This document shows, piece after piece, positions 1-59,178 of a stretch of 59,178 nucleotides of DNA. The stretch is from an alpha proteobacterium HIMB59 (GTDB lineage: Bacteria > Pseudomonadota > Alphaproteobacteria > HIMB59): positions 1 through 59,178 of the forward strand of contig SGZV01000005.1 of NCBI GenBank assembly GCA_004321805.1, given 5' to 3'. The first letter of the stretch is position 1. Each line of letters opens with the position of its first letter. Below the pieces are notes generated by a model. That model did not search any database. It was not told the origin of the DNA and saw only the letters and a list, made by a program, of their open reading frames with translations. The position numbers and the translations under genes are program-made.

Positions 1-437
1 AAAAAATCAACACGAGAGCGAACAATTTCTACTGCATTCATAGTCATATCTGATAAGGAGCTATTAAAATATTGATTAATAATGTTATATGATATTCCAT
101 CTGAAGATTGATCCATAACTTCTAAACCTAGATTTTGAATAATAATGTTATTAAGTTTTTCTAAATTTTGATTAGAGGGAATGAAGATAGTATCTCCATC
201 TATTTTTGAAGAAATATTATAAGAAGAGTCAAGAGCTTGAGAAATTTTAGTAAGTAGATTTTGTCTATATTCTTCTTCATTAAGTTCTAATAAGTAGGAA
301 TAACCACCTTGGATATCTAAACCAAAGTTAATTTTAAAATCTTGACTACTATCAGAAAAATTTGGTTTTATAAAATAAAAGCAAAATATAACAAGCAATA
401 AGGAAAACCATAATCTCCATTGCTTAAAAATTGTCAT
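1..437 (-). CDS. secD: SecD protein translocase subunit, N-terminal part (runs off the window)
   Basis: SecD with SecF forms the inner-membrane accessory complex that uses the proton gradient to help SecYEG move proteins outward. About 145 codons are visible. They start at an ATG at 437 with a hydrophobic N-terminal helix (residues about 8-23), followed by the family motif GLDIQGGYSYLLEL and the start of the periplasmic P1 domain, with an EIVRSRVD segment near the window edge. It lies 27 bases downstream of yajC on the same strand, the classic yajC-secD order, so one operon is likely. The C-terminal membrane domain is outside the window. Confidence 0.93.
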   Translation of the reverse strand, partial: MTIFKQWRLWFSLLLVIFCFYFIKPNFSDSSQDFKINFGLDIQGGYSYLLELNEEEYRQNLLTKISQALDSSYNISSKIDGDTIFIPSNQNLEKLNNIIIQNLGLEVMDQSSDGISYNIINQYFNSSLSDMTMNAVEIVRSRVDF

Positions 438-464
438 ATAATGATCTTGAGTATAGGTTAAATT

Positions 465-728
465 TTACTTAGCTGCGATATCAGCAATCATACCTTTTGC
501 TACTTTAACATTAACATTATCAGCAATTTCAATAGATAAAGTTCCATCGTCATTGACATAATGAATATTTCCAATGATACCGCCTTGGGTAACTACTCTG
601 TCACCTTTTTTTAAGTTAGCTATCATTTGCTTATGATCTTTCAGTTTTTTTTGTTGAGGTCTAATCAAGAGAAAGTAAAAAACGACAAAAATAAGTAATA
701 AGGGTAAAATTCCTGCAAGTTGTTCCAT
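465..728 (-). CDS. yajC: YajC, Sec translocon accessory membrane protein
   Basis: Small inner-membrane protein of the SecDF-YajC complex. The 87 residues show one N-terminal transmembrane helix (about 6-22), then the family signature IRPQQKK and a KGDRVVTQGGIIG segment, as in other YajC proteins. Length is normal for the family. It immediately precedes secD. The divergent 69-base gap to the DUF815 ATPase gene must hold promoters for both directions, but I see no convincing hexamer pair there. Confidence 0.95.
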   Translation of the reverse strand: MEQLAGILPLLLIFVVFYFLLIRPQQKKLKDHKQMIANLKKGDRVVTQGGIIGNIHYVNDDGTLSIEIADNVNVKVAKGMIADIAAK

Positions 729-797
729 AATTAAAATCCTTTAAAATAATAAAATTACGATTAAAATCTCACAATCATCTTTTAAGTCAATAAAAAA

Positions 798-1553
798 TTG
801 AAAAATACAAACTTATTATGCTGGAATAGCTCTAAAAAGTCCTTAGATGAAATTCCTTTTAAAAATATCCTCGATTTATCATTGTTATATGGCTTAGATG
901 AGCAAATCTCTAAAATAAAAAAAAATACCCAAAATTTTCTTGAGGGGTATTCTTACAATCATGCATTACTTTGGGGAGTGAGAGGAAGCGGGAAAAGCAG
1001 TATTATTCGGGGTATATTAAGTGAATTTTCCAAAAAAAATGAATTTACTACTTTAGAAGTCAATAGTGAGGATATCTCTGATCTGAATAAAATTTTTTTA
1101 AATTTTAATTTCAAAAATAAAATTGTTATTTTTATTGATGACTTATCTTTTGAACAAAATGATAGACGTTATATTCAATTTAAATCCTTTTTAGAAGGTT
1201 CATTTTATAATTCAAAGTTCCCCTTCTTAATCTATGTAACTACTAATAGAAGGCACCTTATGAAGAGAGATATGCTAGATAATGAAAGATCTTCAGCAAT
1301 ATCACAAGATGAAGGAGTTGAAGAAAAATTATCCCTATCTGATCGATTTGGACTATGGGTTAGTTTTCATAATTTATCGAAAGATGATTTTATTAATATA
1401 ATTAAAAATTACTGTAAATATTATGAAATAACTTTTAATGATGAAATTAAAGATAAAGCATTAAAATGGATATTCTCTAGAGGAAATAGAACTGGAAGGT
1501 CAGCTTATCAATTTTTTAAAGAATATTGTTCAACTAAAAAAATTAAACTTTAG
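798..1553 (+). CDS. DUF815-type P-loop ATPase
   Basis: AAA-type ATPase resembling the DUF815 family (function unsettled). A Walker A motif GVRGSGKSS lies at residues 60-68, and Walker B at IVIFIDDL (Asp 114/115). A sensor-like YVTTNRRHL segment follows, and a C-terminal lid contains RSAYQFF. The only workable start is a TTG at 798, because an in-frame stop lies just upstream and the first internal Met is far too late. No clear Shine-Dalgarno is seen. Its 3' end overlaps the convergent serS by 11 bases. It sits inverted inside an otherwise leftward serS/yajC/secD block. Confidence 0.8.
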   Translation: MKNTNLLCWNSSKKSLDEIPFKNILDLSLLYGLDEQISKIKKNTQNFLEGYSYNHALLWGVRGSGKSSIIRGILSEFSKKNEFTTLEVNSEDISDLNKIFLNFNFKNKIVIFIDDLSFEQNDRRYIQFKSFLEGSFYNSKFPFLIYVTTNRRHLMKRDMLDNERSSAISQDEGVEEKLSLSDRFGLWVSFHNLSKDDFINIIKNYCKYYEITFNDEIKDKALKWIFSRGNRTGRSAYQFFKEYCSTKKIKL

Positions 1554-2805
1554 AAATTTTTGTTAAATTACCCATATATGGCATCAACGCTTCTGGTATG
1601 GAAATACTACCATCTGAATTTTGATAATTTTCTAATACAGCTATTAGTGTTCTACCAACAGCCAAACCTGAGCCATTGAGGGTGTGTACAAATTTATTTT
1701 GGTCATTTGATTTGTACCTAGCATTCATTCTTCTAGCTTGAAAAGAACGACAATTACTGCATGAGGATATTTCTCTATATTTGCCCTCTCCAGGTAGCCA
1801 TACTTCTATGTCGTATGTTTTTTCAGCTGAAAAACCCATGTCTCCAGAGGATAATAACACAACCTGATAGGAGATATGTAAATCATCTAGGATTGATGTG
1901 GCACAATTAAGCATTCTCTCAAGTTCTTCTTCAGAGTCCTCTTCTTTGGTAATACTTACTAGTTCAACTTTAGAAAACTGATGTTGTCTGATCATGCCAC
2001 GTGTGTCTCTTCCAGCAGCACCTGCTTCAGAGCGATAGCAGGGTGTCCAAGCTGTAAGCCTTTGTGGAAGTTGATCTTCTTGTAAAATCGTCTCTAAAAC
2101 TAAGTTAGTTAAAGGCACTTCTGCCGTGGGTATTAACCAATGATCGGTATTAGTTTTGAATAAATCCTCAGAAAATTTTGGTAATTGACCTGTTCCGTAA
2201 GCAGCTGCATCTCTTACCATGTTGGGGGGTATAATTTCAGTATATCCAAACTCAGTCGTATGTTTATCTAACATAAAATTAGCTATCGCTCTTTCTAATT
2301 TTGCAAGATGATTTTTTAAATAAACAAATCGAGTACCTGAAACTTTACCAGCTTGTTCAAAATCAAGCATATCTAAATTTTCTCCAAGCTCAAAATGAAG
2401 CTTAGGAGTGAAATCAAATTTAGGTATTTCACCGACTGTTTTAATTATTTGATTGGCTTCTTCATCTTCTCCAACAGGAACATCTTGATGAGGCAAATTT
2501 GGAATAGAGGATAAAATACCTTTGAGTTGTGTTTCTATAATTGAAAGTTCTTTTTCTAAAGTATCTATATCAGATTTAATTTTTTGAACCTTTTGTTGGA
2601 GTTTGGATTTTTCATTTTCATCTAATTTAGAAAAGGAAGATGAAAGATTTTTTCTTTCAGATCTCATCTCTTGAGACTGAGTTAGTAAATTACGTTTCTT
2701 ACTGTCTAGTTCAAGTATGTTTTTTGATTGAGGTTCTAGAAACCTTTTTTTTAGAAGCTCATCAAAAAGATTAGCATTTTCTCTTATAAAATTTAAATCG
2801 TGCAT
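1543..2805 (-). CDS. serS: Seryl-tRNA synthetase
   Basis: Charges tRNA-Ser (and tRNA-Sec where present). The 420-residue protein has the N-terminal coiled-coil arm (about 30-100, rich in Lys/Glu/Gln) and the class II catalytic core. The core shows motif 2 around TPCYRSEAGAAGRDTRG and motif 3 near NGSGLAVGRTLIAVLENYQ. Length fits the family. It starts exactly one base after the tatC stop, so it is translated from the tatABC transcript, an order common in alphaproteobacteria. Confidence 0.97.
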   Translation of the reverse strand: MHDLNFIRENANLFDELLKKRFLEPQSKNILELDSKKRNLLTQSQEMRSERKNLSSSFSKLDENEKSKLQQKVQKIKSDIDTLEKELSIIETQLKGILSSIPNLPHQDVPVGEDEEANQIIKTVGEIPKFDFTPKLHFELGENLDMLDFEQAGKVSGTRFVYLKNHLAKLERAIANFMLDKHTTEFGYTEIIPPNMVRDAAAYGTGQLPKFSEDLFKTNTDHWLIPTAEVPLTNLVLETILQEDQLPQRLTAWTPCYRSEAGAAGRDTRGMIRQHQFSKVELVSITKEEDSEEELERMLNCATSILDDLHISYQVVLLSSGDMGFSAEKTYDIEVWLPGEGKYREISSCSNCRSFQARRMNARYKSNDQNKFVHTLNGSGLAVGRTLIAVLENYQNSDGSISIPEALMPYMGNLTKISKV

Positions 2806-3591
2806 CTATTCTTCGTTATCTAAGTCTTGATTTTTTTTTCTTTTAGATAAAAATTTCGAAATCAAGATAGATACTTCATATAAAATAATTACTGGTAAAG
2901 CTAGTGAAATTTGTGAAAACGGGTCTGGAGGGGTAATGATAGCAGCAAATACAAATGCAAGGACTATCGCATACTTTCTAAAGGAAATTAACTGCTCAAT
3001 AGTCAATACACCCACTCTCACAAGTAAAAGTAAAACTACAGGTAGTTGGAAAGCAAGTCCAAAGGCAAAAATAAAAGTCATCATTAATGAAAGATATTCA
3101 TTCATTTTTGCTTGAAGTGTAATATTTATGCCCTCAGCTTGGGCTGTTTGAAAACTTAAGAAAAATTTCCAAGCGATAGGAGAAATAACATAATAAACAA
3201 CTGCTGCTCCTAAGATGAATAAAAATGGAATTGCGATTAATGCTGGAAGAGAAACTTGTTTTTCTTTTTTAAGAAGTCCTGGAGAGATAAATGACCAAAT
3301 TTGAAATGATAAAAATGGAAAAGATATAAATGCAGCTGTGAAGAAGGCTACTTTTACATTAGTTAAAAAAGCTTCTTGTAATGCAGTATAAATCAAACCG
3401 TTGCCTTCATTTAGAATTGAAGTTAAAGGCTTTGCCAAAAATTCAAAAATTGCCTGAGAAAAATAAAAACTAATAATAAAAGAAATTAAAAAAAAAATAA
3501 TTGAATATATGAGTTTTTGTCTTAGCTCTTTTAAGTGATCAAGAAAATTCATAGATACCTCTTCTTGGTTGCTAGACATCTTTTTTTTCAT
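2806..3591 (-). CDS. tatC: TatC, twin-arginine translocase core subunit
   Basis: Polytopic receptor of the Tat pathway, which exports folded, often cofactor-bearing proteins. It has 261 residues with six predicted membrane helices. The N-terminal family motif FLDHLKELRQKL is present, as is the conserved loop around FLSFQIWSFISPGLLKKEK. The start is ambiguous: Met1 overlaps tatB by 20 bases, while Met5 (3579) would overlap by 8. Either way translation is coupled to tatB. Confidence 0.95.
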   Translation of the reverse strand: MKKKMSSNQEEVSMNFLDHLKELRQKLIYSIIFFLISFIISFYFSQAIFEFLAKPLTSILNEGNGLIYTALQEAFLTNVKVAFFTAAFISFPFLSFQIWSFISPGLLKKEKQVSLPALIAIPFLFILGAAVVYYVISPIAWKFFLSFQTAQAEGINITLQAKMNEYLSLMMTFIFAFGLAFQLPVVLLLLVRVGVLTIEQLISFRKYAIVLAFVFAAIITPPDPFSQISLALPVIILYEVSILISKFLSKRKKNQDLDNEE

Positions 3592-3871
3592 TTTTCATTA
3601 TTTCTTCATTATTTTTTTCTATAAATTCATCAAGCACCTTACCTTCTTTTACTACAGCCTCTTTAGTGTCTAAAATTTCTTTTTTTATGTCTTTTACTTC
3701 TTGAATATGTGTAATTTCATCAACGGTAGAAGAAAATTCTCGAGAAATTTTTCTTAAATTTGATGTAATGGATTTAACAAATTTTATAACGGTGGGTATT
3801 TCTTTAGGCCCAACTATAACAATAGTAATAATTAGGATGATGGAAATTTCCATCCAACCCAAAGAAAACAT
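3572..3871 (-). CDS. tatB: TatB, twin-arginine translocase subunit
   Basis: TatB forms the substrate receptor with TatC. The 99 residues begin with the TatB-type helix ([24 protein letters not shown], given here only as the N-terminal ~24 residues), with the conserved Glu in the membrane helix and the GPKEIP hinge, then an amphipathic helix and a charged tail. Its ATG overlaps the tatA stop in a TAATG arrangement. Confidence 0.92.
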   Translation of the reverse strand: MFSLGWMEISIILIITIVIVGPKEIPTVIKFVKSITSNLRKISREFSSTVDEITHIQEVKDIKKEILDTKEAVVKEGKVLDEFIEKNNEEIMKNEKKDV

Positions 3872-4050
3872 TACTGTTCCTTATTATTATCTGAAGTGCT
3901 GTCGGTATTATCATCATCTGACATATTTTTCTTGAATGATTTAATACCTTTTGCCATATCGGCCATTAATGAAGGGATCTTACCTTTTCCAAATAACAGA
4001 AGAACTATTATTAGAACTATAATCCAATGCCAAATGCTAAAAGCTCCCAT
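3871..4050 (-). CDS. tatA: TatA, twin-arginine translocase pore subunit
   Basis: 59-residue pore-forming Tat subunit. The protein begins [20 protein letters not shown] and continues with the invariant [22 protein letters not shown] segment: a short N-terminal helix, the FGxxKIP hinge, then an amphipathic helix ending in an acidic tail. Start ATG is at 4050. The stop TAA shares its last base with the tatB ATG. It completes a tatABC operon and lies 28 bases downstream of the ABC ATPase gene. Confidence 0.95.
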
Positions 4051-4078
4051 AGTTAGATGATATCTTAATATCTAAAAA

Positions 4079-5125
4079 TTATCTAGGAAAAATAAAGATC
4101 TGTGATTGATCTAATGTTATTGAAACAGAAGATGCGGCTGGAGGTAAAAAATTACCACCTATTTTACTATGAATATGATGTTTATTGTTTTTGTGATCAT
4201 TAACAGTCATATGAACAATAGTATTATTTCCTAAAAATTTTGAGTCAACAACTACACCAGAATTGGGATTTAGTACTGGTGATTTTTCTAAATTAAGTTT
4301 TATTGCCTCTGGTCTAATAACAACACTTACTTTTTGGTTATTAGAAATATTTTCAGACTTAATAGCACCCAATGGTGTCATACAATAATTGTCTTTAACT
4401 TCTGACTCAAAAATATTTGTTTCACCGAACAAAGATGCAACATAGAGATTAGAAGGATTGAAGTAAATTTCATGAGGTGATCCAATTTGAACAATAGAGC
4501 CCTTCTCCATAACTATAATTGTATCACTTAAAAACATAGCCTCTTCTGCATTATGAGTGACGATAATTGCAGAAGACTCAAGGCTATTAATCAAATGGAG
4601 GGTATCATCAATGATGCCCGTCTTAAGAGTTAAATCTAAATCTGAAAAAGGCTCATCTAGAAGTAATAATTTAGGTTGAACTGCAATTGACCTTGCCAGA
4701 GCAACTCTTTGTTGCTCACCGCCACTTAAAGAGTGAGGGTATTTTTGTAAAAATCCATCAACTTTTGCTAGATGAACAACCTGGTCAATTAGCTGTTTTT
4801 TATTTTTATGAGCACTTGCAGCAAAACTAATATTTTCTAAAACACTCATATGTGGGAATAAAGCAAAGTCTTGAAATACATACGATATTGGACGTTTTTC
4901 AGGAGGAGAATTAAATTTTGTATTAGCTACAAGATCTTCTTCAATATAAATCTCTCCTTGTTGAATCTCTTCTAATCCCGCAATCACTCTTATCAAAGTA
5001 GTTTTTCCACAACCAGATGGTCCTAAAATTGAAACGATAGAATTTTTATTAATAGAAAAATTGAGATTATTTAATGCATGAATTTCACCATAACTGTGGT
5101 GAAGATTTTTAATATCAAGAATCAT
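4079..5125 (-). CDS. ABC transporter ATPase, iron(III)-type (FbpC-like)
   Basis: Cytoplasmic ATPase of an importer. It has 348 residues: Walker A GPSGCGKTT near residue 35, a Q-loop in VFQDFALFPHM, the signature LSGGEQQRVALARS, Walker B LLLLDEPFSDLD, the H-loop in IIVTHNAEEA, and a C-terminal TOBE-like domain. The PPEKRPISYVFQ segment resembles Fe3+ importers of the FbpC group; spermidine or thiamine importers are alternatives. No permease or binding protein is adjacent. It overlaps scpB by 11 bases. Confidence 0.8.
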   Translation of the reverse strand: MILDIKNLHHSYGEIHALNNLNFSINKNSIVSILGPSGCGKTTLIRVIAGLEEIQQGEIYIEEDLVANTKFNSPPEKRPISYVFQDFALFPHMSVLENISFAASAHKNKKQLIDQVVHLAKVDGFLQKYPHSLSGGEQQRVALARSIAVQPKLLLLDEPFSDLDLTLKTGIIDDTLHLINSLESSAIIVTHNAEEAMFLSDTIIVMEKGSIVQIGSPHEIYFNPSNLYVASLFGETNIFESEVKDNYCMTPLGAIKSENISNNQKVSVVIRPEAIKLNLEKSPVLNPNSGVVVDSKFLGNNTIVHMTVNDHKNNKHHIHSKIGGNFLPPAASSVSITLDQSQIFIFPR

Positions 5126-5768
5126 TATCTTGCGTTAGTTGACTTTGGGTAAAGTCATCTAAATTTTCATCTTCATTATTTTCTTCATCAACGAAGGCTT
5201 CATCTTTTTCCAGATCATCTGTTAATTCTTGGATATTCATTGAGGCAAAATTATCATTAAGAAGTCCAGAGCTTTTCATTTCCTCAATACCAGGAAGATT
5301 ATCTAATGTACCTAAACCAAAATGCAGTAAAAAATCATCAGTCGTTTCCCACAATATAGGTCTACCAGGTACTTCTTTTCTTCCACCAGGAGCTATCCAA
5401 CCAAATTCCATCAATTGATCAAATATACCTTGGCCTATATTAACGCCACGAATACTCTCAATTTCAGCTTTAGTAATTGGTTGATGATAAACAATAATTG
5501 CTAATGTCTCGATAGCTTGTTTAGATAATCTTTTTTGAACTTCTCTTTTTTCATGAAAAATGTCACTAACTTCCGTATTAGTTAAAAAAATCCACCCTCT
5601 AGATATTTTCTTTAAATTAATACCTCTATGCTGGTAGGCTTCTTCTAAATTGCTCATAACTTCAGATATATCTTCATTTAGATCCAATCGTTTTTGAATT
5701 TCTTTTTCAGAAATAGGTTTACTTGAAGCAAATATTAATGCTTCTATTTTTTGTGATGTTTCACTCAT
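5115..5768 (-). CDS. scpB: Segregation and condensation protein ScpB
   Basis: Winged-helix partner of the Smc-ScpA condensin that compacts and segregates the chromosome. The 217-residue protein contains two winged-helix domains (about 5-75 and 80-160). The conserved RLSKQAIETLAIIVYHQPITK segment (split here as RLSKQAIETL and AIIVYHQPITK) and the RGVNIGQGIFDQL region are visible. The C-terminal tail (about 175-217) is acidic and probably disordered. It overlaps scpA by 8 bases. Confidence 0.93.
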   Translation of the reverse strand: MSETSQKIEALIFASSKPISEKEIQKRLDLNEDISEVMSNLEEAYQHRGINLKKISRGWIFLTNTEVSDIFHEKREVQKRLSKQAIETLAIIVYHQPITKAEIESIRGVNIGQGIFDQLMEFGWIAPGGRKEVPGRPILWETTDDFLLHFGLGTLDNLPGIEEMKSSGLLNDNFASMNIQELTDDLEKDEAFVDEENNEDENLDDFTQSQLTQDNDS

Positions 5769-6495
5769 GTTTTTTTAAAAATATATCAGAAAATGGTTGA
5801 GATTGACTAATTACAATTTTTTTATCTTCGTCTTTATCTTTTTTTGCCATGTGAAGACTGGCATTAAACGTACTAGAATAAAATGATTTATTCATTATTT
5901 CAGATTGTAAATTATTGGGCAATAAGCTCTTAAGAGAAAACCAGTCTGGATTATTTAGTATTTCTTTAGAAATTATATTTTGACCATCTTTTGTAGTGAA
6001 TAGCTTAGATGATGAAAATTTAAGAGTATATTGTTGATTTCTTTTATGAATATCAGCGTACGCTTTTAAAAGATCAATTAGCTTATCTTTAATAATAAAA
6101 TTTTTTTCGATTTTTAACTTATTCTTGTAAGTGCTTGTAAAAAATTGTTGTTTGAACTGAGGTAGATGAAATAATAGCTCACTGTTTTTATGAACTAACT
6201 CAAGAATAGTGAGCCTGTTTGCCAAAAATTTAGTTACCTTTTTTACATCCTCTTCTTTATCCTTATTAACCAAGAACTTAGATTTTAAGAAAACCATAAT
6301 TGCAGCCATTAATAGATATTCTGATGCTATTTCTATGCTAACTTTTTTTAAATCTTCAATAAAAGTTATGTATTGGTTGCAGAGTTGAAGAATTGGAAGA
6401 TCTTTTAAGTCATATTTATTTTTGTGCACAAGCTCTAAAAGCACATCTAAGGGGCCATTGTAGTCCTTAATGTTAATATTGAGATTAGATTCCAT
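5761..6495 (-). CDS. scpA: Segregation and condensation protein ScpA (kleisin)
   Basis: Kleisin subunit bridging Smc heads. 244 residues. The N-terminal domain carries the ScpA hallmark YNGPLDVLLELVHKNKYDL followed by PILQLCNQYI and the EIASEYLLMAAIMVFLKSKFL helix region. The C-terminal winged helix that binds Smc appears weakly conserved. It overlaps nagZ by 11 bases and scpB by 8, so nagZ-scpA-scpB are translationally coupled as in other alphaproteobacteria. Confidence 0.92.
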   Translation of the reverse strand: MESNLNINIKDYNGPLDVLLELVHKNKYDLKDLPILQLCNQYITFIEDLKKVSIEIASEYLLMAAIMVFLKSKFLVNKDKEEDVKKVTKFLANRLTILELVHKNSELLFHLPQFKQQFFTSTYKNKLKIEKNFIIKDKLIDLLKAYADIHKRNQQYTLKFSSSKLFTTKDGQNIISKEILNNPDWFSLKSLLPNNLQSEIMNKSFYSSTFNASLHMAKKDKDEDKKIVISQSQPFSDIFLKKHE

Positions 6496-7498
6496 AGAGT
6501 TTAATTAATTCATTATACAAATCATGATAGTGATTAATATTAATAGATTGAGGTCTTCTGTTAGATGTCTTTTTTGAAAATAAAATTTTATTTTTATTAT
6601 TAAAAAAATTAGTTTTTTTGAAGTTTTCCAAAATTTTTATATATCTTTTCCAATCTGAACTGCAGTCTAGGATAATGTCTAATCCTGACTTATTAGATAG
6701 ATCAATGGACTTTTCAATACTTTGATTATTTGCCTTCATAACTAAGTCGTCACTCATTACTAGACCTTTATATTTCAATTTTTTTCGAAGAATATCTTTT
6801 AAAATATAGGGTGAAAAAGTTGCAATGTTATGATTATCCCAATTTTGATATTGGATATGGGCAGTCATAATCATAGGCAGTTTTATAAATGTTTTAAATA
6901 GTGAGAGTTGATGATTAAGCGCCATTGTAGATGCACTAGTAACTGGTTTGATAAAGTGAGAGTCTTTATTAGTTAATCCATGACCTGGAAAATGTTTCAT
7001 GACAGGCATGACACCAAAATCAAGTGAAGATTGAACTGATATATCCGTCAAAATAGTATTTATTTTCAAATTAGAACCAAATGTTCTCATTTTAATCATT
7101 GAAACAGTTTTGGAATTAGGAATATCTAAGACAGGGATAGTGTTAACATGAATACCAAGACTAGATAGATAGTAATTAGTAATAAATGACTTTAAATAGA
7201 CTAATTGTTTAGCTAAAGAAGGATATTTCAAGTAAATGTCATAAAAATCAATATTATTTTTGAATTGGAATTCTGAAAAGTTTTTAAATCTATTAACAAT
7301 ACCACCCTCCTGATCAATGAAAATTAAAGTTTTTTTACTTAAGGATTTAATGGAAGAAGTAAGTTGTCTAACTTGGTTAAAATTAGAAATATTTCTTGCA
7401 AATAAAATAATTCCAAATGGCTTATAAATTTTAATATTTTGTTGTTCTAATTTTGATAAGTAATTTTTTTTAATTGAAATTATAATTGGGCTTGTCAT
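6485..7498 (-). CDS. nagZ: Beta-N-acetylhexosaminidase NagZ (GH3)
   Basis: Cytoplasmic glycosidase of peptidoglycan recycling that releases GlcNAc from anhydro-muropeptides. 337 residues. The GH3 TIM barrel shows FIDQEGGIVNR, the NagZ catalytic dyad loop in KHFPGHGLTNKDSH, and the nucleophile region VMSDDLVMKA. Its ATG overlaps the stop codon of the small upstream ORF (ATGA). The C-terminus is Lys/Asn-rich and slightly divergent. Confidence 0.92.
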   Translation of the reverse strand: MTSPIIISIKKNYLSKLEQQNIKIYKPFGIILFARNISNFNQVRQLTSSIKSLSKKTLIFIDQEGGIVNRFKNFSEFQFKNNIDFYDIYLKYPSLAKQLVYLKSFITNYYLSSLGIHVNTIPVLDIPNSKTVSMIKMRTFGSNLKINTILTDISVQSSLDFGVMPVMKHFPGHGLTNKDSHFIKPVTSASTMALNHQLSLFKTFIKLPMIMTAHIQYQNWDNHNIATFSPYILKDILRKKLKYKGLVMSDDLVMKANNQSIEKSIDLSNKSGLDIILDCSSDWKRYIKILENFKKTNFFNNKNKILFSKKTSNRRPQSININHYHDLYNELIKLYGI

Positions 7499-7641
7499 TT
7501 TATAAAATCAAATTCATCAGACTCTATGATAATAAATTTTTCAAAAAATATATATTGAAGGTAGCTATCAAATATAAAATAAAAGATTGTAGATAATATT
7601 AATAAAATACAAAAAAATATGATCAGCTTCTTTTTTTTCAC
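7495..7641 (-). CDS. Small single-pass membrane protein between argS and nagZ
   Basis: A 48-residue ORF. It begins with a GTG at 7641 that overlaps the argS stop (GTGA) and ends with a TGA overlapping the nagZ ATG (ATGA), so both ends are locked into the operon. The protein reads (M)KKKKLIIFFCILLILSTIF and continues as YFIFDSYLQYIFFEKF with an acidic end: a Lys-rich cytoplasmic start, one hydrophobic helix (about 6-24) and a short tail. Many alphaproteobacteria carry a SPOR-domain protein at this locus. This could be a remnant of it with only the membrane anchor left (inference), or an unrelated small protein. Confidence 0.6.
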   Translation of the reverse strand: MKKKKLIIFFCILLILSTIFYFIFDSYLQYIFFEKFIIIESDEFDFIK

Positions 7642-9290
7642 ATTTTTAACTTAGGTTTAATTCCAAGAATACCCAATCCTTTAGAGACAGTTTCTTGATA
7701 TTTTAATAAAAAATTATGTAGCTCAAGTGAGATATTATCATCATTATCTAAAAATCGCATCTCCGGGTTATTTTTAGATGATGACCAGAAAGTATGGAAA
7801 AATGAAGCTAAGCTCTCTAAGTAATGTGCAATTAAATGTACTTCATTTTTATTGTAAGCATTTTGGACAACAATATCCCAGTCATATAATTTCTTATATA
7901 AATTTTTAAGCTCTAGTGAGAAATTTATATTTGTATCAATAACATCTTTTTTTCGATCTAATACAGATTGCGATCTAGCATAGGAATATTGAATATAATA
8001 TATAGGGTTTTCTTTATTTTCTTTTTTTATCAAATCAATATCTAAATCCATATGGGTATCATTTTTTCGATAACACATGAAATAACGAAAGTTATCGATG
8101 CCTATTTCATCAATTAATAAATTTAACTCAAAAATATTACCTTCTCTCTTAGACATTTTTTGAATTTGTCCATCCCTTTTTAAATTTACAATTTGACAGA
8201 AAACTACTGAAAAATCTATGGATGGATATAATGATATTAATGCAGAATATAACCTTTTTAAGTATCCCAAATGATCTGCACCCCAGATATTAATGAGCTT
8301 GTCAAAACCTCTTTTATGTTTATCTACATGGTAAACTATATCATTGGCAAAATATGTTGGTGTCTTGTCATTTTTTGTTAAAGCTCTATCTTCATCGTCT
8401 CCAAAATTAGTGGACTTAAAAATAGTGATTTCATTGTCTTTTAAAGTGTCCTTATAGTCTTTAGGCATTTGTAATTGACCTTTGTAAATAAGATTTTTGC
8501 TGTTTAAAGAATTAATTATCTCTTCAAGATAATTACTTTTCATTACATCTGTTTCATATGTAATGGTATTAAAATGAATTCCAGATTTATTTAAAACTTT
8601 TATGGAGCTATTGACCAAATTTTCAATAGCGAAATTTACTAGCATTAACTCATCCTCAGAGGAAAGATCTTTTTGATTAAATAATTCACTAAATTTTTGA
8701 TAACAAATTTCTGCTATATCTTCGATATAGTCTCCTTTATAGAATTGATTATATTGAAGACTTAAATTTTTTTTGTTTGAAATAGAAAAGAGAATTGATG
8801 ACATAAATTCTTTAATTTGATTACCAGTATTATTTACATAATATTCACGATTAACTTTATTGCCAAAGTATTCATATAAATTTGATAGTACATCTCCTAC
8901 TATAGCTCCCCTTCCATGAGCTAAATGCAAAGGACCAGTGGGATTTGCAGAAACGAATTCAATATTAATTTTTTTATCATTTCTAGGTAATACTCTTTGA
9001 TTATTCAAAAAGTCTTTGAAACTACTGTCAGATACAAAAATATTCAAAAACCCTGGTCCAGCTATCTCTATTTTGTCTACAAAATTTAAAGAAAATTTTT
9101 CAACAATATTTTGAGCAATTAGATTAGGATTTGTCTTTAATAGTTTTGATAATTTCATAGAGATATTTGATGTAAAATCTCCTTTTTGATCAAATAAAGT
9201 TGAAACCTCTATATCATCAATTTTTATATCAATATTGTCATAGCTGTCATTTAAAGATCTAAGCAGTTCAGTTTTAATTTTTTGAAGCAT
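7638..9290 (-). CDS. argS: Arginyl-tRNA synthetase
   Basis: Class I synthetase charging tRNA-Arg. 550 residues. The HIGH-like motif is seen in ANPTGPLHLAHGRGAIVGD, the WGADHLGYLKR region is clear, and a KMSKREGN signature closes the active site. An N-terminal Add-1 domain and a C-terminal DALR anticodon-binding domain (YIQYSYARSQS onward) are present. It overlaps dgt by 17 bases at its start and the small membrane ORF by 4 at its end. Confidence 0.97.
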   Translation of the reverse strand: MLQKIKTELLRSLNDSYDNIDIKIDDIEVSTLFDQKGDFTSNISMKLSKLLKTNPNLIAQNIVEKFSLNFVDKIEIAGPGFLNIFVSDSSFKDFLNNQRVLPRNDKKINIEFVSANPTGPLHLAHGRGAIVGDVLSNLYEYFGNKVNREYYVNNTGNQIKEFMSSILFSISNKKNLSLQYNQFYKGDYIEDIAEICYQKFSELFNQKDLSSEDELMLVNFAIENLVNSSIKVLNKSGIHFNTITYETDVMKSNYLEEIINSLNSKNLIYKGQLQMPKDYKDTLKDNEITIFKSTNFGDDEDRALTKNDKTPTYFANDIVYHVDKHKRGFDKLINIWGADHLGYLKRLYSALISLYPSIDFSVVFCQIVNLKRDGQIQKMSKREGNIFELNLLIDEIGIDNFRYFMCYRKNDTHMDLDIDLIKKENKENPIYYIQYSYARSQSVLDRKKDVIDTNINFSLELKNLYKKLYDWDIVVQNAYNKNEVHLIAHYLESLASFFHTFWSSSKNNPEMRFLDNDDNISLELHNFLLKYQETVSKGLGILGIKPKLKM

Positions 9291-10386
9291 AATTTCTATA
9301 AAAATTTATGGCATACTGATCTGTCATACCACAAACATAATCAACTATAGTTTGTTTTTTCGATTGTTCATTAGTAATTTTTTTTTGCCAGCTTGGAGGC
9401 AATTCTGAAATATTTTCTTTTAAAAAATTTATAATAAAAACTAAAATTTTTTCGGCATGAGTTCTATTATTATAGACAAAATCAGATGTATAAAAATGTT
9501 CGAAAAGATAACTTTTCATTAGGTTTACTTTTTCTTGAATATTAGCACTGAATCTTACATAAAATTCAGATGAATTTATAATGTCATCATATGATTTTAA
9601 GTTTGAATTTTTTAATTTTAACTCAGTCTCTTTAATCAAATTTAACACTAAATAATTTATAACCTGCCTTGTAAAATAATTACGTGCAACTTTATCATCT
9701 AAAGAGAACAAATAATCAAAATCAATAAATTCAAATAAAATATTATTTTTAGATAATTTTTTTAGACTCAATATTTCTGATCTAATTCCATCATCAAAAT
9801 CATGAGCAATATAAGCAATATCATCTGATATGGATGCAATTTGAGCCTCCAAAGAGGGATATTTGTTAAGATTAAAACTAAATTCAGGTGATAAGTTGTA
9901 TTCATGAATGGGATCTTGTATTGGTCCATTGTGTTTAATCAAGCCGTCCAAAGTTTCCCATGAAAGATTTAAGCCATCGTAGCTTACATATTTTTTCTCT
10001 AAAAGGGTAACCTGCCTAAACGATTGAATATTATGATCAAAATTATGATCTAACTCTTGAGATATTATATCCTCTCCCACATGACCAAATGGACTATGTC
10101 CTAAATCATGACATAGTGAAATACATTCAGCTAAATCTTCATTTAATTGAAATTTTCGACTTACTGATCGAGCAATTTGAGATACCTCTAGTGTATGAGT
10201 TAAACGATTTCGATAATAATCACCTTTTTCAAACATAAAAACTTGAGTTTTATCCTTAAGTTTTCTAAAAGCTGTTGAATGATAAATACGATCGCGGTCT
10301 CGTTCATAGGGTAATCGGTGATCAGTACTCACCTCATATAGTCTTCCTTTTGAATTTTCATTTAAAGCTGATAGATTGTTAAACAT
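9274..10386 (-). CDS. dgt: Deoxyguanosinetriphosphate triphosphohydrolase-like protein (HD domain)
   Basis: Hydrolyses dNTPs, typically dGTP to deoxyguanosine and triphosphate. 370 residues. HD-domain ligands appear in RLTHTLEVSQIARS and CHDLGHSPFGHVGED. The family N-terminus SKGRLYEVSTDHRLPYERD and RDRIYHSTAFRKL places the true start at Met 10386. A 15-residue upstream extension reads into the opposite erpA gene and has no family similarity, so it is rejected. The start abuts the erpA start with no base between. Confidence 0.93.
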   Translation of the reverse strand: MFNNLSALNENSKGRLYEVSTDHRLPYERDRDRIYHSTAFRKLKDKTQVFMFEKGDYYRNRLTHTLEVSQIARSVSRKFQLNEDLAECISLCHDLGHSPFGHVGEDIISQELDHNFDHNIQSFRQVTLLEKKYVSYDGLNLSWETLDGLIKHNGPIQDPIHEYNLSPEFSFNLNKYPSLEAQIASISDDIAYIAHDFDDGIRSEILSLKKLSKNNILFEFIDFDYLFSLDDKVARNYFTRQVINYLVLNLIKETELKLKNSNLKSYDDIINSSEFYVRFSANIQEKVNLMKSYLFEHFYTSDFVYNNRTHAEKILVFIINFLKENISELPPSWQKKITNEQSKKQTIVDYVCGMTDQYAINFYRNYASKN

Positions 10387-10713
10387 ATGGGAAATATTAA
10401 TATAACAGATAAGGCAATAAGTAAAATTCAAGAAGTTTTATCCTCCCAAAAAATGAAATATTTTAGAATTAAAGTTAAAGGTGGGGGCTGTTCTGGTTTC
10501 CAGTATATATTTAAAAGCGATAATGAGCTTAATCATGAAAAAGATGAAGTTTTTAATTTTAATGATTTGAAAGTTCTTATTGATAAAAACTCCTTAGAGT
10601 TTATTGATCAATCTGAGCTTGATTATAAAGAAGAAATGATAGGTTCAAGTTTTAGTATATCCAATCCTAAAGCGAAAAATTCATGTGGATGCGGTAGTTC
10701 CTTTAGTATCTAA
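10387..10713 (+). CDS. erpA: Iron-sulfur cluster insertion protein ErpA (A-type carrier)
   Basis: A-type carrier delivering Fe-S clusters to apoproteins. 108 residues with the three ligand cysteines Cys35 (KGGGCSGFQY), Cys100 and Cys102. The C-terminus NSCGCGSSFSI matches ErpA better than IscA, which usually ends CGCGESF. ATG at 10387 lies directly against the divergent dgt ATG, so its promoter must lie inside dgt coding sequence or the mRNA is leaderless. xthA follows after a single base. Confidence 0.92.
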   Translation: MGNINITDKAISKIQEVLSSQKMKYFRIKVKGGGCSGFQYIFKSDNELNHEKDEVFNFNDLKVLIDKNSLEFIDQSELDYKEEMIGSSFSISNPKAKNSCGCGSSFSI

Positions 10714-10714
10714 A

Positions 10715-11482
10715 TTGAAAATAATCAGTTGGAATGTTAATTCTCTTCGTGCGAGGGAGCCCTTAGTTCAAAAACTAATCCAAAAGGAAAAACCAGATAT
10801 TTTGTGCATTCAAGAGCTCAAGATTGATGATCAAAAATATGTTTTAGATTTTTTTAACCCCTATCATTATACAACAATTAGTCAAAATCAAAAAAGCTAT
10901 AACGGAGTATCAATTTCATATCAAAAAGAATTATTAATAAAAGATTTAACTATTTCTGAGTTAAATACACTTCAGGCAAGAAATAATGTTTTGCTTCTTG
11001 AAAAAGAAGGAATAGCTATAATTAACAATTATTTTCCAAATGGAAACCCTATCGATACAGAAAAATTTTCTTATAAGCTTGAATGGATGGATCTCTTATA
11101 TAATCAATTAAAGCAATTAAAAAAAAATTATGAAGTAATTGTAACAGGTGATTTTAACGTCATACCCGCAGATGACGATGCTCATGATATAAAAAAATAT
11201 CGAAAAGATGCCCTAGCACAACCAGAAACCAGAAAAGAATTTTATAAATTACTGAATTTAGATTTATTAGATGTCTTTGAAAATGAACCAAAAAAAAATA
11301 GCTATACTTTTTTTGATTATAAAACTTATAAATTCGGAAAAGAAGAAGGTATAAGAATTGATTTTTTTTTAGTATCACCTTTTTTAAAAAGTAAAGTCAT
11401 GAAGATTAAGGTTCTTAAAGAATATCGAGATATGGAAAGACCCTCTGATCACTGCCCAATACTTATGGATTTAAATATCTGA
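10715..11482 (+). CDS. xthA: Exodeoxyribonuclease III
   Basis: AP endonuclease and 3'-5' exonuclease of base excision repair. The 255-residue protein starts at a TTG (10715), giving (M)KIISWNVNSLRAREP, which matches the family N-terminus. An ATG 30 bases upstream adds residues unrelated to the family and lies inside erpA. Conserved features are CIQELKID, GDFNVIPADDDAHD and the C-terminal RPSDHCPILMDL with the catalytic Asp-His. It overlaps the convergent ilvD by 12 bases. Confidence 0.93.
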   Translation: MKIISWNVNSLRAREPLVQKLIQKEKPDILCIQELKIDDQKYVLDFFNPYHYTTISQNQKSYNGVSISYQKELLIKDLTISELNTLQARNNVLLLEKEGIAIINNYFPNGNPIDTEKFSYKLEWMDLLYNQLKQLKKNYEVIVTGDFNVIPADDDAHDIKKYRKDALAQPETRKEFYKLLNLDLLDVFENEPKKNSYTFFDYKTYKFGKEEGIRIDFFLVSPFLKSKVMKIKVLKEYRDMERPSDHCPILMDLNI

Positions 11483-13183
11483 ATAAACTCTTTTTTCTTT
11501 TTTTCCACCTGGGTGTGTGACAGCACCAAGATGCGCAGGTCCTACAGTTTGAGCGTATTTCCAAAGAGTCCCTGAATGAAAATGAGGCTCTTTTGGCTTC
11601 CATTGAGATTTTCTTTGTTCTAAGATTTCAGAAGATACATTTAAATCTAATCGATTGTTTTCAGCATCAATCTCAATTTCATCACCATCTTCTATCAAGG
11701 CTATTGGTCCACAATCATATGCTTCTGGACCGACATGACCTATACAAAAACCCCTAGTCCCACCTGAGAAACGACCATCAGTAATTAAAGCAACCTCTTC
11801 ACCCATTCCTTGACCATAAATTGCGCTAGTTGTAGATAACATCTCTCTCATGCCTGGACCTCCCTTTGGTCCTTCATATCTAATGACAACAACATTTCCT
11901 GGTTTAATTTTACCCTCTAACACAGCTGATAAGGCCTCCTCTTCACGATCAAAACAAATAGCATTTCCTTTAAACTGGAGTTTCTTTAAACCTGCTATTT
12001 TCACAATAGCACCATCTGGAGCTAGGCTACCTTTTAATCCAACAACACCACCAGAGTGGCTAATAGGATTAGAAATTGGGTAAATCACATCTTGATCTTT
12101 TGGAAGCACAACATCTTTAACATTTTCAGATAAAGTTTTTCCAGTAACTGTAATACAGGATCCATCTATAAGACCACCATCAATTAAAGTTTTAATTAAA
12201 ACAGGTACTCCTCCAACTTCATAAAGATCTTTAGCTACGTATTTTCCACCAGGGGCAAGATTACCAATGTAGGGTGTTGATTGAAATATTTTGGTAACAT
12301 CTTCAAGGGTAAAATCAATACCAGCCTCATGAGCTATTGCAGGTAAGTGTAAACCTGCATTTGTTGATCCACCTGAAGCAGAAACAACTATAGCTGCATT
12401 TATTAAAGATTGTTTCGTAACAATATCTCTAGGTTTTAAATTTTTTTCAATTAAATCCATTACAACTTTTCCACTTTCATAAGCATACTGATCCCTACTC
12501 TCATAAGGAGCTGGTGTCATAGCAGATCCTGGAAGTGCTAATCCAATAGTTTCAGAAACACAAGCCATCGTATTAGCAGTAAATTGGCCTCCACAAGAGC
12601 CCGCTGAAGGACAGGCAACACATTCTAGCTCATGTAATTCTTCATCAGTCATATTTCCGCTTGAATGTTTTCCAACAGCCTCAAATACATCGACAATTGT
12701 CACATCTTTACCTTTATGCACACCCGGAAGTATTGAACCACCATACATAAAAACAGAGGGAACATTTAAACGAACCATTGCCATCATCATACCTGGCAAA
12801 GATTTATCACAGCCAGCTAAACCAACTAAAGCATCATAGCAATGACCTCTAACAGCTAATTCTACAGAGTCGGCGATAATCTCACGACTAGTTAATGAAG
12901 ATTTCATGCCCTCATGACCCATAGCTATTCCATCAGTCACGGTAATTGTAGTAAATTCTCTTGGGGTACCGTTCGCATCTTTAACACCTTTTTTTGCAGC
13001 CTGAGCTTGTCTTGATAAAGAAATATTACAAGGTGCTGCTTCATTCCAGGTAGTAGCTACACCAACAAAGGGTTGTTTGATGTCTTTTTCAGTCATGCCC
13101 ATAGCATAATAAAAGGCACGATGAGGAGCAGAATTAGGTCCTACTGATACATGACGACTTGGTAATTTCTTTTTATCAACCAT
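11471..13183 (-). CDS. ilvD: Dihydroxy-acid dehydratase
   Basis: Dehydrates 2,3-dihydroxy acids in valine and isoleucine synthesis, using an Fe-S cluster. 570 residues. Cysteine motifs are in LAGCDKSLPGMMMA and CVACPSAGSCGGQFTANTMA, with C-terminal LITDGRFSGGTRGFCIGH. The three cysteines (in the NEAAPCNISL, AGCDKS and CPSAGSCGGQ regions) fit the [2Fe-2S] or [4Fe-4S] IlvD family. The start overlaps the valS stop by one base, so it is transcribed with valS. Confidence 0.97.
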   Translation of the reverse strand: MVDKKKLPSRHVSVGPNSAPHRAFYYAMGMTEKDIKQPFVGVATTWNEAAPCNISLSRQAQAAKKGVKDANGTPREFTTITVTDGIAMGHEGMKSSLTSREIIADSVELAVRGHCYDALVGLAGCDKSLPGMMMAMVRLNVPSVFMYGGSILPGVHKGKDVTIVDVFEAVGKHSSGNMTDEELHELECVACPSAGSCGGQFTANTMACVSETIGLALPGSAMTPAPYESRDQYAYESGKVVMDLIEKNLKPRDIVTKQSLINAAIVVSASGGSTNAGLHLPAIAHEAGIDFTLEDVTKIFQSTPYIGNLAPGGKYVAKDLYEVGGVPVLIKTLIDGGLIDGSCITVTGKTLSENVKDVVLPKDQDVIYPISNPISHSGGVVGLKGSLAPDGAIVKIAGLKKLQFKGNAICFDREEEALSAVLEGKIKPGNVVVIRYEGPKGGPGMREMLSTTSAIYGQGMGEEVALITDGRFSGGTRGFCIGHVGPEAYDCGPIALIEDGDEIEIDAENNRLDLNVSSEILEQRKSQWKPKEPHFHSGTLWKYAQTVGPAHLGAVTHPGGKKEKRVYSDI

Positions 13184-15777
13184 TACAGATTGGACAATAT
13201 ACTATCTATTTTAGATAATTCCAAATTAATAGCTGCTTGTCTTTGAGTGTTTTGTTCAATAAGTTCTTTTGGAGCCCTCTCAGTAAAATTAGGGTTTGAT
13301 AAATTTTTATCTATATTAATTTTTTCTTTTTGAAGACTTTGTTGATTTTCTTTTAATTTATTTTTAATTTTATCGCTATCAATCTGATTTGTTTCTAAAA
13401 TAAAATCATATTTTTTAAATGGAAGCTTAACCCCTGATTGTAGTTTCTCTAAAGATAATTGTTTTCGAGTTAAAAATTCCAAAATACTTTGATTATTTAT
13501 AAATAAATTTTGAAGATCTTTGTTTTCAGAAAAAATCAATACTGAATCTTCTTTTTTAATTTCAAAAAGTTTTTCAATTGATCTGTATTCTTCAATAAAA
13601 TCAATGAAGTCCTCTGTTTGATTAACTAAACTTTCATCGATGCTAACATCAGTATAATTCCATTGATAAGTCATTAAGATAGAGTCATTATTTTTTGACC
13701 AAAGTTTTTCAGTTATAAAAGGTATAATAGGATGTAATAATTGAAGTAAAGAATTAAATACTAAATGGAAAGTGTAAATCGTTTCTTTTCGATATTCGTT
13801 GGAGTCTAATAAATTTTTTGATAATTCGATATACCAATCACAAAATGTATGCCATGTGAAGTGATAAAGTTGATTTGCTACTTCATGAAAATAATAATTT
13901 TGATAATTATCCTGAATAGATTGATATAGTTTTTGAAATTCACTGATAATCCAATGATTAAACATGTGTTTAGGATTTGGTTTTTCGTTTTGCTCTAAAG
14001 GATAAATTGATTTAAATTCTGCAAACTTGTAAGCATTAGTTATTTTTGTTACGAAATTTCTATATCCTGCAATCCTTTGCTCACTTAATCGGACATCTCT
14101 ACCTGGCGTATTAAGTGATGTTAAAGTAAAACGTAGAGTATCAGCCCCATATTTATCTATTATTTCAAGAGGATCAATGACATTGCCCTTTGACTTTGAC
14201 ATTTTTTGACCCTTTTCATCTCTAACTAATGCATGGACATAAACTGTGTGGAAGGGAGTTGTCTGCATAAATTTATTACCCATCATCATCATCCTCGCTA
14301 CCCAGAAAAAAATAATATCAAACCCTGTAACTAAAACAGAGTTAGGATAGAAATATTCAAGTGTCTTTTCTTGATTTGGCCATCCAAGAGTACTAAACGG
14401 CCATAAAGCTGAAGAAAACCATGTATCTAAGACATCTTTATCTCTTTTTAGAATAATTTTGTCAGCTTTATAGTAGTCAATTGCTAATTGCTTAGCCTCT
14501 TCCTCTGTTTCTGCACAAAATTCTTTTCCATCTGGTCCATACCAAACTGGAATTTGGTGCCCCCACCATATTTGACGAGATATACACCAAGGTCGAATAT
14601 TTTCCATCCACTGAAAATATGTCTTTTCCCAGTTCGAGGGAAAAAATTTAGTTTCCCCCTCTTTTACTACTTTCATTGCTTGTTTTGCGAGCTCTTCTGC
14701 ATTGCAAAACCATTGATTTGTTAAATAAGGTTCTACTATTGTATTTGAACGATCTCCATAAGGAATAGTTGTTTTATAATCTTCAATTTTTTCAATATAG
14801 CCTTGGTCTTTCAAATTTTTGACAATTAATTTTCTAGCTTCAAATCTATCTAAACCAGCATACTCTTCTGGACATTTATCATTAAGAGTACCGTCATCAT
14901 TTAAAATATTTAAAAGTTCTAAATTATGCCTCTTTCCAACTTCAAAATCATTAAAATCATGAGCGGGAGTAATTTTTACTGCACCGCTTCCCATCTCAGG
15001 ATCAGAATATTCATCAAAAATAAGAGGTATTTTTCTATCAGTAAGAGGTATCGTAAATGTAATATCTTTTAATGATTGATAGCGATCATCAGTGGGGTTA
15101 ACTGCAATTGCAGTATCTCCAAATATTGTTTCAGGTCTAACAGTAGCAACCGTTATCGTCTCCCCATTGGAAGATGGGTATTTAATATAATAAATCTGTG
15201 TACTTACATCTGTAGGTACTACCTCTAAATCTGAAATTGCCGTTTTAAACTTTGTATCCCAATTGACTAAAGTCTGGCCCTTATAGATTAAACCCTCATT
15301 GTATAAGGAAACGAATACTTTTCTAACAGCAGAAGATAAACCTTCATCCATAGTAAATCTCTCTCTAGACCAATCACAAGAGCTACCTAATCTTTTTAGT
15401 TGGTTAATAATTGTTGATCCTGAGTACTCTTTCCATTCCCAGACTTTTTTAATAAATTCTTCTCTAGATAAATCTTTACGATAAATATTTTTTTCTTCTA
15501 AATTTCTTTCAACTACCATTTGAGTAGCTATGCCAGCATGATCTGTGCCTGGTTGCCATAATGTGTTGTAGCCGTTCATTCTGTGATATCGAACTAAAAT
15601 ATCCTGAATAGTATTATTTAAAGCATGTCCCATATGCAAAGAACCAGTTACATTTGGCGGCGGTATACAGATTGAGAAATTTTTATCGAAATTATATGTT
15701 GGTTTGAAACAACCTTTATCTATCCATTCTTGATAAATTTCAGTTTCATATTTTTTTTTGTCTTGGAGATCATCCAT
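13183..15777 (-). CDS. valS: Valyl-tRNA synthetase
   Basis: Class I synthetase with an editing domain. 864 residues. The HIGH motif is in PPPNVTGSLHMGHALNNT (about 37-54), the CP1 editing region includes TVRPETIFGDTAIAVNP and GSGAVKITPAHDFNDFEVG, and KMSKSKGNVIDP is the second active-site signature. A C-terminal coiled coil (about 800-864) contacts the tRNA. It is encoded 3 bases downstream of the methyltransferase gene, suggesting one transcript with that gene and ilvD. Confidence 0.97.
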   Translation of the reverse strand: MDDLQDKKKYETEIYQEWIDKGCFKPTYNFDKNFSICIPPPNVTGSLHMGHALNNTIQDILVRYHRMNGYNTLWQPGTDHAGIATQMVVERNLEEKNIYRKDLSREEFIKKVWEWKEYSGSTIINQLKRLGSSCDWSRERFTMDEGLSSAVRKVFVSLYNEGLIYKGQTLVNWDTKFKTAISDLEVVPTDVSTQIYYIKYPSSNGETITVATVRPETIFGDTAIAVNPTDDRYQSLKDITFTIPLTDRKIPLIFDEYSDPEMGSGAVKITPAHDFNDFEVGKRHNLELLNILNDDGTLNDKCPEEYAGLDRFEARKLIVKNLKDQGYIEKIEDYKTTIPYGDRSNTIVEPYLTNQWFCNAEELAKQAMKVVKEGETKFFPSNWEKTYFQWMENIRPWCISRQIWWGHQIPVWYGPDGKEFCAETEEEAKQLAIDYYKADKIILKRDKDVLDTWFSSALWPFSTLGWPNQEKTLEYFYPNSVLVTGFDIIFFWVARMMMMGNKFMQTTPFHTVYVHALVRDEKGQKMSKSKGNVIDPLEIIDKYGADTLRFTLTSLNTPGRDVRLSEQRIAGYRNFVTKITNAYKFAEFKSIYPLEQNEKPNPKHMFNHWIISEFQKLYQSIQDNYQNYYFHEVANQLYHFTWHTFCDWYIELSKNLLDSNEYRKETIYTFHLVFNSLLQLLHPIIPFITEKLWSKNNDSILMTYQWNYTDVSIDESLVNQTEDFIDFIEEYRSIEKLFEIKKEDSVLIFSENKDLQNLFINNQSILEFLTRKQLSLEKLQSGVKLPFKKYDFILETNQIDSDKIKNKLKENQQSLQKEKINIDKNLSNPNFTERAPKELIEQNTQRQAAINLELSKIDSILSNL

Positions 15778-15780
15778 AAA

Positions 15781-16443
15781 TTAAAAAACAAATTGTTCTT
15801 TTTTATGAAATTTATAAATTAATGAGGAAGAAGCCTCATCGATGATAAAACGATTACAGTTACCATTCACTTTTTGATATTTGATAATTTTATGTTTGAA
15901 TTCCTGATTATCAATAATGCAAATAATCTGAGCATTATCGTCAGATTTACTGATAATTTGATGAGGTTCATCATCAAGAGATCCATTTATTAAAATCTTT
16001 TGATATTTGCTTATATTAGGATTTTTATTTGCGAAGAAATTTTCAATACTACTTTTCAGTAATTTAGCTGAAAATAATTCAGATTTCATACTATCATTAA
16101 AACTTTTGATCATCTCCTCCGATGATTCAATACAATCAATGTTGTTGGTAAATTGATTTAATATAGAAGTGGTTGTTCCAAAACCAGATCCAATTTCTAA
16201 TATATTATTATGATAAGAAGGGTTTAAAGCTTGAACTAAATGAAAAGATGTTAATGGAGGTAATACAAACCTACCATCGTTTAAGTGAATAATGCTATCG
16301 GAGTAAGAAAGATGTTTAAAATTATTTGGAAAAAGACTCTCTCTAGGAAATAATTCAATTTTTTCAATTAATGAAGCGTTACTAATTCTGTTGGCTCTTA
16401 ACTGGTTTAAGACCATGTTATTTCTTGCTTCTTCAAAATTCAT
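15781..16443 (-). CDS. Protein-L-isoaspartate O-methyltransferase family protein
   Basis: SAM-dependent methyltransferase resembling PIMT (Pcm), which repairs isoaspartyl residues. 220 residues. The N-terminal MVLNQLRANRISN segment is typical of alphaproteobacterial PIMT-like proteins near valS. The SAM site is ILEIGSGFGTTTSIL (about 81-95), preceded by a PPLTSFHLVQAL segment similar to the family's substrate loop. The C-terminal half is divergent, so activity on isoaspartate is not certain. The tolC gene often found next to this pair is absent. Confidence 0.8.
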   Translation of the reverse strand: MNFEEARNNMVLNQLRANRISNASLIEKIELFPRESLFPNNFKHLSYSDSIIHLNDGRFVLPPLTSFHLVQALNPSYHNNILEIGSGFGTTTSILNQFTNNIDCIESSEEMIKSFNDSMKSELFSAKLLKSSIENFFANKNPNISKYQKILINGSLDDEPHQIISKSDDNAQIICIIDNQEFKHKIIKYQKVNGNCNRFIIDEASSSLIYKFHKKEQFVF

Positions 16444-16531
16444 AATAATTTGAATTTATAGCAAAAAATAAAGACTTTCATAGATCATTATCGACTCAGA
16501 TCTAGAAGAATTTTAGGGAGTAAGAGAATAT

Positions 16532-17110
16532 ATGTATCTTATAAAAATTATTTTTATTCTTTTGATCCCATTAACAGTATTTGGCCATCAACCTGTGATT
16601 AATGATCAAAACACTAACAGTTTAAGTTCTGCCTATGTCATAGAAAAACCCGAAGTTTCAAAAGCGATATATGGAAATCTTCAAGGTGAGCCACATTACT
16701 ACTTAATTGGTTCTGAAAAAGAATTTAATTTTTATGCTGGTATTACTGTTCCAAAGATAGATGAATGCCCTACTTTTAGAAAATTCTCTTTTAATGTTAT
16801 TAAAATGAATAATTCTGAAGAAATTATTATTGAACAAATAGATGGCAACAGTTTTGAATGGTGGGAATGGTATGAGCCATATGGAAAAAAGTGGTATTGG
16901 ATTGGTCCAGAGATTGGCGCTGAGTTTAAAAGCAATACTATTTATGAACCTGGTAATTATTATATAAAAGTTTTTAATGAGTCTAATACAGGAAACTATG
17001 TATTAGCAACTGGCGATATAGAAAAATTTGGCCCACTTGTTATAGCAAAATTACCTTTGATAATGCCTAAAGTAAATGAATTCTGGAATAAAGAATTTTG
17101 TGTTAATTAA
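16532..17110 (+). CDS. Secreted protein of unknown function
   Basis: 192 residues with a clear Sec signal peptide: hydrophobic MYLIKIIFILLIPLTVFG, then probable cleavage near VFG-HQP. The mature part is rich in Trp/Tyr, with a WWEWYEP run, and looks beta-rich; a YEPGNYYIKVFNESNTGNYVLATG stretch resembles pre-peptidase-like beta sandwich domains (weak inference; longest quoted part trimmed: GNYYIKVFNESNTGNYV). It contains two cysteines, one in the middle and one near the C-terminus, that could form a disulfide. An AGGGAG-type Shine-Dalgarno lies upstream. I do not recognise the function. Confidence 0.75.
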   Translation: MYLIKIIFILLIPLTVFGHQPVINDQNTNSLSSAYVIEKPEVSKAIYGNLQGEPHYYLIGSEKEFNFYAGITVPKIDECPTFRKFSFNVIKMNNSEEIIIEQIDGNSFEWWEWYEPYGKKWYWIGPEIGAEFKSNTIYEPGNYYIKVFNESNTGNYVLATGDIEKFGPLVIAKLPLIMPKVNEFWNKEFCVN

Positions 17111-17219
17111 TTAATAACTATTTTTCCACAGTTTTCTTTAACTTCAAAAGATAATCATATTTTTTTAATGTAAAATCAAATTACCTATAAGGGTAGGTAT
17201 AAGGTTGGAGGTTATAAAG

Positions 17220-17246
17220 ATGAAGCCACCAAAGTATATAAGTTAA
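17220..17246 (+). CDS. Possible 8-codon leader or mini peptide (MKPPKYIS)
   Basis: ATG at 17220 is preceded by a perfect GGAGG (17207-17211) with 8-base spacing, one of the best ribosome sites in the whole window. It encodes only MKPPKYIS before TAA. The Pro-Pro pair could slow ribosomes. Hairpins and a terminator follow at once. This could be a regulatory leader peptide, a translated small RNA, or a chance match. Confidence 0.3.
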   Translation: MKPPKYIS

Positions 17247-17267
17247 CATTGCGTAACTTTAAATATC

Positions 17268-17290
17268 AAAATCTCTTTTAAAGAGATTTT
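17268..17290. repeat. 23-base palindrome (hairpin)
   Basis: AAAATCTCTTT and its exact reverse complement AAAGAGATTTT flank a single T. In RNA it would form an 8-bp AAAATCTC/GAGATTTT stem with a short A/T loop. It lies between the mini-ORF and the terminator hairpin. Confidence 0.6.
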
Positions 17291-17317
17291 CTTAGTGCAA
17301 ACTAAGAAGTATATACA

Positions 17318-17361
17318 AAGAATGGACTTACCATTGTTCATAACTTTGGTAAGCCATTCTT
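17318..17361 (+). terminator. Strong terminator hairpin, possibly bidirectional
   Basis: Arms AAGAATGG (17318-17325) and CCATTCTT (17354-17361), plus CTTACCA (17327-17333) and TGGTAAG (17347-17353), give about 15 pairs with one bulged A and a 13-base loop. On the + strand it is followed by a T-rich tract, fitting an intrinsic terminator. It starts 2 bases after the Rieske stop on the other strand, so it may also protect that mRNA's 3' end, although no U tract follows in that direction. Confidence 0.7.
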
Positions 17362-17363
17362 CC

Positions 17364-18506
17364 TTATTCTTTTAATTTTTTTCTAACATATATGTGAAAG
17401 TCTCTGATTATGTATTCTTCAGGCATCAAGACACCAGAATTTTTTTCTAAATTATAAATCCCTCGTTGGTTAACTTCAGATATATTTGCATCTTGATTCA
17501 TAACTAGTATTCCAAAATCTATTACATTTTCCATTTTATATATGGAGTTTGATAGGGTTGATTTTGGAAACAACCATTCAGCAGTTAATTCAACTTCCTC
17601 TGAACTTATGGGAATAAGTCTAACTATTCTTATATGATCGCCATATATCCCAAGAAACATTGTTGGCCATGTGGATATATATATCTGCCCTCTTGATTCC
17701 AATTCAGACTGTACATCCTCAATACTCTGGCCTTGAGAGCTACCATCTACAGACCAAGTTTCTGCACCATTTTTCAAGCCACCATGATATTTTGAATGAG
17801 AGTTAGTTTTTTTTAAGATAACCCATTCTGGATGATCTTTTATATCTACAAGTCTTCTTTGATAAAGAGGAACTAAATCAGATAATTCAGGATGGATATT
17901 TGGACAATGTAAACATTCACTATAATTCTCCCAATAAATTTTCCAATTACACAGAACGTTTTTTTTCCAAACATGTCCTACAACAAAGTTTTCTAAATCT
18001 ATTTTTTCAATTGTTTTATCATAATATTGAAAAGTAGATTGAAGATTAAATTTTTTTTTAGAATTAAGATTAACAAATACAAGTCCCTTCCAAATATAAA
18101 AATTTACTTTTTGTAAACTGTATTTTTTTTTATCAAAGTTTTTTAATTTTAAAGATGTTGTATTTAATAGTTTTCCACTACTTAACTCATAAGACCATTG
18201 ATGATAAGGACAAATAATGATTGGAGACTTAACCTTTCCCTCTTTTTGATCAAAAATTTGAGATCCTCTATGTGAACAGGTATTATAAAATACAGAAATG
18301 TCATTCAGCTTATTCTTGATAAGAACAATATTTTTATTATTGACACTCAGTGTTCTATAATGGTTTTTATCTATAGAGCTTATGTGACAAACATATAGCC
18401 ATTCATCATTAAAGATTTTAGTAATTTCTTTTTGAAAAATTTTTTGGTCATAATACCATTTAAAAGGAAGAGATTTCTCAGGCTTTGTTAAAGAGTTTGA
18501 CTTCAT
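17364..18506 (-). CDS. Rieske non-heme iron oxygenase, catalytic (alpha) subunit
   Basis: Ring-hydroxylating or demethylating oxygenase. 380 residues. The Rieske [2Fe-2S] ligands are Cys77/His79 (CSHRG) and Cys99/His102 (CPYHQWSY). The mononuclear iron site is ENYSECLHCPNIHPEL (His200, His205) with a C-terminal Asp in VMNQDANISEVNQRG. Layout and length fit GbcA/carnitine-oxygenase-like proteins as well as aromatic dioxygenases, so the substrate is open. No reductase gene is adjacent. It is divergent from the 18553 gene across only 46 bases, suggesting shared control with the desaturase/PanB-like block. Confidence 0.88.
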   Translation of the reverse strand: MKSNSLTKPEKSLPFKWYYDQKIFQKEITKIFNDEWLYVCHISSIDKNHYRTLSVNNKNIVLIKNKLNDISVFYNTCSHRGSQIFDQKEGKVKSPIIICPYHQWSYELSSGKLLNTTSLKLKNFDKKKYSLQKVNFYIWKGLVFVNLNSKKKFNLQSTFQYYDKTIEKIDLENFVVGHVWKKNVLCNWKIYWENYSECLHCPNIHPELSDLVPLYQRRLVDIKDHPEWVILKKTNSHSKYHGGLKNGAETWSVDGSSQGQSIEDVQSELESRGQIYISTWPTMFLGIYGDHIRIVRLIPISSEEVELTAEWLFPKSTLSNSIYKMENVIDFGILVMNQDANISEVNQRGIYNLEKNSGVLMPEEYIIRDFHIYVRKKLKE

Positions 18507-18552
18507 ACTATGAATCTTAACCTATCTTGCTAATAATATGTTAAGATAATTT

Positions 18553-18975
18553 ATGATTATTTTCATTTCTAAATTTTTACATCTTTTTTCATTACTTTTA
18601 GCAGGTGGTGGGGTAATTGGTGCTGCTGTTATACAGTCAATTTATAAAAAAGAGGGAAAAGTTCCTGAGCCCCATTTGGCGAAGAGTTTTCGTATCTTAG
18701 CTTTTTTGTCCCTGATAGCTATTATTACGATGTGGGTAACTGGAATATTGCTAACTTTAGTTATATACGGTGGATTTAATTTAGGCTGGTCATTTCATTT
18801 GAAGCTCCTAGGTGCAACACTTATTCTCATAGGAAGTATCATTATCAATCTTCACCTAAAAAAATCAGCTAAAAATCAGTCACCTCCCAATCAAACAACT
18901 ATGAAATACTCTGCATCAATGGCAAGAATAGGATTTTTATTTGCTCTAGGTGGGGCTATTTGGACTTTTGCATAA
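18553..18975 (+). CDS. Small four-helix membrane protein (CopD/DUF2269-like topology)
   Basis: 140 residues with four predicted membrane helices (about 4-28, 46-70, 78-98, 118-138). Histidines sit in or near helices in KFLHLFS, SFHLKLLG and NLHLKKS, as in small heme- or metal-binding membrane proteins such as CopD-like or HemJ-like families, but I cannot assign it to either. It lies 37 bases before the desaturase-like gene on the same strand, so it may supply electrons or a cofactor to that enzyme (inference). Confidence 0.65.
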   Translation: MIIFISKFLHLFSLLLAGGGVIGAAVIQSIYKKEGKVPEPHLAKSFRILAFLSLIAIITMWVTGILLTLVIYGGFNLGWSFHLKLLGATLILIGSIIINLHLKKSAKNQSPPNQTTMKYSASMARIGFLFALGGAIWTFA

Positions 18976-19012
18976 TATTCAATTTTTTAGAGAATTATGC
19001 TAATTTAGGAAT

Positions 19013-19993
19013 ATGCAAGTTGATCTAAACAAATGGCATCGTTGCGAAGTTGATAAACAAGAATTTGTTGAACTATTAAAAAAATCTGACTATCAGGGTT
19101 TTAAACATATGTTTATTTTCTTTGGCTCTTTAGTCTTTTTTGGTTATTTAGCCTATGCAACATGGGGTACATGGTGGACAGTTGTGTTTTTTCTTATCTA
19201 TGGAAATATTTGGAATTGTGCAGATCCTATTTGGCATGAAACAGGACACAAGACAGCTTTTAAAACTAATTTTTGGAACAATTTTTTTTATCAAGTAGGA
19301 AGTTATATGAATGGATTTGAACCAGTTCGATGGAGGTGGTCTCATTTTCGTCATCATGGATACACTTTTTTTGATGATCCTCTTGATTTTGAAATAGCTA
19401 TAAGAAAACCAGCAGATGTTTTCTACTTTTTTAGTTTATTTATTCCGTTTTATGATTTTATTAATTTTAAAAAGACGACTCAATACGAAACAATTCTTCA
19501 TGCTTTAGGAGTGAAGACTGATGTAATGAAACAAGTCATTCCTGAAAAAGAACATCAAAAATGCATTAACTCTTCAAGATTACATGTTGCAATTTGGTTA
19601 GTTCTAATTGTTATCTCCATCATATTTCAATCTTGGTTACCCGTTCTTTATTTTCTTCTACCTAGCTACTATGGAATAACTTTAAAAAGACTATTTGGTT
19701 TGACACAACACACAGGTCTAAAAGATAATATTAAAGACCATCGCTATAGTACACGCACGATGCATTTAAATCCTATTTTTAGTTTTTTATATTGGCAAAT
19801 GGAATATCATATTGAACATCATATGTTCCCTACTGTACCCTCCCATAATCTACCTAAGCTCCATGAATTAATAAAAGATCAAATGCCTCCTGCCAAAAGA
19901 GGCCTTTGGGGTGCCTATTCAGAAATTATTCCAACTATTCTTAAACAAGCAAAAGACCCTAATTATGAACTTAAGGTAGCTGTTCCACAGTAA
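19013..19993 (+). CDS. Fatty-acid-desaturase-family membrane di-iron oxygenase
   Basis: Membrane di-iron enzyme of the desaturase/hydroxylase superfamily. 326 residues with paired membrane helices and three His boxes: HETGH (75-79), HFRHH (111-115) and HIEHH in the C-terminal part (around 270). Members oxidise acyl chains, carotenoids, alkanes or small amines, so the substrate is not fixed by sequence. It is followed after 5 bases by the PanB-like gene. Pairing with a PanB-like gene and a nearby GS-like ligase argues for a small-molecule substrate rather than membrane lipid (inference). Confidence 0.85.
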   Translation: MQVDLNKWHRCEVDKQEFVELLKKSDYQGFKHMFIFFGSLVFFGYLAYATWGTWWTVVFFLIYGNIWNCADPIWHETGHKTAFKTNFWNNFFYQVGSYMNGFEPVRWRWSHFRHHGYTFFDDPLDFEIAIRKPADVFYFFSLFIPFYDFINFKKTTQYETILHALGVKTDVMKQVIPEKEHQKCINSSRLHVAIWLVLIVISIIFQSWLPVLYFLLPSYYGITLKRLFGLTQHTGLKDNIKDHRYSTRTMHLNPIFSFLYWQMEYHIEHHMFPTVPSHNLPKLHELIKDQMPPAKRGLWGAYSEIIPTILKQAKDPNYELKVAVPQ

Positions 19994-19998
19994 ATACT

Positions 19999-20784
19999 TT
20001 GACTAAAAGAATATCTGTTTATGACTTATGGAGTCAAAAAGGAAAAAAAAAGTGGGCCCAAACACATATCGATACTGATATTGAGGCAGAAGCAGCATTT
20101 AAAGCTGGAATAGAAATAATCTCTTGCGAGCCAGATCATTATTTTCCTAAAGTCAGACAAGTAGCGTCAGGAGCCTTTCTTTCAGTAGGATTAAAACACG
20201 GAACAGTGAGTTCTGAACAAGAAGCTGTAAAAAGAGGATTTGAGATCTTGGAAATGGGTGGTGATGCCGTTTATTGTTCTCATTCTGTCAAATGGATAGA
20301 AGCTATGGCAAAAGAAGGCATTCCAGTAACTGCGCATGTTGGGCTGGTTCCAAATCGTGCCACTTGGACAAATTATCGGGCAGTTGGTAAAACAGCTGAA
20401 GAAGCCTTAAAGGTTTTTCAAGATGTTAAAGATTTAGAAAACGCGGGTGCCGCCTGTGTAGAAGTTGAGGTAGTTCCAGTTGAATTAGCAGATTTTATCA
20501 CAAGAAATACTCAAATGATTACAATGGGTATGGGATGTGGTGATGTTTGTGATACACAGTATTTATTTTGTAATGATATTTTAGGAACAAATGAGGGACA
20601 TTATCCGAGACATGCTAAGAAATATGTAGATCTTCAAAAAGAAGAAGAGCAAATTCAAAATTTAAGAATAAAAGGTTTTAAAATGTTTATTGATGATATG
20701 AATTCTGGTAAATATCCAGAAAAAAAGCATCAAATTAATATGGACTTAACTGAATTTGAAAAATTTCAAAATAAAATTAAATAG
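19999..20784 (+). CDS. Divergent PanB-like protein (ketopantoate hydroxymethyltransferase fold)
   Basis: 261 residues aligning by eye along the whole length of PanB (PEP mutase/isocitrate lyase superfamily TIM barrel). Kept features are TAHVGLVP (PanB His136 region), EVVPVELA (catalytic Glu181 region) and EGHYPRHAKKY. Replaced are Mg ligand Asp45 (VGDSLG becomes SCEPDH), Asp84 (ADLPF becomes VGLKHG), Lys112 and Glu114 (KIEGG becomes YCSHS). It is therefore unlikely to make ketopantoate. The start is a TTG at 19999; the next in-frame Met is too late. It overlaps the convergent GS-like gene by 8 bases. Confidence 0.8.
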   Translation: MTKRISVYDLWSQKGKKKWAQTHIDTDIEAEAAFKAGIEIISCEPDHYFPKVRQVASGAFLSVGLKHGTVSSEQEAVKRGFEILEMGGDAVYCSHSVKWIEAMAKEGIPVTAHVGLVPNRATWTNYRAVGKTAEEALKVFQDVKDLENAGAACVEVEVVPVELADFITRNTQMITMGMGCGDVCDTQYLFCNDILGTNEGHYPRHAKKYVDLQKEEEQIQNLRIKGFKMFIDDMNSGKYPEKKHQINMDLTEFEKFQNKIK

Positions 20785-22174
20785 CATTAAGGTATAAATC
20801 TATATCTAACTCTGAAACAGTACTGGCCACTTTTTGATACTCCATTTCTTTAATAGCAATAAGAGCCCTATGAAGATCTGGACCAAGGGTATCTTTTAAA
20901 AATTTTGATTTCTTTGCAGCTAAAATAGAAGAGCTCCAATCATGTGGCATGTTATTTATAGATTTTGATTTTTGTTCATAAGCATTCCCCTTAGTTTGAT
21001 TGGGTGCTTTGATTTTATTTTTTATCCCATAATCAATGGCTGAAATTACAGTTAAAGCAACTAGATAAGGGTTTGCATCAACACCAGAAACACGGTGTTC
21101 TATTCTTCTATTCATGCTACTACTAGACGGAATACGAAAAGCAACAGACCTATTATCTAAACCCCAATTAGGAGTTACGGGTGCATAGGAACCAAGCACT
21201 AACCTTCTCCAACTATTAGCATTAGGTGCAAATACCAGCATGCTTTCACCCATGGTTTTAGTTAAACCTCCAAGAGCATTTAGAAGATTAGGATTTAGAT
21301 TATTTTTAGATTTTTCAGAAAAAATATTTTTATCTTTTTTATCATACATCGAAACATGAAAATGCATTCCAGATCCAGAAGTACCTTCCATTGGTTTTGC
21401 CATAAAACAAGCAGTAACACCATGTGCACGGGATTGAGATCTTATAATTCTTTTAAGTCTGATGATATCGTCTGCTGCTTTAAGTAGATTATTTTGATGT
21501 CTAAGTGTTAATTCATACTGCCCAGGTGCATATTCAGAAATTATTGTCTCTGCTTCAATACCTGCAGCATTTGTAGCATCATAAATATCATTAATCAAAG
21601 GGAGCATCCCATGTAGATTATCGACAGAATAAACATCTGTTTTTCGGTGAGATCTTTTTTTTCCTATAATAGATTTTGCAGGTTGAAGTTTACCATACTG
21701 ATCTAATTCATTAGCTACTAAAAAAAACTCTAATTCAAAGGCTCCACATAATTTGATGCCATTTTTTTTGAAAGAATTAATTTTTGTCTCTAAAACATTT
21801 CTAGGATCGATATTTAATTTGTTACCATCAATATCAGACATGGTCATAAAAAGCTCACCTCTTGGAGGACTACTTTTATGAATTACATTCAAAGATTTAG
21901 CTATTGGCCAAGCTTTTATGTCTCCATCTCCTTGCTCTAAAATTAATCCAGTATCAGGTACATCTTCACCAGTGATATCCATTCCTAGTAGCGATAGTGG
22001 GAATTGTCTTCCAGACTCGTATAATTTTAATAATTCATTTCGCCTTATTATTTTCCCCCTGCCTATTGCATTACAATCATGCATAACAATATCAAAAGAC
22101 TTTATTTCAGGATGTTTCTTTAAAAAGCTTTTGGGTTCGCTAAGTAAGCTAGTATTTTTCTTTAAGATAGGCAT
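20777..22174 (-). CDS. Glutamine synthetase family ligase (PuuA-like)
   Basis: ATP-dependent gamma-glutamyl ligase of the GS fold. 465 residues. Motifs are FELEFFLV, EYAPGQYELTLRH, GSGMHFHVSMY, and NRSVAFRIPSSSSMNRRIEHR with DANPYL. Length and NRSxAFRIP resemble gamma-glutamylputrescine/ethanolamine or methylamide synthetases rather than classical GlnA. It faces the PanB-like gene tail to tail with an 8-base overlap. The likely role is activating or detoxifying an amine within the neighbouring pathway (inference). Confidence 0.85.
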   Translation of the reverse strand: MPILKKNTSLLSEPKSFLKKHPEIKSFDIVMHDCNAIGRGKIIRRNELLKLYESGRQFPLSLLGMDITGEDVPDTGLILEQGDGDIKAWPIAKSLNVIHKSSPPRGELFMTMSDIDGNKLNIDPRNVLETKINSFKKNGIKLCGAFELEFFLVANELDQYGKLQPAKSIIGKKRSHRKTDVYSVDNLHGMLPLINDIYDATNAAGIEAETIISEYAPGQYELTLRHQNNLLKAADDIIRLKRIIRSQSRAHGVTACFMAKPMEGTSGSGMHFHVSMYDKKDKNIFSEKSKNNLNPNLLNALGGLTKTMGESMLVFAPNANSWRRLVLGSYAPVTPNWGLDNRSVAFRIPSSSSMNRRIEHRVSGVDANPYLVALTVISAIDYGIKNKIKAPNQTKGNAYEQKSKSINNMPHDWSSSILAAKKSKFLKDTLGPDLHRALIAIKEMEYQKVASTVSELDIDLYLNAI

Positions 22175-22240
22175 ATGTATTATTATAAATGATGATTATT
22201 ATAGATATTTTAGATCTTATATAGTAATAATTCTATCTTT

Positions 22241-22314
22241 GGCCCGCTGGCAGATTGGTTATGCAGAGGACTGCAAATCCTTGTAGCTCGGTTCGATTCC
22301 GGGGTGGGCCTCCA
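22241..22314 (+). tRNA. tRNA-Cys (GCA)
   Basis: 74 bases with CCA encoded. The acceptor GGCCCGC pairs with GTGGGCC (one G-T), the discriminator is T73 as expected for tRNA-Cys, the anticodon GCA is at 22273-22275 in loop CTGCAAA, and the T-arm is GGTTCGATTCC. Upstream 22175-22240 is the divergent promoter region shared with the GS-like gene. Confidence 0.97.
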
Positions 22315-22322
22315 AAAACTTA

Positions 22323-22505
22323 TTAAATTATTAATAGATATAAACTTATCAAAATCATTAATATTGAGCCTACAAAACAAAATTTGAAAACTTTATCTAT
22401 AACTCCAAATTCTTTTTTTTCTTTATATTTCTTTCTTGCAATGTACATGGCAGCAGTAAAAATTGATAGAAACCAAAAAGAATTTACTGCTAATTCAGCG
22501 TCCAT
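22323..22505 (-). CDS. Small membrane protein, two helices (60 aa)
   Basis: 60 residues with two hydrophobic segments (about 5-23 and 40-60) separated by a Lys-rich loop (ARKKYKEKKEFG). No recognised family. It is the last of a leftward run of tiny genes after the AhpD-like gene and ends 8 bases from the tRNA-Cys 3' end on the other strand. Coding status rests on the membrane-protein pattern and compact fit in the run. Confidence 0.5.
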   Translation of the reverse strand: MDAELAVNSFWFLSIFTAAMYIARKKYKEKKEFGVIDKVFKFCFVGSILMILISLYLLII

Positions 22506-22550
22506 TTCTAAAATATTACCTTCTTAATTTCAAAATTATATAAATATTTA

Positions 22551-22811
22551 CTAATGTTTAGTACATAGATTGTGATAAAGAGTTGATATTTTTAAAACGT
22601 ATTTTTCTAAATCTTTCATTTTATGAAATCTATCTTCTTCAACTAATTGACCGCTAACTAGATCATTATAAAGAATTTCTAATTCATCATCATTATTGCC
22701 CATTAGAATTATTAAATCCTGACAAAGTTTCTTACTACCTACTATTTGTATTGCATATGCATTAAATGAAAAAAAGAGTACTAAGAGAAACGTTACTATA
22801 GAATTCTTCAT
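22551..22811 (-). CDS. Small secreted protein (86 aa)
   Basis: Starts best at the ATG at 22811 (MKNSIVTFLLVLFFSFNAYA), giving a textbook signal peptide with cleavage after AYA. A TTG three codons upstream would overlap the previous gene by 4 bases. The mature part is about 66 residues with two cysteines (KLCQDL and HNLCTKH) that could form a disulfide, and an acidic NNDDELEIL stretch. Probably periplasmic. Function unknown. Confidence 0.6.
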   Translation of the reverse strand: MKNSIVTFLLVLFFSFNAYAIQIVGSKKLCQDLIILMGNNDDELEILYNDLVSGQLVEEDRFHKMKDLEKYVLKISTLYHNLCTKH

Positions 22812-22816
22812 AAATA

Positions 22817-23026
22817 TCAAAAATCAAACCAACCTAAAACATATGCTGCGACTCCCACTAATCCAATTGTAATAAGAAGCATGATGACAAAAATTCTGTC
22901 GAGTTTATCGTATTCAGCAACTTGTGTATTATTTAAATTTTCATTTTCATCATAAATTTTGTTTCTTTTTACATAAACAAATATTGTTATAATTAAAGAT
23001 ATGCAAAAAAGTATAAATGCCCACAT
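22817..23026 (-). CDS. Small membrane protein, two helices (69 aa)
   Basis: 69 residues: a hydrophobic N-terminal helix (about 2-18), a polar middle (RNKIYDENENLNNTQVAEYDKLDR) of about 27 residues (quoted part: KIYDENENLNNTQVAEYD), and a second helix (about 47-66) ending in GWFDF. A strong TAAGGAG site precedes the ATG at 23026 by about 7 bases. Unknown function. Part of the same tiny-gene run. Confidence 0.6.
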   Translation of the reverse strand: MWAFILFCISLIITIFVYVKRNKIYDENENLNNTQVAEYDKLDRIFVIMLLITIGLVGVAAYVLGWFDF

Positions 23027-23045
23027 AGCGCCTCTCCTTACTTAA

Positions 23046-23147
23046 TCATTTTTTCTTTTTGTAAAATATTAAACCTATAACAATAATTGAAATTCCTAAA
23101 ATCATTAAAAGTTCACCAGCATTCCAAAACCAAACAAGAAAATCCAT
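23046..23147 (-). CDS. 33-residue single-pass membrane protein
   Basis: ATG at 23147 overlaps the stop of the AhpD-like gene in a TAATG coupling. The protein is MDFLVWFWNAGELLMILGIS followed by IIVIGLIFYKKKK: one hydrophobic helix capped by four lysines, fitting an Nout-Cin single-pass protein. Its stop is followed after 7 bases by the TAAGGAG site of the next gene. No known family recognised. Confidence 0.5.
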   Translation of the reverse strand: MDFLVWFWNAGELLMILGISIIVIGLIFYKKKK

Positions 23148-23554
23148 TAATCTTGTCTATCAGCATCAAAAATTTCATCAATGGGTACTTGCAGACCATT
23201 AACTAATTGATTAGTTTTTGCCGCTAATGCTACAATACTTAAGAATTCAGAATGCTCCTCTTGAGTCATTCCCAATTTTTTAGCAGTAGCTGTATGAGAA
23301 TGCGTACAATAACTACAATTGTTTGTTATTGAAACTGCCATATAGATCATCTCTTTTGTTTTTTTATCAATAATAGTGTCTTTGACCATGAGATTTTTTA
23401 CATCCTCCCAGACATTTTTTAGTAATGATGAGTCAAATGCAAGGTATCTCCAAAAATTTCCGATGTAATTAGTTTTTCGTGAGTCTCGAATATCTTGATA
23501 AATATTTTTAACACTTGGGTCACTTTCATCAGGAGTTTGTTTAATCGTGCTCAT
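23147..23554 (-). CDS. AhpD-like / carboxymuconolactone decarboxylase family protein
   Basis: 135 residues of the AhpD-like alpha-helical superfamily. The redox motif CxxCxxxH is NCSYCTHSH (Cys80, Cys83, His87), so a thiol-peroxidase or disulfide-reductase role is more likely than true lactone decarboxylation. It is the first gene of the leftward tiny-membrane-protein run and divergent from the MFS transporter. Redox partners are unknown. Confidence 0.82.
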   Translation of the reverse strand: MSTIKQTPDESDPSVKNIYQDIRDSRKTNYIGNFWRYLAFDSSLLKNVWEDVKNLMVKDTIIDKKTKEMIYMAVSITNNCSYCTHSHTATAKKLGMTQEEHSEFLSIVALAAKTNQLVNGLQVPIDEIFDADRQD

Positions 23555-23614
23555 ATTAAAACCTTTCGTATTATAATTGCTTAATTGAAATTAAATCATA
23601 GTATCCCTTAAGTT

Positions 23615-24808
23615 TTGTTCAATTTTATTTATAAGAATATTCACCTTTTATCATTTGGATTCTTAATAGCGTTCTCTTCAGGGTTTGGTCAAACCTTTTT
23701 TATATCGCTTTTTAGCAATGATTTTAGAGAGACTTTTTCATTAACTAACACAGAATTTGGAAGTATTTATTCAATCGCCACTGTTCTTAGTGCCATAACA
23801 ATAATCTGGGCAGGTAAATTAATCGATACTGTTAATTTAAAGAAATACACCCTAGTTATTGTCTTTGGTATGGCTTTGACATGCTTAATGGCAAGCATGA
23901 TCTTTAATATATTTTTTCTTTTTTTAACAATTTATTTTTTAAGACTTTTTGGCCAAGGTTTAATGGGACATACATCACGAACAACGATGTCTCGATATTT
24001 TAATACCAATAGAGGAAAAGCCCTAGCTATTTCAGGATTTGGTTTTTCAGTTGGTGAAATGGTATATCCATCAATAGTTGTTCTTTTATTACTAACAATT
24101 GGTTGGAGATTAACTTGGTTTAGTTCCGCTATCTTTATATTCTTTATATTTGGATTAAGTTTTTATTTATTATTAAGAAATAATAATTTTCAAATTGAAA
24201 ATAATTTTAATGACGAAACTGAACCTAATCAAATATCTTGGAAAAGAAGAGAGGTTTTAAAGGATACAAAATTTTATATTTATTTACCGTTATCTCTCTT
24301 AATGTCATTTACTGTGACTGGATTTCTTTTTCATCAAGTATTCATAGCCGACCTAAAATCTTGGACAATGACTAATTTAGCTCAAAGTTTTATTTTCTAT
24401 GCAATATTTGGAACAATTGGATCGGTCATTTCAGGTATATTGGTAGATAAATTTACAGGTAGAAAATTAATTCCCTTTCATTTAATTCCGATGGCAATAA
24501 TTTTAGGAACACTCTTATTGTCTGATCATGTATATATTTTATATCTCTATATGGCGGGCTTAGGATTTTCAAATGGTTTTACTGAAAATACATCTAACTC
24601 TTTATGGGCAGAAATGTATGGGGTAAATAATTTAGGATCAATTAAGGCTTTATTAACCTTTTTTGGAGTAATGGCTTCAGCTTCTTCTCCTTTTTTATAT
24701 GGAATATTATTAGATCAAACAAATTCTATTAATATATTAATTTATTTAAGTTTAATTCTTATTTTAATTTTTTCTTTAATGGCTTATTTGGGAAAAAATT
24801 TTAAATAA
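23615..24808 (+). CDS. MFS transporter (oxalate/formate antiporter-like)
   Basis: Twelve-helix major facilitator, 397 residues. Motif-A-like WAGKLIDTVNLKK follows helix 2, with a second copy at VDKFTGRKL after helix 8. The FIYFLRLFGQG (approx.) and RTTMSRYFNTNRGKALAISGFG segments (quoted: SRYFNTNRGKALAISGFG) resemble monocarboxylate/oxalate-formate type carriers. TTG start at 23615; no better start is in frame. Its position after the oxygenase block makes it a candidate importer for that pathway (inference). Overlaps the exonuclease gene tail to tail by 8 bases. Confidence 0.82.
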   Translation: MFNFIYKNIHLLSFGFLIAFSSGFGQTFFISLFSNDFRETFSLTNTEFGSIYSIATVLSAITIIWAGKLIDTVNLKKYTLVIVFGMALTCLMASMIFNIFFLFLTIYFLRLFGQGLMGHTSRTTMSRYFNTNRGKALAISGFGFSVGEMVYPSIVVLLLLTIGWRLTWFSSAIFIFFIFGLSFYLLLRNNNFQIENNFNDETEPNQISWKRREVLKDTKFYIYLPLSLLMSFTVTGFLFHQVFIADLKSWTMTNLAQSFIFYAIFGTIGSVISGILVDKFTGRKLIPFHLIPMAIILGTLLLSDHVYILYLYMAGLGFSNGFTENTSNSLWAEMYGVNNLGSIKALLTFFGVMASASSPFLYGILLDQTNSINILIYLSLILILIFSLMAYLGKNFK

Positions 24809-25301
24809 CATATCCTTTTTTAAAAGCCTCTATAGCTATTAAAGCACAACCTTTAGCATCTGAGAGAGCATCATGATGATTGAGAGGAATTCGTAAATTT
24901 TTACATACTGTATTCAATTTATTATTTTCAAATTCCCAATATTTTCTTGCCAAAACAACAGTATCTTTGAACTCTTGAGGGGGAAGTTCGATATTGTAAT
25001 AATAACAACAAGAATGAAGGACTGATCTATCAAAGGATGCATTATGAGCAAAAAAGAAGTCAACTCTTGATAGTTCTTCTTTTACTTCTTTCCATACTTT
25101 ATCAAATGTTTTTTCTTTTTTTAGCATGTCCCATGTTAATCCATGAATTTCAGTAAAATGAACTTCTGGTTTTGGTGGCTTGATTAAATAAGATTGCTTT
25201 TTAATAATCTTGGAATGATTAAATATAACATACCCTAAAGCACAAGCAGAATTTCTTTCACTTGAAGAAGTTTCAAAATCTATAGCTGCAAATAATTGCA
25301 T
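24801..25301 (-). CDS. DnaQ-like 3'-5' exonuclease (DEDD family)
   Basis: 166 residues. Catalytic carboxylates appear at DFET (Asp8, Glu10), in HNASFDRSVL, and in the C-terminal HHDALSDAKGCALIA (DEDDh type). This looks like a stand-alone proofreading or RNase T-like exonuclease; the substrate is unknown. Last gene of a five-gene leftward operon in which every junction overlaps. Confidence 0.85.
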   Translation of the reverse strand: MQLFAAIDFETSSSERNSACALGYVIFNHSKIIKKQSYLIKPPKPEVHFTEIHGLTWDMLKKEKTFDKVWKEVKEELSRVDFFFAHNASFDRSVLHSCCYYYNIELPPQEFKDTVVLARKYWEFENNKLNTVCKNLRIPLNHHDALSDAKGCALIAIEAFKKGYVI

Positions 25302-27004
25302 TAAAATAATTGATTAATGACTTCAGAATATTTTTTTTCTACTTCGTGTCTTCTAACTTTCATGGTGGGGGTCATCAAATTATTTTCAATTGAAAATGGC
25401 TCATCAATAATTTGAAATTTTTTAATTTTTTCAGGCTGAGATAAATTATCATTAATTTCATTAATATAATTTTGAATATCATCATTTGATGCTTTACTGT
25501 CATTACTTAAAATTATTAAAGCAGCTATATAATTTTTTTGCTCTCCAAAAACACAGGTTTGTTCTATCTCAGGTGAAAGTGTCAATAAATTTTCAATTTT
25601 AGAAGGAGCTATATTATCTCCCCCAAGGGAGACGATAATATCTTTTTTACGATCTGTAATTTTTAGATATCCATCACTATCAAACTCACCGATATCACCA
25701 GTATGTAACCAACCATTTTTTATTGTTTCATTTGTTGCTTCAGTATTATTCCAATAACCAAGCATTAAATTCTCACCCCTAACTAAAATTTCACCATCAT
25801 CTGCTAATTTGACTTCTACACCAGGGAAAATTGGACCTACAGTTTCAACCTTTACCTTATGAAGAGGATTACAACTTACAACAGGGGAGGTTTCCGTTAA
25901 CCCATATCCCTGTAATGTCTTTAACCCAAGTGCATTGAGAGCCTCACCCACTCTGCTATCTAGCGGGCCTCCACCAGAAACAAAAGCTTCAAGCCTGCCT
26001 CCAAAATTATTTTTAACTTTTTTTCGAACTAATTTTTCAAGTAACACGTTTAATATTTTCTCACCAACACTAAACTTATGCCCGTGTAGATATTTTGTTC
26101 CTAGATATATTGTTTTATTAAATAAGTTTTGTTTGAATGTTGACTGATTTTTGAGATTTATCTGCATTTTTGCAAAAAGGTTATTATAAAATCTTGGTAC
26201 GGCAGTCATGATGTGAGGTTTAGCTATTTTTATTGTCGGGAGTAAAGTTTCGATAGTTTTATTATAAAAAACTTTAGCCTCCATCATAATTTGAACAAAT
26301 TGAACTACATGTTCATATGAATGAGAAAGAGGTAGCCAAGTAAGAAAAGTAAGATCAGGACCTTTTAAACTTTGAAGCAACTCATAAGCACCCTCACAAT
26401 TACTTAATACTCCACCATGGCTTAAAATAACACCTTTAGGTAAACCTTGGGTACCAGATGTATAGATGATGGAAGCTGGATCTGATCTTTGAATAGATTG
26501 ATATTTTATAATCTCAGTTGGAAAATCATTATTTATTTTATTTAAAAAAGAAAGATTTGGAATATTTGAATTATCAAATTCTTCAAAACATAAAATAAAA
26601 TCTAATTCATAATTAATTTTTTTTGATGCAACTAAAACAGTATCAAGAAGATCTTTATTAGAAACAATAAGACCTTTTGGTTTAGAGTCATTTAAAATAT
26701 GTTCAAAATCTCTTGAAGTGTAAGTTATATAATTGGGAACAGCAATTAGTTTACTTGACATAATAGCAATATCAGAAGCCATCCACTCAGGTCTATTTTC
26801 AGATACCAGTAGTACTCTATCAAAATCAGATAGTTTTTTATCTTCTAAGAAATTATGAATCTTTAATACTAAATTTGTCGTATCTGACCATTTAAGACTT
26901 TTAACTTTTTTAGATGAATCGTCTAATTTCAATAAGTGTTCATTATTATTATTTAAATTTGCTTTTGTAAAAAACAGTTCAGGAAGATTTTGAAATCTAT
27001 TCAT
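25301..27004 (-). CDS. AMP-forming long-chain acyl-CoA synthetase
   Basis: Activates carboxylic acids to CoA thioesters. 567 residues. The phosphate loop is IIYTSGTQGLPKGV, the adenylation motif is GYGLTETSPVV, and the C-terminal hinge is GWLHTGDIGEFDSDGYLKITDRKKD (quoted part: LHTGDIGEFDSDGYLKITDR). Resembles the long-chain (FAA1-like) group. Chain specificity unknown. Overlaps its upstream hydrolase gene by 8 bases and the exonuclease by 1. Confidence 0.88.
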   Translation of the reverse strand: MNRFQNLPELFFTKANLNNNNEHLLKLDDSSKKVKSLKWSDTTNLVLKIHNFLEDKKLSDFDRVLLVSENRPEWMASDIAIMSSKLIAVPNYITYTSRDFEHILNDSKPKGLIVSNKDLLDTVLVASKKINYELDFILCFEEFDNSNIPNLSFLNKINNDFPTEIIKYQSIQRSDPASIIYTSGTQGLPKGVILSHGGVLSNCEGAYELLQSLKGPDLTFLTWLPLSHSYEHVVQFVQIMMEAKVFYNKTIETLLPTIKIAKPHIMTAVPRFYNNLFAKMQINLKNQSTFKQNLFNKTIYLGTKYLHGHKFSVGEKILNVLLEKLVRKKVKNNFGGRLEAFVSGGGPLDSRVGEALNALGLKTLQGYGLTETSPVVSCNPLHKVKVETVGPIFPGVEVKLADDGEILVRGENLMLGYWNNTEATNETIKNGWLHTGDIGEFDSDGYLKITDRKKDIIVSLGGDNIAPSKIENLLTLSPEIEQTCVFGEQKNYIAALIILSNDSKASNDDIQNYINEINDNLSQPEKIKKFQIIDEPFSIENNLMTPTMKVRRHEVEKKYSEVINQLF

Positions 27005-27815
27005 GAATATTTAATAGCTTATAAAATTTATCCATATGTTCCATTAAAACATTATCATAAGTAACAAGATGTTTGTCCTCATCAACAAAATAACTTTTTT
27101 TAGGTTCATTTGCTAATTCAAACATCTTTTCTCCCATCCAAAAAGGAACAATATCATCACCTTTGGCATGCATTATAAAGATAGGAGATTTTATGTTTTG
27201 TATTTTATTTACACTTAAATACCTGTCTTTAAGCATTATAGAGACTGGAAGATAAGGATAATGATATTTAGCGGCATCAATCATTGAAGTGAAAGGAGCT
27301 TCAAGAATAATACCTTTAAAAGGTTTATTTTGAGACACTTCTAATGAAACAGCAGTGCCCAAAGACTCTCCGTAAATGACAATATCCTCAATAGAAATTT
27401 CTTTATTTTGAAGCCATTTAATTGCACTTAGAGCATCATCATATAAGCCTTGTTCATCCGGATCTCCATCGTTACCACTGTATGACCTCCATGAAATCAA
27501 AAGTATATTTTGATTATACTTTGCTAATTTATTTATTTTATAAAATCTATTTTCAATGGGACCGGCATTACCATGAAACATTAGCAATGTATTTTTAGTA
27601 TTATTGGGATTTGTATAAAAAAGAGATCTGAGTTTATTACCATTGCTATTTGTTATGAACACCTCTTGAGCATCTATAGTAAGAGCTTCATCGTCATAAT
27701 TATCAATATTAGGGATATATAAAAGAGATCGCTGCTTTAAATAAACATAAAAAACGATTAGACAATAAATAAATAAAAGTATTCCAATAATTTTAAATAT
27801 TAATGATAAATTCAT
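26997..27815 (-). CDS. Membrane-anchored alpha/beta hydrolase (BEM46-like)
   Basis: 272 residues. An N-terminal helix (about 4-26) anchors the protein; the catalytic part has the oxyanion HGNAG loop, the nucleophile elbow GESLG and a C-terminal KHLVTYD His region, with Asp in HAKGDDIVPF. Resembles the BEM46/ABHD13 group, likely an esterase or thioesterase. Neighbour of an acyl-CoA synthetase, so the pair may release and activate acyl groups (inference). Confidence 0.82.
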   Translation of the reverse strand: MNLSLIFKIIGILLFIYCLIVFYVYLKQRSLLYIPNIDNYDDEALTIDAQEVFITNSNGNKLRSLFYTNPNNTKNTLLMFHGNAGPIENRFYKINKLAKYNQNILLISWRSYSGNDGDPDEQGLYDDALSAIKWLQNKEISIEDIVIYGESLGTAVSLEVSQNKPFKGIILEAPFTSMIDAAKYHYPYLPVSIMLKDRYLSVNKIQNIKSPIFIMHAKGDDIVPFWMGEKMFELANEPKKSYFVDEDKHLVTYDNVLMEHMDKFYKLLNIHE

Positions 27816-28237
27816 TTGATTTTATAAATTAGATTATCAAAAAAACCATTAGCAGATTTCATAAATTTTTTATGTTTATTGGAAAATGATAGATTAGATT
27901 TTTTATCTTTATAATAAATATGGCCTTTTACAGGAACTTTAGAATTAAGTGAGCCTGTTGAAACAGCAATTTCATGATTGAATTGACGAGACTGAAAAAA
28001 TAAAGAACTACCACAATTATTACAAAAACCCCTTTTAAATTTCTTACTGGATAAAAACCATTTCAGCCCTTTTTTAGATAAAAATTTAAAATTGTTATTT
28101 TGAACTTTAGTATAATTGCTAAATTCAGCATTTGATTTTTGACACATTGTACAATGACAGAGTATTGAATATCGACATTCATTTATTATCTCAAAAGAAA
28201 TACTTTTGCATAAACACGATCCTTTAATTTTTTTCAT
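27812..28237 (-). CDS. GFA family zinc protein (CENP-V/GFA)
   Basis: 141 residues of the glutathione-dependent formaldehyde-activating fold. Zn cysteines: Cys8/Cys10 (SCLC), Cys27/29/32 (CHCTMC), Cys72/Cys75 (FCNNCG). The family is named for spontaneous formaldehyde-glutathione adduct formation, but members are broadly distributed and activity here is unproven. Overlaps both neighbours by 4 bases. Interesting beside a demethylase-type Rieske enzyme 9 kb away. Confidence 0.85.
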   Translation of the reverse strand: MKKIKGSCLCKSISFEIINECRYSILCHCTMCQKSNAEFSNYTKVQNNNFKFLSKKGLKWFLSSKKFKRGFCNNCGSSLFFQSRQFNHEIAVSTGSLNSKVPVKGHIYYKDKKSNLSFSNKHKKFMKSANGFFDNLIYKIK

Positions 28238-28497
28238 TTCTTATTCAATTTATATTTTATCAGTGATATGCCATTTTTTACCTTAAATTCATATGACTCT
28301 TCAAATGAAGACAATTGCCATCCAGATAGACGAGATTTAATTATTATTAAATTATCTATTTTCCATTCATTTGAAGTGTTTTCATCTTTCCAAATCGCCT
28401 TTTCGTCATTGCTTCGTCCACACCCATAGCAAAGGCCCGTACTGGGATCTGTTTTACAAATGGAAATACATGGAGATATCACTTTATCCATACACAA
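28234..28497 (-). CDS. DUF1289 small cysteine-rich protein
   Basis: 87 residues with the DUF1289 signature SPCISICKTDPSTGLCYGCG followed by RSNDEKAIW; four cysteines probably bind a metal. Function unknown. It heads the leftward operon and starts at ATG 28497, or at Met3 (28491). The divergent gap to tRNA-Asn is 88 bases and A/T-rich, and presumably holds both promoters. Confidence 0.85.
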   Translation of the reverse strand: MCMDKVISPCISICKTDPSTGLCYGCGRSNDEKAIWKDENTSNEWKIDNLIIIKSRLSGWQLSSFEESYEFKVKNGISLIKYKLNKK

Positions 28498-28585
28498 ATT
28501 ATATTGTAAAATAACACTTTGATGAGCAATTATTTCTAAAATGCTAATTGAAAAATTAAAAAATTATTGTAGTTTGTTTCAACGT

Positions 28586-28660
28586 TCCGCAGTAGCTCAG
28601 CGGTAGAGCATTCGGCTGTTAACCGACAGGTCGTAGGTTCGAATCCTACCTGCGGAGCCA
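28586..28660 (+). tRNA. tRNA-Asn (GTT)
   Basis: 75 bases with CCA encoded. The acceptor TCCGCAG pairs with CTGCGGA, discriminator G73, anticodon GTT at 28618-28620 in loop CTGTTAA, and T-arm GTAGGTTCGAATCCTAC. Upstream 28498-28585 has no recognisable conserved element beyond A/T richness. Confidence 0.98.
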
Positions 28661-28684
28661 ATTAAATTAATAAATATATAATAT

Positions 28685-28760
28685 ACTCAGATAGTTATTC
28701 TCTGTGAACGAATACGCAGGTCAAGGTATTCCCTGTTATGAGTACCTCTATATAGTGAGG
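28685..28760 (+). promoter_or_regulatory. Candidate structured leader (riboswitch-like) before the EamA transporter
   Basis: A possible three-way junction. P1 pairs CTCA (28686-28689) with TGAG (28756-28759) and ATAG (28691-28694) with CTAT (28748-28751). P2 is TATTC/GAATA (28696-28700 with 28710-28714). P3 is GGTATTC/GAGTACC (28725-28731 with 28740-28746, one G-T). CAGG (28717-28720) could also pair with loop CCTG (28732-28735). The 3' strand of P1 contains the GAGG ribosome site of the ATG at 28766, so ligand-dependent sequestration is plausible. I match it to no known class. Confidence 0.4.
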
Positions 28761-28765
28761 ATGTT

Positions 28766-29689
28766 ATGACACAATCTATGTTTTCAAAGCAATTTTTATC
28801 AACCCTTTGTTTAATCGGTGCAGCTTTAATTTGGGGAACAGCTTTTGTTGCTCAAACAACAGGTATGGAGTTTGTTGGCCCACTTACTTTTACGAATATT
28901 AGATTCATAATAGGTGGATTATTAGTCCTTCCTTTTGCTATTAAAGAAATACCTAGATTCAATAATTTAATCAAAAAAAAGAGACTTATTGTTGTTATTT
29001 TATTGACTGGTTTTTGTTTACTGATGGGTTCATACCTTCAACAATACGCTCTGCAATATACCAAAATCGGGAATGCAGCTTTTTTAACTATTTTATATGT
29101 ACCATTTGTTCCTATTATCTCTCGATTTTTTTTAAAAAAGAAAATCCATTGGAGCATTTGGGTGTCTGTATCTATCTGCTTGATTGGCTCATACTATTTA
29201 ACTATAGATAGTTCTTTTGAGGCTCAATTTGCAGACTTTTTGGTGGTTATTTGTGCCCTTTTCTTTGCTCTGCATTGTATTTTAATTGATGAATATTTTG
29301 AGATTGTCGATGCTCCATTTAGTTTAGCTACAGCGCAATTTTTATTATGTTTTTTTTATAGCCTGCCATTAATGTTTATTTTTGAAAATCCGACAATTGA
29401 TGGAATCTTAAAAGAGTCTTTCGAATTACTATATGTAGGTGTGATGTCTGTAGGAATAGCCTATACTTTACAGGTCATTGGACAAAGATTTGTTAAACCA
29501 TCTACAGCAGCTATAACTTTTTCTCTTGAAGGAGTATTTGGTGCCCTAGCTGCTTGGATTATTCTTTCACAAATATTAACAACTATTCAAATATTTGGAT
29601 GTTTTTTAATCTTATTGGGAGTATTGGCTGCTCAACTAATTCCACTATTTAGTAAGGGTGCAGCATCAAATCGATATTATTCTGATTAA
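28766..29689 (+). CDS. EamA (DMT superfamily) transporter
   Basis: 307 residues with ten predicted helices in two EamA repeats (about 10-145 and 155-292). The first repeat starts with AALIWGTAFVAQTTGMEFVGPLTFTNIRF (quoted part: LIWGTAFVAQTTGMEFVGP); the second has SLEGVFGALAAWIILSQ. Members export amino acids, metabolites or drugs; the substrate is unknown. The ATG at 28766 is used rather than 28761 because GTGAGG is better spaced from it. Preceded by the structured leader described separately. Confidence 0.88.
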   Translation: MTQSMFSKQFLSTLCLIGAALIWGTAFVAQTTGMEFVGPLTFTNIRFIIGGLLVLPFAIKEIPRFNNLIKKKRLIVVILLTGFCLLMGSYLQQYALQYTKIGNAAFLTILYVPFVPIISRFFLKKKIHWSIWVSVSICLIGSYYLTIDSSFEAQFADFLVVICALFFALHCILIDEYFEIVDAPFSLATAQFLLCFFYSLPLMFIFENPTIDGILKESFELLYVGVMSVGIAYTLQVIGQRFVKPSTAAITFSLEGVFGALAAWIILSQILTTIQIFGCFLILLGVLAAQLIPLFSKGAASNRYYSD

Positions 29690-29735
29690 AAAAATCCTAC
29701 TTTAAACAAAGAAAATATATTAAGATTCTCCCATT

Positions 29736-31097
29736 ATGAGTGAGGATAGTAAATTTTATATAAAAGACAGTGATGTGCCGAAACAATGGTACAACCTGGT
29801 AGCGGATTTAAAGGAACCTATGAGTCCACCTTTACATCCAGGAACAAAACAGCCAATTGGCCCAGATGATTTAGCTCCATTATTTCCAATGGATTTAATC
29901 ATGCAAGAAGTCTCTCAAGAAAGATATATAGACATTCCTAAGCCCGTTTTAGATGCCTATACTCGATGGAGATGCACTCCTCTTGTTAGAGCAAGGGCTT
30001 TAGAAAAGGCACTCGATACCCCTGCAAGAATTTATTACAAATACGAGGGCGCAAGTCCTTCAGGAAGTCATAAACCTAATACGGCACTAGCTCAAGCATT
30101 CTACAATAAAGAAGCGGGCGTTAAGAAAATAGCTACTGAAACAGGTGCTGGACAATGGGGCACTGCCCTTTCATATGCAGGCGCTAGGTTTGGTATAGAA
30201 ATACAAGTTTTCATGGTTAAAGTTAGCTATGATCAAAAACCATATAGAAAAGCTATAATTGAGAGCTATGGCGGAAAAGTATCTGCTAGTCCGTCAGATC
30301 TTACTAATTCTGGAAGGGCGATATTAGAAAAAGATCCTCATAATTCAGGATCTCTTGGTATTGCTATTTCAGAAGCAGTAGAAGTAGCTGCTACAAATGA
30401 TGATACTAAATACGCATTAGGAAGTGTTTTAAATCACGTTCTTATGCATCAATCTATTATTGGTCAAGAAGCGCTAATGCAAATGGAATTAGCAAATGAT
30501 TACCCTGATATCGTTGTTGGATGTACTGGTGGAGGAAGTAATTTTTCTGGTCTTTGTAATCCATTCTTAGGTAAGAAATTTAGAGGAGAACAGGATGTTC
30601 ATGCTATTGCTGTAGAGCCTTCTTCCTGTCCATCTTTAACAAAAGGTCAGTATTCTTATGACTTTGGAGATACACTTAAATCTACTCCTTTAATGAAGAT
30701 GCACACACTCGGTTCTGACTTTATGCCATCCCCAACACATGTTGGTGGCCTTAGATATCATGGCATGGCACCTATGCTCAGTCACTTGGTTCATCATGGT
30801 CATGTAGAACCTCGTGCTTACAATCAAAAAGAGTGTTTAGAAGCAGGAATTGAATTTGCCAGAACTGAAGGAATTATGCCAGCACCTGAGGCAACTCATG
30901 CGATCAAGGGGGCTGTTGATGAAGCTTTAAAGTGTAAAGTTGAAGGCAAGTCAAAAGCTATTTTATTTAATCTATGTGGTCATGGTCATTTTGATATGCA
31001 AGCTTACATGGATTATTTTTCAGGTAATTTAGCTGAGGACTCTTTTGACACCAAAGCCTTTGAAGAGTCGATGTCTTCTATTCCAGCTGTAAATTAA
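29736..31097 (+). CDS. TrpB2-type tryptophan synthase beta-like protein
   Basis: PLP enzyme converting indole and serine to tryptophan. 453 residues; the length, the PPLHPGTKQPIGPDDLAPLFP N-terminal region (quoted 21; core: LHPGTKQPIGPDDLAPLF) and alpha-less context mark the TrpB2 class. PLP lysine Lys113 is in GSHKPNTA and the phosphate loop is CTGGGSNF. No trpA lies nearby, typical for TrpB2, which may salvage indole or act as a serine dehydratase-like enzyme. Its stop overlaps the convergent umuC stop by 3 bases within a palindrome. Confidence 0.9.
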   Translation: MSEDSKFYIKDSDVPKQWYNLVADLKEPMSPPLHPGTKQPIGPDDLAPLFPMDLIMQEVSQERYIDIPKPVLDAYTRWRCTPLVRARALEKALDTPARIYYKYEGASPSGSHKPNTALAQAFYNKEAGVKKIATETGAGQWGTALSYAGARFGIEIQVFMVKVSYDQKPYRKAIIESYGGKVSASPSDLTNSGRAILEKDPHNSGSLGIAISEAVEVAATNDDTKYALGSVLNHVLMHQSIIGQEALMQMELANDYPDIVVGCTGGGSNFSGLCNPFLGKKFRGEQDVHAIAVEPSSCPSLTKGQYSYDFGDTLKSTPLMKMHTLGSDFMPSPTHVGGLRYHGMAPMLSHLVHHGHVEPRAYNQKECLEAGIEFARTEGIMPAPEATHAIKGAVDEALKCKVEGKSKAILFNLCGHGHFDMQAYMDYFSGNLAEDSFDTKAFEESMSSIPAVN

Positions 31098-31103
31098 TTT
31101 ACA
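31088..31103. repeat. 16-base perfect palindrome at convergent gene ends
   Basis: TGTAAATTAATTTACA is its own reverse complement and contains both stop codons of trpB2 (TAA 31095-31097) and umuC (TAA read from 31094-31096). It has no loop or T tract, so terminator function is doubtful. Confidence 0.6.
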
Positions 31104-32368
31104 ACGGGTAAGTCATTAAAACTTGATGTGTAAGCGGGACTTAGATTTTTTCGTCTGGTAATATAGAATTTTTCATAATTTTCTTTTGCCACACAAATTG
31201 TCCCGCTACCATATCTTTGATTAAGTTGATCAAAAACTCTATTTACTCTGACTTTTTTTAAGATATCTCTCTCTGTTCTTTTTAAAAATAAATCTTGATT
31301 AAAAATACCTTCTTTTGTCAAATCCGATAAAAGTATGCCTGCCTTTTTGTATTTGATACCAGATCTATAGATTTGATGTAAAGCCTGGATTGCTATCTTT
31401 ATTATCTCAAACAGATCATTGGTCGGCGATATCAGATTGTATGTTTTAGAACCATAATATGGTGTATTATTTTTATTAAACTTGTTAGATCGAATAAAAA
31501 CTGTAATTTGCCTTGTCTGAAGCTGATCTGATCTAATTTTCTCAGAGGCCCTGGTGGCATAAGAAACTATGCGTTTTTCTAAATCTTTAAAATCAGATAC
31601 ATAATTTTCAAACGACCTCGACACTCTACATTGTTTTTTAGCTTCTGCTTTTTCGATAATTGGTAAACAAACTTCTCCATGTAATTCTCTGTAAGTTCTT
31701 TCTCCTACTACGCCTAGATGCTGTCTTATCCATCTAGGATCTGTTTTATATAGATCATAAGCTGATTTAATACCTTGAGACTCAAGAAAATAAGCTATTC
31801 GACTCCCTATTCCCCATATATCACCTACGTCTAAAACTTTTAAAGATATTTCAGTTTGTTTTTTGGTTAGAATTTCTACTATTTGTTGACCTAATTCATC
31901 TTTCTTTGCTAAATGATTGGCTACTTTTGATAATGTCTTATTCTTAGCTATTCCGATACTTACCGGCACACCTAACCATTTTTTAATTACTTTCTGTATC
32001 TCTCCCGCCCTATTTATAAAACTTCTTTGAGAATATTTATTTAAAACCAAAAAAGCTTCATCTACAGAATAAACTTCTAGTTGATCGCAATAATTTTTAA
32101 GTACTCCCATAACTCTAGAAGAAATATTTCCATATAAACTATAATTAGAAGAAAAAACATTAACTTGATGTTGATTTATTATTTGTTTAATTTGAAAAAA
32201 AGGTACACCCATCTTAATTCCTAATTTTTTAGCTAAAGAACTTCTAGCTATTACACAACCATCATTATTAGATAATACTACAACTGGTTTTTCTCTAAGA
32301 TAGGGTTTAAAAATTTCCTCACAAGAAGCGTAAAAAGAATTACAATCTACAAGAGCGACTATTTTCAT
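31094..32368 (-). CDS. umuC: UmuC, Y-family DNA polymerase V catalytic subunit
   Basis: Translesion polymerase. 424 residues. Palm carboxylates are in LVDCNSFYASCEEIF and YSVDEAFL; SNNDGCVIARS and the finger/palm segment ARSSLAKKLGIKMGVPFFQ are present. Little-finger and C-terminal UmuC-specific domains follow. It directly abuts umuD (no gap), so both are made from the SOS-controlled promoter. Confidence 0.95.
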   Translation of the reverse strand: MKIVALVDCNSFYASCEEIFKPYLREKPVVVLSNNDGCVIARSSLAKKLGIKMGVPFFQIKQIINQHQVNVFSSNYSLYGNISSRVMGVLKNYCDQLEVYSVDEAFLVLNKYSQRSFINRAGEIQKVIKKWLGVPVSIGIAKNKTLSKVANHLAKKDELGQQIVEILTKKQTEISLKVLDVGDIWGIGSRIAYFLESQGIKSAYDLYKTDPRWIRQHLGVVGERTYRELHGEVCLPIIEKAEAKKQCRVSRSFENYVSDFKDLEKRIVSYATRASEKIRSDQLQTRQITVFIRSNKFNKNNTPYYGSKTYNLISPTNDLFEIIKIAIQALHQIYRSGIKYKKAGILLSDLTKEGIFNQDLFLKRTERDILKKVRVNRVFDQLNQRYGSGTICVAKENYEKFYITRRKNLSPAYTSSFNDLPVVN

Positions 32369-32797
32369 TTATTTAATGAATTGCCGAATTGAGCTTGTTA
32401 CCACTCCCCACACCTCTAATTCAGCCATTTCAGACATTTGAATATTGGCATGAAGTGGATTTTCAGATTTTAGTAATATAGAGCCATCTGTTTTGATAAG
32501 TAATCTTTTAACTGTTAAACTGCCCTCGAGTATTGCAATAATAATATCTCTATTTTTAGCTTCTAAACTACGATCAACTACTAAAATATCATCGTGATTA
32601 ATCCCCACATCTATCATTGAATCTCCACTGGCCTTCATTAAAAAAGTGGACAGATGATTGTTAATCAGAAGGTCTGTTAAACTAAGATTATGCTCTATAT
32701 AGTCGTCTGCAGGTGAGGGAAAACCAGCAGAAACAGTTGATAAAGCATAAGGAATGCTACTTTCTTTGTTTAATCCATGGAGTAATTTTTTGTTCAT
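32369..32797 (-). CDS. umuD: UmuD, SOS mutagenesis subunit (S24 self-cleaving)
   Basis: 142 residues. The self-cleavage site Ala24-Gly25 is in TVSAGFPSP, the catalytic Ser60 in SGDSM and Lys97 in TVKRLL, the standard LexA-like dyad. RecA-driven cleavage yields UmuD', which binds UmuC to form Pol V. A GTTC-N7-GTTC SOS box overlaps its start codon. Confidence 0.95.
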   Translation of the reverse strand: MNKKLLHGLNKESSIPYALSTVSAGFPSPADDYIEHNLSLTDLLINNHLSTFLMKASGDSMIDVGINHDDILVVDRSLEAKNRDIIIAILEGSLTVKRLLIKTDGSILLKSENPLHANIQMSEMAELEVWGVVTSSIRQFIK

Positions 32798-32806
32798 ACT
32801 TTGTTC
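32792..32806 (-). promoter_or_regulatory. Alphaproteobacterial SOS (LexA) box at umuD start
   Basis: GTTC (32792-32795), 7 bases, GTTC (32803-32806) on the + strand, i.e. GAAC-N7-GAAC reading toward umuD. This direct repeat is the LexA-binding consensus known for alphaproteobacteria. The box overlaps the umuD ATG (32795-32797). Confidence 0.75.
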
Positions 32807-32854
32807 TTTTATAAACTAAAAAGCAACTAGGTTAAATAGAAAATTAAGTATTTT

Positions 32855-33127
32855 TTAAGATTTATCGTAGTCTGATATTTTTTGGTTAATTATAGCTAAT
32901 TGTTCACATAAGTTTTTAGTATGCGAAATAAAAACATAAAGAACCAAATAGAGGGATATAAAAATAACAACAGTATCAAGAGTAATTAAATTAGATGCTT
33001 TTAAAAATATTTTATTGATTAAAATAGAGCTAATAAGACTGGTTATAAAAGGAGCTAACCTAGAAAAAATTAAGAAGTTTCTAATTAAAATATTTCTTTG
33101 AGTATATAAATTAGTATCGTCATTCAT
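32855..33127 (-). CDS. Small membrane protein of unknown function (90 aa)
   Basis: 90 residues with two hydrophobic segments (about 15-40 and 46-68) and a polar C-terminal tail. No motif recognised. It sits upstream of umuD on the same strand with a 57-base gap that includes the SOS box, so it is probably separately transcribed. The coding call is based on length and amphipathic pattern only. Confidence 0.5.
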   Translation of the reverse strand: MNDDTNLYTQRNILIRNFLIFSRLAPFITSLISSILINKIFLKASNLITLDTVVIFISLYLVLYVFISHTKNLCEQLAIINQKISDYDKS

Positions 33128-33170
33128 GTAATTATGAATATATAATAGAATTATAAAAATACATTAAAAA

Positions 33171-33617
33171 ATGTCGAAAATTGAAGCTATCAATATTACG
33201 AATAAAAGTGACCAGGTAACATTTTATGTAAACCAAGCTTACTTAGAAAAAAATAAGGGAATTATAAATGATAGATATTATGAAAATTTTAAAGATAAGA
33301 AAGAACAGGTAACATTAATTGAAATTGAAGAGATTGAATTATTTAATAAACTTACTGGAATAGAACTAGATTATAAGGAGTTTAGAAGAAATATAATAAT
33401 TTCAAACTTTAAAATATGCGAAATGATAGGTCAAAAAATTAAAATTAATGATGTAATTTTAAAGATACATGAAGTATGTCAACCTTGTAATTATTTGCAA
33501 AAAAAACTTAATTCACCAAATTTAGTTAAGAAGCTTGTAAATAAAAGTGGGGTTCGGGCAGAAATATTATCCTCAGGTTATATAAATATTGGCAGTAAGA
33601 TAAAAAAAATAAAATAA
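33171..33617 (+). CDS. MOSC domain protein
   Basis: 148 residues resembling stand-alone MOSC domains, the sulfur-carrier fold related to the molybdenum-cofactor sulfurase C-terminus. Seen: GIINDRYY, a beta-rich core with RRNIIISNF, and the conserved Cys in HEVCQPCNYLQKKL. Substrate unknown. It ends with its stop at 33617 directly next to the stop of the convergent gene at 33618. Confidence 0.78.
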   Translation: MSKIEAINITNKSDQVTFYVNQAYLEKNKGIINDRYYENFKDKKEQVTLIEIEEIELFNKLTGIELDYKEFRRNIIISNFKICEMIGQKIKINDVILKIHEVCQPCNYLQKKLNSPNLVKKLVNKSGVRAEILSSGYINIGSKIKKIK

Positions 33618-34652
33618 CTATTCCCAGATATCAAAAATATTTCTGGTTTTACCTGGAGTTAGTATGGATAAAGGATTAAATATAAATTCTGTTTCTGACC
33701 CATTCTTTTTTACTTTAAAGTCTGCTGCTAATAAACTTTCTTCAACATTTTTTCCAAATAATTCGCTTAGAAATGGAACATCTTTAAAATTTTGTTCAAA
33801 TAAATATAAAGGACCATAAGTACCATTTACATTAGCAGTTTTATTAATAGGTATAGCCTCTCCTTTAAATGAAAATGCAACGGTTCCACCAAGCATTATC
33901 GCGTGATCAAAATTAAATACATTACCTCTTTTGGTGATTGGAACCTCAAGGTAATTAAATTCATCTTGATTGTTTTGAAGTAATGAAAAGACATCAAGTA
34001 ACCTAGAAGTTGCAATTAAATCATAATATTTTGCATCTTTGCTTATGCTAAAATCCTTTACTTTAATTGTTAAATCATAATCATCAAATCTTCTAAAATT
34101 TCCTTTTCCAATTAAAGCCCCTCCAATTATATCTTTAGAAATTTTTTGAGCATAAAAGAACTGGCCTGCATTTTTTGCAAACATATACATTTGTTTATCA
34201 CCATCTTGTGGCAAAATAGAAAATTCAAACTCTTTATTACTGTCATAAAAAATCATTGATTCAAAGCCATCTTCATAAACAAAATTTAATTTATTTGATT
34301 TTAATGAATAATTATTAGATATAATCAATTCACCTATTTCCCATGTGAAATTAATCTTTTTATTTAGATTATTATTTTTTTGAGGCTTTGGAAAAAATTT
34401 CTTAAAATCAGAAAATTCAATTTCATTAGTTGAAATTGTAATATCTATTTCATTATCTAAATATTTGATTACTCCGTAATTTCTTTGATTATTATAAAAA
34501 TAACTAAATTTTATTTCATTAATTTGGCCATCATTAAAATCTAAAAAAAATTCTTGATTATTTAACTTATAAGAAAAATCATATGAATATAATTTCATAG
34601 GTAGTAAAAGAGAAAATACCAGTAAAGCGACTATGTACTTAAATTTCAGCAT
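33618..34652 (-). CDS. AsmA/DUF3971-like periplasmic protein
   Basis: 344 residues with an N-terminal signal or anchor segment (about 6-23) and a beta-rich body. The C-terminus shows features of the AsmA-like/DUF3971 region: NGTYGPLYLFEQNFKDVPFL, then FIFNPLSILTPGKTRNIF (compare NPLSxLTPGxLRxIF). This group is tied to phospholipid transport or outer-membrane biogenesis. It is much shorter than full-length relatives, so probably a reduced form. Overlaps prfB by 14 bases. Confidence 0.65.
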   Translation of the reverse strand: MLKFKYIVALLVFSLLLPMKLYSYDFSYKLNNQEFFLDFNDGQINEIKFSYFYNNQRNYGVIKYLDNEIDITISTNEIEFSDFKKFFPKPQKNNNLNKKINFTWEIGELIISNNYSLKSNKLNFVYEDGFESMIFYDSNKEFEFSILPQDGDKQMYMFAKNAGQFFYAQKISKDIIGGALIGKGNFRRFDDYDLTIKVKDFSISKDAKYYDLIATSRLLDVFSLLQNNQDEFNYLEVPITKRGNVFNFDHAIMLGGTVAFSFKGEAIPINKTANVNGTYGPLYLFEQNFKDVPFLSELFGKNVEESLLAADFKVKKNGSETEFIFNPLSILTPGKTRNIFDIWE

Positions 34653-35737
34653 CTATTAATCCAGATTCTAAAAATTCAAAAATATTACCATCTAAAACAG
34701 ACTCGGTATTAGATGTTTGATAATTCGTTCTTAAATCTTTGATCATTTTATAAGGATGTAAAACATAGGAACGGATTTGATGCCCCCATCCTATTTCTTT
34801 TTTATTACTTTCATTTTTTTTCTTTTCTTCATTTTGTTTTTCAATTTCTATTTCATAAATTCTTGATTTAAGCATCTTCATTGCAGTATCTTTATTTCGG
34901 TGCTGAGATCTTTCACTTTGACTTTGAACAACTACATTATATTTGAGGTGTGTAATACGAACTGCACTATCTGTAGTATTTATATGCTGTCCTCCTGCGC
35001 CTGATGCTCTGTATGTATCTATTCTTATATCTTTTGGATTAATTTCTACATCGATATTTTCATCTATTTCAGGGTAAACCCATACACTTGAAAAACTTGT
35101 GTGTCTTCTTTTGTTTGAATCAAAAGGAGATATTCTTACGAGCCTATGTATGCCAGATTCTTTTTTTAGATATCCATATGGTTTATATCCACTTAGTAAC
35201 AAAGTAGCATTCTTAATACCTGCCTCTTCTCCTTTCTGATAATCAATAAGGGAGAATTTATAATCATATTTTTCAGCAAATCTTTGATACATCCTAAGTA
35301 ACATATCAGCCCAATCCTGACTTTCTGTACCCCCTGCTCCAGCGTGTATCTCAATAAAGCAGTTGTTATCATCTGTTTTTCCATTTAATAAAGACTGAAT
35401 TTTTAATTTATTTAAACTTTTTTCGAGTAATTTTAAGTTTTCAATCAATTCATTTTTTTCTAGTTCGTTAAATGAGTCGAAAATGTCTACAAAATCATGA
35501 TACTCACCGTACGATTTATCTAAATTATCGTATTCGTTTATATTTGAACTAAGAGCTTTGAGTTTTACTTGAGATTGGTTAATGAGAGAAATGTTATTCC
35601 AATTATCTTGATTAGAAATCAATGAATTAAGTTCTTCAATTTTTTCCTTACTATTATCGTAGTCAAAGACCCCTCCTTGTGATTTCTAAAAGGGCTTTAA
35701 TATCTTTCAAGAGATTAATTAATTCAAATTTATCCAT
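34639..35737 (-). CDS. prfB: Peptide chain release factor 2, expressed by programmed +1 frameshift
   Basis: Terminates at UGA/UAA. The first 24 codons start at ATG 35737 and run into CTT TGA C at 35668-35662; a +1 shift there continues as DYDNSKEKIEELNS and into the main frame, giving 365 residues, the E. coli length. An internal Shine-Dalgarno AGGAGGGG (35677-35670) sits just upstream, as in the classic autoregulatory site. The body has the SPF recognition tripeptide (RISPFDSNKRRHTSF) and the catalytic GGQ (RASGAGGQHIN). The start overlaps the PBP1a stop (TAATG). Confidence 0.96.
35662..35677 (-). promoter_or_regulatory. prfB programmed frameshift site
   Basis: Reading leftward: AGGAGGGG, T, CTT TGA C. 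The in-frame UGA after 24 codons, slippery CUU and close upstream Shine-Dalgarno match the conserved release-factor-2 autoregulation element: when RF2 is scarce the ribosome shifts +1 and makes more. Confidence 0.95.
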
Positions 35738-38037
35738 TAATTTATACCGCCAATATTGGATACTTTATTAAGATTATCTAAAGTTTCAAGTTGATCTTTT
35801 GTAAAATATTCTATTATCGAGTCATTATTTGACAAAAATAAACCTGTGTCAGGGTCTATCTTTTTTAATATCAAATTATCTGGAATAAAAAACTCTTCTT
35901 TCTCAGAAACTTCATAGTCTTTAAGATAATCAATGATTAGTGATTTAAAAACAGGAAGAGCAACAGAAGAGCCAGTTTCCTTATAGCCTATTTTTTTGGG
36001 GTTATCATAACCAACATATACTCCAACTATAAATTTAGGTGTTAGGCCAAAAAACCAAAGATCTTTACTGTCATTTGTGGTTCCTGTTTTTCCAGCTAAA
36101 GGGTAATCAATAGAATTTAATGATTTTCCTGTTCCCCTTTTAACAGCGCCTTCTAGTATATTAAGTAATTGATAAGAAGTTTGTGCTGAAATAACCTCGG
36201 TTTGGTTATTGTCTATTTTTGGTTTTCTGTAGGATCTATCATCTATTGTAAAGTCACAGTACTCACACTTGAAGTATTTTTGTTCTGATATTAGTTCTCC
36301 TTTATCTGAAACTACTTTTTTAATTATATTTGGTTCTACGATATAGCCACCATTTAAAAATATTGAATAAGATTTTGTAATATCTAAAAGATTATTTTCT
36401 ATAGCACCAAGTAATAATGAATAAACATCATTATTTTGATTATCATTGTATAATCTTATTTGGTCAAAGAAGTTATTAACAGAATTTAGCCCAAGATCTA
36501 AACCTATCTTCAAAGTTACTAAATTGTTTGAATTTTCTAAAGCTTTTCTAAAAGTCATTTCACCATAAGACTTATCAGAATAATTTTTTGGTATCCAAAT
36601 TGGTAAATTTGGACCCTGTTCAAGGAGTATATTAGAGTCTAAGATAATAGAATTAGGAAGATAGCTTCTATTTTCAATAGCCTGTGCATATATAAATGGC
36701 TTGATAGAAGAACCTGGCTGTCTAGAAGCTTGATACGTTCTATTAAATTTACTTTCTTTGTAGTTAACACCCCCTACCATAGCTAAAATATTTCCATTAA
36801 AAGGGTCCATAACAACAACAGCACCATTTATTTCAACCGGCTGACATAATATAAAATCATCCTGAATGTTAGATACAAAAACATAATCATTGATATTCAA
36901 AAAATTACTAGGTTTATCTTTTTCAACACCAAATAAGTTTAATTCGTTTTTAACCAATATTTCAGTTTCATTTTCAATAAGTTTTAACTCAACATTATTT
37001 GAATTAATTTTTTGAACTTTAGCTATTTTCCAATTTTTTTGATACTCAGTATTTTGAATTGCTTCTAAGCTATTAAAACTACCACTCCATTTTTTATATT
37101 TTTTTTCAAACAAAAGTAAATTATCTAGTAAAGATTTTTCAGCAATTTTTTGAATATTTTGATTAATTGTTGATTGAATATAAAATGCATTATTAGCATC
37201 TTTTGTGGAATTATTTAAACTATTTAAAATAAAATCAGTTTTATAGTCGAGTTGATATTTTTTATTATTACGTTCAGAAACAATTATTTTTTCTTTAATT
37301 GCAATTTTGTAAGCATCATCTGAGATGAATCTATTTTCATTCATTTGCCTTAATACATAATTTCTTCTATCAAAAGCTCGCTCATAGTTTTTTTTTGGAT
37401 CATAATTATTTGGACCCTTTGGCAGAGCTGCTAAGTAAGCATATTCATGAATATCAAGATCAAAAATAGATTTATTAAAATAGTTATTAGCTGCAGATGC
37501 TATTCCATAAGACCTTCTACCAAAATAAATTTCGTTTAGATATAATTCTAAAATAAATTCTTTGGAATATGAATTTTCAATTCTTATTGAAAGTATTAAT
37601 TCTTTAATTTTTCTAGAAATAGTTTGGTCATTATTGAGCAATATATTTTTAACTAACTGCTGAGTAATTGTAGACGCACCAACATAATTATTGTTTTTCT
37701 TAGAATAAATATTTCTGATATTTACAAAAAAAGCATTGGCTATTCCTTTGATATCAAAACCCTGATGTTCAAAGAAAGTTTTATCTTCTGCAGAAATTAT
37801 TGCATTAATCATTTCTTGAGGAATATCCTCATAGTTTAGGTAAAATCTGTCTCTTGCACCTACATGATATAAAAGATCATATTTTTCATCATAAATTTTA
37901 GTTATTTCATTTGGGAAATATTTAGATATATTTGAATCTGGTAATTCTTCTTGAATATTCCACAAAAAAATAATCAATGAAGAAATGCTCAGTATAAATA
38001 ATAAAAAAATGTATTTTAATAATTTAAAAAGTTTCAT
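35737..38037 (-). CDS. mrcA: Penicillin-binding protein 1A (bifunctional)
   Basis: Peptidoglycan glycosyltransferase and transpeptidase, 766 residues, with an N-terminal membrane anchor (about 8-26). The GT51 catalytic Glu is in SAEDKTFFEHQGFD (about residue 83) with GASTITQQLVKN. The transpeptidase shows SSIKPF (SxxK, about 441), SNN and KTGTTNDSKDLWF. Shares one base with the downstream prfB start. Divergent from the RNase E/G gene across 54 bases. Confidence 0.95.
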   Translation of the reverse strand: MKLFKLLKYIFLLFILSISSLIIFLWNIQEELPDSNISKYFPNEITKIYDEKYDLLYHVGARDRFYLNYEDIPQEMINAIISAEDKTFFEHQGFDIKGIANAFFVNIRNIYSKKNNNYVGASTITQQLVKNILLNNDQTISRKIKELILSIRIENSYSKEFILELYLNEIYFGRRSYGIASAANNYFNKSIFDLDIHEYAYLAALPKGPNNYDPKKNYERAFDRRNYVLRQMNENRFISDDAYKIAIKEKIIVSERNNKKYQLDYKTDFILNSLNNSTKDANNAFYIQSTINQNIQKIAEKSLLDNLLLFEKKYKKWSGSFNSLEAIQNTEYQKNWKIAKVQKINSNNVELKLIENETEILVKNELNLFGVEKDKPSNFLNINDYVFVSNIQDDFILCQPVEINGAVVVMDPFNGNILAMVGGVNYKESKFNRTYQASRQPGSSIKPFIYAQAIENRSYLPNSIILDSNILLEQGPNLPIWIPKNYSDKSYGEMTFRKALENSNNLVTLKIGLDLGLNSVNNFFDQIRLYNDNQNNDVYSLLLGAIENNLLDITKSYSIFLNGGYIVEPNIIKKVVSDKGELISEQKYFKCEYCDFTIDDRSYRKPKIDNNQTEVISAQTSYQLLNILEGAVKRGTGKSLNSIDYPLAGKTGTTNDSKDLWFFGLTPKFIVGVYVGYDNPKKIGYKETGSSVALPVFKSLIIDYLKDYEVSEKEEFFIPDNLILKKIDPDTGLFLSNNDSIIEYFTKDQLETLDNLNKVSNIGGIN

Positions 38038-38039
38038 AT

Positions 38040-38061
38040 CAGGTGATCATTATTTTACCTG
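38040..38061. promoter_or_regulatory. Inverted repeat in the PBP1a/RNase E divergent gap
   Basis: CAGGT (38040-38044) and ACCTG (38057-38061) flank 12 bases between the mrcA start and the RNase E/G start. It could be an operator or a hairpin in the RNase mRNA leader; five-base arms are short and may be chance. Confidence 0.3.
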
Positions 38062-38091
38062 TAATTTATCATATCAAAGGAATTTACACAC

Positions 38092-39756
38092 ATGTCAAAA
38101 AGAATTTTTATTGATGGAAGCATCAACTCCGAACTATGTATTATTGCAACAGACGGTCAAGAAATCAACTATTTCGACTATTCTGACGACTTAATAGCAA
38201 GTAAAAAAAACAATATATACCTTGGGATTGTCTCAAGGGTAGAGCCATCATTGCAAGCTGCTTTTATAGATTTTGGATCTGAAAAAAAAGCTTTTTTACC
38301 TTTTGATGAAATTCACCCAAGTTATTTCAAAATTCCCCATAATGAGAAATTAATCGAAACCAAAGATGATAAAAATAACGATGCAGAAGAAGAAAAACAA
38401 AATAGAAAGAATTTTTTATCATTTTATAGGAAATATAAGATTCAAGATGTTATCAAGAAAGATCAGGTTTTATTAATACAAATTGTTAAAGAAGAAAGAG
38501 GTACTAAAGGAGCAGCAATAACAACTTTTATTTCTCTACCTGGAAGGTACAGTGTCTTACTTCCAAATAATTCATCAAATGGAGGTGTTTCCAAAAAGAT
38601 ATCAAATCCCCTTGATAGAAAAAGACTAAAAAAATTACATGACGGATTTAATCTTCCAGATGGAATGTCAATTATTATTAGAACTAATGCTATATCTGCC
38701 GAAGATGAAGACATAATAGCAGATTTTAATTATTTAAGAAAATTATGGACTAAAATTAGAGAAGAGACTTTAAAATCAAAGGCCCCTAAGCTTATTTCAG
38801 AACTAGATACTCCAATTATTAAAGTTGCTAGAGACTTAAATCAAAGATCAGTTGATGAAATTATATTTTCAGATTTAAAAACAATGAAAGAATACAAAAA
38901 ACTAGAGAGTGAATTCAGTGTTAATAAAAATAAAAAGATAACGCATTATAAAGAAAAATTACCTTTATTTGAAAGTTTTGGAATTAAGAATCCAATAAAT
39001 TCACTTAGTGAAGAAAATATTTATATGAAATCAGGCGGTTATTTGGTTATAAACCCAACAGAAGCTCTGACAAGTATTGATATCAATTCAGGGAGATCAA
39101 CATCTGAAAAAAATATAGAAATCACTGCATTAAATACAAACTTAGAAGCTTGTGAGGAAATATTTAAACAAGTTCAATTAAGAAATATAGCAGGCTTAAT
39201 AGTAATTGACTTTATTGATATGAGCATCAATGGAAATAACAATAAAGTTGAAAGGAAAATAAAAGAATTATTTTATAAAGATAGAGCCAGAGTTCAACTT
39301 ACAAAGATTTCTCAATTTGGATTAATGGAGATATCAAGACAAAGAATAGGCCAAAGTGTTTATGAAACATTTTATAAAAAATGTGAATGTTGTAATGGAA
39401 ATGGACTTAGAAAAACAAAATCAATTATATTTCATAATATTATATCACTTATAAAAAATCTTAATTCTTTAGATAAAACTGATGAATATGAAATTCAAAT
39501 AGATAAAATATTTTTTCAAGAAAATAAGGTGGAACTTATTAAAAGGGTAAAGGCATTAAAATTAAAATTTGATGTAAAATTTATTGAACTAGAAGAAGGC
39601 TTAATACATAAAGTCTTTGAAATTGATAAAAAAGTTCTTGAACTAATTAATAGTAAATCTAAAGAAAATATTATTAAAAATAATATACCTGAGACTAACT
39701 CAGAAAAATCTTATAGAAGAAAAATTAAGAAGAAATCTATTGAAGAAGTTACTTAG
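38092..39756 (+). CDS. Ribonuclease E/G family endoribonuclease
   Basis: 554 residues: an S1 RNA-binding domain (about 38-140), catalytic Asp residues in TSIDINSGRS (about 329) and VIDFIDMS (about 372), and a Zn-link CECCNGNG (about 430). The long C-terminal scaffold of typical RNase E is missing, leaving only a basic tail, so degradosome assembly is reduced. The N-terminus MSKRIFIDGSINSELCIIA and EPSLQAAFIDFG fit the family. Its 3' end overlaps the M48 gene by 17 bases. Confidence 0.92.
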   Translation: MSKRIFIDGSINSELCIIATDGQEINYFDYSDDLIASKKNNIYLGIVSRVEPSLQAAFIDFGSEKKAFLPFDEIHPSYFKIPHNEKLIETKDDKNNDAEEEKQNRKNFLSFYRKYKIQDVIKKDQVLLIQIVKEERGTKGAAITTFISLPGRYSVLLPNNSSNGGVSKKISNPLDRKRLKKLHDGFNLPDGMSIIIRTNAISAEDEDIIADFNYLRKLWTKIREETLKSKAPKLISELDTPIIKVARDLNQRSVDEIIFSDLKTMKEYKKLESEFSVNKNKKITHYKEKLPLFESFGIKNPINSLSEENIYMKSGGYLVINPTEALTSIDINSGRSTSEKNIEITALNTNLEACEEIFKQVQLRNIAGLIVIDFIDMSINGNNNKVERKIKELFYKDRARVQLTKISQFGLMEISRQRIGQSVYETFYKKCECCNGNGLRKTKSIIFHNIISLIKNLNSLDKTDEYEIQIDKIFFQENKVELIKRVKALKLKFDVKFIELEEGLIHKVFEIDKKVLELINSKSKENIIKNNIPETNSEKSYRRKIKKKSIEEVT

Positions 39757-40876
39757 TTTATTTTTATTATTTGTATCATTACCTTCATATGCATACGAAA
39801 TAATAAGAGATCCTATATTTGAGAATTATTTTAATTCATTTAAAGAAACAAATGAAGATCTCAATACAGTTTTATTAGTGGATAGCAATGAACCAAATGC
39901 TTTTGTATTTGGAAGTAAGATTTATTTCACTACTGAATTAATAAAGTTGATAGAAGATGAAGATGCTTTGAAGTCGATTTATTATCATGAATTAGGACAC
40001 ATAAAAAAAAAACATTTCGAAACAAGAAAAATTAAAAGTGAAAACAATAAAGGTAAGAAAACTCTTAATAATATATTTTCAATTGGATTGGGTATTTTAA
40101 TGCAAAATGCTGATTTAGTGATCGCTTCCATGTTAACGTTAGATAAAAATTTAGTTAATGATCTATCAAGACACTCCATTCGAGATGAAATACAAGCAGA
40201 TGACTTTATGTTAAATAAAATTGAAAAAAATAATTTAAACACAAATGGCTTAATCAATTTTTTTAAAACTTTACCAGATCAAAAAAATCATTATTTTCAA
40301 AGCCATCCAAGGGCATCTGAAAGAATTAATCTATTAAGGAAATTTTCCAACAATAATAAAAACAAAAACTCTATTACTTTTGAATGGATAAAAGCAAAAT
40401 ACTCAATGAATTCAGAAATTGAAGAATTCAATAAGTTCTTTTTAGATTTAGAAATGGGAATAAATAGTGAATATGAACTATCTAATATGATTGAGGAGCC
40501 AGTAATTAAGTATGAATTATATAAAAAAGGTTTTTTAGTAGATCAAATTGATGAAATTTTTTTAAATTTAATAGAAATTAATAACAGCAGTTATTTAAAA
40601 CTAGAATTTTTAAATGTCATTCTAGACTATAATTTAAATAAATATTATCCCACTATAGAAAAACAAAAACATAACAAAATATTACAAAAAGAATATTTTT
40701 ATTTCTTCTTGATTGGGAAATATTACAATTTAATTGATAAGGTTGATTTGGCTAATTTTTATTTTTGTCAGTTTTATCAACTATCTAGATCTGTAGATAA
40801 ATCTAATTATTATTGTAAAAATTATGATATAACAGCTGTTCCAGAAATAGATAGTTCGTATGCCCTATTTAAATAG
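39740..40876 (+). CDS. M48 family metalloprotease (BepA-like), exported
   Basis: 378 residues with a signal peptide (MKKLLSLFLLFVSLPSYA). Zinc motif HELGH (HExxH, about residue 83-87 region) in SIYYHELGHIKKKHF and third ligand in RDEIQADDF; a SHPRASERI segment is typical of BepA/YfgC-like proteases that oversee outer-membrane protein assembly. The C-terminal part lacks an obvious full TPR. TTG start at 39740 inside the RNase E/G gene. Confidence 0.85.
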   Translation: MKKLLSLFLLFVSLPSYAYEIIRDPIFENYFNSFKETNEDLNTVLLVDSNEPNAFVFGSKIYFTTELIKLIEDEDALKSIYYHELGHIKKKHFETRKIKSENNKGKKTLNNIFSIGLGILMQNADLVIASMLTLDKNLVNDLSRHSIRDEIQADDFMLNKIEKNNLNTNGLINFFKTLPDQKNHYFQSHPRASERINLLRKFSNNNKNKNSITFEWIKAKYSMNSEIEEFNKFFLDLEMGINSEYELSNMIEEPVIKYELYKKGFLVDQIDEIFLNLIEINNSSYLKLEFLNVILDYNLNKYYPTIEKQKHNKILQKEYFYFFLIGKYYNLIDKVDLANFYFCQFYQLSRSVDKSNYYCKNYDITAVPEIDSSYALFK

Positions 40877-41849
40877 AGATCAAATTATAGAATTAATTAA
40901 CAAAAAAAATATTGTAAGCAGCGAAATCATTAATTCCCTTCAATTACAACCTGCATCTCTTGATTTAACTCTTTCAAGCAAGTGCTATCGCATTAAAGCT
41001 TCATTTATTCCAAATGAAAGGTCAATTTCAAATATAATTTCAGAGCTGTTGTTAGCTAAGATTGACCTAAAAGATGAATTTCTGTTAGAGAAAAATTGTA
41101 TTTATTTATGTGAACTTAATGAAAAGTTAAGATTGCCTAAGAATATCAAAGGAAAAGCTAATCCAAAAAGTACAACAGGTCGATTGGATATATTTACAAG
41201 AATTATAACTGAACATGGGACCGAATATGATTTTATTAATTACAATTATAAAGGTAAACTTTTTTTAGAGATAATTCCACAATCTTTTAGTATTAAAATA
41301 AAAAAGAATACCTCTCTTAATCAGATTAGATTTTATGAAAAATCTGATTGTGATATTCAAAAGAAAGAACAAAAAATATCAGTTCATATCAAAAAGGGAA
41401 CTGTTTCAGCGTACAAAGCGAAAAAAATAACATCTTCAATTAATATTAATAAAATTAATTATTACCATAAAGAAATGTACTGGGAGGAAATAATACCTAA
41501 AGAAGATTATTTCATAATTGAAAAAGATGAATTCTATATTCTAAGATCAAAAGAAAAAATTATTATACCAAATAATTCAGCAGCAGAATTAGAACCATTT
41601 AAAGATAGTTTTGGTAATTTTAGAGTTCATTATGCTGGTTTTTTTGATCCAGGATTTGGAGCGAAAAATGGTATTCCGGCGGTTTTAGAACTTAGGGCTT
41701 ATGATACACCATTTATTATAAGGGACGGTCAGCTTGTAGGACAATTAAATTATTATAAGATTGATGAGATAAAGAATTACTATTACGGTAAAAAAATAAA
41801 GTCAAATTATCATAATCAATCTTTAAAACTCGCAAAACAGTTTAAATAA
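40860..41849 (+). CDS. dcd: dCTP deaminase (alphaproteobacterial DCD type)
   Basis: Deaminates dCTP to dUTP on the way to dTTP. 329 residues of the long two-lobed DCD form used by alphaproteobacteria. Motifs include LQLQPASLDLTLSSK, KGKANPKSTTGRLDIFTRI (with Arg/Ser active-site residues) and HYAGFFDPGFG. Some linker regions are shorter than in longer homologues. Overlaps the M48 gene by 17 bases. Confidence 0.9.
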   Translation: MPYLNRDQIIELINKKNIVSSEIINSLQLQPASLDLTLSSKCYRIKASFIPNERSISNIISELLLAKIDLKDEFLLEKNCIYLCELNEKLRLPKNIKGKANPKSTTGRLDIFTRIITEHGTEYDFINYNYKGKLFLEIIPQSFSIKIKKNTSLNQIRFYEKSDCDIQKKEQKISVHIKKGTVSAYKAKKITSSININKINYYHKEMYWEEIIPKEDYFIIEKDEFYILRSKEKIIIPNNSAAELEPFKDSFGNFRVHYAGFFDPGFGAKNGIPAVLELRAYDTPFIIRDGQLVGQLNYYKIDEIKNYYYGKKIKSNYHNQSLKLAKQFK

Positions 41850-41855
41850 ATTGAT

Positions 41856-41861
41856 TATAAT
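41856..41861 (+). promoter_or_regulatory. Possible -10 box upstream of accB
   Basis: TATAAT at 41856-41861 preceded by TG two bases upstream, 38 bases before the accB ATG. No good -35 is at the right distance; a TTGACA at 41872 is too close to the ATG to serve. Weak evidence. Confidence 0.25.
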
Positions 41862-41898
41862 TGTTTAATTTTTGACACGTTGAGGTATATTTCACCAG

Positions 41899-42330
41899 AT
41901 GATTGATAAAAAAACTTCAAATCAAATTGACCTACTTATTAAAAAATTAAAGGATAATGAATTAGGATCAATAAAAGTTACTAATAAAACAGATAGCATT
42001 GAAATTACCAATGCAATATATTCTTCTTTACAAAATGTTCAACAATCAACTTCTAAATCAATAATTCAAAATTCACAATCAGAAGAGCCTTCAAATATTT
42101 TAAGTATTGATAGTCCTATGGTTGGCATCGTTTATATGACCCCAAAACCAAGCTCTCCACCCTTTGTAAAATCTGGTCAGAAAGTTAAAGAAGGAGATAC
42201 CATCTGTTTAATAGAGGCTATGAAGACATTTAATGAAATAAAATCAGATAAAGATGGAGTTATAAAATCTATTTTAGTTAAAAATGGTGAAGCTGTTGAG
42301 TTTGGTCAACCATTATTTGAAATTTCATAA
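41899..42330 (+). CDS. accB: Acetyl-CoA carboxylase biotin carboxyl carrier protein
   Basis: 143 residues: an N-terminal dimerisation part, a Ser/Gln-rich linker (about 42-68) and a biotinyl domain with Lys109 in EAMKTFNEI (the usual form is EAMKM; Thr here replaces the Met). First committed step of fatty acid synthesis. Directly followed by accC with no gap. Confidence 0.95.
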   Translation: MIDKKTSNQIDLLIKKLKDNELGSIKVTNKTDSIEITNAIYSSLQNVQQSTSKSIIQNSQSEEPSNILSIDSPMVGIVYMTPKPSSPPFVKSGQKVKEGDTICLIEAMKTFNEIKSDKDGVIKSILVKNGEAVEFGQPLFEIS

Positions 42331-43674
42331 TTGTTTAAAAAAATATTAATAGCAAATCGAGGTGAAATAGCTGTTCGTATAATTAGAGCTTGCAAGGAAC
42401 TTGGAATACAATCTGTAGCAATACACTCCGACGTAGATACAGACGCAATGCATGTTAAATTAGCAGATGAAAGTGTTTGTGTTGGGGGCGCCCTTCCCAA
42501 TCTAAGCTACTTAAATATTCCAAATATTATGAGCGCAATAAATATCACAGGTGCAGATGCTGTTCATCCAGGATATGGTTTTTTAAGTGAAAATGATAAA
42601 TTTGCAGAAATACTTGGTAAACATGAAGTGAAGTTTATAGGTCCTTCTTCAAAGTCCATTTTAGCTTTAGGAAATAAAAGTAACGCACTTAAAATTGCCG
42701 ATGAATATAATCTTCCCATTCTAGGAAATAAAGATGCTAAAAATATTAATGATACAAATGAGGCTTTGAAAATTGCTAATGAAATAGGAATGCCAATTGT
42801 GATTAAAGCTGCATACGGAGGTGGGGGCAAAGGAATGAGAGTTTTTAATAAAGAAAGTGAAATAAATCAATACTTTTCTCAATTAAAAACTGAAGCAAAA
42901 AACTATTTTGGAGATGACACTATGTATGCTGAAAAGTTTTTAACAAATGCAAAACACATAGAATTCCAAGTAATATCAGATCCTAAAAATAAGTATGCAA
43001 AGATTATTGGCCAAAGGGATTGCTCTATTCAAAGAAAAAATCAAAAGATCATAGAAGAACTACCCTCTGAATTTGTAAAAATAAAAGATTTAGATAAAAT
43101 TGAAAAAAATATTGAAGAATTATTAATTTCCAATAAATATGAAGGCCTTGGGACTCTTGAATTTTTATATCAAGACAATCAGGTTTATTTTATAGAAATG
43201 AATACTAGGCTCCAAGTAGAACACCCTGTAACAGAAGAAGCCTATGATTTAGATCTTGTTAAAAATCAAATTATGGTAGCAGCAGGATACAAAACAAACT
43301 TAGACAAGTTAGTATCAAATAGTCATACTATTGAATGTAGAATTAATGCTGAAAATGCAAAAGATTTTTCTCCAAGCCCTGGCACAGTTAAATTCATAAA
43401 TTTGCCTGGTGGCCGTGGTGTAAGAGTAGATACAGCACTTTATTCTAATTATAAAGTAAATCCTCATTATGATAGTCTTATTTTAAAGTTAATTTCGAAA
43501 GGCAAAGATAGAAATGAAGCTATTGCTATTATGGAAAGAGCTTTAAATGAAATCATTATAGATGGTATTAATACAAATATTGAATTACATAAGTGGATAC
43601 TAAAACAACCAGCATTTGTAAAAGGTGAATACAATACAAATTGGTTAGAAAAAAATATATCTAAGTTTAATTAG
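42331..43674 (+). CDS. accC: Acetyl-CoA carboxylase biotin carboxylase subunit
   Basis: 447 residues. Features: KKILIANRGEIAVRIIRA N-terminus, ATP-grasp loop KAAYGGGGKGMRV, EMNTRLQVEHPVTE, and SPSPGTVKFINLPGG C-terminal domain. It begins at a TTG (42331) immediately after the accB TAA, which matches the family N-terminus, so TTG is credible. Tail overlaps the convergent DUF2155 gene by 8 bases. The aat gene often found after accC is absent. Confidence 0.96.
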   Translation: MFKKILIANRGEIAVRIIRACKELGIQSVAIHSDVDTDAMHVKLADESVCVGGALPNLSYLNIPNIMSAINITGADAVHPGYGFLSENDKFAEILGKHEVKFIGPSSKSILALGNKSNALKIADEYNLPILGNKDAKNINDTNEALKIANEIGMPIVIKAAYGGGGKGMRVFNKESEINQYFSQLKTEAKNYFGDDTMYAEKFLTNAKHIEFQVISDPKNKYAKIIGQRDCSIQRKNQKIIEELPSEFVKIKDLDKIEKNIEELLISNKYEGLGTLEFLYQDNQVYFIEMNTRLQVEHPVTEEAYDLDLVKNQIMVAAGYKTNLDKLVSNSHTIECRINAENAKDFSPSPGTVKFINLPGGRGVRVDTALYSNYKVNPHYDSLILKLISKGKDRNEAIAIMERALNEIIIDGINTNIELHKWILKQPAFVKGEYNTNWLEKNISKFN

Positions 43675-44002
43675 TACAATTCAATAATGAAATCTCATAT
43701 ATCTTATTAGAATATATATTTAATTCATCTGTATATTTAAAAAACCATCCTATAAAATTCTGATCTTTATTTTTTATTTTTATTAATGCAATATTATCTA
43801 TATATTTGTCAAATTCTAAAAAATTGCATGATACGAGCTCTAAAGTTAAGTCTCTAAAAATATAATCATCAGAAAAATCAATTTGATATTTGGTAGAAGA
43901 AGATTTATCTAATAGCAATAATGAAACATTTTTATCTTTTGCATACAAAAAAGAGTAAAAAAAAGAATTAATTAAAAATGAAATTATTAATAATTTCTTC
44001 AA
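43667..44002 (-). CDS. DUF2155 family exported protein
   Basis: Resembles DUF2155: LLLLDKSSSTKYQ, a conserved Cys (VSCNFLEF), FIGWFFKYTDELN and final Cys (ISLLNCTN), matching the GWMF and terminal-Cys pattern. The 111-residue form starts at TTG 44002 (KKLLIISFLINSFFYSFLYA signal peptide, cleavage after LYA). A longer ATG form (44038) prepends Met/Leu-rich residues read from inside MlaD and is less likely. The place beside NDUFA12 and accC is standard in alphaproteobacteria. Confidence 0.75.
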   Translation of the reverse strand: MKKLLIISFLINSFFYSFLYAKDKNVSLLLLDKSSSTKYQIDFSDDYIFRDLTLELVSCNFLEFDKYIDNIALIKIKNKDQNFIGWFFKYTDELNIYSNKIYEISLLNCTN

Positions 44003-44411
44003 GAGAAACAGCATCAACATTATCATCTGTACTATCATTATCTAAGAAATATTCATTACTTGTACCTAATATAATTTCAATATACGGGGAGCCAATAAAG
44101 CCACTTTCAGCTATTTTAAAAATAGAGTCTTTAGGTATTTGAATTTCATTGTAATATGATGTAATGACTGAGGCTAAATAAGTATTTTGATCAAGAGAAA
44201 TTTTCGAAACCTCCCCCACTTTGACACCTCTTATTTTAACATCGCCTCCAATGCTTAATGCTCCAATATCAAAAAAACTCGACTCTAAAACAAATTCATC
44301 CTCAGTATTTTTAAATAAATCAACTTTTGATGAAATATATATAAAGCTGAAAACGCATAATAATAAAATTGTTATACCTAAAATAAATTCAAAGTTAATA
44401 TTTCTATTCAT
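43968..44411 (-). CDS. MlaD-like (MCE domain) protein, second copy
   Basis: 147 residues: an N-terminal membrane helix (about 8-28), then a single MCE domain (IGGDVKIRGVKVGEVSKISL and SGFIGSPYIEIILG). MCE proteins form hexameric periplasmic lipid-shuttling rings with an ABC transporter (MlaFE). No mlaE/F is nearby. It overlaps the first copy by 8 bases and the DUF2155 gene by 35. Confidence 0.8.
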   Translation of the reverse strand: MNRNINFEFILGITILLLCVFSFIYISSKVDLFKNTEDEFVLESSFFDIGALSIGGDVKIRGVKVGEVSKISLDQNTYLASVITSYYNEIQIPKDSIFKIAESGFIGSPYIEIILGTSNEYFLDNDSTDDNVDAVSLEEIINNFIFN

Positions 44412-44865
44412 TTAAATTTCCCAAATATCTTAAAAACATATCTATAGAATATGAGTCTTTAGTATCAGTAAAAAGATAACTTTCATTTTCAATCATATCA
44501 CCAAAACCTGGTTCAATTAATAGAGATTTTTTTCCAAAAATACCATTAGATCTTATTAAAAGTATACTATCATCAGGAATATCTATTAATGGATCTATGA
44601 TGCCCTCTACCACCACCTCATTATTTTGATTTAATGAAATTTTATCGACTATTCCTATCTTTAAACCTGCCATCTCTACATCGGTGCCTACTGATATACC
44701 CTCTACATAATTAAAAATTGATTTAAATTTTATTTCTTTATTAGAATTTTCTGAGGATTGATAAAAAGATATTATTAAAAAAAATATTAGGATTGAAAAA
44801 AAACCAATTTTGAAATGAAATGATGATGAATAAGAGTCAATTTCAGATACTATTTTGGTTGCCAA
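44404..44865 (-). CDS. MlaD-like (MCE domain) protein, first copy
   Basis: 153 residues: a longer N-terminal region with a membrane helix (about 17-37), then an MCE domain (YVEGISVGTDVEMAGLKIG and SNGIFGKKSLLIEPG). Same fold as the next gene; the two share little beyond the MCE core, so the duplication is old or the two come from different ancestors. Overlaps NDUFA12 by 16 bases. Confidence 0.8.
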   Translation of the reverse strand: MATKIVSEIDSYSSSFHFKIGFFSILIFFLIISFYQSSENSNKEIKFKSIFNYVEGISVGTDVEMAGLKIGIVDKISLNQNNEVVVEGIIDPLIDIPDDSILLIRSNGIFGKKSLLIEPGFGDMIENESYLFTDTKDSYSIDMFLRYLGNLNE

Positions 44866-45158
44866 CTTTGATAACCTTTATCCAATTTGTTTTTATGGCT
44901 TGTTATATGTTTTTGTGTTCTTCTTTTTATATTACTGATTAGGTCATCTTGTGAAATATTTGTAGTTATTATATTATCTGATGTTCCATGAAGCCAATTG
45001 TGATAATCAGTTGGTAAAGATTCAGGACCTAAGTTTGGAGCATACACAACCCATCTCTTATTAATGTTAGATTTGTCATGATAAAACTTATTACCTAGCG
45101 AATCTTCATGAACAAGTTTACCATTGAAAAAAGAATATAATTTAAAACCAAGTGACAT
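44850..45158 (-). CDS. NADH:ubiquinone oxidoreductase accessory subunit, NDUFA12 family
   Basis: 102-residue complex I accessory protein shared by alphaproteobacteria and mitochondria. Family pattern: FFNGKLVHEDSLGNKFY, then RRWVVY-like KRWVVYAPNLGPESLP and DYHNWLHG. C-terminal KSYQ-like region ends KGYQSWQPK. It opens the leftward mlaD-mlaD-DUF2155 set. Its ATG overlaps the divergent dacA start region by 7 bases. Confidence 0.93.
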   Translation of the reverse strand: MSLGFKLYSFFNGKLVHEDSLGNKFYHDKSNINKRWVVYAPNLGPESLPTDYHNWLHGTSDNIITTNISQDDLISNIKRRTQKHITSHKNKLDKGYQSWQPK

Positions 45159-46237
45159 TTAGTAAATATTATAAGAAATCACTGCATATTGTAATAGCAA
45201 TATTTATAATTAGCATAGCCAATTTAGCACATCCACTACATGCAAAAATAGCCAGTGTAATTGGTGATCCACATACAGGTGAGGTTTTTTTTCAAGTAAA
45301 TCAACATACAAAAAATTATCCTGCATCATTAACTAAAATTATGACGCTATATATAATTTTTGAAGAGATAAAATATGGAAATTTAAAATTAGACGAAAAA
45401 ATAACGATATCAAAATACGCAAATAATCAACAACCATCAAAATTAGGCTTAGGTGTTGGAAATAAAATAACAGTAGATAAGGCTATTGATGCATTAATTA
45501 TAAAATCAGCCAATGACATAGCAGTGGCAGTAGCTGAAAAAATTGAAGGAACTGAAAAAAAATTTATTAAAAAAATGAATAAATATGCATCAGTTATGGG
45601 GTTAAAAAATACTAATTTTGCCAATCCTCATGGGCTTCCTAATAGATCTAATTTATCGAGTGCACATGATATGTTTATATTAAGTTCTAGAATAATAAAA
45701 GATTACCCAGAGTACTTAGATAGATTTAAAAAAACAAAAATGAAAATGAATAATAAAACATATCAAACTCATAATAAATTAGTTCAAAAATATGAACACT
45801 ATATAGGAATGAAAACAGGTTATATAAGAAAGTCGGGTTTTCAAATCTCTTTATTAAGGGAAAATAATGGAAAATATCTTTTAGGTATTTATTTTGGCGG
45901 TAACTCAGCTAAAGAAAGAAATAATAAAATTAATTATCTTATGGGCAAATACATGAAAGATACAAAATCTAAAATTGCTATAAAATCTACTAAAAAAACA
46001 ATTAAAGAAAAAAAATATTTAGTACAAACATCATCTTTTAAAAAAATAAGTCTATCTAAAAAACATATATCTTTTCTAAAAAATAAATTAACTTTTTTAA
46101 ATGATTACAATCATAACATTACAAGAAATGGTAGGTATTTTACTACCTATATTGAGTTCGTAGATAGGAAAAATGCAAATTTTATTTGTAATGAAATTAA
46201 AAAAAATAAATTAGATTGTCTTATAAAAACTATCTAA
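45152..46237 (+). CDS. D-alanyl-D-alanine carboxypeptidase with C-terminal SPOR domain
   Basis: PBP5-type D,D-carboxypeptidase trimming peptidoglycan. 361 residues: signal peptide (about 1-31), SxxK Ser59-Lys62 (ASLTK), SAN 119-121, KTG 221-223, then a SPOR-like domain (about 290-361) that binds denuded glycan at the septum. The GTG start at 45152 overlaps the divergent NDUFA12 start; no later start keeps the signal peptide intact. Its tail overlaps the phosphohexomutase by 27 bases. Confidence 0.92.
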   Translation: MTFSKYYKKSLHIVIAIFIISIANLAHPLHAKIASVIGDPHTGEVFFQVNQHTKNYPASLTKIMTLYIIFEEIKYGNLKLDEKITISKYANNQQPSKLGLGVGNKITVDKAIDALIIKSANDIAVAVAEKIEGTEKKFIKKMNKYASVMGLKNTNFANPHGLPNRSNLSSAHDMFILSSRIIKDYPEYLDRFKKTKMKMNNKTYQTHNKLVQKYEHYIGMKTGYIRKSGFQISLLRENNGKYLLGIYFGGNSAKERNNKINYLMGKYMKDTKSKIAIKSTKKTIKEKKYLVQTSSFKKISLSKKHISFLKNKLTFLNDYNHNITRNGRYFTTYIEFVDRKNANFICNEIKKNKLDCLIKTI

Positions 46238-47602
46238 CTCTCTTAAATCAAGATTAAATTTTTTAAAAATATTAATTAACTTCTCTATTTCTGTTTTAAA
46301 TAATTCATTTTTAAAATGCTCTAATCTAAAAACTAAACAATTTTGAGTATTTGAAGCTCTTATTAGAAACCAAAAGTCTGATGACTCAACCCTAATACCA
46401 TCTATTTCAATTAAGTTTTCACCTTCATAGATTTTTTTTAAATTTGAAATTATATATGCTAAAAGTCCAAATTTCTCAGACTCTTCGCAATATAATTTTA
46501 CCTCTGGAGTAGATAACGATTGTTTATAAGGTTTTAGAATTTCGCTAAGAGTATTATTTGAGTTATTTAAAATATTAATAAATTTTAATGATGCATAAAT
46601 AGCATCATCATATCCATAATAACCGTATTTATAAAAAATATGCCCGCTCATCTCACCTGCTATATCTGCATTTTGACTAACTATCATCTCTTTTATTAAA
46701 GAATGACCTGTTTTAGACATTAATATTTTAATTCCATTTTTCTTTAAGACGTCAAATAAAATTTTACTACATTTGACATCTGCTACTGCAATTAAGTCAT
46801 TTTTTTCTTTCTGCAAATCTAAAGCCAATAACAAAAAAATCATATCTGAATATACTAAATTACCCTCATTATCAATAATTCCTACTCGGTCACCATCACC
46901 ATCAAAAGCAATACCCAGATCAAAAGAATTTTTTTTAACAAATTCTGATAGCTGAACTATATTAGATTTTACTGTTGGATCAGGATGATGATTTGGGAAT
47001 GTCCCATCTATAGATTGGTTAAATAAAATGTTAGTTCCTCCAATTGTATTTATAATTTTATTGATTATAGCACCTATAGCACCATTACCTGGGTCCCAAG
47101 CAATTTTTAGTTTATTGATATTAGAAAACTTATTAAGTATTTCGTTATGATAAGGTGTTAATGGGTCTTTAAACTTGATATTTTTTTTCTTTTTATCTAG
47201 ATCTGAAGTATCTATGTCATTTAAAGACTTAATTGAGTCACCAAAAAAAGGTTTATTATTAATAATCATTTTTAATCCGTTGTATTCTTTTGGATTGTGA
47301 GAACCTGTGATCATAATCAGATTTGGAATTTTATAATATTTGCTTGCAAAATAACTTATTGGCGTTGGTATTAACGATATATCTATTACTTCGATGCCAT
47401 AGGAAATAAAATTATCAATTAAAGTGTTTTTAATTTCTAATGAGGAGGCCCTGCCATCATGCCCAATAATTATATCAAATGAATTATTTTCTTTTAATTT
47501 TTTTGAAATAGCTAAGGCTATCTTAGAAATATCTTTAAGCGTTAAAGATTTTCCATAAATACCCCTAATATCATACTCTCTAAGAATTTCAGGATTTATC
47601 AT
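46211..47602 (-). CDS. Phosphomannomutase/phosphoglucomutase
   Basis: Alpha-D-phosphohexomutase, 463 residues. Active-site serine loop ITGSHNPKEYNGLKM, Mg loop FDGDGDRVGI, sugar loop GEMSGHIF, and C-terminal phosphate loop IRASNTQNCLVFRLE. Supplies hexose-1-phosphates for polysaccharide synthesis. Overlaps mgtE by 4 bases and dacA tail to tail by 27. Confidence 0.93.
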   Translation of the reverse strand: MINPEILREYDIRGIYGKSLTLKDISKIALAISKKLKENNSFDIIIGHDGRASSLEIKNTLIDNFISYGIEVIDISLIPTPISYFASKYYKIPNLIMITGSHNPKEYNGLKMIINNKPFFGDSIKSLNDIDTSDLDKKKKNIKFKDPLTPYHNEILNKFSNINKLKIAWDPGNGAIGAIINKIINTIGGTNILFNQSIDGTFPNHHPDPTVKSNIVQLSEFVKKNSFDLGIAFDGDGDRVGIIDNEGNLVYSDMIFLLLALDLQKEKNDLIAVADVKCSKILFDVLKKNGIKILMSKTGHSLIKEMIVSQNADIAGEMSGHIFYKYGYYGYDDAIYASLKFINILNNSNNTLSEILKPYKQSLSTPEVKLYCEESEKFGLLAYIISNLKKIYEGENLIEIDGIRVESSDFWFLIRASNTQNCLVFRLEHFKNELFKTEIEKLINIFKKFNLDLRELDSFYKTI

Positions 47603-48897
47603 AAATTTAATATATATGTAGCTATTGATAAGAACGATAAGAAACCAAAAACATCAGTGAAAGTTGTTAAAATAATACCTGAAGCAAGTGCTGGATCTAT
47701 TTTTAATTTATTAATAGTAATGGGAATAATAATACCTACTAAACAAGCAAATCCCAAGTTTACTAATATTGCAAACGATATGGCTAAAGCAAGATTAGCA
47801 CTATCAAACCAATAATATGTTATCATCCCCATAATCAGTGAAAGTGCTAATCCGTTTAATGAACCAATAAGAAATTCTTTAATAATCAAACTCATATAAT
47901 TCGAATTATTTATATCTTTAGTGGCTATAGCTCTAACGTAAATAGTCATTGCTTGGGTTCCCGCATTACCCCCCATAGAAGCAACAATAGGCATTAGAAC
48001 TGCTATGGCTATCATCTGTTGTAGTTGATCTGCATAAATATCAATCACATAAGATGCTAAAATAGCGGTTAGTAAATTTAAACCTAACCAAATAAATCTT
48101 GAATAAGCAGAGGTAATAGTACCTTTGTAAAAATCATTAACAAACAATCCTCCAAGTTTTCTCATATCATCTTCAGATTCTTCATGATCAATTTCAACAA
48201 CATCATCAACGGTCATAATGCCAATCATTTTATTATCATCATTAACGACAGGAGCAGAAACAAGGCCGTATTGTCTAAAGGAGTAAGCAATATCTTCAAT
48301 AGAATTGTCATATCTTATAAGATGAATGTTTTTGAACATTAAATCTTTTAGTTTTCTTGATCTTTTAGATCTCAATATTCTTCCAGAAGGCACGTAGCCA
48401 ATAGGGATATTATTATTATCTACAATAAAAACATTATAGAAATCCTTTGGTCCCCTTCTTGTCTTTCTAAGGTTATCTATTAAGCCTCCAACCGTCGTAT
48501 CAGATTTAACTGCTAGATAGTCTCTATTCATCAATCTTCCAGCAGAATTTTCTTCATATTTTAGACTTTCTTCAATTCTTTCACGTTGCTGAGTTCCTAA
48601 TTTTGACAAAATATTGACTAATTCTTGAGTCTCAAAATCGCTTAGAATTTCCACAGCATCATCTAAATCTAAATATTGTATTAGTCTTACCAGTTGTTTA
48701 TTTGGTATCATTTCAAGAATTAGATCTCGATTTTCTTCTCTTAAATAGGCTATAAAATCAGGATGAAAATATTTAGTATGAGTTTTAAGTATTGAGGATT
48801 GATCGTTTGTAGGTAAACTCTCTAATTTATCGGCTTGATCCGCAGGATGCAGGCCTTTTATGGACTCAATGTATAATTTTTTATTTAACTTTGTCAT
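47599..48897 (-). CDS. mgtE: Magnesium transporter MgtE
   Basis: Mg2+ channel, 432 residues. N-domain helical repeats (about 1-110), two CBS domains (about 115-235), then five membrane helices with MPIVASMGGNAGTQA and ALASGIILTTFTDVFGFLSFL (quoted: LASGIILTTFTDVFGFLSF). The longer ORF start at 48960 would read through tRNA-Leu, so the ATG at 48897 (MTKLNKKLYIESI) is chosen. Confidence 0.94.
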   Translation of the reverse strand: MTKLNKKLYIESIKGLHPADQADKLESLPTNDQSSILKTHTKYFHPDFIAYLREENRDLILEMIPNKQLVRLIQYLDLDDAVEILSDFETQELVNILSKLGTQQRERIEESLKYEENSAGRLMNRDYLAVKSDTTVGGLIDNLRKTRRGPKDFYNVFIVDNNNIPIGYVPSGRILRSKRSRKLKDLMFKNIHLIRYDNSIEDIAYSFRQYGLVSAPVVNDDNKMIGIMTVDDVVEIDHEESEDDMRKLGGLFVNDFYKGTITSAYSRFIWLGLNLLTAILASYVIDIYADQLQQMIAIAVLMPIVASMGGNAGTQAMTIYVRAIATKDINNSNYMSLIIKEFLIGSLNGLALSLIMGMITYYWFDSANLALAISFAILVNLGFACLVGIIIPITINKLKIDPALASGIILTTFTDVFGFLSFLSIATYILNL

Positions 48898-48904
48898 TTT
48901 CAAA

Positions 48905-48992
48905 TGGTGCGGACGAGAAGACTCGAACTTCCACAGGATTATATCCCACAGCGACCTCAACGCTGCGCGTCTACCAATTCCGCCACGTCCGC
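48905..48992 (-). tRNA. tRNA-Leu (GAG)
   Basis: 88 bases with encoded CCA (48905-48907). Acceptor GCGGACG pairs with CGTCCGC. Anticodon GAG (complement of 48956-48958) in loop TTGAGGT, and a long variable arm as expected for Leu (GTGGGATATAATCCTGT region). Lies 7 bases upstream of mgtE on the same strand. Confidence 0.97.
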
Positions 48993-49020
48993 AAAAAATA
49001 AGGTCAATAATTAATAGTTA

Positions 49021-49659
49021 ATGGTTAAAATAAAACAATTAAAAGGTTATGTAAACTATAGTGACACACTAATTAAAATGGAAGAATTAGTTAAAAAAGT
49101 GTCTGAAGATATAAATAAAGAAGAAATTTGGTTTTTAGAGCATAATAAAGTTTTTACAGCAGGAAGCTCAACACCTAAAGAATTTAATAAGAATAAAATA
49201 AACAATATAGAAGTACTTAAGGTCAATAGAGGCGGAAAAATAACATATCATGGACCTGGTCAAATGATAATTTATCCCATCATAAATATAAAATTTAGAA
49301 AATTAAATTTAATAGAATACATAAATCAAATTGAAGAAATATGTATTGATGTATTTCAAGACAATCAAATAAAATTATTTCGTAAAAAAGAAAAAAATAG
49401 AGGTTTATGGGTAAAAAGTAAAATTGGATTAAAAAAAATAATATTTATAGGTTTGAGATATTCTAAAGGAGTAATTCACCATGGACTTTCAATTAATTTT
49501 AATAACGACCTAGAGGATTTTAGAAAAATAGATCCATGCGGGCTACATAGAAGGGAAATTAGTAGTCTTAAGGAATTAAAAGTTTCATATAATAAAAATA
49601 AAATTACTAAAGAACTAAAGGAATCATTTACTAAAAAATTTGATTTAAATTTAATTTAA
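49021..49659 (+). CDS. lipB: Octanoyl-[acyl-carrier-protein]:protein N-octanoyltransferase
   Basis: Transfers octanoyl from ACP to lipoyl domains in lipoic acid synthesis. 212 residues. Motif NRGGKITYHGPGQMIIYPI is diagnostic; the catalytic Cys is in DPCGLHRREISSL. ATG at 49021 lies 28 bases from tRNA-Leu. Its 3' end overlaps the pseudouridine synthase by 29 bases, the largest tail-to-tail overlap here. Confidence 0.95.
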   Translation: MVKIKQLKGYVNYSDTLIKMEELVKKVSEDINKEEIWFLEHNKVFTAGSSTPKEFNKNKINNIEVLKVNRGGKITYHGPGQMIIYPIINIKFRKLNLIEYINQIEEICIDVFQDNQIKLFRKKEKNRGLWVKSKIGLKKIIFIGLRYSKGVIHHGLSINFNNDLEDFRKIDPCGLHRREISSLKELKVSYNKNKITKELKESFTKKFDLNLI

Positions 49660-50440
49660 ATTTATAAAAATTATCTCGATAGGAAAAAGATAATGATGTT
49701 GACATTAACATAAGATTACCATTACTTTTTTCCAAAAATTTTTTATCTCCCAATATAGGATTATCATTTAAATAAAATTGAAGTCTTATTTGATGCTTTC
49801 GACCTGTAATTAGTTTTATAAGATATACATTACTATAATTTGGTAAATTTATTTTCCGATATTGAGATTTAAGTATTTTTTTTTCATTATTTTTGTTGAC
49901 TAATATCCCAGATGTTTTTTCAAAGGGTTTATTTGTTATTGCTATATAAAATTTACTAACAAGGTTGTCTTTAAATAATTTTGATATACCGGAAGCAGCA
50001 ATTCTAGTTTTTGCAAAAATCATTAATCCAGAAGTATCTTTATCAAGTCTATGAACAATATATAAATTTTGTTTCAATAAAGATTCATATAAATCTTTTA
50101 GAGAGATATTTATTTTAGACCCCCTTTGAACTGCATACCCTCTGATTTTATTAATAATCAAAAAATCATCACTTTGAAAAATAATATGCTTGGTAAACTT
50201 TTTTCTATCTTCAATAGATAATTTTATGTTGAATTCTTTATCAGTTCTATAATCAAAGTTGTAATAAATATAAATAATATCTCCTCGATTTATAGCAGAA
50301 TTAGCTTTAGACTTTTTATTATTAATTTTTATTTTATATTTTCTGATTAATCTTTGAATTAACGATAAAGGTATTTTTTCTAAGTACTGATATAAAAATT
50401 TATCTAGTCTATTATGATCTTGATCAATTTTAATTTTCAA
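49631..50440 (-). CDS. RluC/RluD-type ribosomal pseudouridine synthase
   Basis: 269 residues: S4 RNA-binding domain (about 8-60), then the catalytic core with Asp133 in VHRLDKDTSGLMI and GRKHQIRLQF near the C-terminus. RluC and RluD isomerise uridines in 23S rRNA; the exact site is not decided by sequence. Overlaps crcB by 11 bases, so probably a tail of the crcB/ribosomal transcript. Confidence 0.88.
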   Translation of the reverse strand: MKIKIDQDHNRLDKFLYQYLEKIPLSLIQRLIRKYKIKINNKKSKANSAINRGDIIYIYYNFDYRTDKEFNIKLSIEDRKKFTKHIIFQSDDFLIINKIRGYAVQRGSKINISLKDLYESLLKQNLYIVHRLDKDTSGLMIFAKTRIAASGISKLFKDNLVSKFYIAITNKPFEKTSGILVNKNNEKKILKSQYRKINLPNYSNVYLIKLITGRKHQIRLQFYLNDNPILGDKKFLEKSNGNLMLMSTSLSFSYRDNFYKFKLNLNQIF

Positions 50441-50786
50441 GCTTTATACTTACCAGATAGAATAAATAAAAGAAAATAAAAGATAAAAAGATATTAAGTG
50501 TAAAGAAAATAAAAGCTTTTATAAACAATTTCTCATTCATAAGATTAAATAAGTCTATATTAAATGATGACAGAGTAGTAAAACTTCCAAAAAGGCCGAT
50601 ATATAAAAAAATATATATCGAACCATTAAATTTATTCAAAAATAATCCCGCTAAAGCTGAGCCACTAATATTCACTAAAATAGTGGTGATTGGAAGTCCA
50701 GCTATAGAAATGTTAAGTATTGATAAAAAATACCTTAGAGAAGAACCTAGCACAGCACCAAATATTAGTGCTAAGTATGCATTCAT
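50430..50786 (-). CDS. crcB: Fluoride ion channel CrcB/FluC
   Basis: 118-residue four-helix membrane protein. Motifs GAVLGSSLRYF, TTILVNISGSALAG and the signature GLFGSFTTLSSFNID. Exports fluoride as a dual-topology dimer. Lies 13 bases behind rplQ on the same strand. No fluoride riboswitch is visible ahead of it. Confidence 0.93.
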   Translation of the reverse strand: MNAYLALIFGAVLGSSLRYFLSILNISIAGLPITTILVNISGSALAGLFLNKFNGSIYIFLYIGLFGSFTTLSSFNIDLFNLMNEKLFIKAFIFFTLNIFLSFIFFYLFYLVSIKLEN

Positions 50787-50799
50787 AAAAGAAATGAAT

Positions 50800-51156
50800 T
50801 TATTTAACGAATTGAATTATACTTGTATGAGCGAAATCGCCAAATCGGTTACCCTTTTTTATAATTCTAGTATAACCACCATTTCTATCTTTATTTTGAG
50901 AAGAAATTTCATTAAATAATTTTTGGCAAGCTTCTTGATTATTAAAAAGCTTTGATAGTACATATTTTCGATTACTTAGATTATCTACTTTGGCTTTAGT
51001 GACCAACTTTTCTATAAAAGGTCTTAATTCTTTTGCTTTCTGTGTCGTAGTGGTAATAGTCTCATGTTTGATTAGACTAATTGATAAGTTTTTTAGTAGC
51101 GCTAATCTATGAGAAGATGTTCTATTAAGTTTTCTTTGTTTAAGACCGTGTTTCAT
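50800..51156 (-). CDS. rplQ: 50S ribosomal protein L17
   Basis: 118 residues with the L17 N-terminus [20 protein letters not shown], split here as KHGLKQRKLNRTSSHR, then KNLSISLIKHETITTTTQKAKELRP (partial quote). Its ATG overlaps the rpoA stop by one base. Last ribosomal gene of the operon. Confidence 0.97.
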   Translation of the reverse strand: MKHGLKQRKLNRTSSHRLALLKNLSISLIKHETITTTTQKAKELRPFIEKLVTKAKVDNLSNRKYVLSKLFNNQEACQKLFNEISSQNKDRNGGYTRIIKKGNRFGDFAHTSIIQFVK

Positions 51157-52184
51157 TATACTTTAAATGGATCCTCATATTTTTTTGATAATTCTTCAAT
51201 ATTCTCAGGTGGCCATCCTGGCAAATCCATACCCATGGATAAACTCATAGATGAAAGAACCTCTTTAATTTCATCTAAAGATTTTCTTCCAAAGTTTGGA
51301 GTTCTTAACATTTCACCTTCAGTTTTTTGAACCAAATCACCTATGTAGAAGATATTGTCATTTTTTAGACAATTTGCAGATCTAACTGATAATTCTAACT
51401 CATCAACCTTCTTTAAAAGGTTTTTATTAAATTGAGGTTCTTTGGATGACTGTAATTTTTTTCTATCATCTTCAGAAGGCTCTTCAAAATTAATAAAAGG
51501 CTTTAATTGATCTTGAAGGATTCTAGCAGCTAAAGCAGCTGCATCATCAGGAGAAACAGTGCCATTAGTTTCAATATCTAGAATTAACTTGTCAAATTCA
51601 GTATCCTGTCCAATTCTTGAATTTTCTACGTTAAAGGCAACCCTTTTAACCGGACTAAAAGTTGCATCAAGTATAATTTGTCCAACGCTTTTGCCCTCAT
51701 TGTCTTTATTTTTTTCTGCTGAGATATAACCTTTATTAACATCTAGAAAGATTTCTAAATTCACTTCTCTGTTTGAGTCTACATTCATAATAACTGTATC
51801 TTTATCAACTATTTCAACTTCAGGATTTTCATCAAAATCAGAAGATAGGACCTCTTTTGGACCTTTAACATTTAAAGATAGCTTTTGAGTGTGATTACTT
51901 TTTGAATTGAAAGTAACATTCTTTAGATTCATGATGATATCAGTTACATCTTCTCTAACACCCTCAATAGTAGAAAACTCATGAAGAACTCCATTGATTT
52001 TTATTGATGTTATGGCAGTACCTTGAAGTGATGATAAAAGGACTCTTCTAAGAGCATTACCTAAAGTTGTTCCAAAACCTTTTTCTAATGGTTCAATAAC
52101 AACGGTACCAAACTTTTTATTATCACTTATTTTGTAGTCAACTTTATTAGGTTTAACTAATGTAATCCAATTGTTTTCTATCAA
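51156..52184 (-). CDS. rpoA: RNA polymerase alpha subunit
   Basis: 342 residues: N-terminal assembly domain ([20 protein letters not shown] region, quoted 20) and a C-terminal domain (about 258-330) that binds UP elements and activators, with [13 protein letters not shown] and [14 protein letters not shown]. Overlaps rplQ by one base and follows rpsK by 21. Confidence 0.98.
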
Positions 52185-52205
52185 TTTTAACTCCTGTTAA
52201 TTAAG

Positions 52206-52604
52206 TTATACTCTTCGTTTCTTCTTTGGTCTGCAGCCATTATGAGGCAACGGCGTAACATCTTTAATGTTATTAATTATAAAACCAATATTTTGAAGCG
52301 CTCTTAGTGCAGATTCACGACCAGAACCCGGACCTTTCATTAAAACATCCAGTTTTCTAAGCCCTACATCATACGCTTTTTTTCCAGCTGCATCAGTTGC
52401 GATTTGAGCAGCATATGGTGTAGATTTTTTTGATCCACGAAATCCCATTGATCCACTAGAAGACCATGAGACAGCATTGCCGCTAACATCAGAAATAGTT
52501 ACGATAGTGTTATTAAATGAACTTTTAATATGAACAACACCATTTTGTCCAAAACTTTTTTTTGATTTTTTCTTATCAGAAGATTTTTTTTCGTTTTTTG
52601 CCAT
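52206..52604 (-). CDS. rpsK: 30S ribosomal protein S11
   Basis: 132 residues. Basic, Ser/Lys-rich N-terminal extension, then [20 protein letters not shown] and the C-terminal [17 protein letters not shown] hallmark. Lies between rpsM and rpoA in the usual order. Confidence 0.98.
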
Positions 52605-52607
52605 GAT

Positions 52608-52985
52608 CTATTTAGTTACTTTCTTTTTTCCAGCAATAGCAACTGCTTTACCTTTTCTTGTTCGGGCATTAGTGTGAGTTCTTTGACCTCTAGTAGGTAA
52701 TTGTCGTCTATGCCTCAAACCACGATAACAACCTAAATCTTTTAATCTTTTTATGTTTTGTGAAACAACTCTTCTTAGATCACCTTCGACAGTATAGCTT
52801 TCATCAATTGATTTTCTAATCTTAGCAATTTCATCTTCTGAAAAATCTTTAATCCTTTTTGTATGATCAAGACCATTTGCTTGAAGTATATCCATTGCAA
52901 ATTTTGGACCAATGCCATGAATATATGTAAGAGAAACTAAAGCTCTTTTGTTTACCGGTAAATTAACGCCTGCTATTCTTGCCAA
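52608..52985 (-). CDS. rpsM: 30S ribosomal protein S13
   Basis: 125 residues; begins (M)[19 protein letters not shown] and ends in the basic [14 protein letters not shown] tail, with [19 protein letters not shown]. The start codon is TTG at 52985, supported by an AGGAG (52997-52993) seven bases upstream and by the family N-terminus. Confidence 0.98.
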
Positions 52986-53046
52986 TTGAGATCTCCTGAA
53001 GGGGTGAAATTATTAAAAAAGCTTTTAAAAGTCAATACAAAATACA

Positions 53047-53601
53047 TTAATTTAAACCAAGTTTTTCAACTATTTTTTGACTGATATGTGAAATTTCATT
53101 ATTTGCATCTATATCTATTACTTCATAAAATTGAGACAATGAGTTGATAATTTCTGCATGAGATTGTTTATAAATACCAAGTCTTTTTTCAAAAACACTA
53201 TCATCAGCTCGAGATTCTTCTTGTGATCGTTTCTTAATTCTTTGAAGTAACTCCTGGTCAGAAACTGTAAAGTTAATTACGTTAATATCATCTTCATTGA
53301 ATATATCTTTTAAAGCTATGGCCTGCACAGAACTTCTGGGATAACCATCAATCAATAACTGTTCATTTTTTAAAATTTCTACTTTTTCCTTAAGCACAGA
53401 TATAACTATTGTGTCTTCAATGAGATCTCCATTATCCATTTTTTGTTTAATTTCATCTCCTAATATACTCCCATCACTAGATTTTTCTTTTAATAAAGAG
53501 CTAACTGTTAACAAATGAAGATTGGGTAGCTTTGTATCTTTTAAAATCTGCGCTTGTGTGCCCTTTCCCGATCCAGGTGGGCCAATAAAAACTATAACCA
53601 T
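53047..53601 (-). CDS. adk: Adenylate kinase
   Basis: 184 residues. P-loop GPPGSGKGTQ, then LIDGYPRS. The LID domain is short (no zinc-binding insertion), typical of the short alphaproteobacterial form. Overlaps secY by 10 bases. The 61-base gap before rpsM is the largest inside this part of the operon. Confidence 0.96.
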   Translation of the reverse strand: MVIVFIGPPGSGKGTQAQILKDTKLPNLHLLTVSSLLKEKSSDGSILGDEIKQKMDNGDLIEDTIVISVLKEKVEILKNEQLLIDGYPRSSVQAIALKDIFNEDDINVINFTVSDQELLQRIKKRSQEESRADDSVFEKRLGIYKQSHAEIINSLSQFYEVIDIDANNEISHISQKIVEKLGLN

Positions 53602-54920
53602 TTACTTTTGTATAACTTATTTTTACTAAGAATTTTTTCATATTGTGAAGTGAATAAATGTGTTTGTATTTGGGAAAAAAAGTCCATAGCAACAACTACT
53701 ACAATCAACAAACTAGTGCCTCCTAAATAAAAAGGAACAGATAATCTTGCAATTAAAAATTCAGGGATTAATGCTATTAATCCTAGATAAATCGCACCAA
53801 CAAAAGTTAATCTGTAAATAACATGCTCTAAATATTCAGCCGTCTGCTCTCCAGGTCTATAACCTAATACGAAACCACCATTGTTTCTTAGGTTGTCTGC
53901 TTGCTCTTTAGGATTAAAGACAATACCAGTATAAAAGAATGCAAAAAATACAATAAGACCAAAAAAGAAAGCCATATATAAAGGCTTACCATGGGAGAGG
54001 TAAAAACCTAGGCTCGATAAAAACCCTGTACTCTCGGGAGAGAAGTTTGAAATTGTATTAGGGAATAATAAAAGCGAAGAGGCAAAGATTGCGGGAATAA
54101 CACCAGCAACATTTACCTTAATTGGTAAATATGAAGATTGTCCACCAAATACTTTATTACCAACCTGTCTTTTTGGGTACTGCACTAGCAGTCTTCTCTG
54201 TCCTCTTTCAATAAAGACGATTATTACAATTAAAGCTAGAAGTAAAAAAATAATTGAAATAATTGCTATAGCTGAAAGTGCCCCTGTTCTGCCCAGTTCG
54301 AAAGTATTAAAAATAGCAAAAGGTAGGTTGGCCACGATACCTGCAAAAATAATAATTGATATACCGCTTCCAAATCCATGTTCAGTAATTTGTTCACCTA
54401 ACCACATAAGAAATATTGTACCTGATGTCATTGTGATAATTGCGGATAGCTGAAAAAATCCAACGCTTCCTAATGTTGGATCAACTGTGTCTGATAGATT
54501 TAAAATACCATTAGATATTCCATAGCTTTGAAATAAAGCTAAAACTATTGTTAAATACCTTGTGTACTGTTGAATTTTTTTTCTTCCAGTAGTCCCCTGC
54601 TCTTTCAAAGCTTTTAAGCTGTCAAAAGATGATTGCATTAAAGTCATAATGATTGAGGCAGATATATAAGGCATAACACCCAATGTAAAAACAGACATTC
54701 TCATTAATGCTCCACCTGAGAACATATCAAAAATTCCTAATATACCATTTTGATGTTGTGAGAAAATTTGTTCTAGAACGGCAGAGTTAATACCGGGAAC
54801 AGGAACATAAGTTCCTAATCTATAAACAATAATAGCAAAAAGAACAAAGCCAAGTTTTTTGAATAAACCAGAGCTCTTTATCGCTTCACTATAATCTATA
54901 TTTGGTACTTTAGTGTTCAT
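53592..54920 (-). CDS. secY: Protein translocase subunit SecY
   Basis: 442 residues, ten membrane helices, with VPVPGIN near the first periplasmic loop, SGGALMRMSVFTLGVMPYI, the plug region and the conserved cytoplasmic loop ERGQRRLLVQYPKRQVG. Forms the translocon pore with SecE/G. Follows rplO by 10 bases, the standard spc order. Confidence 0.97.
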   Translation of the reverse strand: MNTKVPNIDYSEAIKSSGLFKKLGFVLFAIIVYRLGTYVPVPGINSAVLEQIFSQHQNGILGIFDMFSGGALMRMSVFTLGVMPYISASIIMTLMQSSFDSLKALKEQGTTGRKKIQQYTRYLTIVLALFQSYGISNGILNLSDTVDPTLGSVGFFQLSAIITMTSGTIFLMWLGEQITEHGFGSGISIIIFAGIVANLPFAIFNTFELGRTGALSAIAIISIIFLLLALIVIIVFIERGQRRLLVQYPKRQVGNKVFGGQSSYLPIKVNVAGVIPAIFASSLLLFPNTISNFSPESTGFLSSLGFYLSHGKPLYMAFFFGLIVFFAFFYTGIVFNPKEQADNLRNNGGFVLGYRPGEQTAEYLEHVIYRLTFVGAIYLGLIALIPEFLIARLSVPFYLGGTSLLIVVVVAMDFFSQIQTHLFTSQYEKILSKNKLYKSKWL

Positions 54921-54930
54921 AAATCAAGAG

Positions 54931-55365
54931 TTAGGATGCAGATCCACCTAAATCTTCAATTCGTTTTTTTGCTCCAGGGGTAAATTTAAAATCTTTAAAT
55001 TGAAGTTTTTTCTTAAATTGAATGGAATCGATTATCTTAATTGATTTTTTTTGATCTTTTTTCTTTAAAAAACCACTTTCAACCAGCAGCTTCATATCAA
55101 CTAAGGAGTCATCATTAAATTTGTTAAAACTTATAAGAGATAATGATAGTGAATTAGATCTTAATTTTTTTATCGAATTAAAACCTCTCTTTGGAGTCTT
55201 TCTATAAATTGGCATCTGTCCACCTTCGAAATTTCGGACAGCTACGCCAGATCTAGATTTTTGACCTTTATGACCTCTACCAGCTGTTTTACCTAGTCCA
55301 GAGCCGACACCCTTACCTTTTCTTTTTCTGTCCGTATTTCGTTGTTTTGAAAATTTGTTGAGCAT
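54931..55365 (-). CDS. rplO: 50S ribosomal protein L15
   Basis: 144 residues. Conserved [20 protein letters not shown] near the N-terminus, [15 protein letters not shown], and the C-terminal [14 protein letters not shown]. Slightly short N-terminus. Only 2 bases separate it from rpsE, so rpmD (L30), usually in between, is absent. Confidence 0.97.
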
Positions 55366-55367
55366 TA

Positions 55368-55880
55368 TTAATTTTCTCTTTTACTAATAACTGAGTTAAT
55401 TTCAATATTTCTTCTAGCGGAAACAGATTTTGGTGTATTAATCATTCTTAAAGCTTTAATTGTCGATCTTACAATATTATGAGGATTTTTAGTTCCAATC
55501 GCCTTAGAAACTACATCTGAAATACCTAAGGCTTCAAAAATAGCTCTTGAAGGACCGCCAGAAATAATACCTGTTCCTTTTGGAGCAGATCTTAGGATAA
55601 CAGTGCTTGACGAAAACTTAGCCTTAATATCATGGTGAATGGTTCTACCTTCTCTTAAAGGTATTCTAATCATGGTCTTTTTTGCTTCTTCTGAAGCTTT
55701 TCTAATTGCCTCTGGAACTTCTTTTGCCTTACCAGAACCAAAGCCCACTCTGCCTTGACCATCTCCACTAACTACTAAAGCAGCAAAACCAAATCTTCTA
55801 CCACCCTTAACAACTTTAGAAACTCTTCTTACAGATATAAGTTTTTCTATGAATTCTTTATTTGCATTATTATCTAACAT
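55368..55880 (-). CDS. rpsE: 30S ribosomal protein S5
   Basis: 170 residues. [39 protein letters not shown] and the [20 protein letters not shown] segment mark S5. Start shares one base with the rplR stop. Confidence 0.98.
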
Positions 55881-56227
55881 TAAAAAGTTAATCCCTTTTC
55901 CCTTGCCGCATCAGCAAGAACTTTTAATCTACCGTGATATTTGTATGGCCCTTTATCAAACTTTACTTCTTTGATGCCTTTTTCAATAGCTAACTCAGCA
56001 ATTTTGTCTCCAACCAGTTTAGCTATATCTAGTTTTTTTTGACCCTCTGACTTAGTAATTTTAACAGAAGAATAAGAACATAGTGTTTTATCATTTTCTT
56101 CAGATAAAACTGATGCATAAATATGTTTAGAAGATCTAAAAACCAATAATTTATGTTTTTTAACATTGGAAAGTTTTTTTCTTATACGTGATTTTCTACG
56201 ATCAAAGCGAACTTTATCTTTATTCAT
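55880..56227 (-). CDS. rplR: 50S ribosomal protein L18
   Basis: 115 residues. [31 protein letters not shown], then [20 protein letters not shown] near the C-terminus, all L18 features. Overlaps both neighbours by one base. Confidence 0.97.
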
Positions 56228-56742
56228 TATTTTTTCTTTCCTTCTTTTCTATAAACTTTTTCACCTTCATATCTAACACCCTTACCCTTATAAGGCTCAG
56301 GTTTTCTGAATGATTTAATTTCAGCAGCTACTTGTCCGACAAGTTGTTTACTTGTACCAGTAACAGAAACAATATTCTTTTCTACTTTAATAGTTATTCC
56401 TTCAGGGATTTTAAAGTTTATATCATGACTATAACCTAAAGATAAGACTAGTATTTTCCCACTAACATTAGCTTTATAACCAGTACCAATTAATTCTAAT
56501 CTTTTTTCAAAACCTTTAGTGTTACCGATAATTTCATTTTTTACATTTGCATAGACAGTACCAAGTAAAGCCTTATTTTCGCCTGTGAAATGTAGAAGGT
56601 TATCTTTCATATCAATTAGAATTCCATCAGGCAATGTAGTCATTGACTTACCTAATTTACCTTCAAAATTTATAGTATTATTGTTCAAAGAAATTTTGAT
56701 GTCTTCTGGAATATTAATTGGGTTTCTTGCAAGTCTAGACAT
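56227..56742 (-). CDS. rplF: 50S ribosomal protein L6
   Basis: 171 residues with the duplicated L6 fold; C-terminal signature RKPEPYKGKGVRYEGEKVYR. Standard length and position between rpsH and rplR. Confidence 0.98.
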   Translation of the reverse strand: MSRLARNPINIPEDIKISLNNNTINFEGKLGKSMTTLPDGILIDMKDNLLHFTGENKALLGTVYANVKNEIIGNTKGFEKRLELIGTGYKANVSGKILVLSLGYSHDINFKIPEGITIKVEKNIVSVTGTSKQLVGQVAAEIKSFRKPEPYKGKGVRYEGEKVYRKEGKKK

Positions 56743-56745
56743 TCT

Positions 56746-57132
56746 TTAAAAAACGCTTATGAGCACTTCTCCCCCAACTTTTTGAGTTCTTGCATCTGTA
56801 TCAGACATAACCCCTTTAGATGTTGATAGAATAGTTGTACCTAACCCACCAATAGTTTTAGGTATATCCTCAACTGAACTATAAACACGACAACCTTGTT
56901 TTGTAATTTTTTCAATTTTGTTGATTAAAGGCGCACCTTTGTAATATTTAAGAGTAATTTGAATATCTTTTTTATTATCACCAATAACCTCATAACTATC
57001 AATAAAGCCTTCGCTCTTAAGAACGCTGCAAACATTAACATTTAGTTTTGAAAATATGGCTTTAACAGAAACTTTGTTAGCTTTTTGACCATTTCTTATT
57101 CTTGTAATCATATCTGCTAGAGTATCACTCAT
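56746..57132 (-). CDS. rpsH: 30S ribosomal protein S8
   Basis: 128 residues. Begins MSDTLADMITRIRNGQ and ends with GLGTTILSTSKGVMSDTDAR then GGEVLISVF. Abuts rpsN directly. Confidence 0.98.
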   Translation of the reverse strand: MSDTLADMITRIRNGQKANKVSVKAIFSKLNVNVCSVLKSEGFIDSYEVIGDNKKDIQITLKYYKGAPLINKIEKITKQGCRVYSSVEDIPKTIGGLGTTILSTSKGVMSDTDARTQKVGGEVLISVF

Positions 57133-57438
57133 TTACCAACTCGCTTTCGTTAAACCAGGAATCTGGCCTTTACCTGCCATATCTCGAATGGCGATTCTTG
57201 ATAAATTAAATTTGCTATATACACCTCTAGGTCTACCAGATAAAAAGCATCTATTTCTAAATCGAATTTTAGATGAATTTCTTGGTAAAGACTCTAATTT
57301 CATTTGAATTTTCACTCTTTCTTCAAATGGAAGATCTCTATTTGCAAGTTCTTTTTTTAATTTTTTTCTTTTCTCACTTAATCTATCGATTAAAGTTTTT
57401 CTGTTTAAGTTTTTTTGTATTGCGCTTTGTTTTGCCAT
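57133..57438 (-). CDS. rpsN: 30S ribosomal protein S14
   Basis: 101 residues of the zinc-free long S14 form. [20 protein letters not shown] and the terminal [13 protein letters not shown] are diagnostic. Confidence 0.98.
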
Positions 57439-57440
57439 GA

Positions 57441-57974
57441 TTAGTTTAGAAATGGAAAGTTAATTAATTTTAAAAGTTCATATCCCTCTTTATCGTTATT
57501 TGCTGAAGTAGCGATAGTGATATCAAAACCAAATATATTTTCAACATTTTCAACGCTGATTTCAGGAAATATAATATGGTCTTTAATACCAATTGTGATG
57601 TTACCTTGTCCATCAAAAGATTTTTTAGAATAGCCTCGGAAGTCTTTAATTCTAGGCATAGCAATATTTACCAATCTATCATAAAACTCTTTCATAATGT
57701 CTTTTCTTAAAGTTACTGATAAACCTACAGGCATACCTTTTCTAATTTTAAATGATGCGATCGCTTTTTTAGAGAGGCGTACAATTGGAGCCTGACCAGT
57801 AATTAGTGAAAGATCTTTTTTCATTTTTTCTATAGCTTTATTGTCTTCTTTAATTTTGCCTATACCCGCATTAACAACAATTTTGGTAAGCTTTGGAACA
57901 GCCAACTTATGGGGTATTTCTAAGCTTTTAGAAAGTTGATCTGAAACATTAAATAAATCTTGGATTGATGACAT
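57441..57974 (-). CDS. rplE: 50S ribosomal protein L5
   Basis: 177 residues. [34 protein letters not shown], and [20 protein letters not shown] mark L5. Start shares one base with rplX. Confidence 0.98.
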
Positions 57975-58282
57975 TAGTATTTTTCTCCTGAAGATTTTAA
58001 AATTCTAATCTTCTTACCGTCCTCAATTTTAAAACCAATTTTTGAAGATTTTTTATTTTTTGCATCATAAGCAAGAATATTGGAAATATGTACTGGCATT
58101 TCTTTATCTATAATGCCTCCTTTAGAGTCTTGAGATGGCTTTTGATGTTTTTTACTAATGTTTACTCCTGAAATTACAACCTTATCAGTGGCGTTAATTA
58201 CTTTTGATATTTTACCCACTTTGCCCTTATCTTTACCAACCTTGACAATAACCTCATCTCCTTTTTTGTATTTTTTAATCAT
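57974..58282 (-). CDS. rplX: 50S ribosomal protein L24
   Basis: 102 residues; KOW motif in [20 protein letters not shown], then [17 protein letters not shown] and [15 protein letters not shown]. Overlaps both neighbours by one base. Confidence 0.97.
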
Positions 58283-58650
58283 TATAATACCTCAGGAGCC
58301 AAACTTACGATTTTCATCATATTTTTCTTTCTAAGCTCTCTTGTAACAGGGCCAAAAATTCTAGTTCCAATTGGCTCATTTTGTTTATCTAGTAAAACTG
58401 CAGCATTTGAGTCAAATTTAATTGAAGTTCCATCTTCTCTTATTAAAGGCTTTTTAGTTCTGACTATAATTGCTCTTTGAACTTCACCCTTTTTAACTTT
58501 GGATCTTGGTATCGCATCTTTGACGGAGACAATTATAATATCCCCAATTCTAGCATATCTTCTTTTTGATCCGCCAATAACTTTAATACAACTAATAAGT
58601 CTAGCTCCAGAATTATCAGCAACTTGTAAATTAGATTCAGCCTGGATCAT
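58282..58650 (-). CDS. rplN: 50S ribosomal protein L14
   Basis: 122 residues. [17 protein letters not shown] and the C-terminal [20 protein letters not shown] are unmistakable. Directly abuts rpsQ. Confidence 0.98.
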
Positions 58651-58878
58651 TTATTTAATAACTTCCCATGATTTACTTTTAGAAATTGGACGAGTTTCTT
58701 GAATTTTAACATTATCACCAATCGATATTGCATTATCTGCGTCATGTGCAAGATATTTTTTTGAAACTCTCATAATTTTTTTATAAATAGGATGGGTTGT
58801 TTGTCTAGTAACAAGTACGGAAACAGTTTTGTCACCTGATTTTTTTACAACTTTACCAATAAGTATGCGCCTAGGCAT
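58651..58878 (-). CDS. rpsQ: 30S ribosomal protein S17
   Basis: 75 residues. [16 protein letters not shown], then [20 protein letters not shown] and the ISKSKSW end. Overlaps rpmC by 8 bases. Confidence 0.97.
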
Positions 58879-59026
58879 CTTTAGACATCCTTTCTTTAGT
58901 TAAATGAGAGGCAATTTGTTTTTTAACTTTCTTAAACTGAGAGGTATCAGTTAATTGACCACTTTTTTTCATAATCTTTAAATTAAATAATTCCTTTTTT
59001 AAGTTATTTATATCTTTATCAGCCAT
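58871..59026 (-). CDS. rpmC: 50S ribosomal protein L29
   Basis: 51 residues translated by hand: begins [20 protein letters not shown] and ends [17 protein letters not shown]. The ELFNLK segment and two-helix pattern fit L29. ATG at 59026 overlaps the rplP stop (TAATG) and its TAG overlaps rpsQ. Confidence 0.92.
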
Positions 59027-59178
59027 TAAAATTGATCCAATGATACAAAAGTTGTTTTTACAGGTAATTTAGCTGATGCAAGTTCAAAAGCTTTTTTAGC
59101 AAGATGTTTATCAACTCCATCTACCTCAAACATTATAGTTCCAGGCTTTACTCTACATACCCATCTATCAATAGAGCC
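59026..59178 (-). CDS. rplP: 50S ribosomal protein L16, C-terminal part
   Basis: 51 codons are visible, entering from the right edge: [20 protein letters not shown] then [18 protein letters not shown], matching the L16 C-terminus (trp-val-VKPG-fE and AxxKLPxKT). Upstream part lies outside the window. Stop overlaps the rpmC start. Confidence 0.93.

Follow-up and report, generated by a model that had tools for sequence, protein, structure and literature searches.

The closest described system is MocDEF, a part of the catabolism of rhizopine, which is an O-methyl-inosamine (available part of PMC10107442, citing Bahar 1998). The excerpts of PMC10107442 and PMC3538637 describe it as a rhizopine O-demethylase made up of a MocD-like oxygenase, the Rieske ferredoxin MocE, and the reductase MocF, and clusters of this kind beside a LacI-type FixV homologue have been named mocDEF (PMC3538637). 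Marine bacteria likewise demethylate 6-O-methyl-galactose, an algal methyl sugar, by an oxidative route that releases formaldehyde (as given in the excerpt of PMC10033563). A third point of comparison is the tetrahydrofolate (THF)-linked methyl oxidation of SAR11, in which FolD, Fhs, and formate dehydrogenase complete the oxidation (available part of PMC3160333).

The window, meaning the whole stretch of 59,178 nucleotides analyzed here, comes from a streamlined ocean bacterium of the HIMB59/AEGEAN-169 type. A preliminary description had singled out five genes in it; open reading frames (ORFs) were found exactly where it had placed them, and Pfam confirmed the protein families it had given for the four enzymes. 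These five genes, and two others that it had brought into the same proposal, are as follows:

17364-18506, minus strand: RIESKE, Rieske oxygenase ORF (Pfam Ring_hydroxyl_A and Rieske)
18553-18975, plus strand: MEM4, four-helix membrane protein ORF (sub-threshold UPF0093 match only in Pfam)
19013-19993, plus strand: DESAT, FA_desaturase-fold protein ORF (PF00487, 124 bits)
19999-20784, plus strand: PANBL, PanB-like protein ORF with a TTG start (PF02548, Pantoate_transf, 127 bits)
20777-22174, minus strand: GSL, glutamine synthetase (GS)-like ligase ORF (PF00120, Gln-synt_C, 316 bits)
23615-24808, plus strand: MFS carrier
27812-28237, minus strand: GFA protein (domain-level match only)

DESAT and PANBL are spaced by 5 bp, and PANBL and GSL are convergent with an overlap of 8 bp. 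None of the four enzymes (RIESKE, DESAT, PANBL, and GSL) reaches the NCBIfam cut-off of any named function, and the window contains no reductase, as had been pointed out. The five genes do not form one pathway. What works together is DESAT-PANBL, an operon of two genes, which we propose, with a probability of about 0.55, to be an oxidative demethylase together with its THF-linked one-carbon partner. The demethylation and one-carbon theme of the preliminary description is supported.

Synteny comparison identifies the stretch as a variable site across the genus. DESAT and PANBL are conserved together in 18/18 of the sampled genus species carrying PANBL of this type, with identities of 74-87% for PANBL and 83-93% for DESAT. 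This conservation is beyond chance and the DESAT-PANBL module is firm, while RIESKE, MEM4, and GSL look like separate genes at a variable genomic site. We consider it improbable that RIESKE, DESAT, PANBL, and GSL make up a single pathway that handles an N-methyl compound from the sea, for example a betaine, homarine, or trigonelline, as had first been suggested. The closeness of RIESKE to stachydrine, carnitine, and betaine enzymes speaks for such a route, as does the position of GSL next to DESAT-PANBL in all 18 genus loci. RIESKE is present in only 8 of the 18 species, however, and the other 10 retain DESAT-PANBL-GSL with a carnitine-dehydrogenase-like and gamma-butyrobetaine-dioxygenase-like pair in its slot, although these, too, are quaternary-ammonium families. 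In addition, one genome (G024) has RIESKE without DESAT-PANBL, another (G013) has RIESKE apart from them, and in some members of the genus DUF1501/DUF1800 genes separate PANBL from GSL. The anticipated common neighborhood of the four families stands for DESAT-PANBL, which recurs elsewhere, but not for RIESKE and GSL, which are unlinked to PANBL in the loci examined outside the genus. Nothing found for DESAT-PANBL points to homarine or trigonelline. The joint pathway gives way to an optional RIESKE, a MEM4 that adjoins PCMT even in a genome with none of the other genes at that site, and an independent MFS/exoX/GFA flank.

RIESKE has both the Rieske and the catalytic domain, with a Glu (NYSECLHC) that is presumably the bridging residue. 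Its nearest structures, stachydrine demethylase (4qup) and carnitine monooxygenase (6y8j), bear out its placement among quaternary-ammonium demethylases, and its score is below the NCBIfam GbcA cut-off (175 bits vs 670). It is the alpha subunit of a Rieske non-heme iron oxygenase of the stachydrine/carnitine/glycine-betaine group, probably with a function separate from DESAT-PANBL, and the betaine proposal may apply to RIESKE alone. MEM4 is an old neighbor of PCMT/ValS that is probably unrelated to DESAT-PANBL. It was considered as the electron donor of DESAT, a heme protein in place of MocE, and rejected as the main idea: MEM4 is found beside PCMT without DESAT or PANBL in two genomes (G015 and G024), and the sister family has its MEM4 homologues a long way from PANBL. 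Plasmids searched with MEM4 gave no match. GSL is a glutamine-synthetase-like ligase at a PuuA-like level of similarity and a genus-specific local neighbor. It scores below the NCBIfam cut-offs for GGputSyn (174 vs 650) and GS III (178 vs 470), and its relatives in Rhizobiales and Rhodobacterales adjoin transaminases, as polyamine gamma-glutamyl ligases do. The MFS carrier was rejected as the importer; it adjoins exoX with or without DESAT and is directly linked to DESAT-PANBL in G013 only. Neither score nor context favors the formaldehyde role once suggested for the GFA protein, which at 20 bits stays below the 235-bit cut-off for S-(hydroxymethyl)glutathione synthase and belongs to the separate MFS/exoX/GFA block.

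PANBL is a PanB-like TIM barrel in which PanB's site for the metal and the keto-acid is gone, and a candidate THF-linked one-carbon partner of the oxygenase. Among the folds listed, which a Foldseek-based second look covers, the AlphaFold model of PANBL best matches PanB over its whole length (Z 28.5, 226 aligned residues; next family 16.0), followed by class II aldolases, methylisocitrate lyase, and PEP mutase at Z of about 15. Along with the fold, PANBL shares the active-site positions H136 and E181 with PanB, both kept in 35/35 PANBL sequences. In contrast, D84, K112, and E114 are lost in all 35 and kept in 22/22 PanB sequences, and the D45 column has an Asp in 1/35 PANBL vs 22/22 PanB. We take these four residues (E. 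coli numbers) to be the Mg/keto-acid residues of PanB. PANBL also forms a clade separate from PanB (support 1.0), falls below the cut-off of the NCBIfam equivalog TIGR00222 (102 bits vs 207.6), and coexists with an intact true PanB encoded elsewhere in the host genome. As for DESAT, its His motifs (HETGH, HFRHH, and HIEHH) are conserved in 36-40 of 40 relatives; it is a MocD-like membrane di-iron oxygenase and a candidate demethylase. Annotation pipelines do call the relatives of these proteins PanB and fatty acid desaturases, which would make DESAT an ordinary lipid desaturase or hydroxylase, PANBL a spare ketopantoate hydroxymethyltransferase, and their adjacency incidental. The missing metal and keto-acid residues, the intact PanB in the same genome, and the return of the pair in distant lineages, there in the company of MocE/MocF and of genes for sugars or inositol, make this explanation very hard to credit.

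Outside the genus, PANBL genes repeatedly have as neighbors either membrane di-iron oxygenases accompanied by the electron carriers MocE/MocF or PhyH oxygenases, frequently within operons for sugars or inositol. DESAT relatives adjoin MocE/MocF in the sister family and in Rhizobium, Sinorhizobium, and Aminobacter, and the gene order in R. leguminosarum and S. meliloti is FA_desaturase, MocE, FAD reductase, PANBL. Orthologues of PANBL with 58-63% identity are found in rhizobial and rhodobacteral operons with the order LacI, PANBL, FA_hydroxylase-type oxygenase, MocE, MocF, PurU, FolD. The core of this operon is present in about 50 loci, six of which carry PurU (L073, L074, L078, L079, L110, and L122), with FolD next to PurU in four of the six; only a minority of the loci show PurU/FolD linked to PANBL. 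Independently of these, an inositol operon (L204) combines RbsABC-type transport, MocE, and PANBL with IolG (422 bits), PurU (338 bits), and IolC/J (719 bits). Genomes of the sister family have up to seven PANBL copies, in clusters with two to three oxygenases, sugar ABC transport, an SMP-30 lactonase, and an arabinonate-dehydratase-like enzyme. In a set of 12 further genomes from Alphaproteobacteria, five have an oxygenase or MocE close to PANBL, vs 1/20 PanB controls (Fisher p 0.018), and in the other seven no oxygenase was recognized within 5 kb of PANBL. The DESAT-PANBL copy in the window has no sugar transporter or sugar gene alongside. In the host's order, Fhs is near-universal (39/40 relatives) and PurU was found in 0/50 relatives.

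The family assignments, the lost PanB site, the repeated pairing, and the PurU/FolD and inositol/sugar settings of relatives are direct results; what PANBL catalyzes, on which substrate the pair acts, and what donates electrons within the genus are inferred. In the proposed mechanism, DESAT would hydroxylate a methyl group on a small compound that the cell has imported. The pair most likely acts on O-methylated sugars or polyols. The methyl carbon would leave at the formaldehyde level, and PANBL would put it onto THF to form 5,10-methylene-THF, from captured formaldehyde or through direct transfer of the hydroxymethyl group. FolD, followed by Fhs (formate-THF ligase) in the host's order or PurU in rhizobia, would then lead to formate. 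A folate role for PANBL is likely, with folate binding suggested by homology. More tentatively, PANBL could be a dedicated enzyme for loading formaldehyde or an oxygenase-made hydroxymethyl onto THF, and as such a PanB-derived general one-carbon rescue partner of at least three oxygenase families (FA_desaturase, FA_hydroxylase, and PhyH). To our knowledge, no dedicated enzyme that brings formaldehyde onto THF is well established, and pathway schemes commonly depict the step as spontaneous. Formaldehyde and THF condense non-enzymatically too, so a dedicated enzyme need not exist. It is also conceivable, if rather unlikely, that PANBL handles no one-carbon unit and is a folate-independent lyase or aldolase that cleaves a substrate made by the oxygenase, with chemistry like that of PEP mutase or isocitrate lyase. 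The fold neighbors after PanB are of this type, the chemistry of PANBL has changed because the PanB metal site is lost, and pairing with both PhyH and membrane oxygenases fits a general postoxygenation step. Yet those lyases require a metal site, PANBL lacks that of PanB, and the presence of PurU and FolD in the same operons is not easily accounted for unless a one-carbon unit is bound to THF.

Traveling with demethylating oxygenases and purU/folD, PANBL is a concrete and testable candidate for a formaldehyde-to-THF enzyme in culturable rhizobia. If this proposal is true, the common misannotation of PANBL proteins as pantothenate enzymes would be corrected, and there would be hints of the way in which rhizobia utilize pinitol and other methylated inositols. 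O-Methyl sugars or polyols would also be indicated as a nutrient of abundant marine bacteria with streamlined genomes, for which sugar use has been explained only in part (PMC10308909).

The pairing was not described in a limited search of the literature on homarine operons, PanB with demethylation, and SAR11 methyl-sugar demethylation, an absence that proves little. The SAR11 system uses GcvT-type aminomethyltransferases and sarcosine-type enzymes, and a PanB-like entry step was not found in the available part of PMC3160333. The 6-O-methyl-galactose system relies on a P450 with redox partners, vs a membrane di-iron oxygenase here, and the excerpt of PMC10033563 does not mention a PanB-like protein. 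Differences from MocDEF exist as well. PANBL is absent from the moc description in the published excerpts. Neither MocE nor MocF is within 5 kb of PANBL in the genus loci, a MocF query had no match in G000 (80% complete), and the complete genome G029 has no MocE anywhere, only three Rieske oxygenases and a bc1-type Rieske protein. Even so, MocDEF provides the nearest likeness: DESAT matches a MocD-like oxygenase with intact His boxes, and relatives of DESAT and PANBL are found in exactly such clusters, next to a LacI regulator.

All five genes of the cluster proposed in the preliminary description were found at the coordinates claimed for them on this contig (C24 of a 1.07-Mb genome that is 80% complete), and their protein families were confirmed:

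17364-18506, minus strand: RIESKE, a Rieske oxygenase
18553-18975, plus strand: MEM4, a four-helix membrane protein
19013-19993, plus strand: DESAT, an FA_desaturase-fold oxygenase
19999-20784, plus strand: PANBL, a PanB-like protein
20777-22174, minus strand: GSL, a glutamine synthetase-like ligase

DESAT and PANBL share a direction with a 5 bp gap, PANBL and GSL converge with an 8 bp overlap, and all of the cluster's enzymes score below the NCBIfam cut-offs for curated functions. The suggestion that RIESKE, DESAT, PANBL and GSL form a single pathway was not supported because locus composition differs across the genus. The condition that the preliminary description set for its own refutation (scattered homologues lacking a conserved neighbourhood, or an unrelated known function as the best explanation of each) holds for RIESKE, MEM4 and GSL but not for DESAT-PANBL. 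DESAT-PANBL emerges as a two-gene module of wider interest, firmly supported in its family assignment and pairing.

The genus, which has a single-contig genome (G029; 1,410,127 bases), was compared across 18 species with this PANBL (L033-L050) and three further members. DESAT-PANBL and GSL occur in all 18 species, MEM4 in 17 and RIESKE in eight. In the remaining 10 of 18, the RIESKE slot, divergent from MEM4, is occupied by carnitine-dehydrogenase-like (352 bits; cut-off 414) and gamma-butyrobetaine-dioxygenase-like (318 bits; cut-off 415) genes. This pair (L040:10192-12304 and nine other species) was never seen together with RIESKE. Some members carry DUF1800 and DUF1501 family genes between PANBL and GSL. 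MEM4 adjoins PCMT-ValS-IlvD in G015, the other four cluster genes being absent from that site; RIESKE adjoins MEM4 in G024, at a site that lacks DESAT-PANBL; and RIESKE and DESAT-PANBL-MFS-exoX lie about 7 kb apart on one contig in G013. These split groups and the slot swap indicate that PCMT to MFS/exoX is a variable site that received separate pieces. Across L033-L052 and L214-L216 (window 17111-24808), both flanks of this stretch are constant while its contents change among betaine-type oxygenases, carnitine-type genes, DESAT-PANBL, GSL, DUF1800/DUF1501, CorA and glyoxalase-like genes. A 341-aa protein with no Pfam match adjoins the Rieske oxygenase in two members (L214:6374-7396, L215:7436-8458); its N-terminal part resembles a polyamine-type binding protein that lacks a signal peptide.

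RIESKE and GSL are best treated as separate genes. The closest matches of RIESKE are 3n0q, 3vca/4qup (stachydrine demethylase) and carnitine monooxygenase, and its bridging position still carries Glu. A quaternary-ammonium compound would be a plausible substrate, in agreement with the carnitine/gamma-butyrobetaine-type genes swapped into the same slot. A Fuscovulum homologue (31%) neighbours an aminomethyltransferase, a second Rieske enzyme and a polyamine-type ABC transporter. GSL, whose relatives (45%) adjoin transaminases in Shinella and Pseudosulfitobacter, is likeliest a putative polyamine-type gamma-glutamyl ligase.

The best match of the PANBL model (mean pLDDT 82) is PanB, with 226 residues aligned at Z 28.5 (second-best family, 16), and H136 and E181 are retained in 35 of 35 PANBL sequences. 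When these 35 were placed in a tree with 22 PanB sequences, PANBL formed a single clade (support 1.0). D45, D84, K112 and E114, the metal- and keto-acid-binding residues of E. coli PanB, are present in 22/22 PanB and missing from PANBL save one possible D45. An ordinary PanB with the full set of these residues is encoded elsewhere in the genome (L224). The lost site residues and this intact PanB make PANBL very unlikely as a ketopantoate maker. A second PanB-like subfamily in other Alphaproteobacteria (L206-L213; ~30% identity to PANBL, 140-173 bits) has PhyH-like genes in the surrounding stretch at several loci.

In the sister family, which belongs to this order too and has as many as seven PanB-like matches in a genome, PANBL partners FA_desaturase, FA_hydroxylase-type or PhyH oxygenases, MocE-type ferredoxin, MocF-type reductase, RbsABC-type transporters, SMP-30 lactonase and an arabinonate-dehydratase-like enzyme. 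Among its clusters, L067:4634-13598 and L069:6360-14542 each combine three different membrane oxygenases with one or two PANBL copies, a lactonase and a sugar-acid dehydratase next to an RbsABC-type transporter, and appear designed for a sugar carrying several methyl groups. The gene order in Rhizobiales and Rhodobacterales is LacI, PANBL, FA_hydroxylase-type oxygenase, sometimes a sugar-binding protein, MocE, MocF, PurU and FolD, the final genes only in a subset; transporter genes lie alongside in Labrys (L117). R. leguminosarum and S. meliloti plasmids carry LacI, FA_desaturase, MocE-family ferredoxin, FAD reductase and PANBL, and L204, from a further family, is an inositol operon (RbsABC-type transport, MocE, PANBL, IolG, PurU, IolC/J). 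Clusters adjoining this LacI-type regulator have been called mocDEF in a published comparison (PMC3538637), and utilisation of the O-methyl inosamine rhizopine requires mocDEF (PMC10107442). In a class-wide survey (289 genomes), roughly a dozen genomes from outside the order gave PANBL-level scores (>250 bits), well above those of PanB (~107-130). An oxygenase or MocE was recognisable within 5 kb at 5/12 of these loci versus 1/20 PanB controls (Fisher p = 0.018, rhizobial operons and sister family left out).

The simplest reading covering all contexts is oxidative demethylation with PANBL as a folate-linked one-carbon partner, a role we hold with moderate confidence (about 0.55). The oxygenase would set free a one-carbon unit that PANBL would pass to tetrahydrofolate, by capture of free formaldehyde or direct hydroxymethyl transfer. 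PanB likewise uses tetrahydrofolate, as methylene-THF. Inositol and sugar-acid genes near PANBL relatives suggest O-methyl polyols or sugars as substrates, a tentative assignment, weak for the window's genus, where genes around DESAT-PANBL give no local substrate clue. R. mesoamericanum induces mocDEF homologues in response to Mimosa root exudate, in which pinitol reaches the highest concentration of any component (PMC5789663).

No MocE lies near this DESAT in the genus, and the Rieske-type proteins of the complete genome G029 comprise only three Rieske oxygenase alpha subunits and a bc1-type protein. In the window's genome, a second Rieske oxygenase adjoins the gene of a ferredoxin-NADP-reductase-like flavoprotein (L222), which, as a guess, may serve both that oxygenase and DESAT. 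The cluster (L222:5004-8360, contig C4) also encodes a zinc alcohol dehydrogenase and a CDGSH protein, and possibly supplies electrons to this genome's Rieske enzymes.

In rhizobia, PurU and FolD encoded downstream would convert methylene-THF to formate. PurU scores above cut-off in 0 of 50 members of the HIMB59 order; 39 of 40 have Fhs, and its absence from the window's genome is compatible with 80% completeness. In its Fhs the order resembles the SAR11 scheme, which employs Fhs in one-carbon oxidation (PMC3160333).
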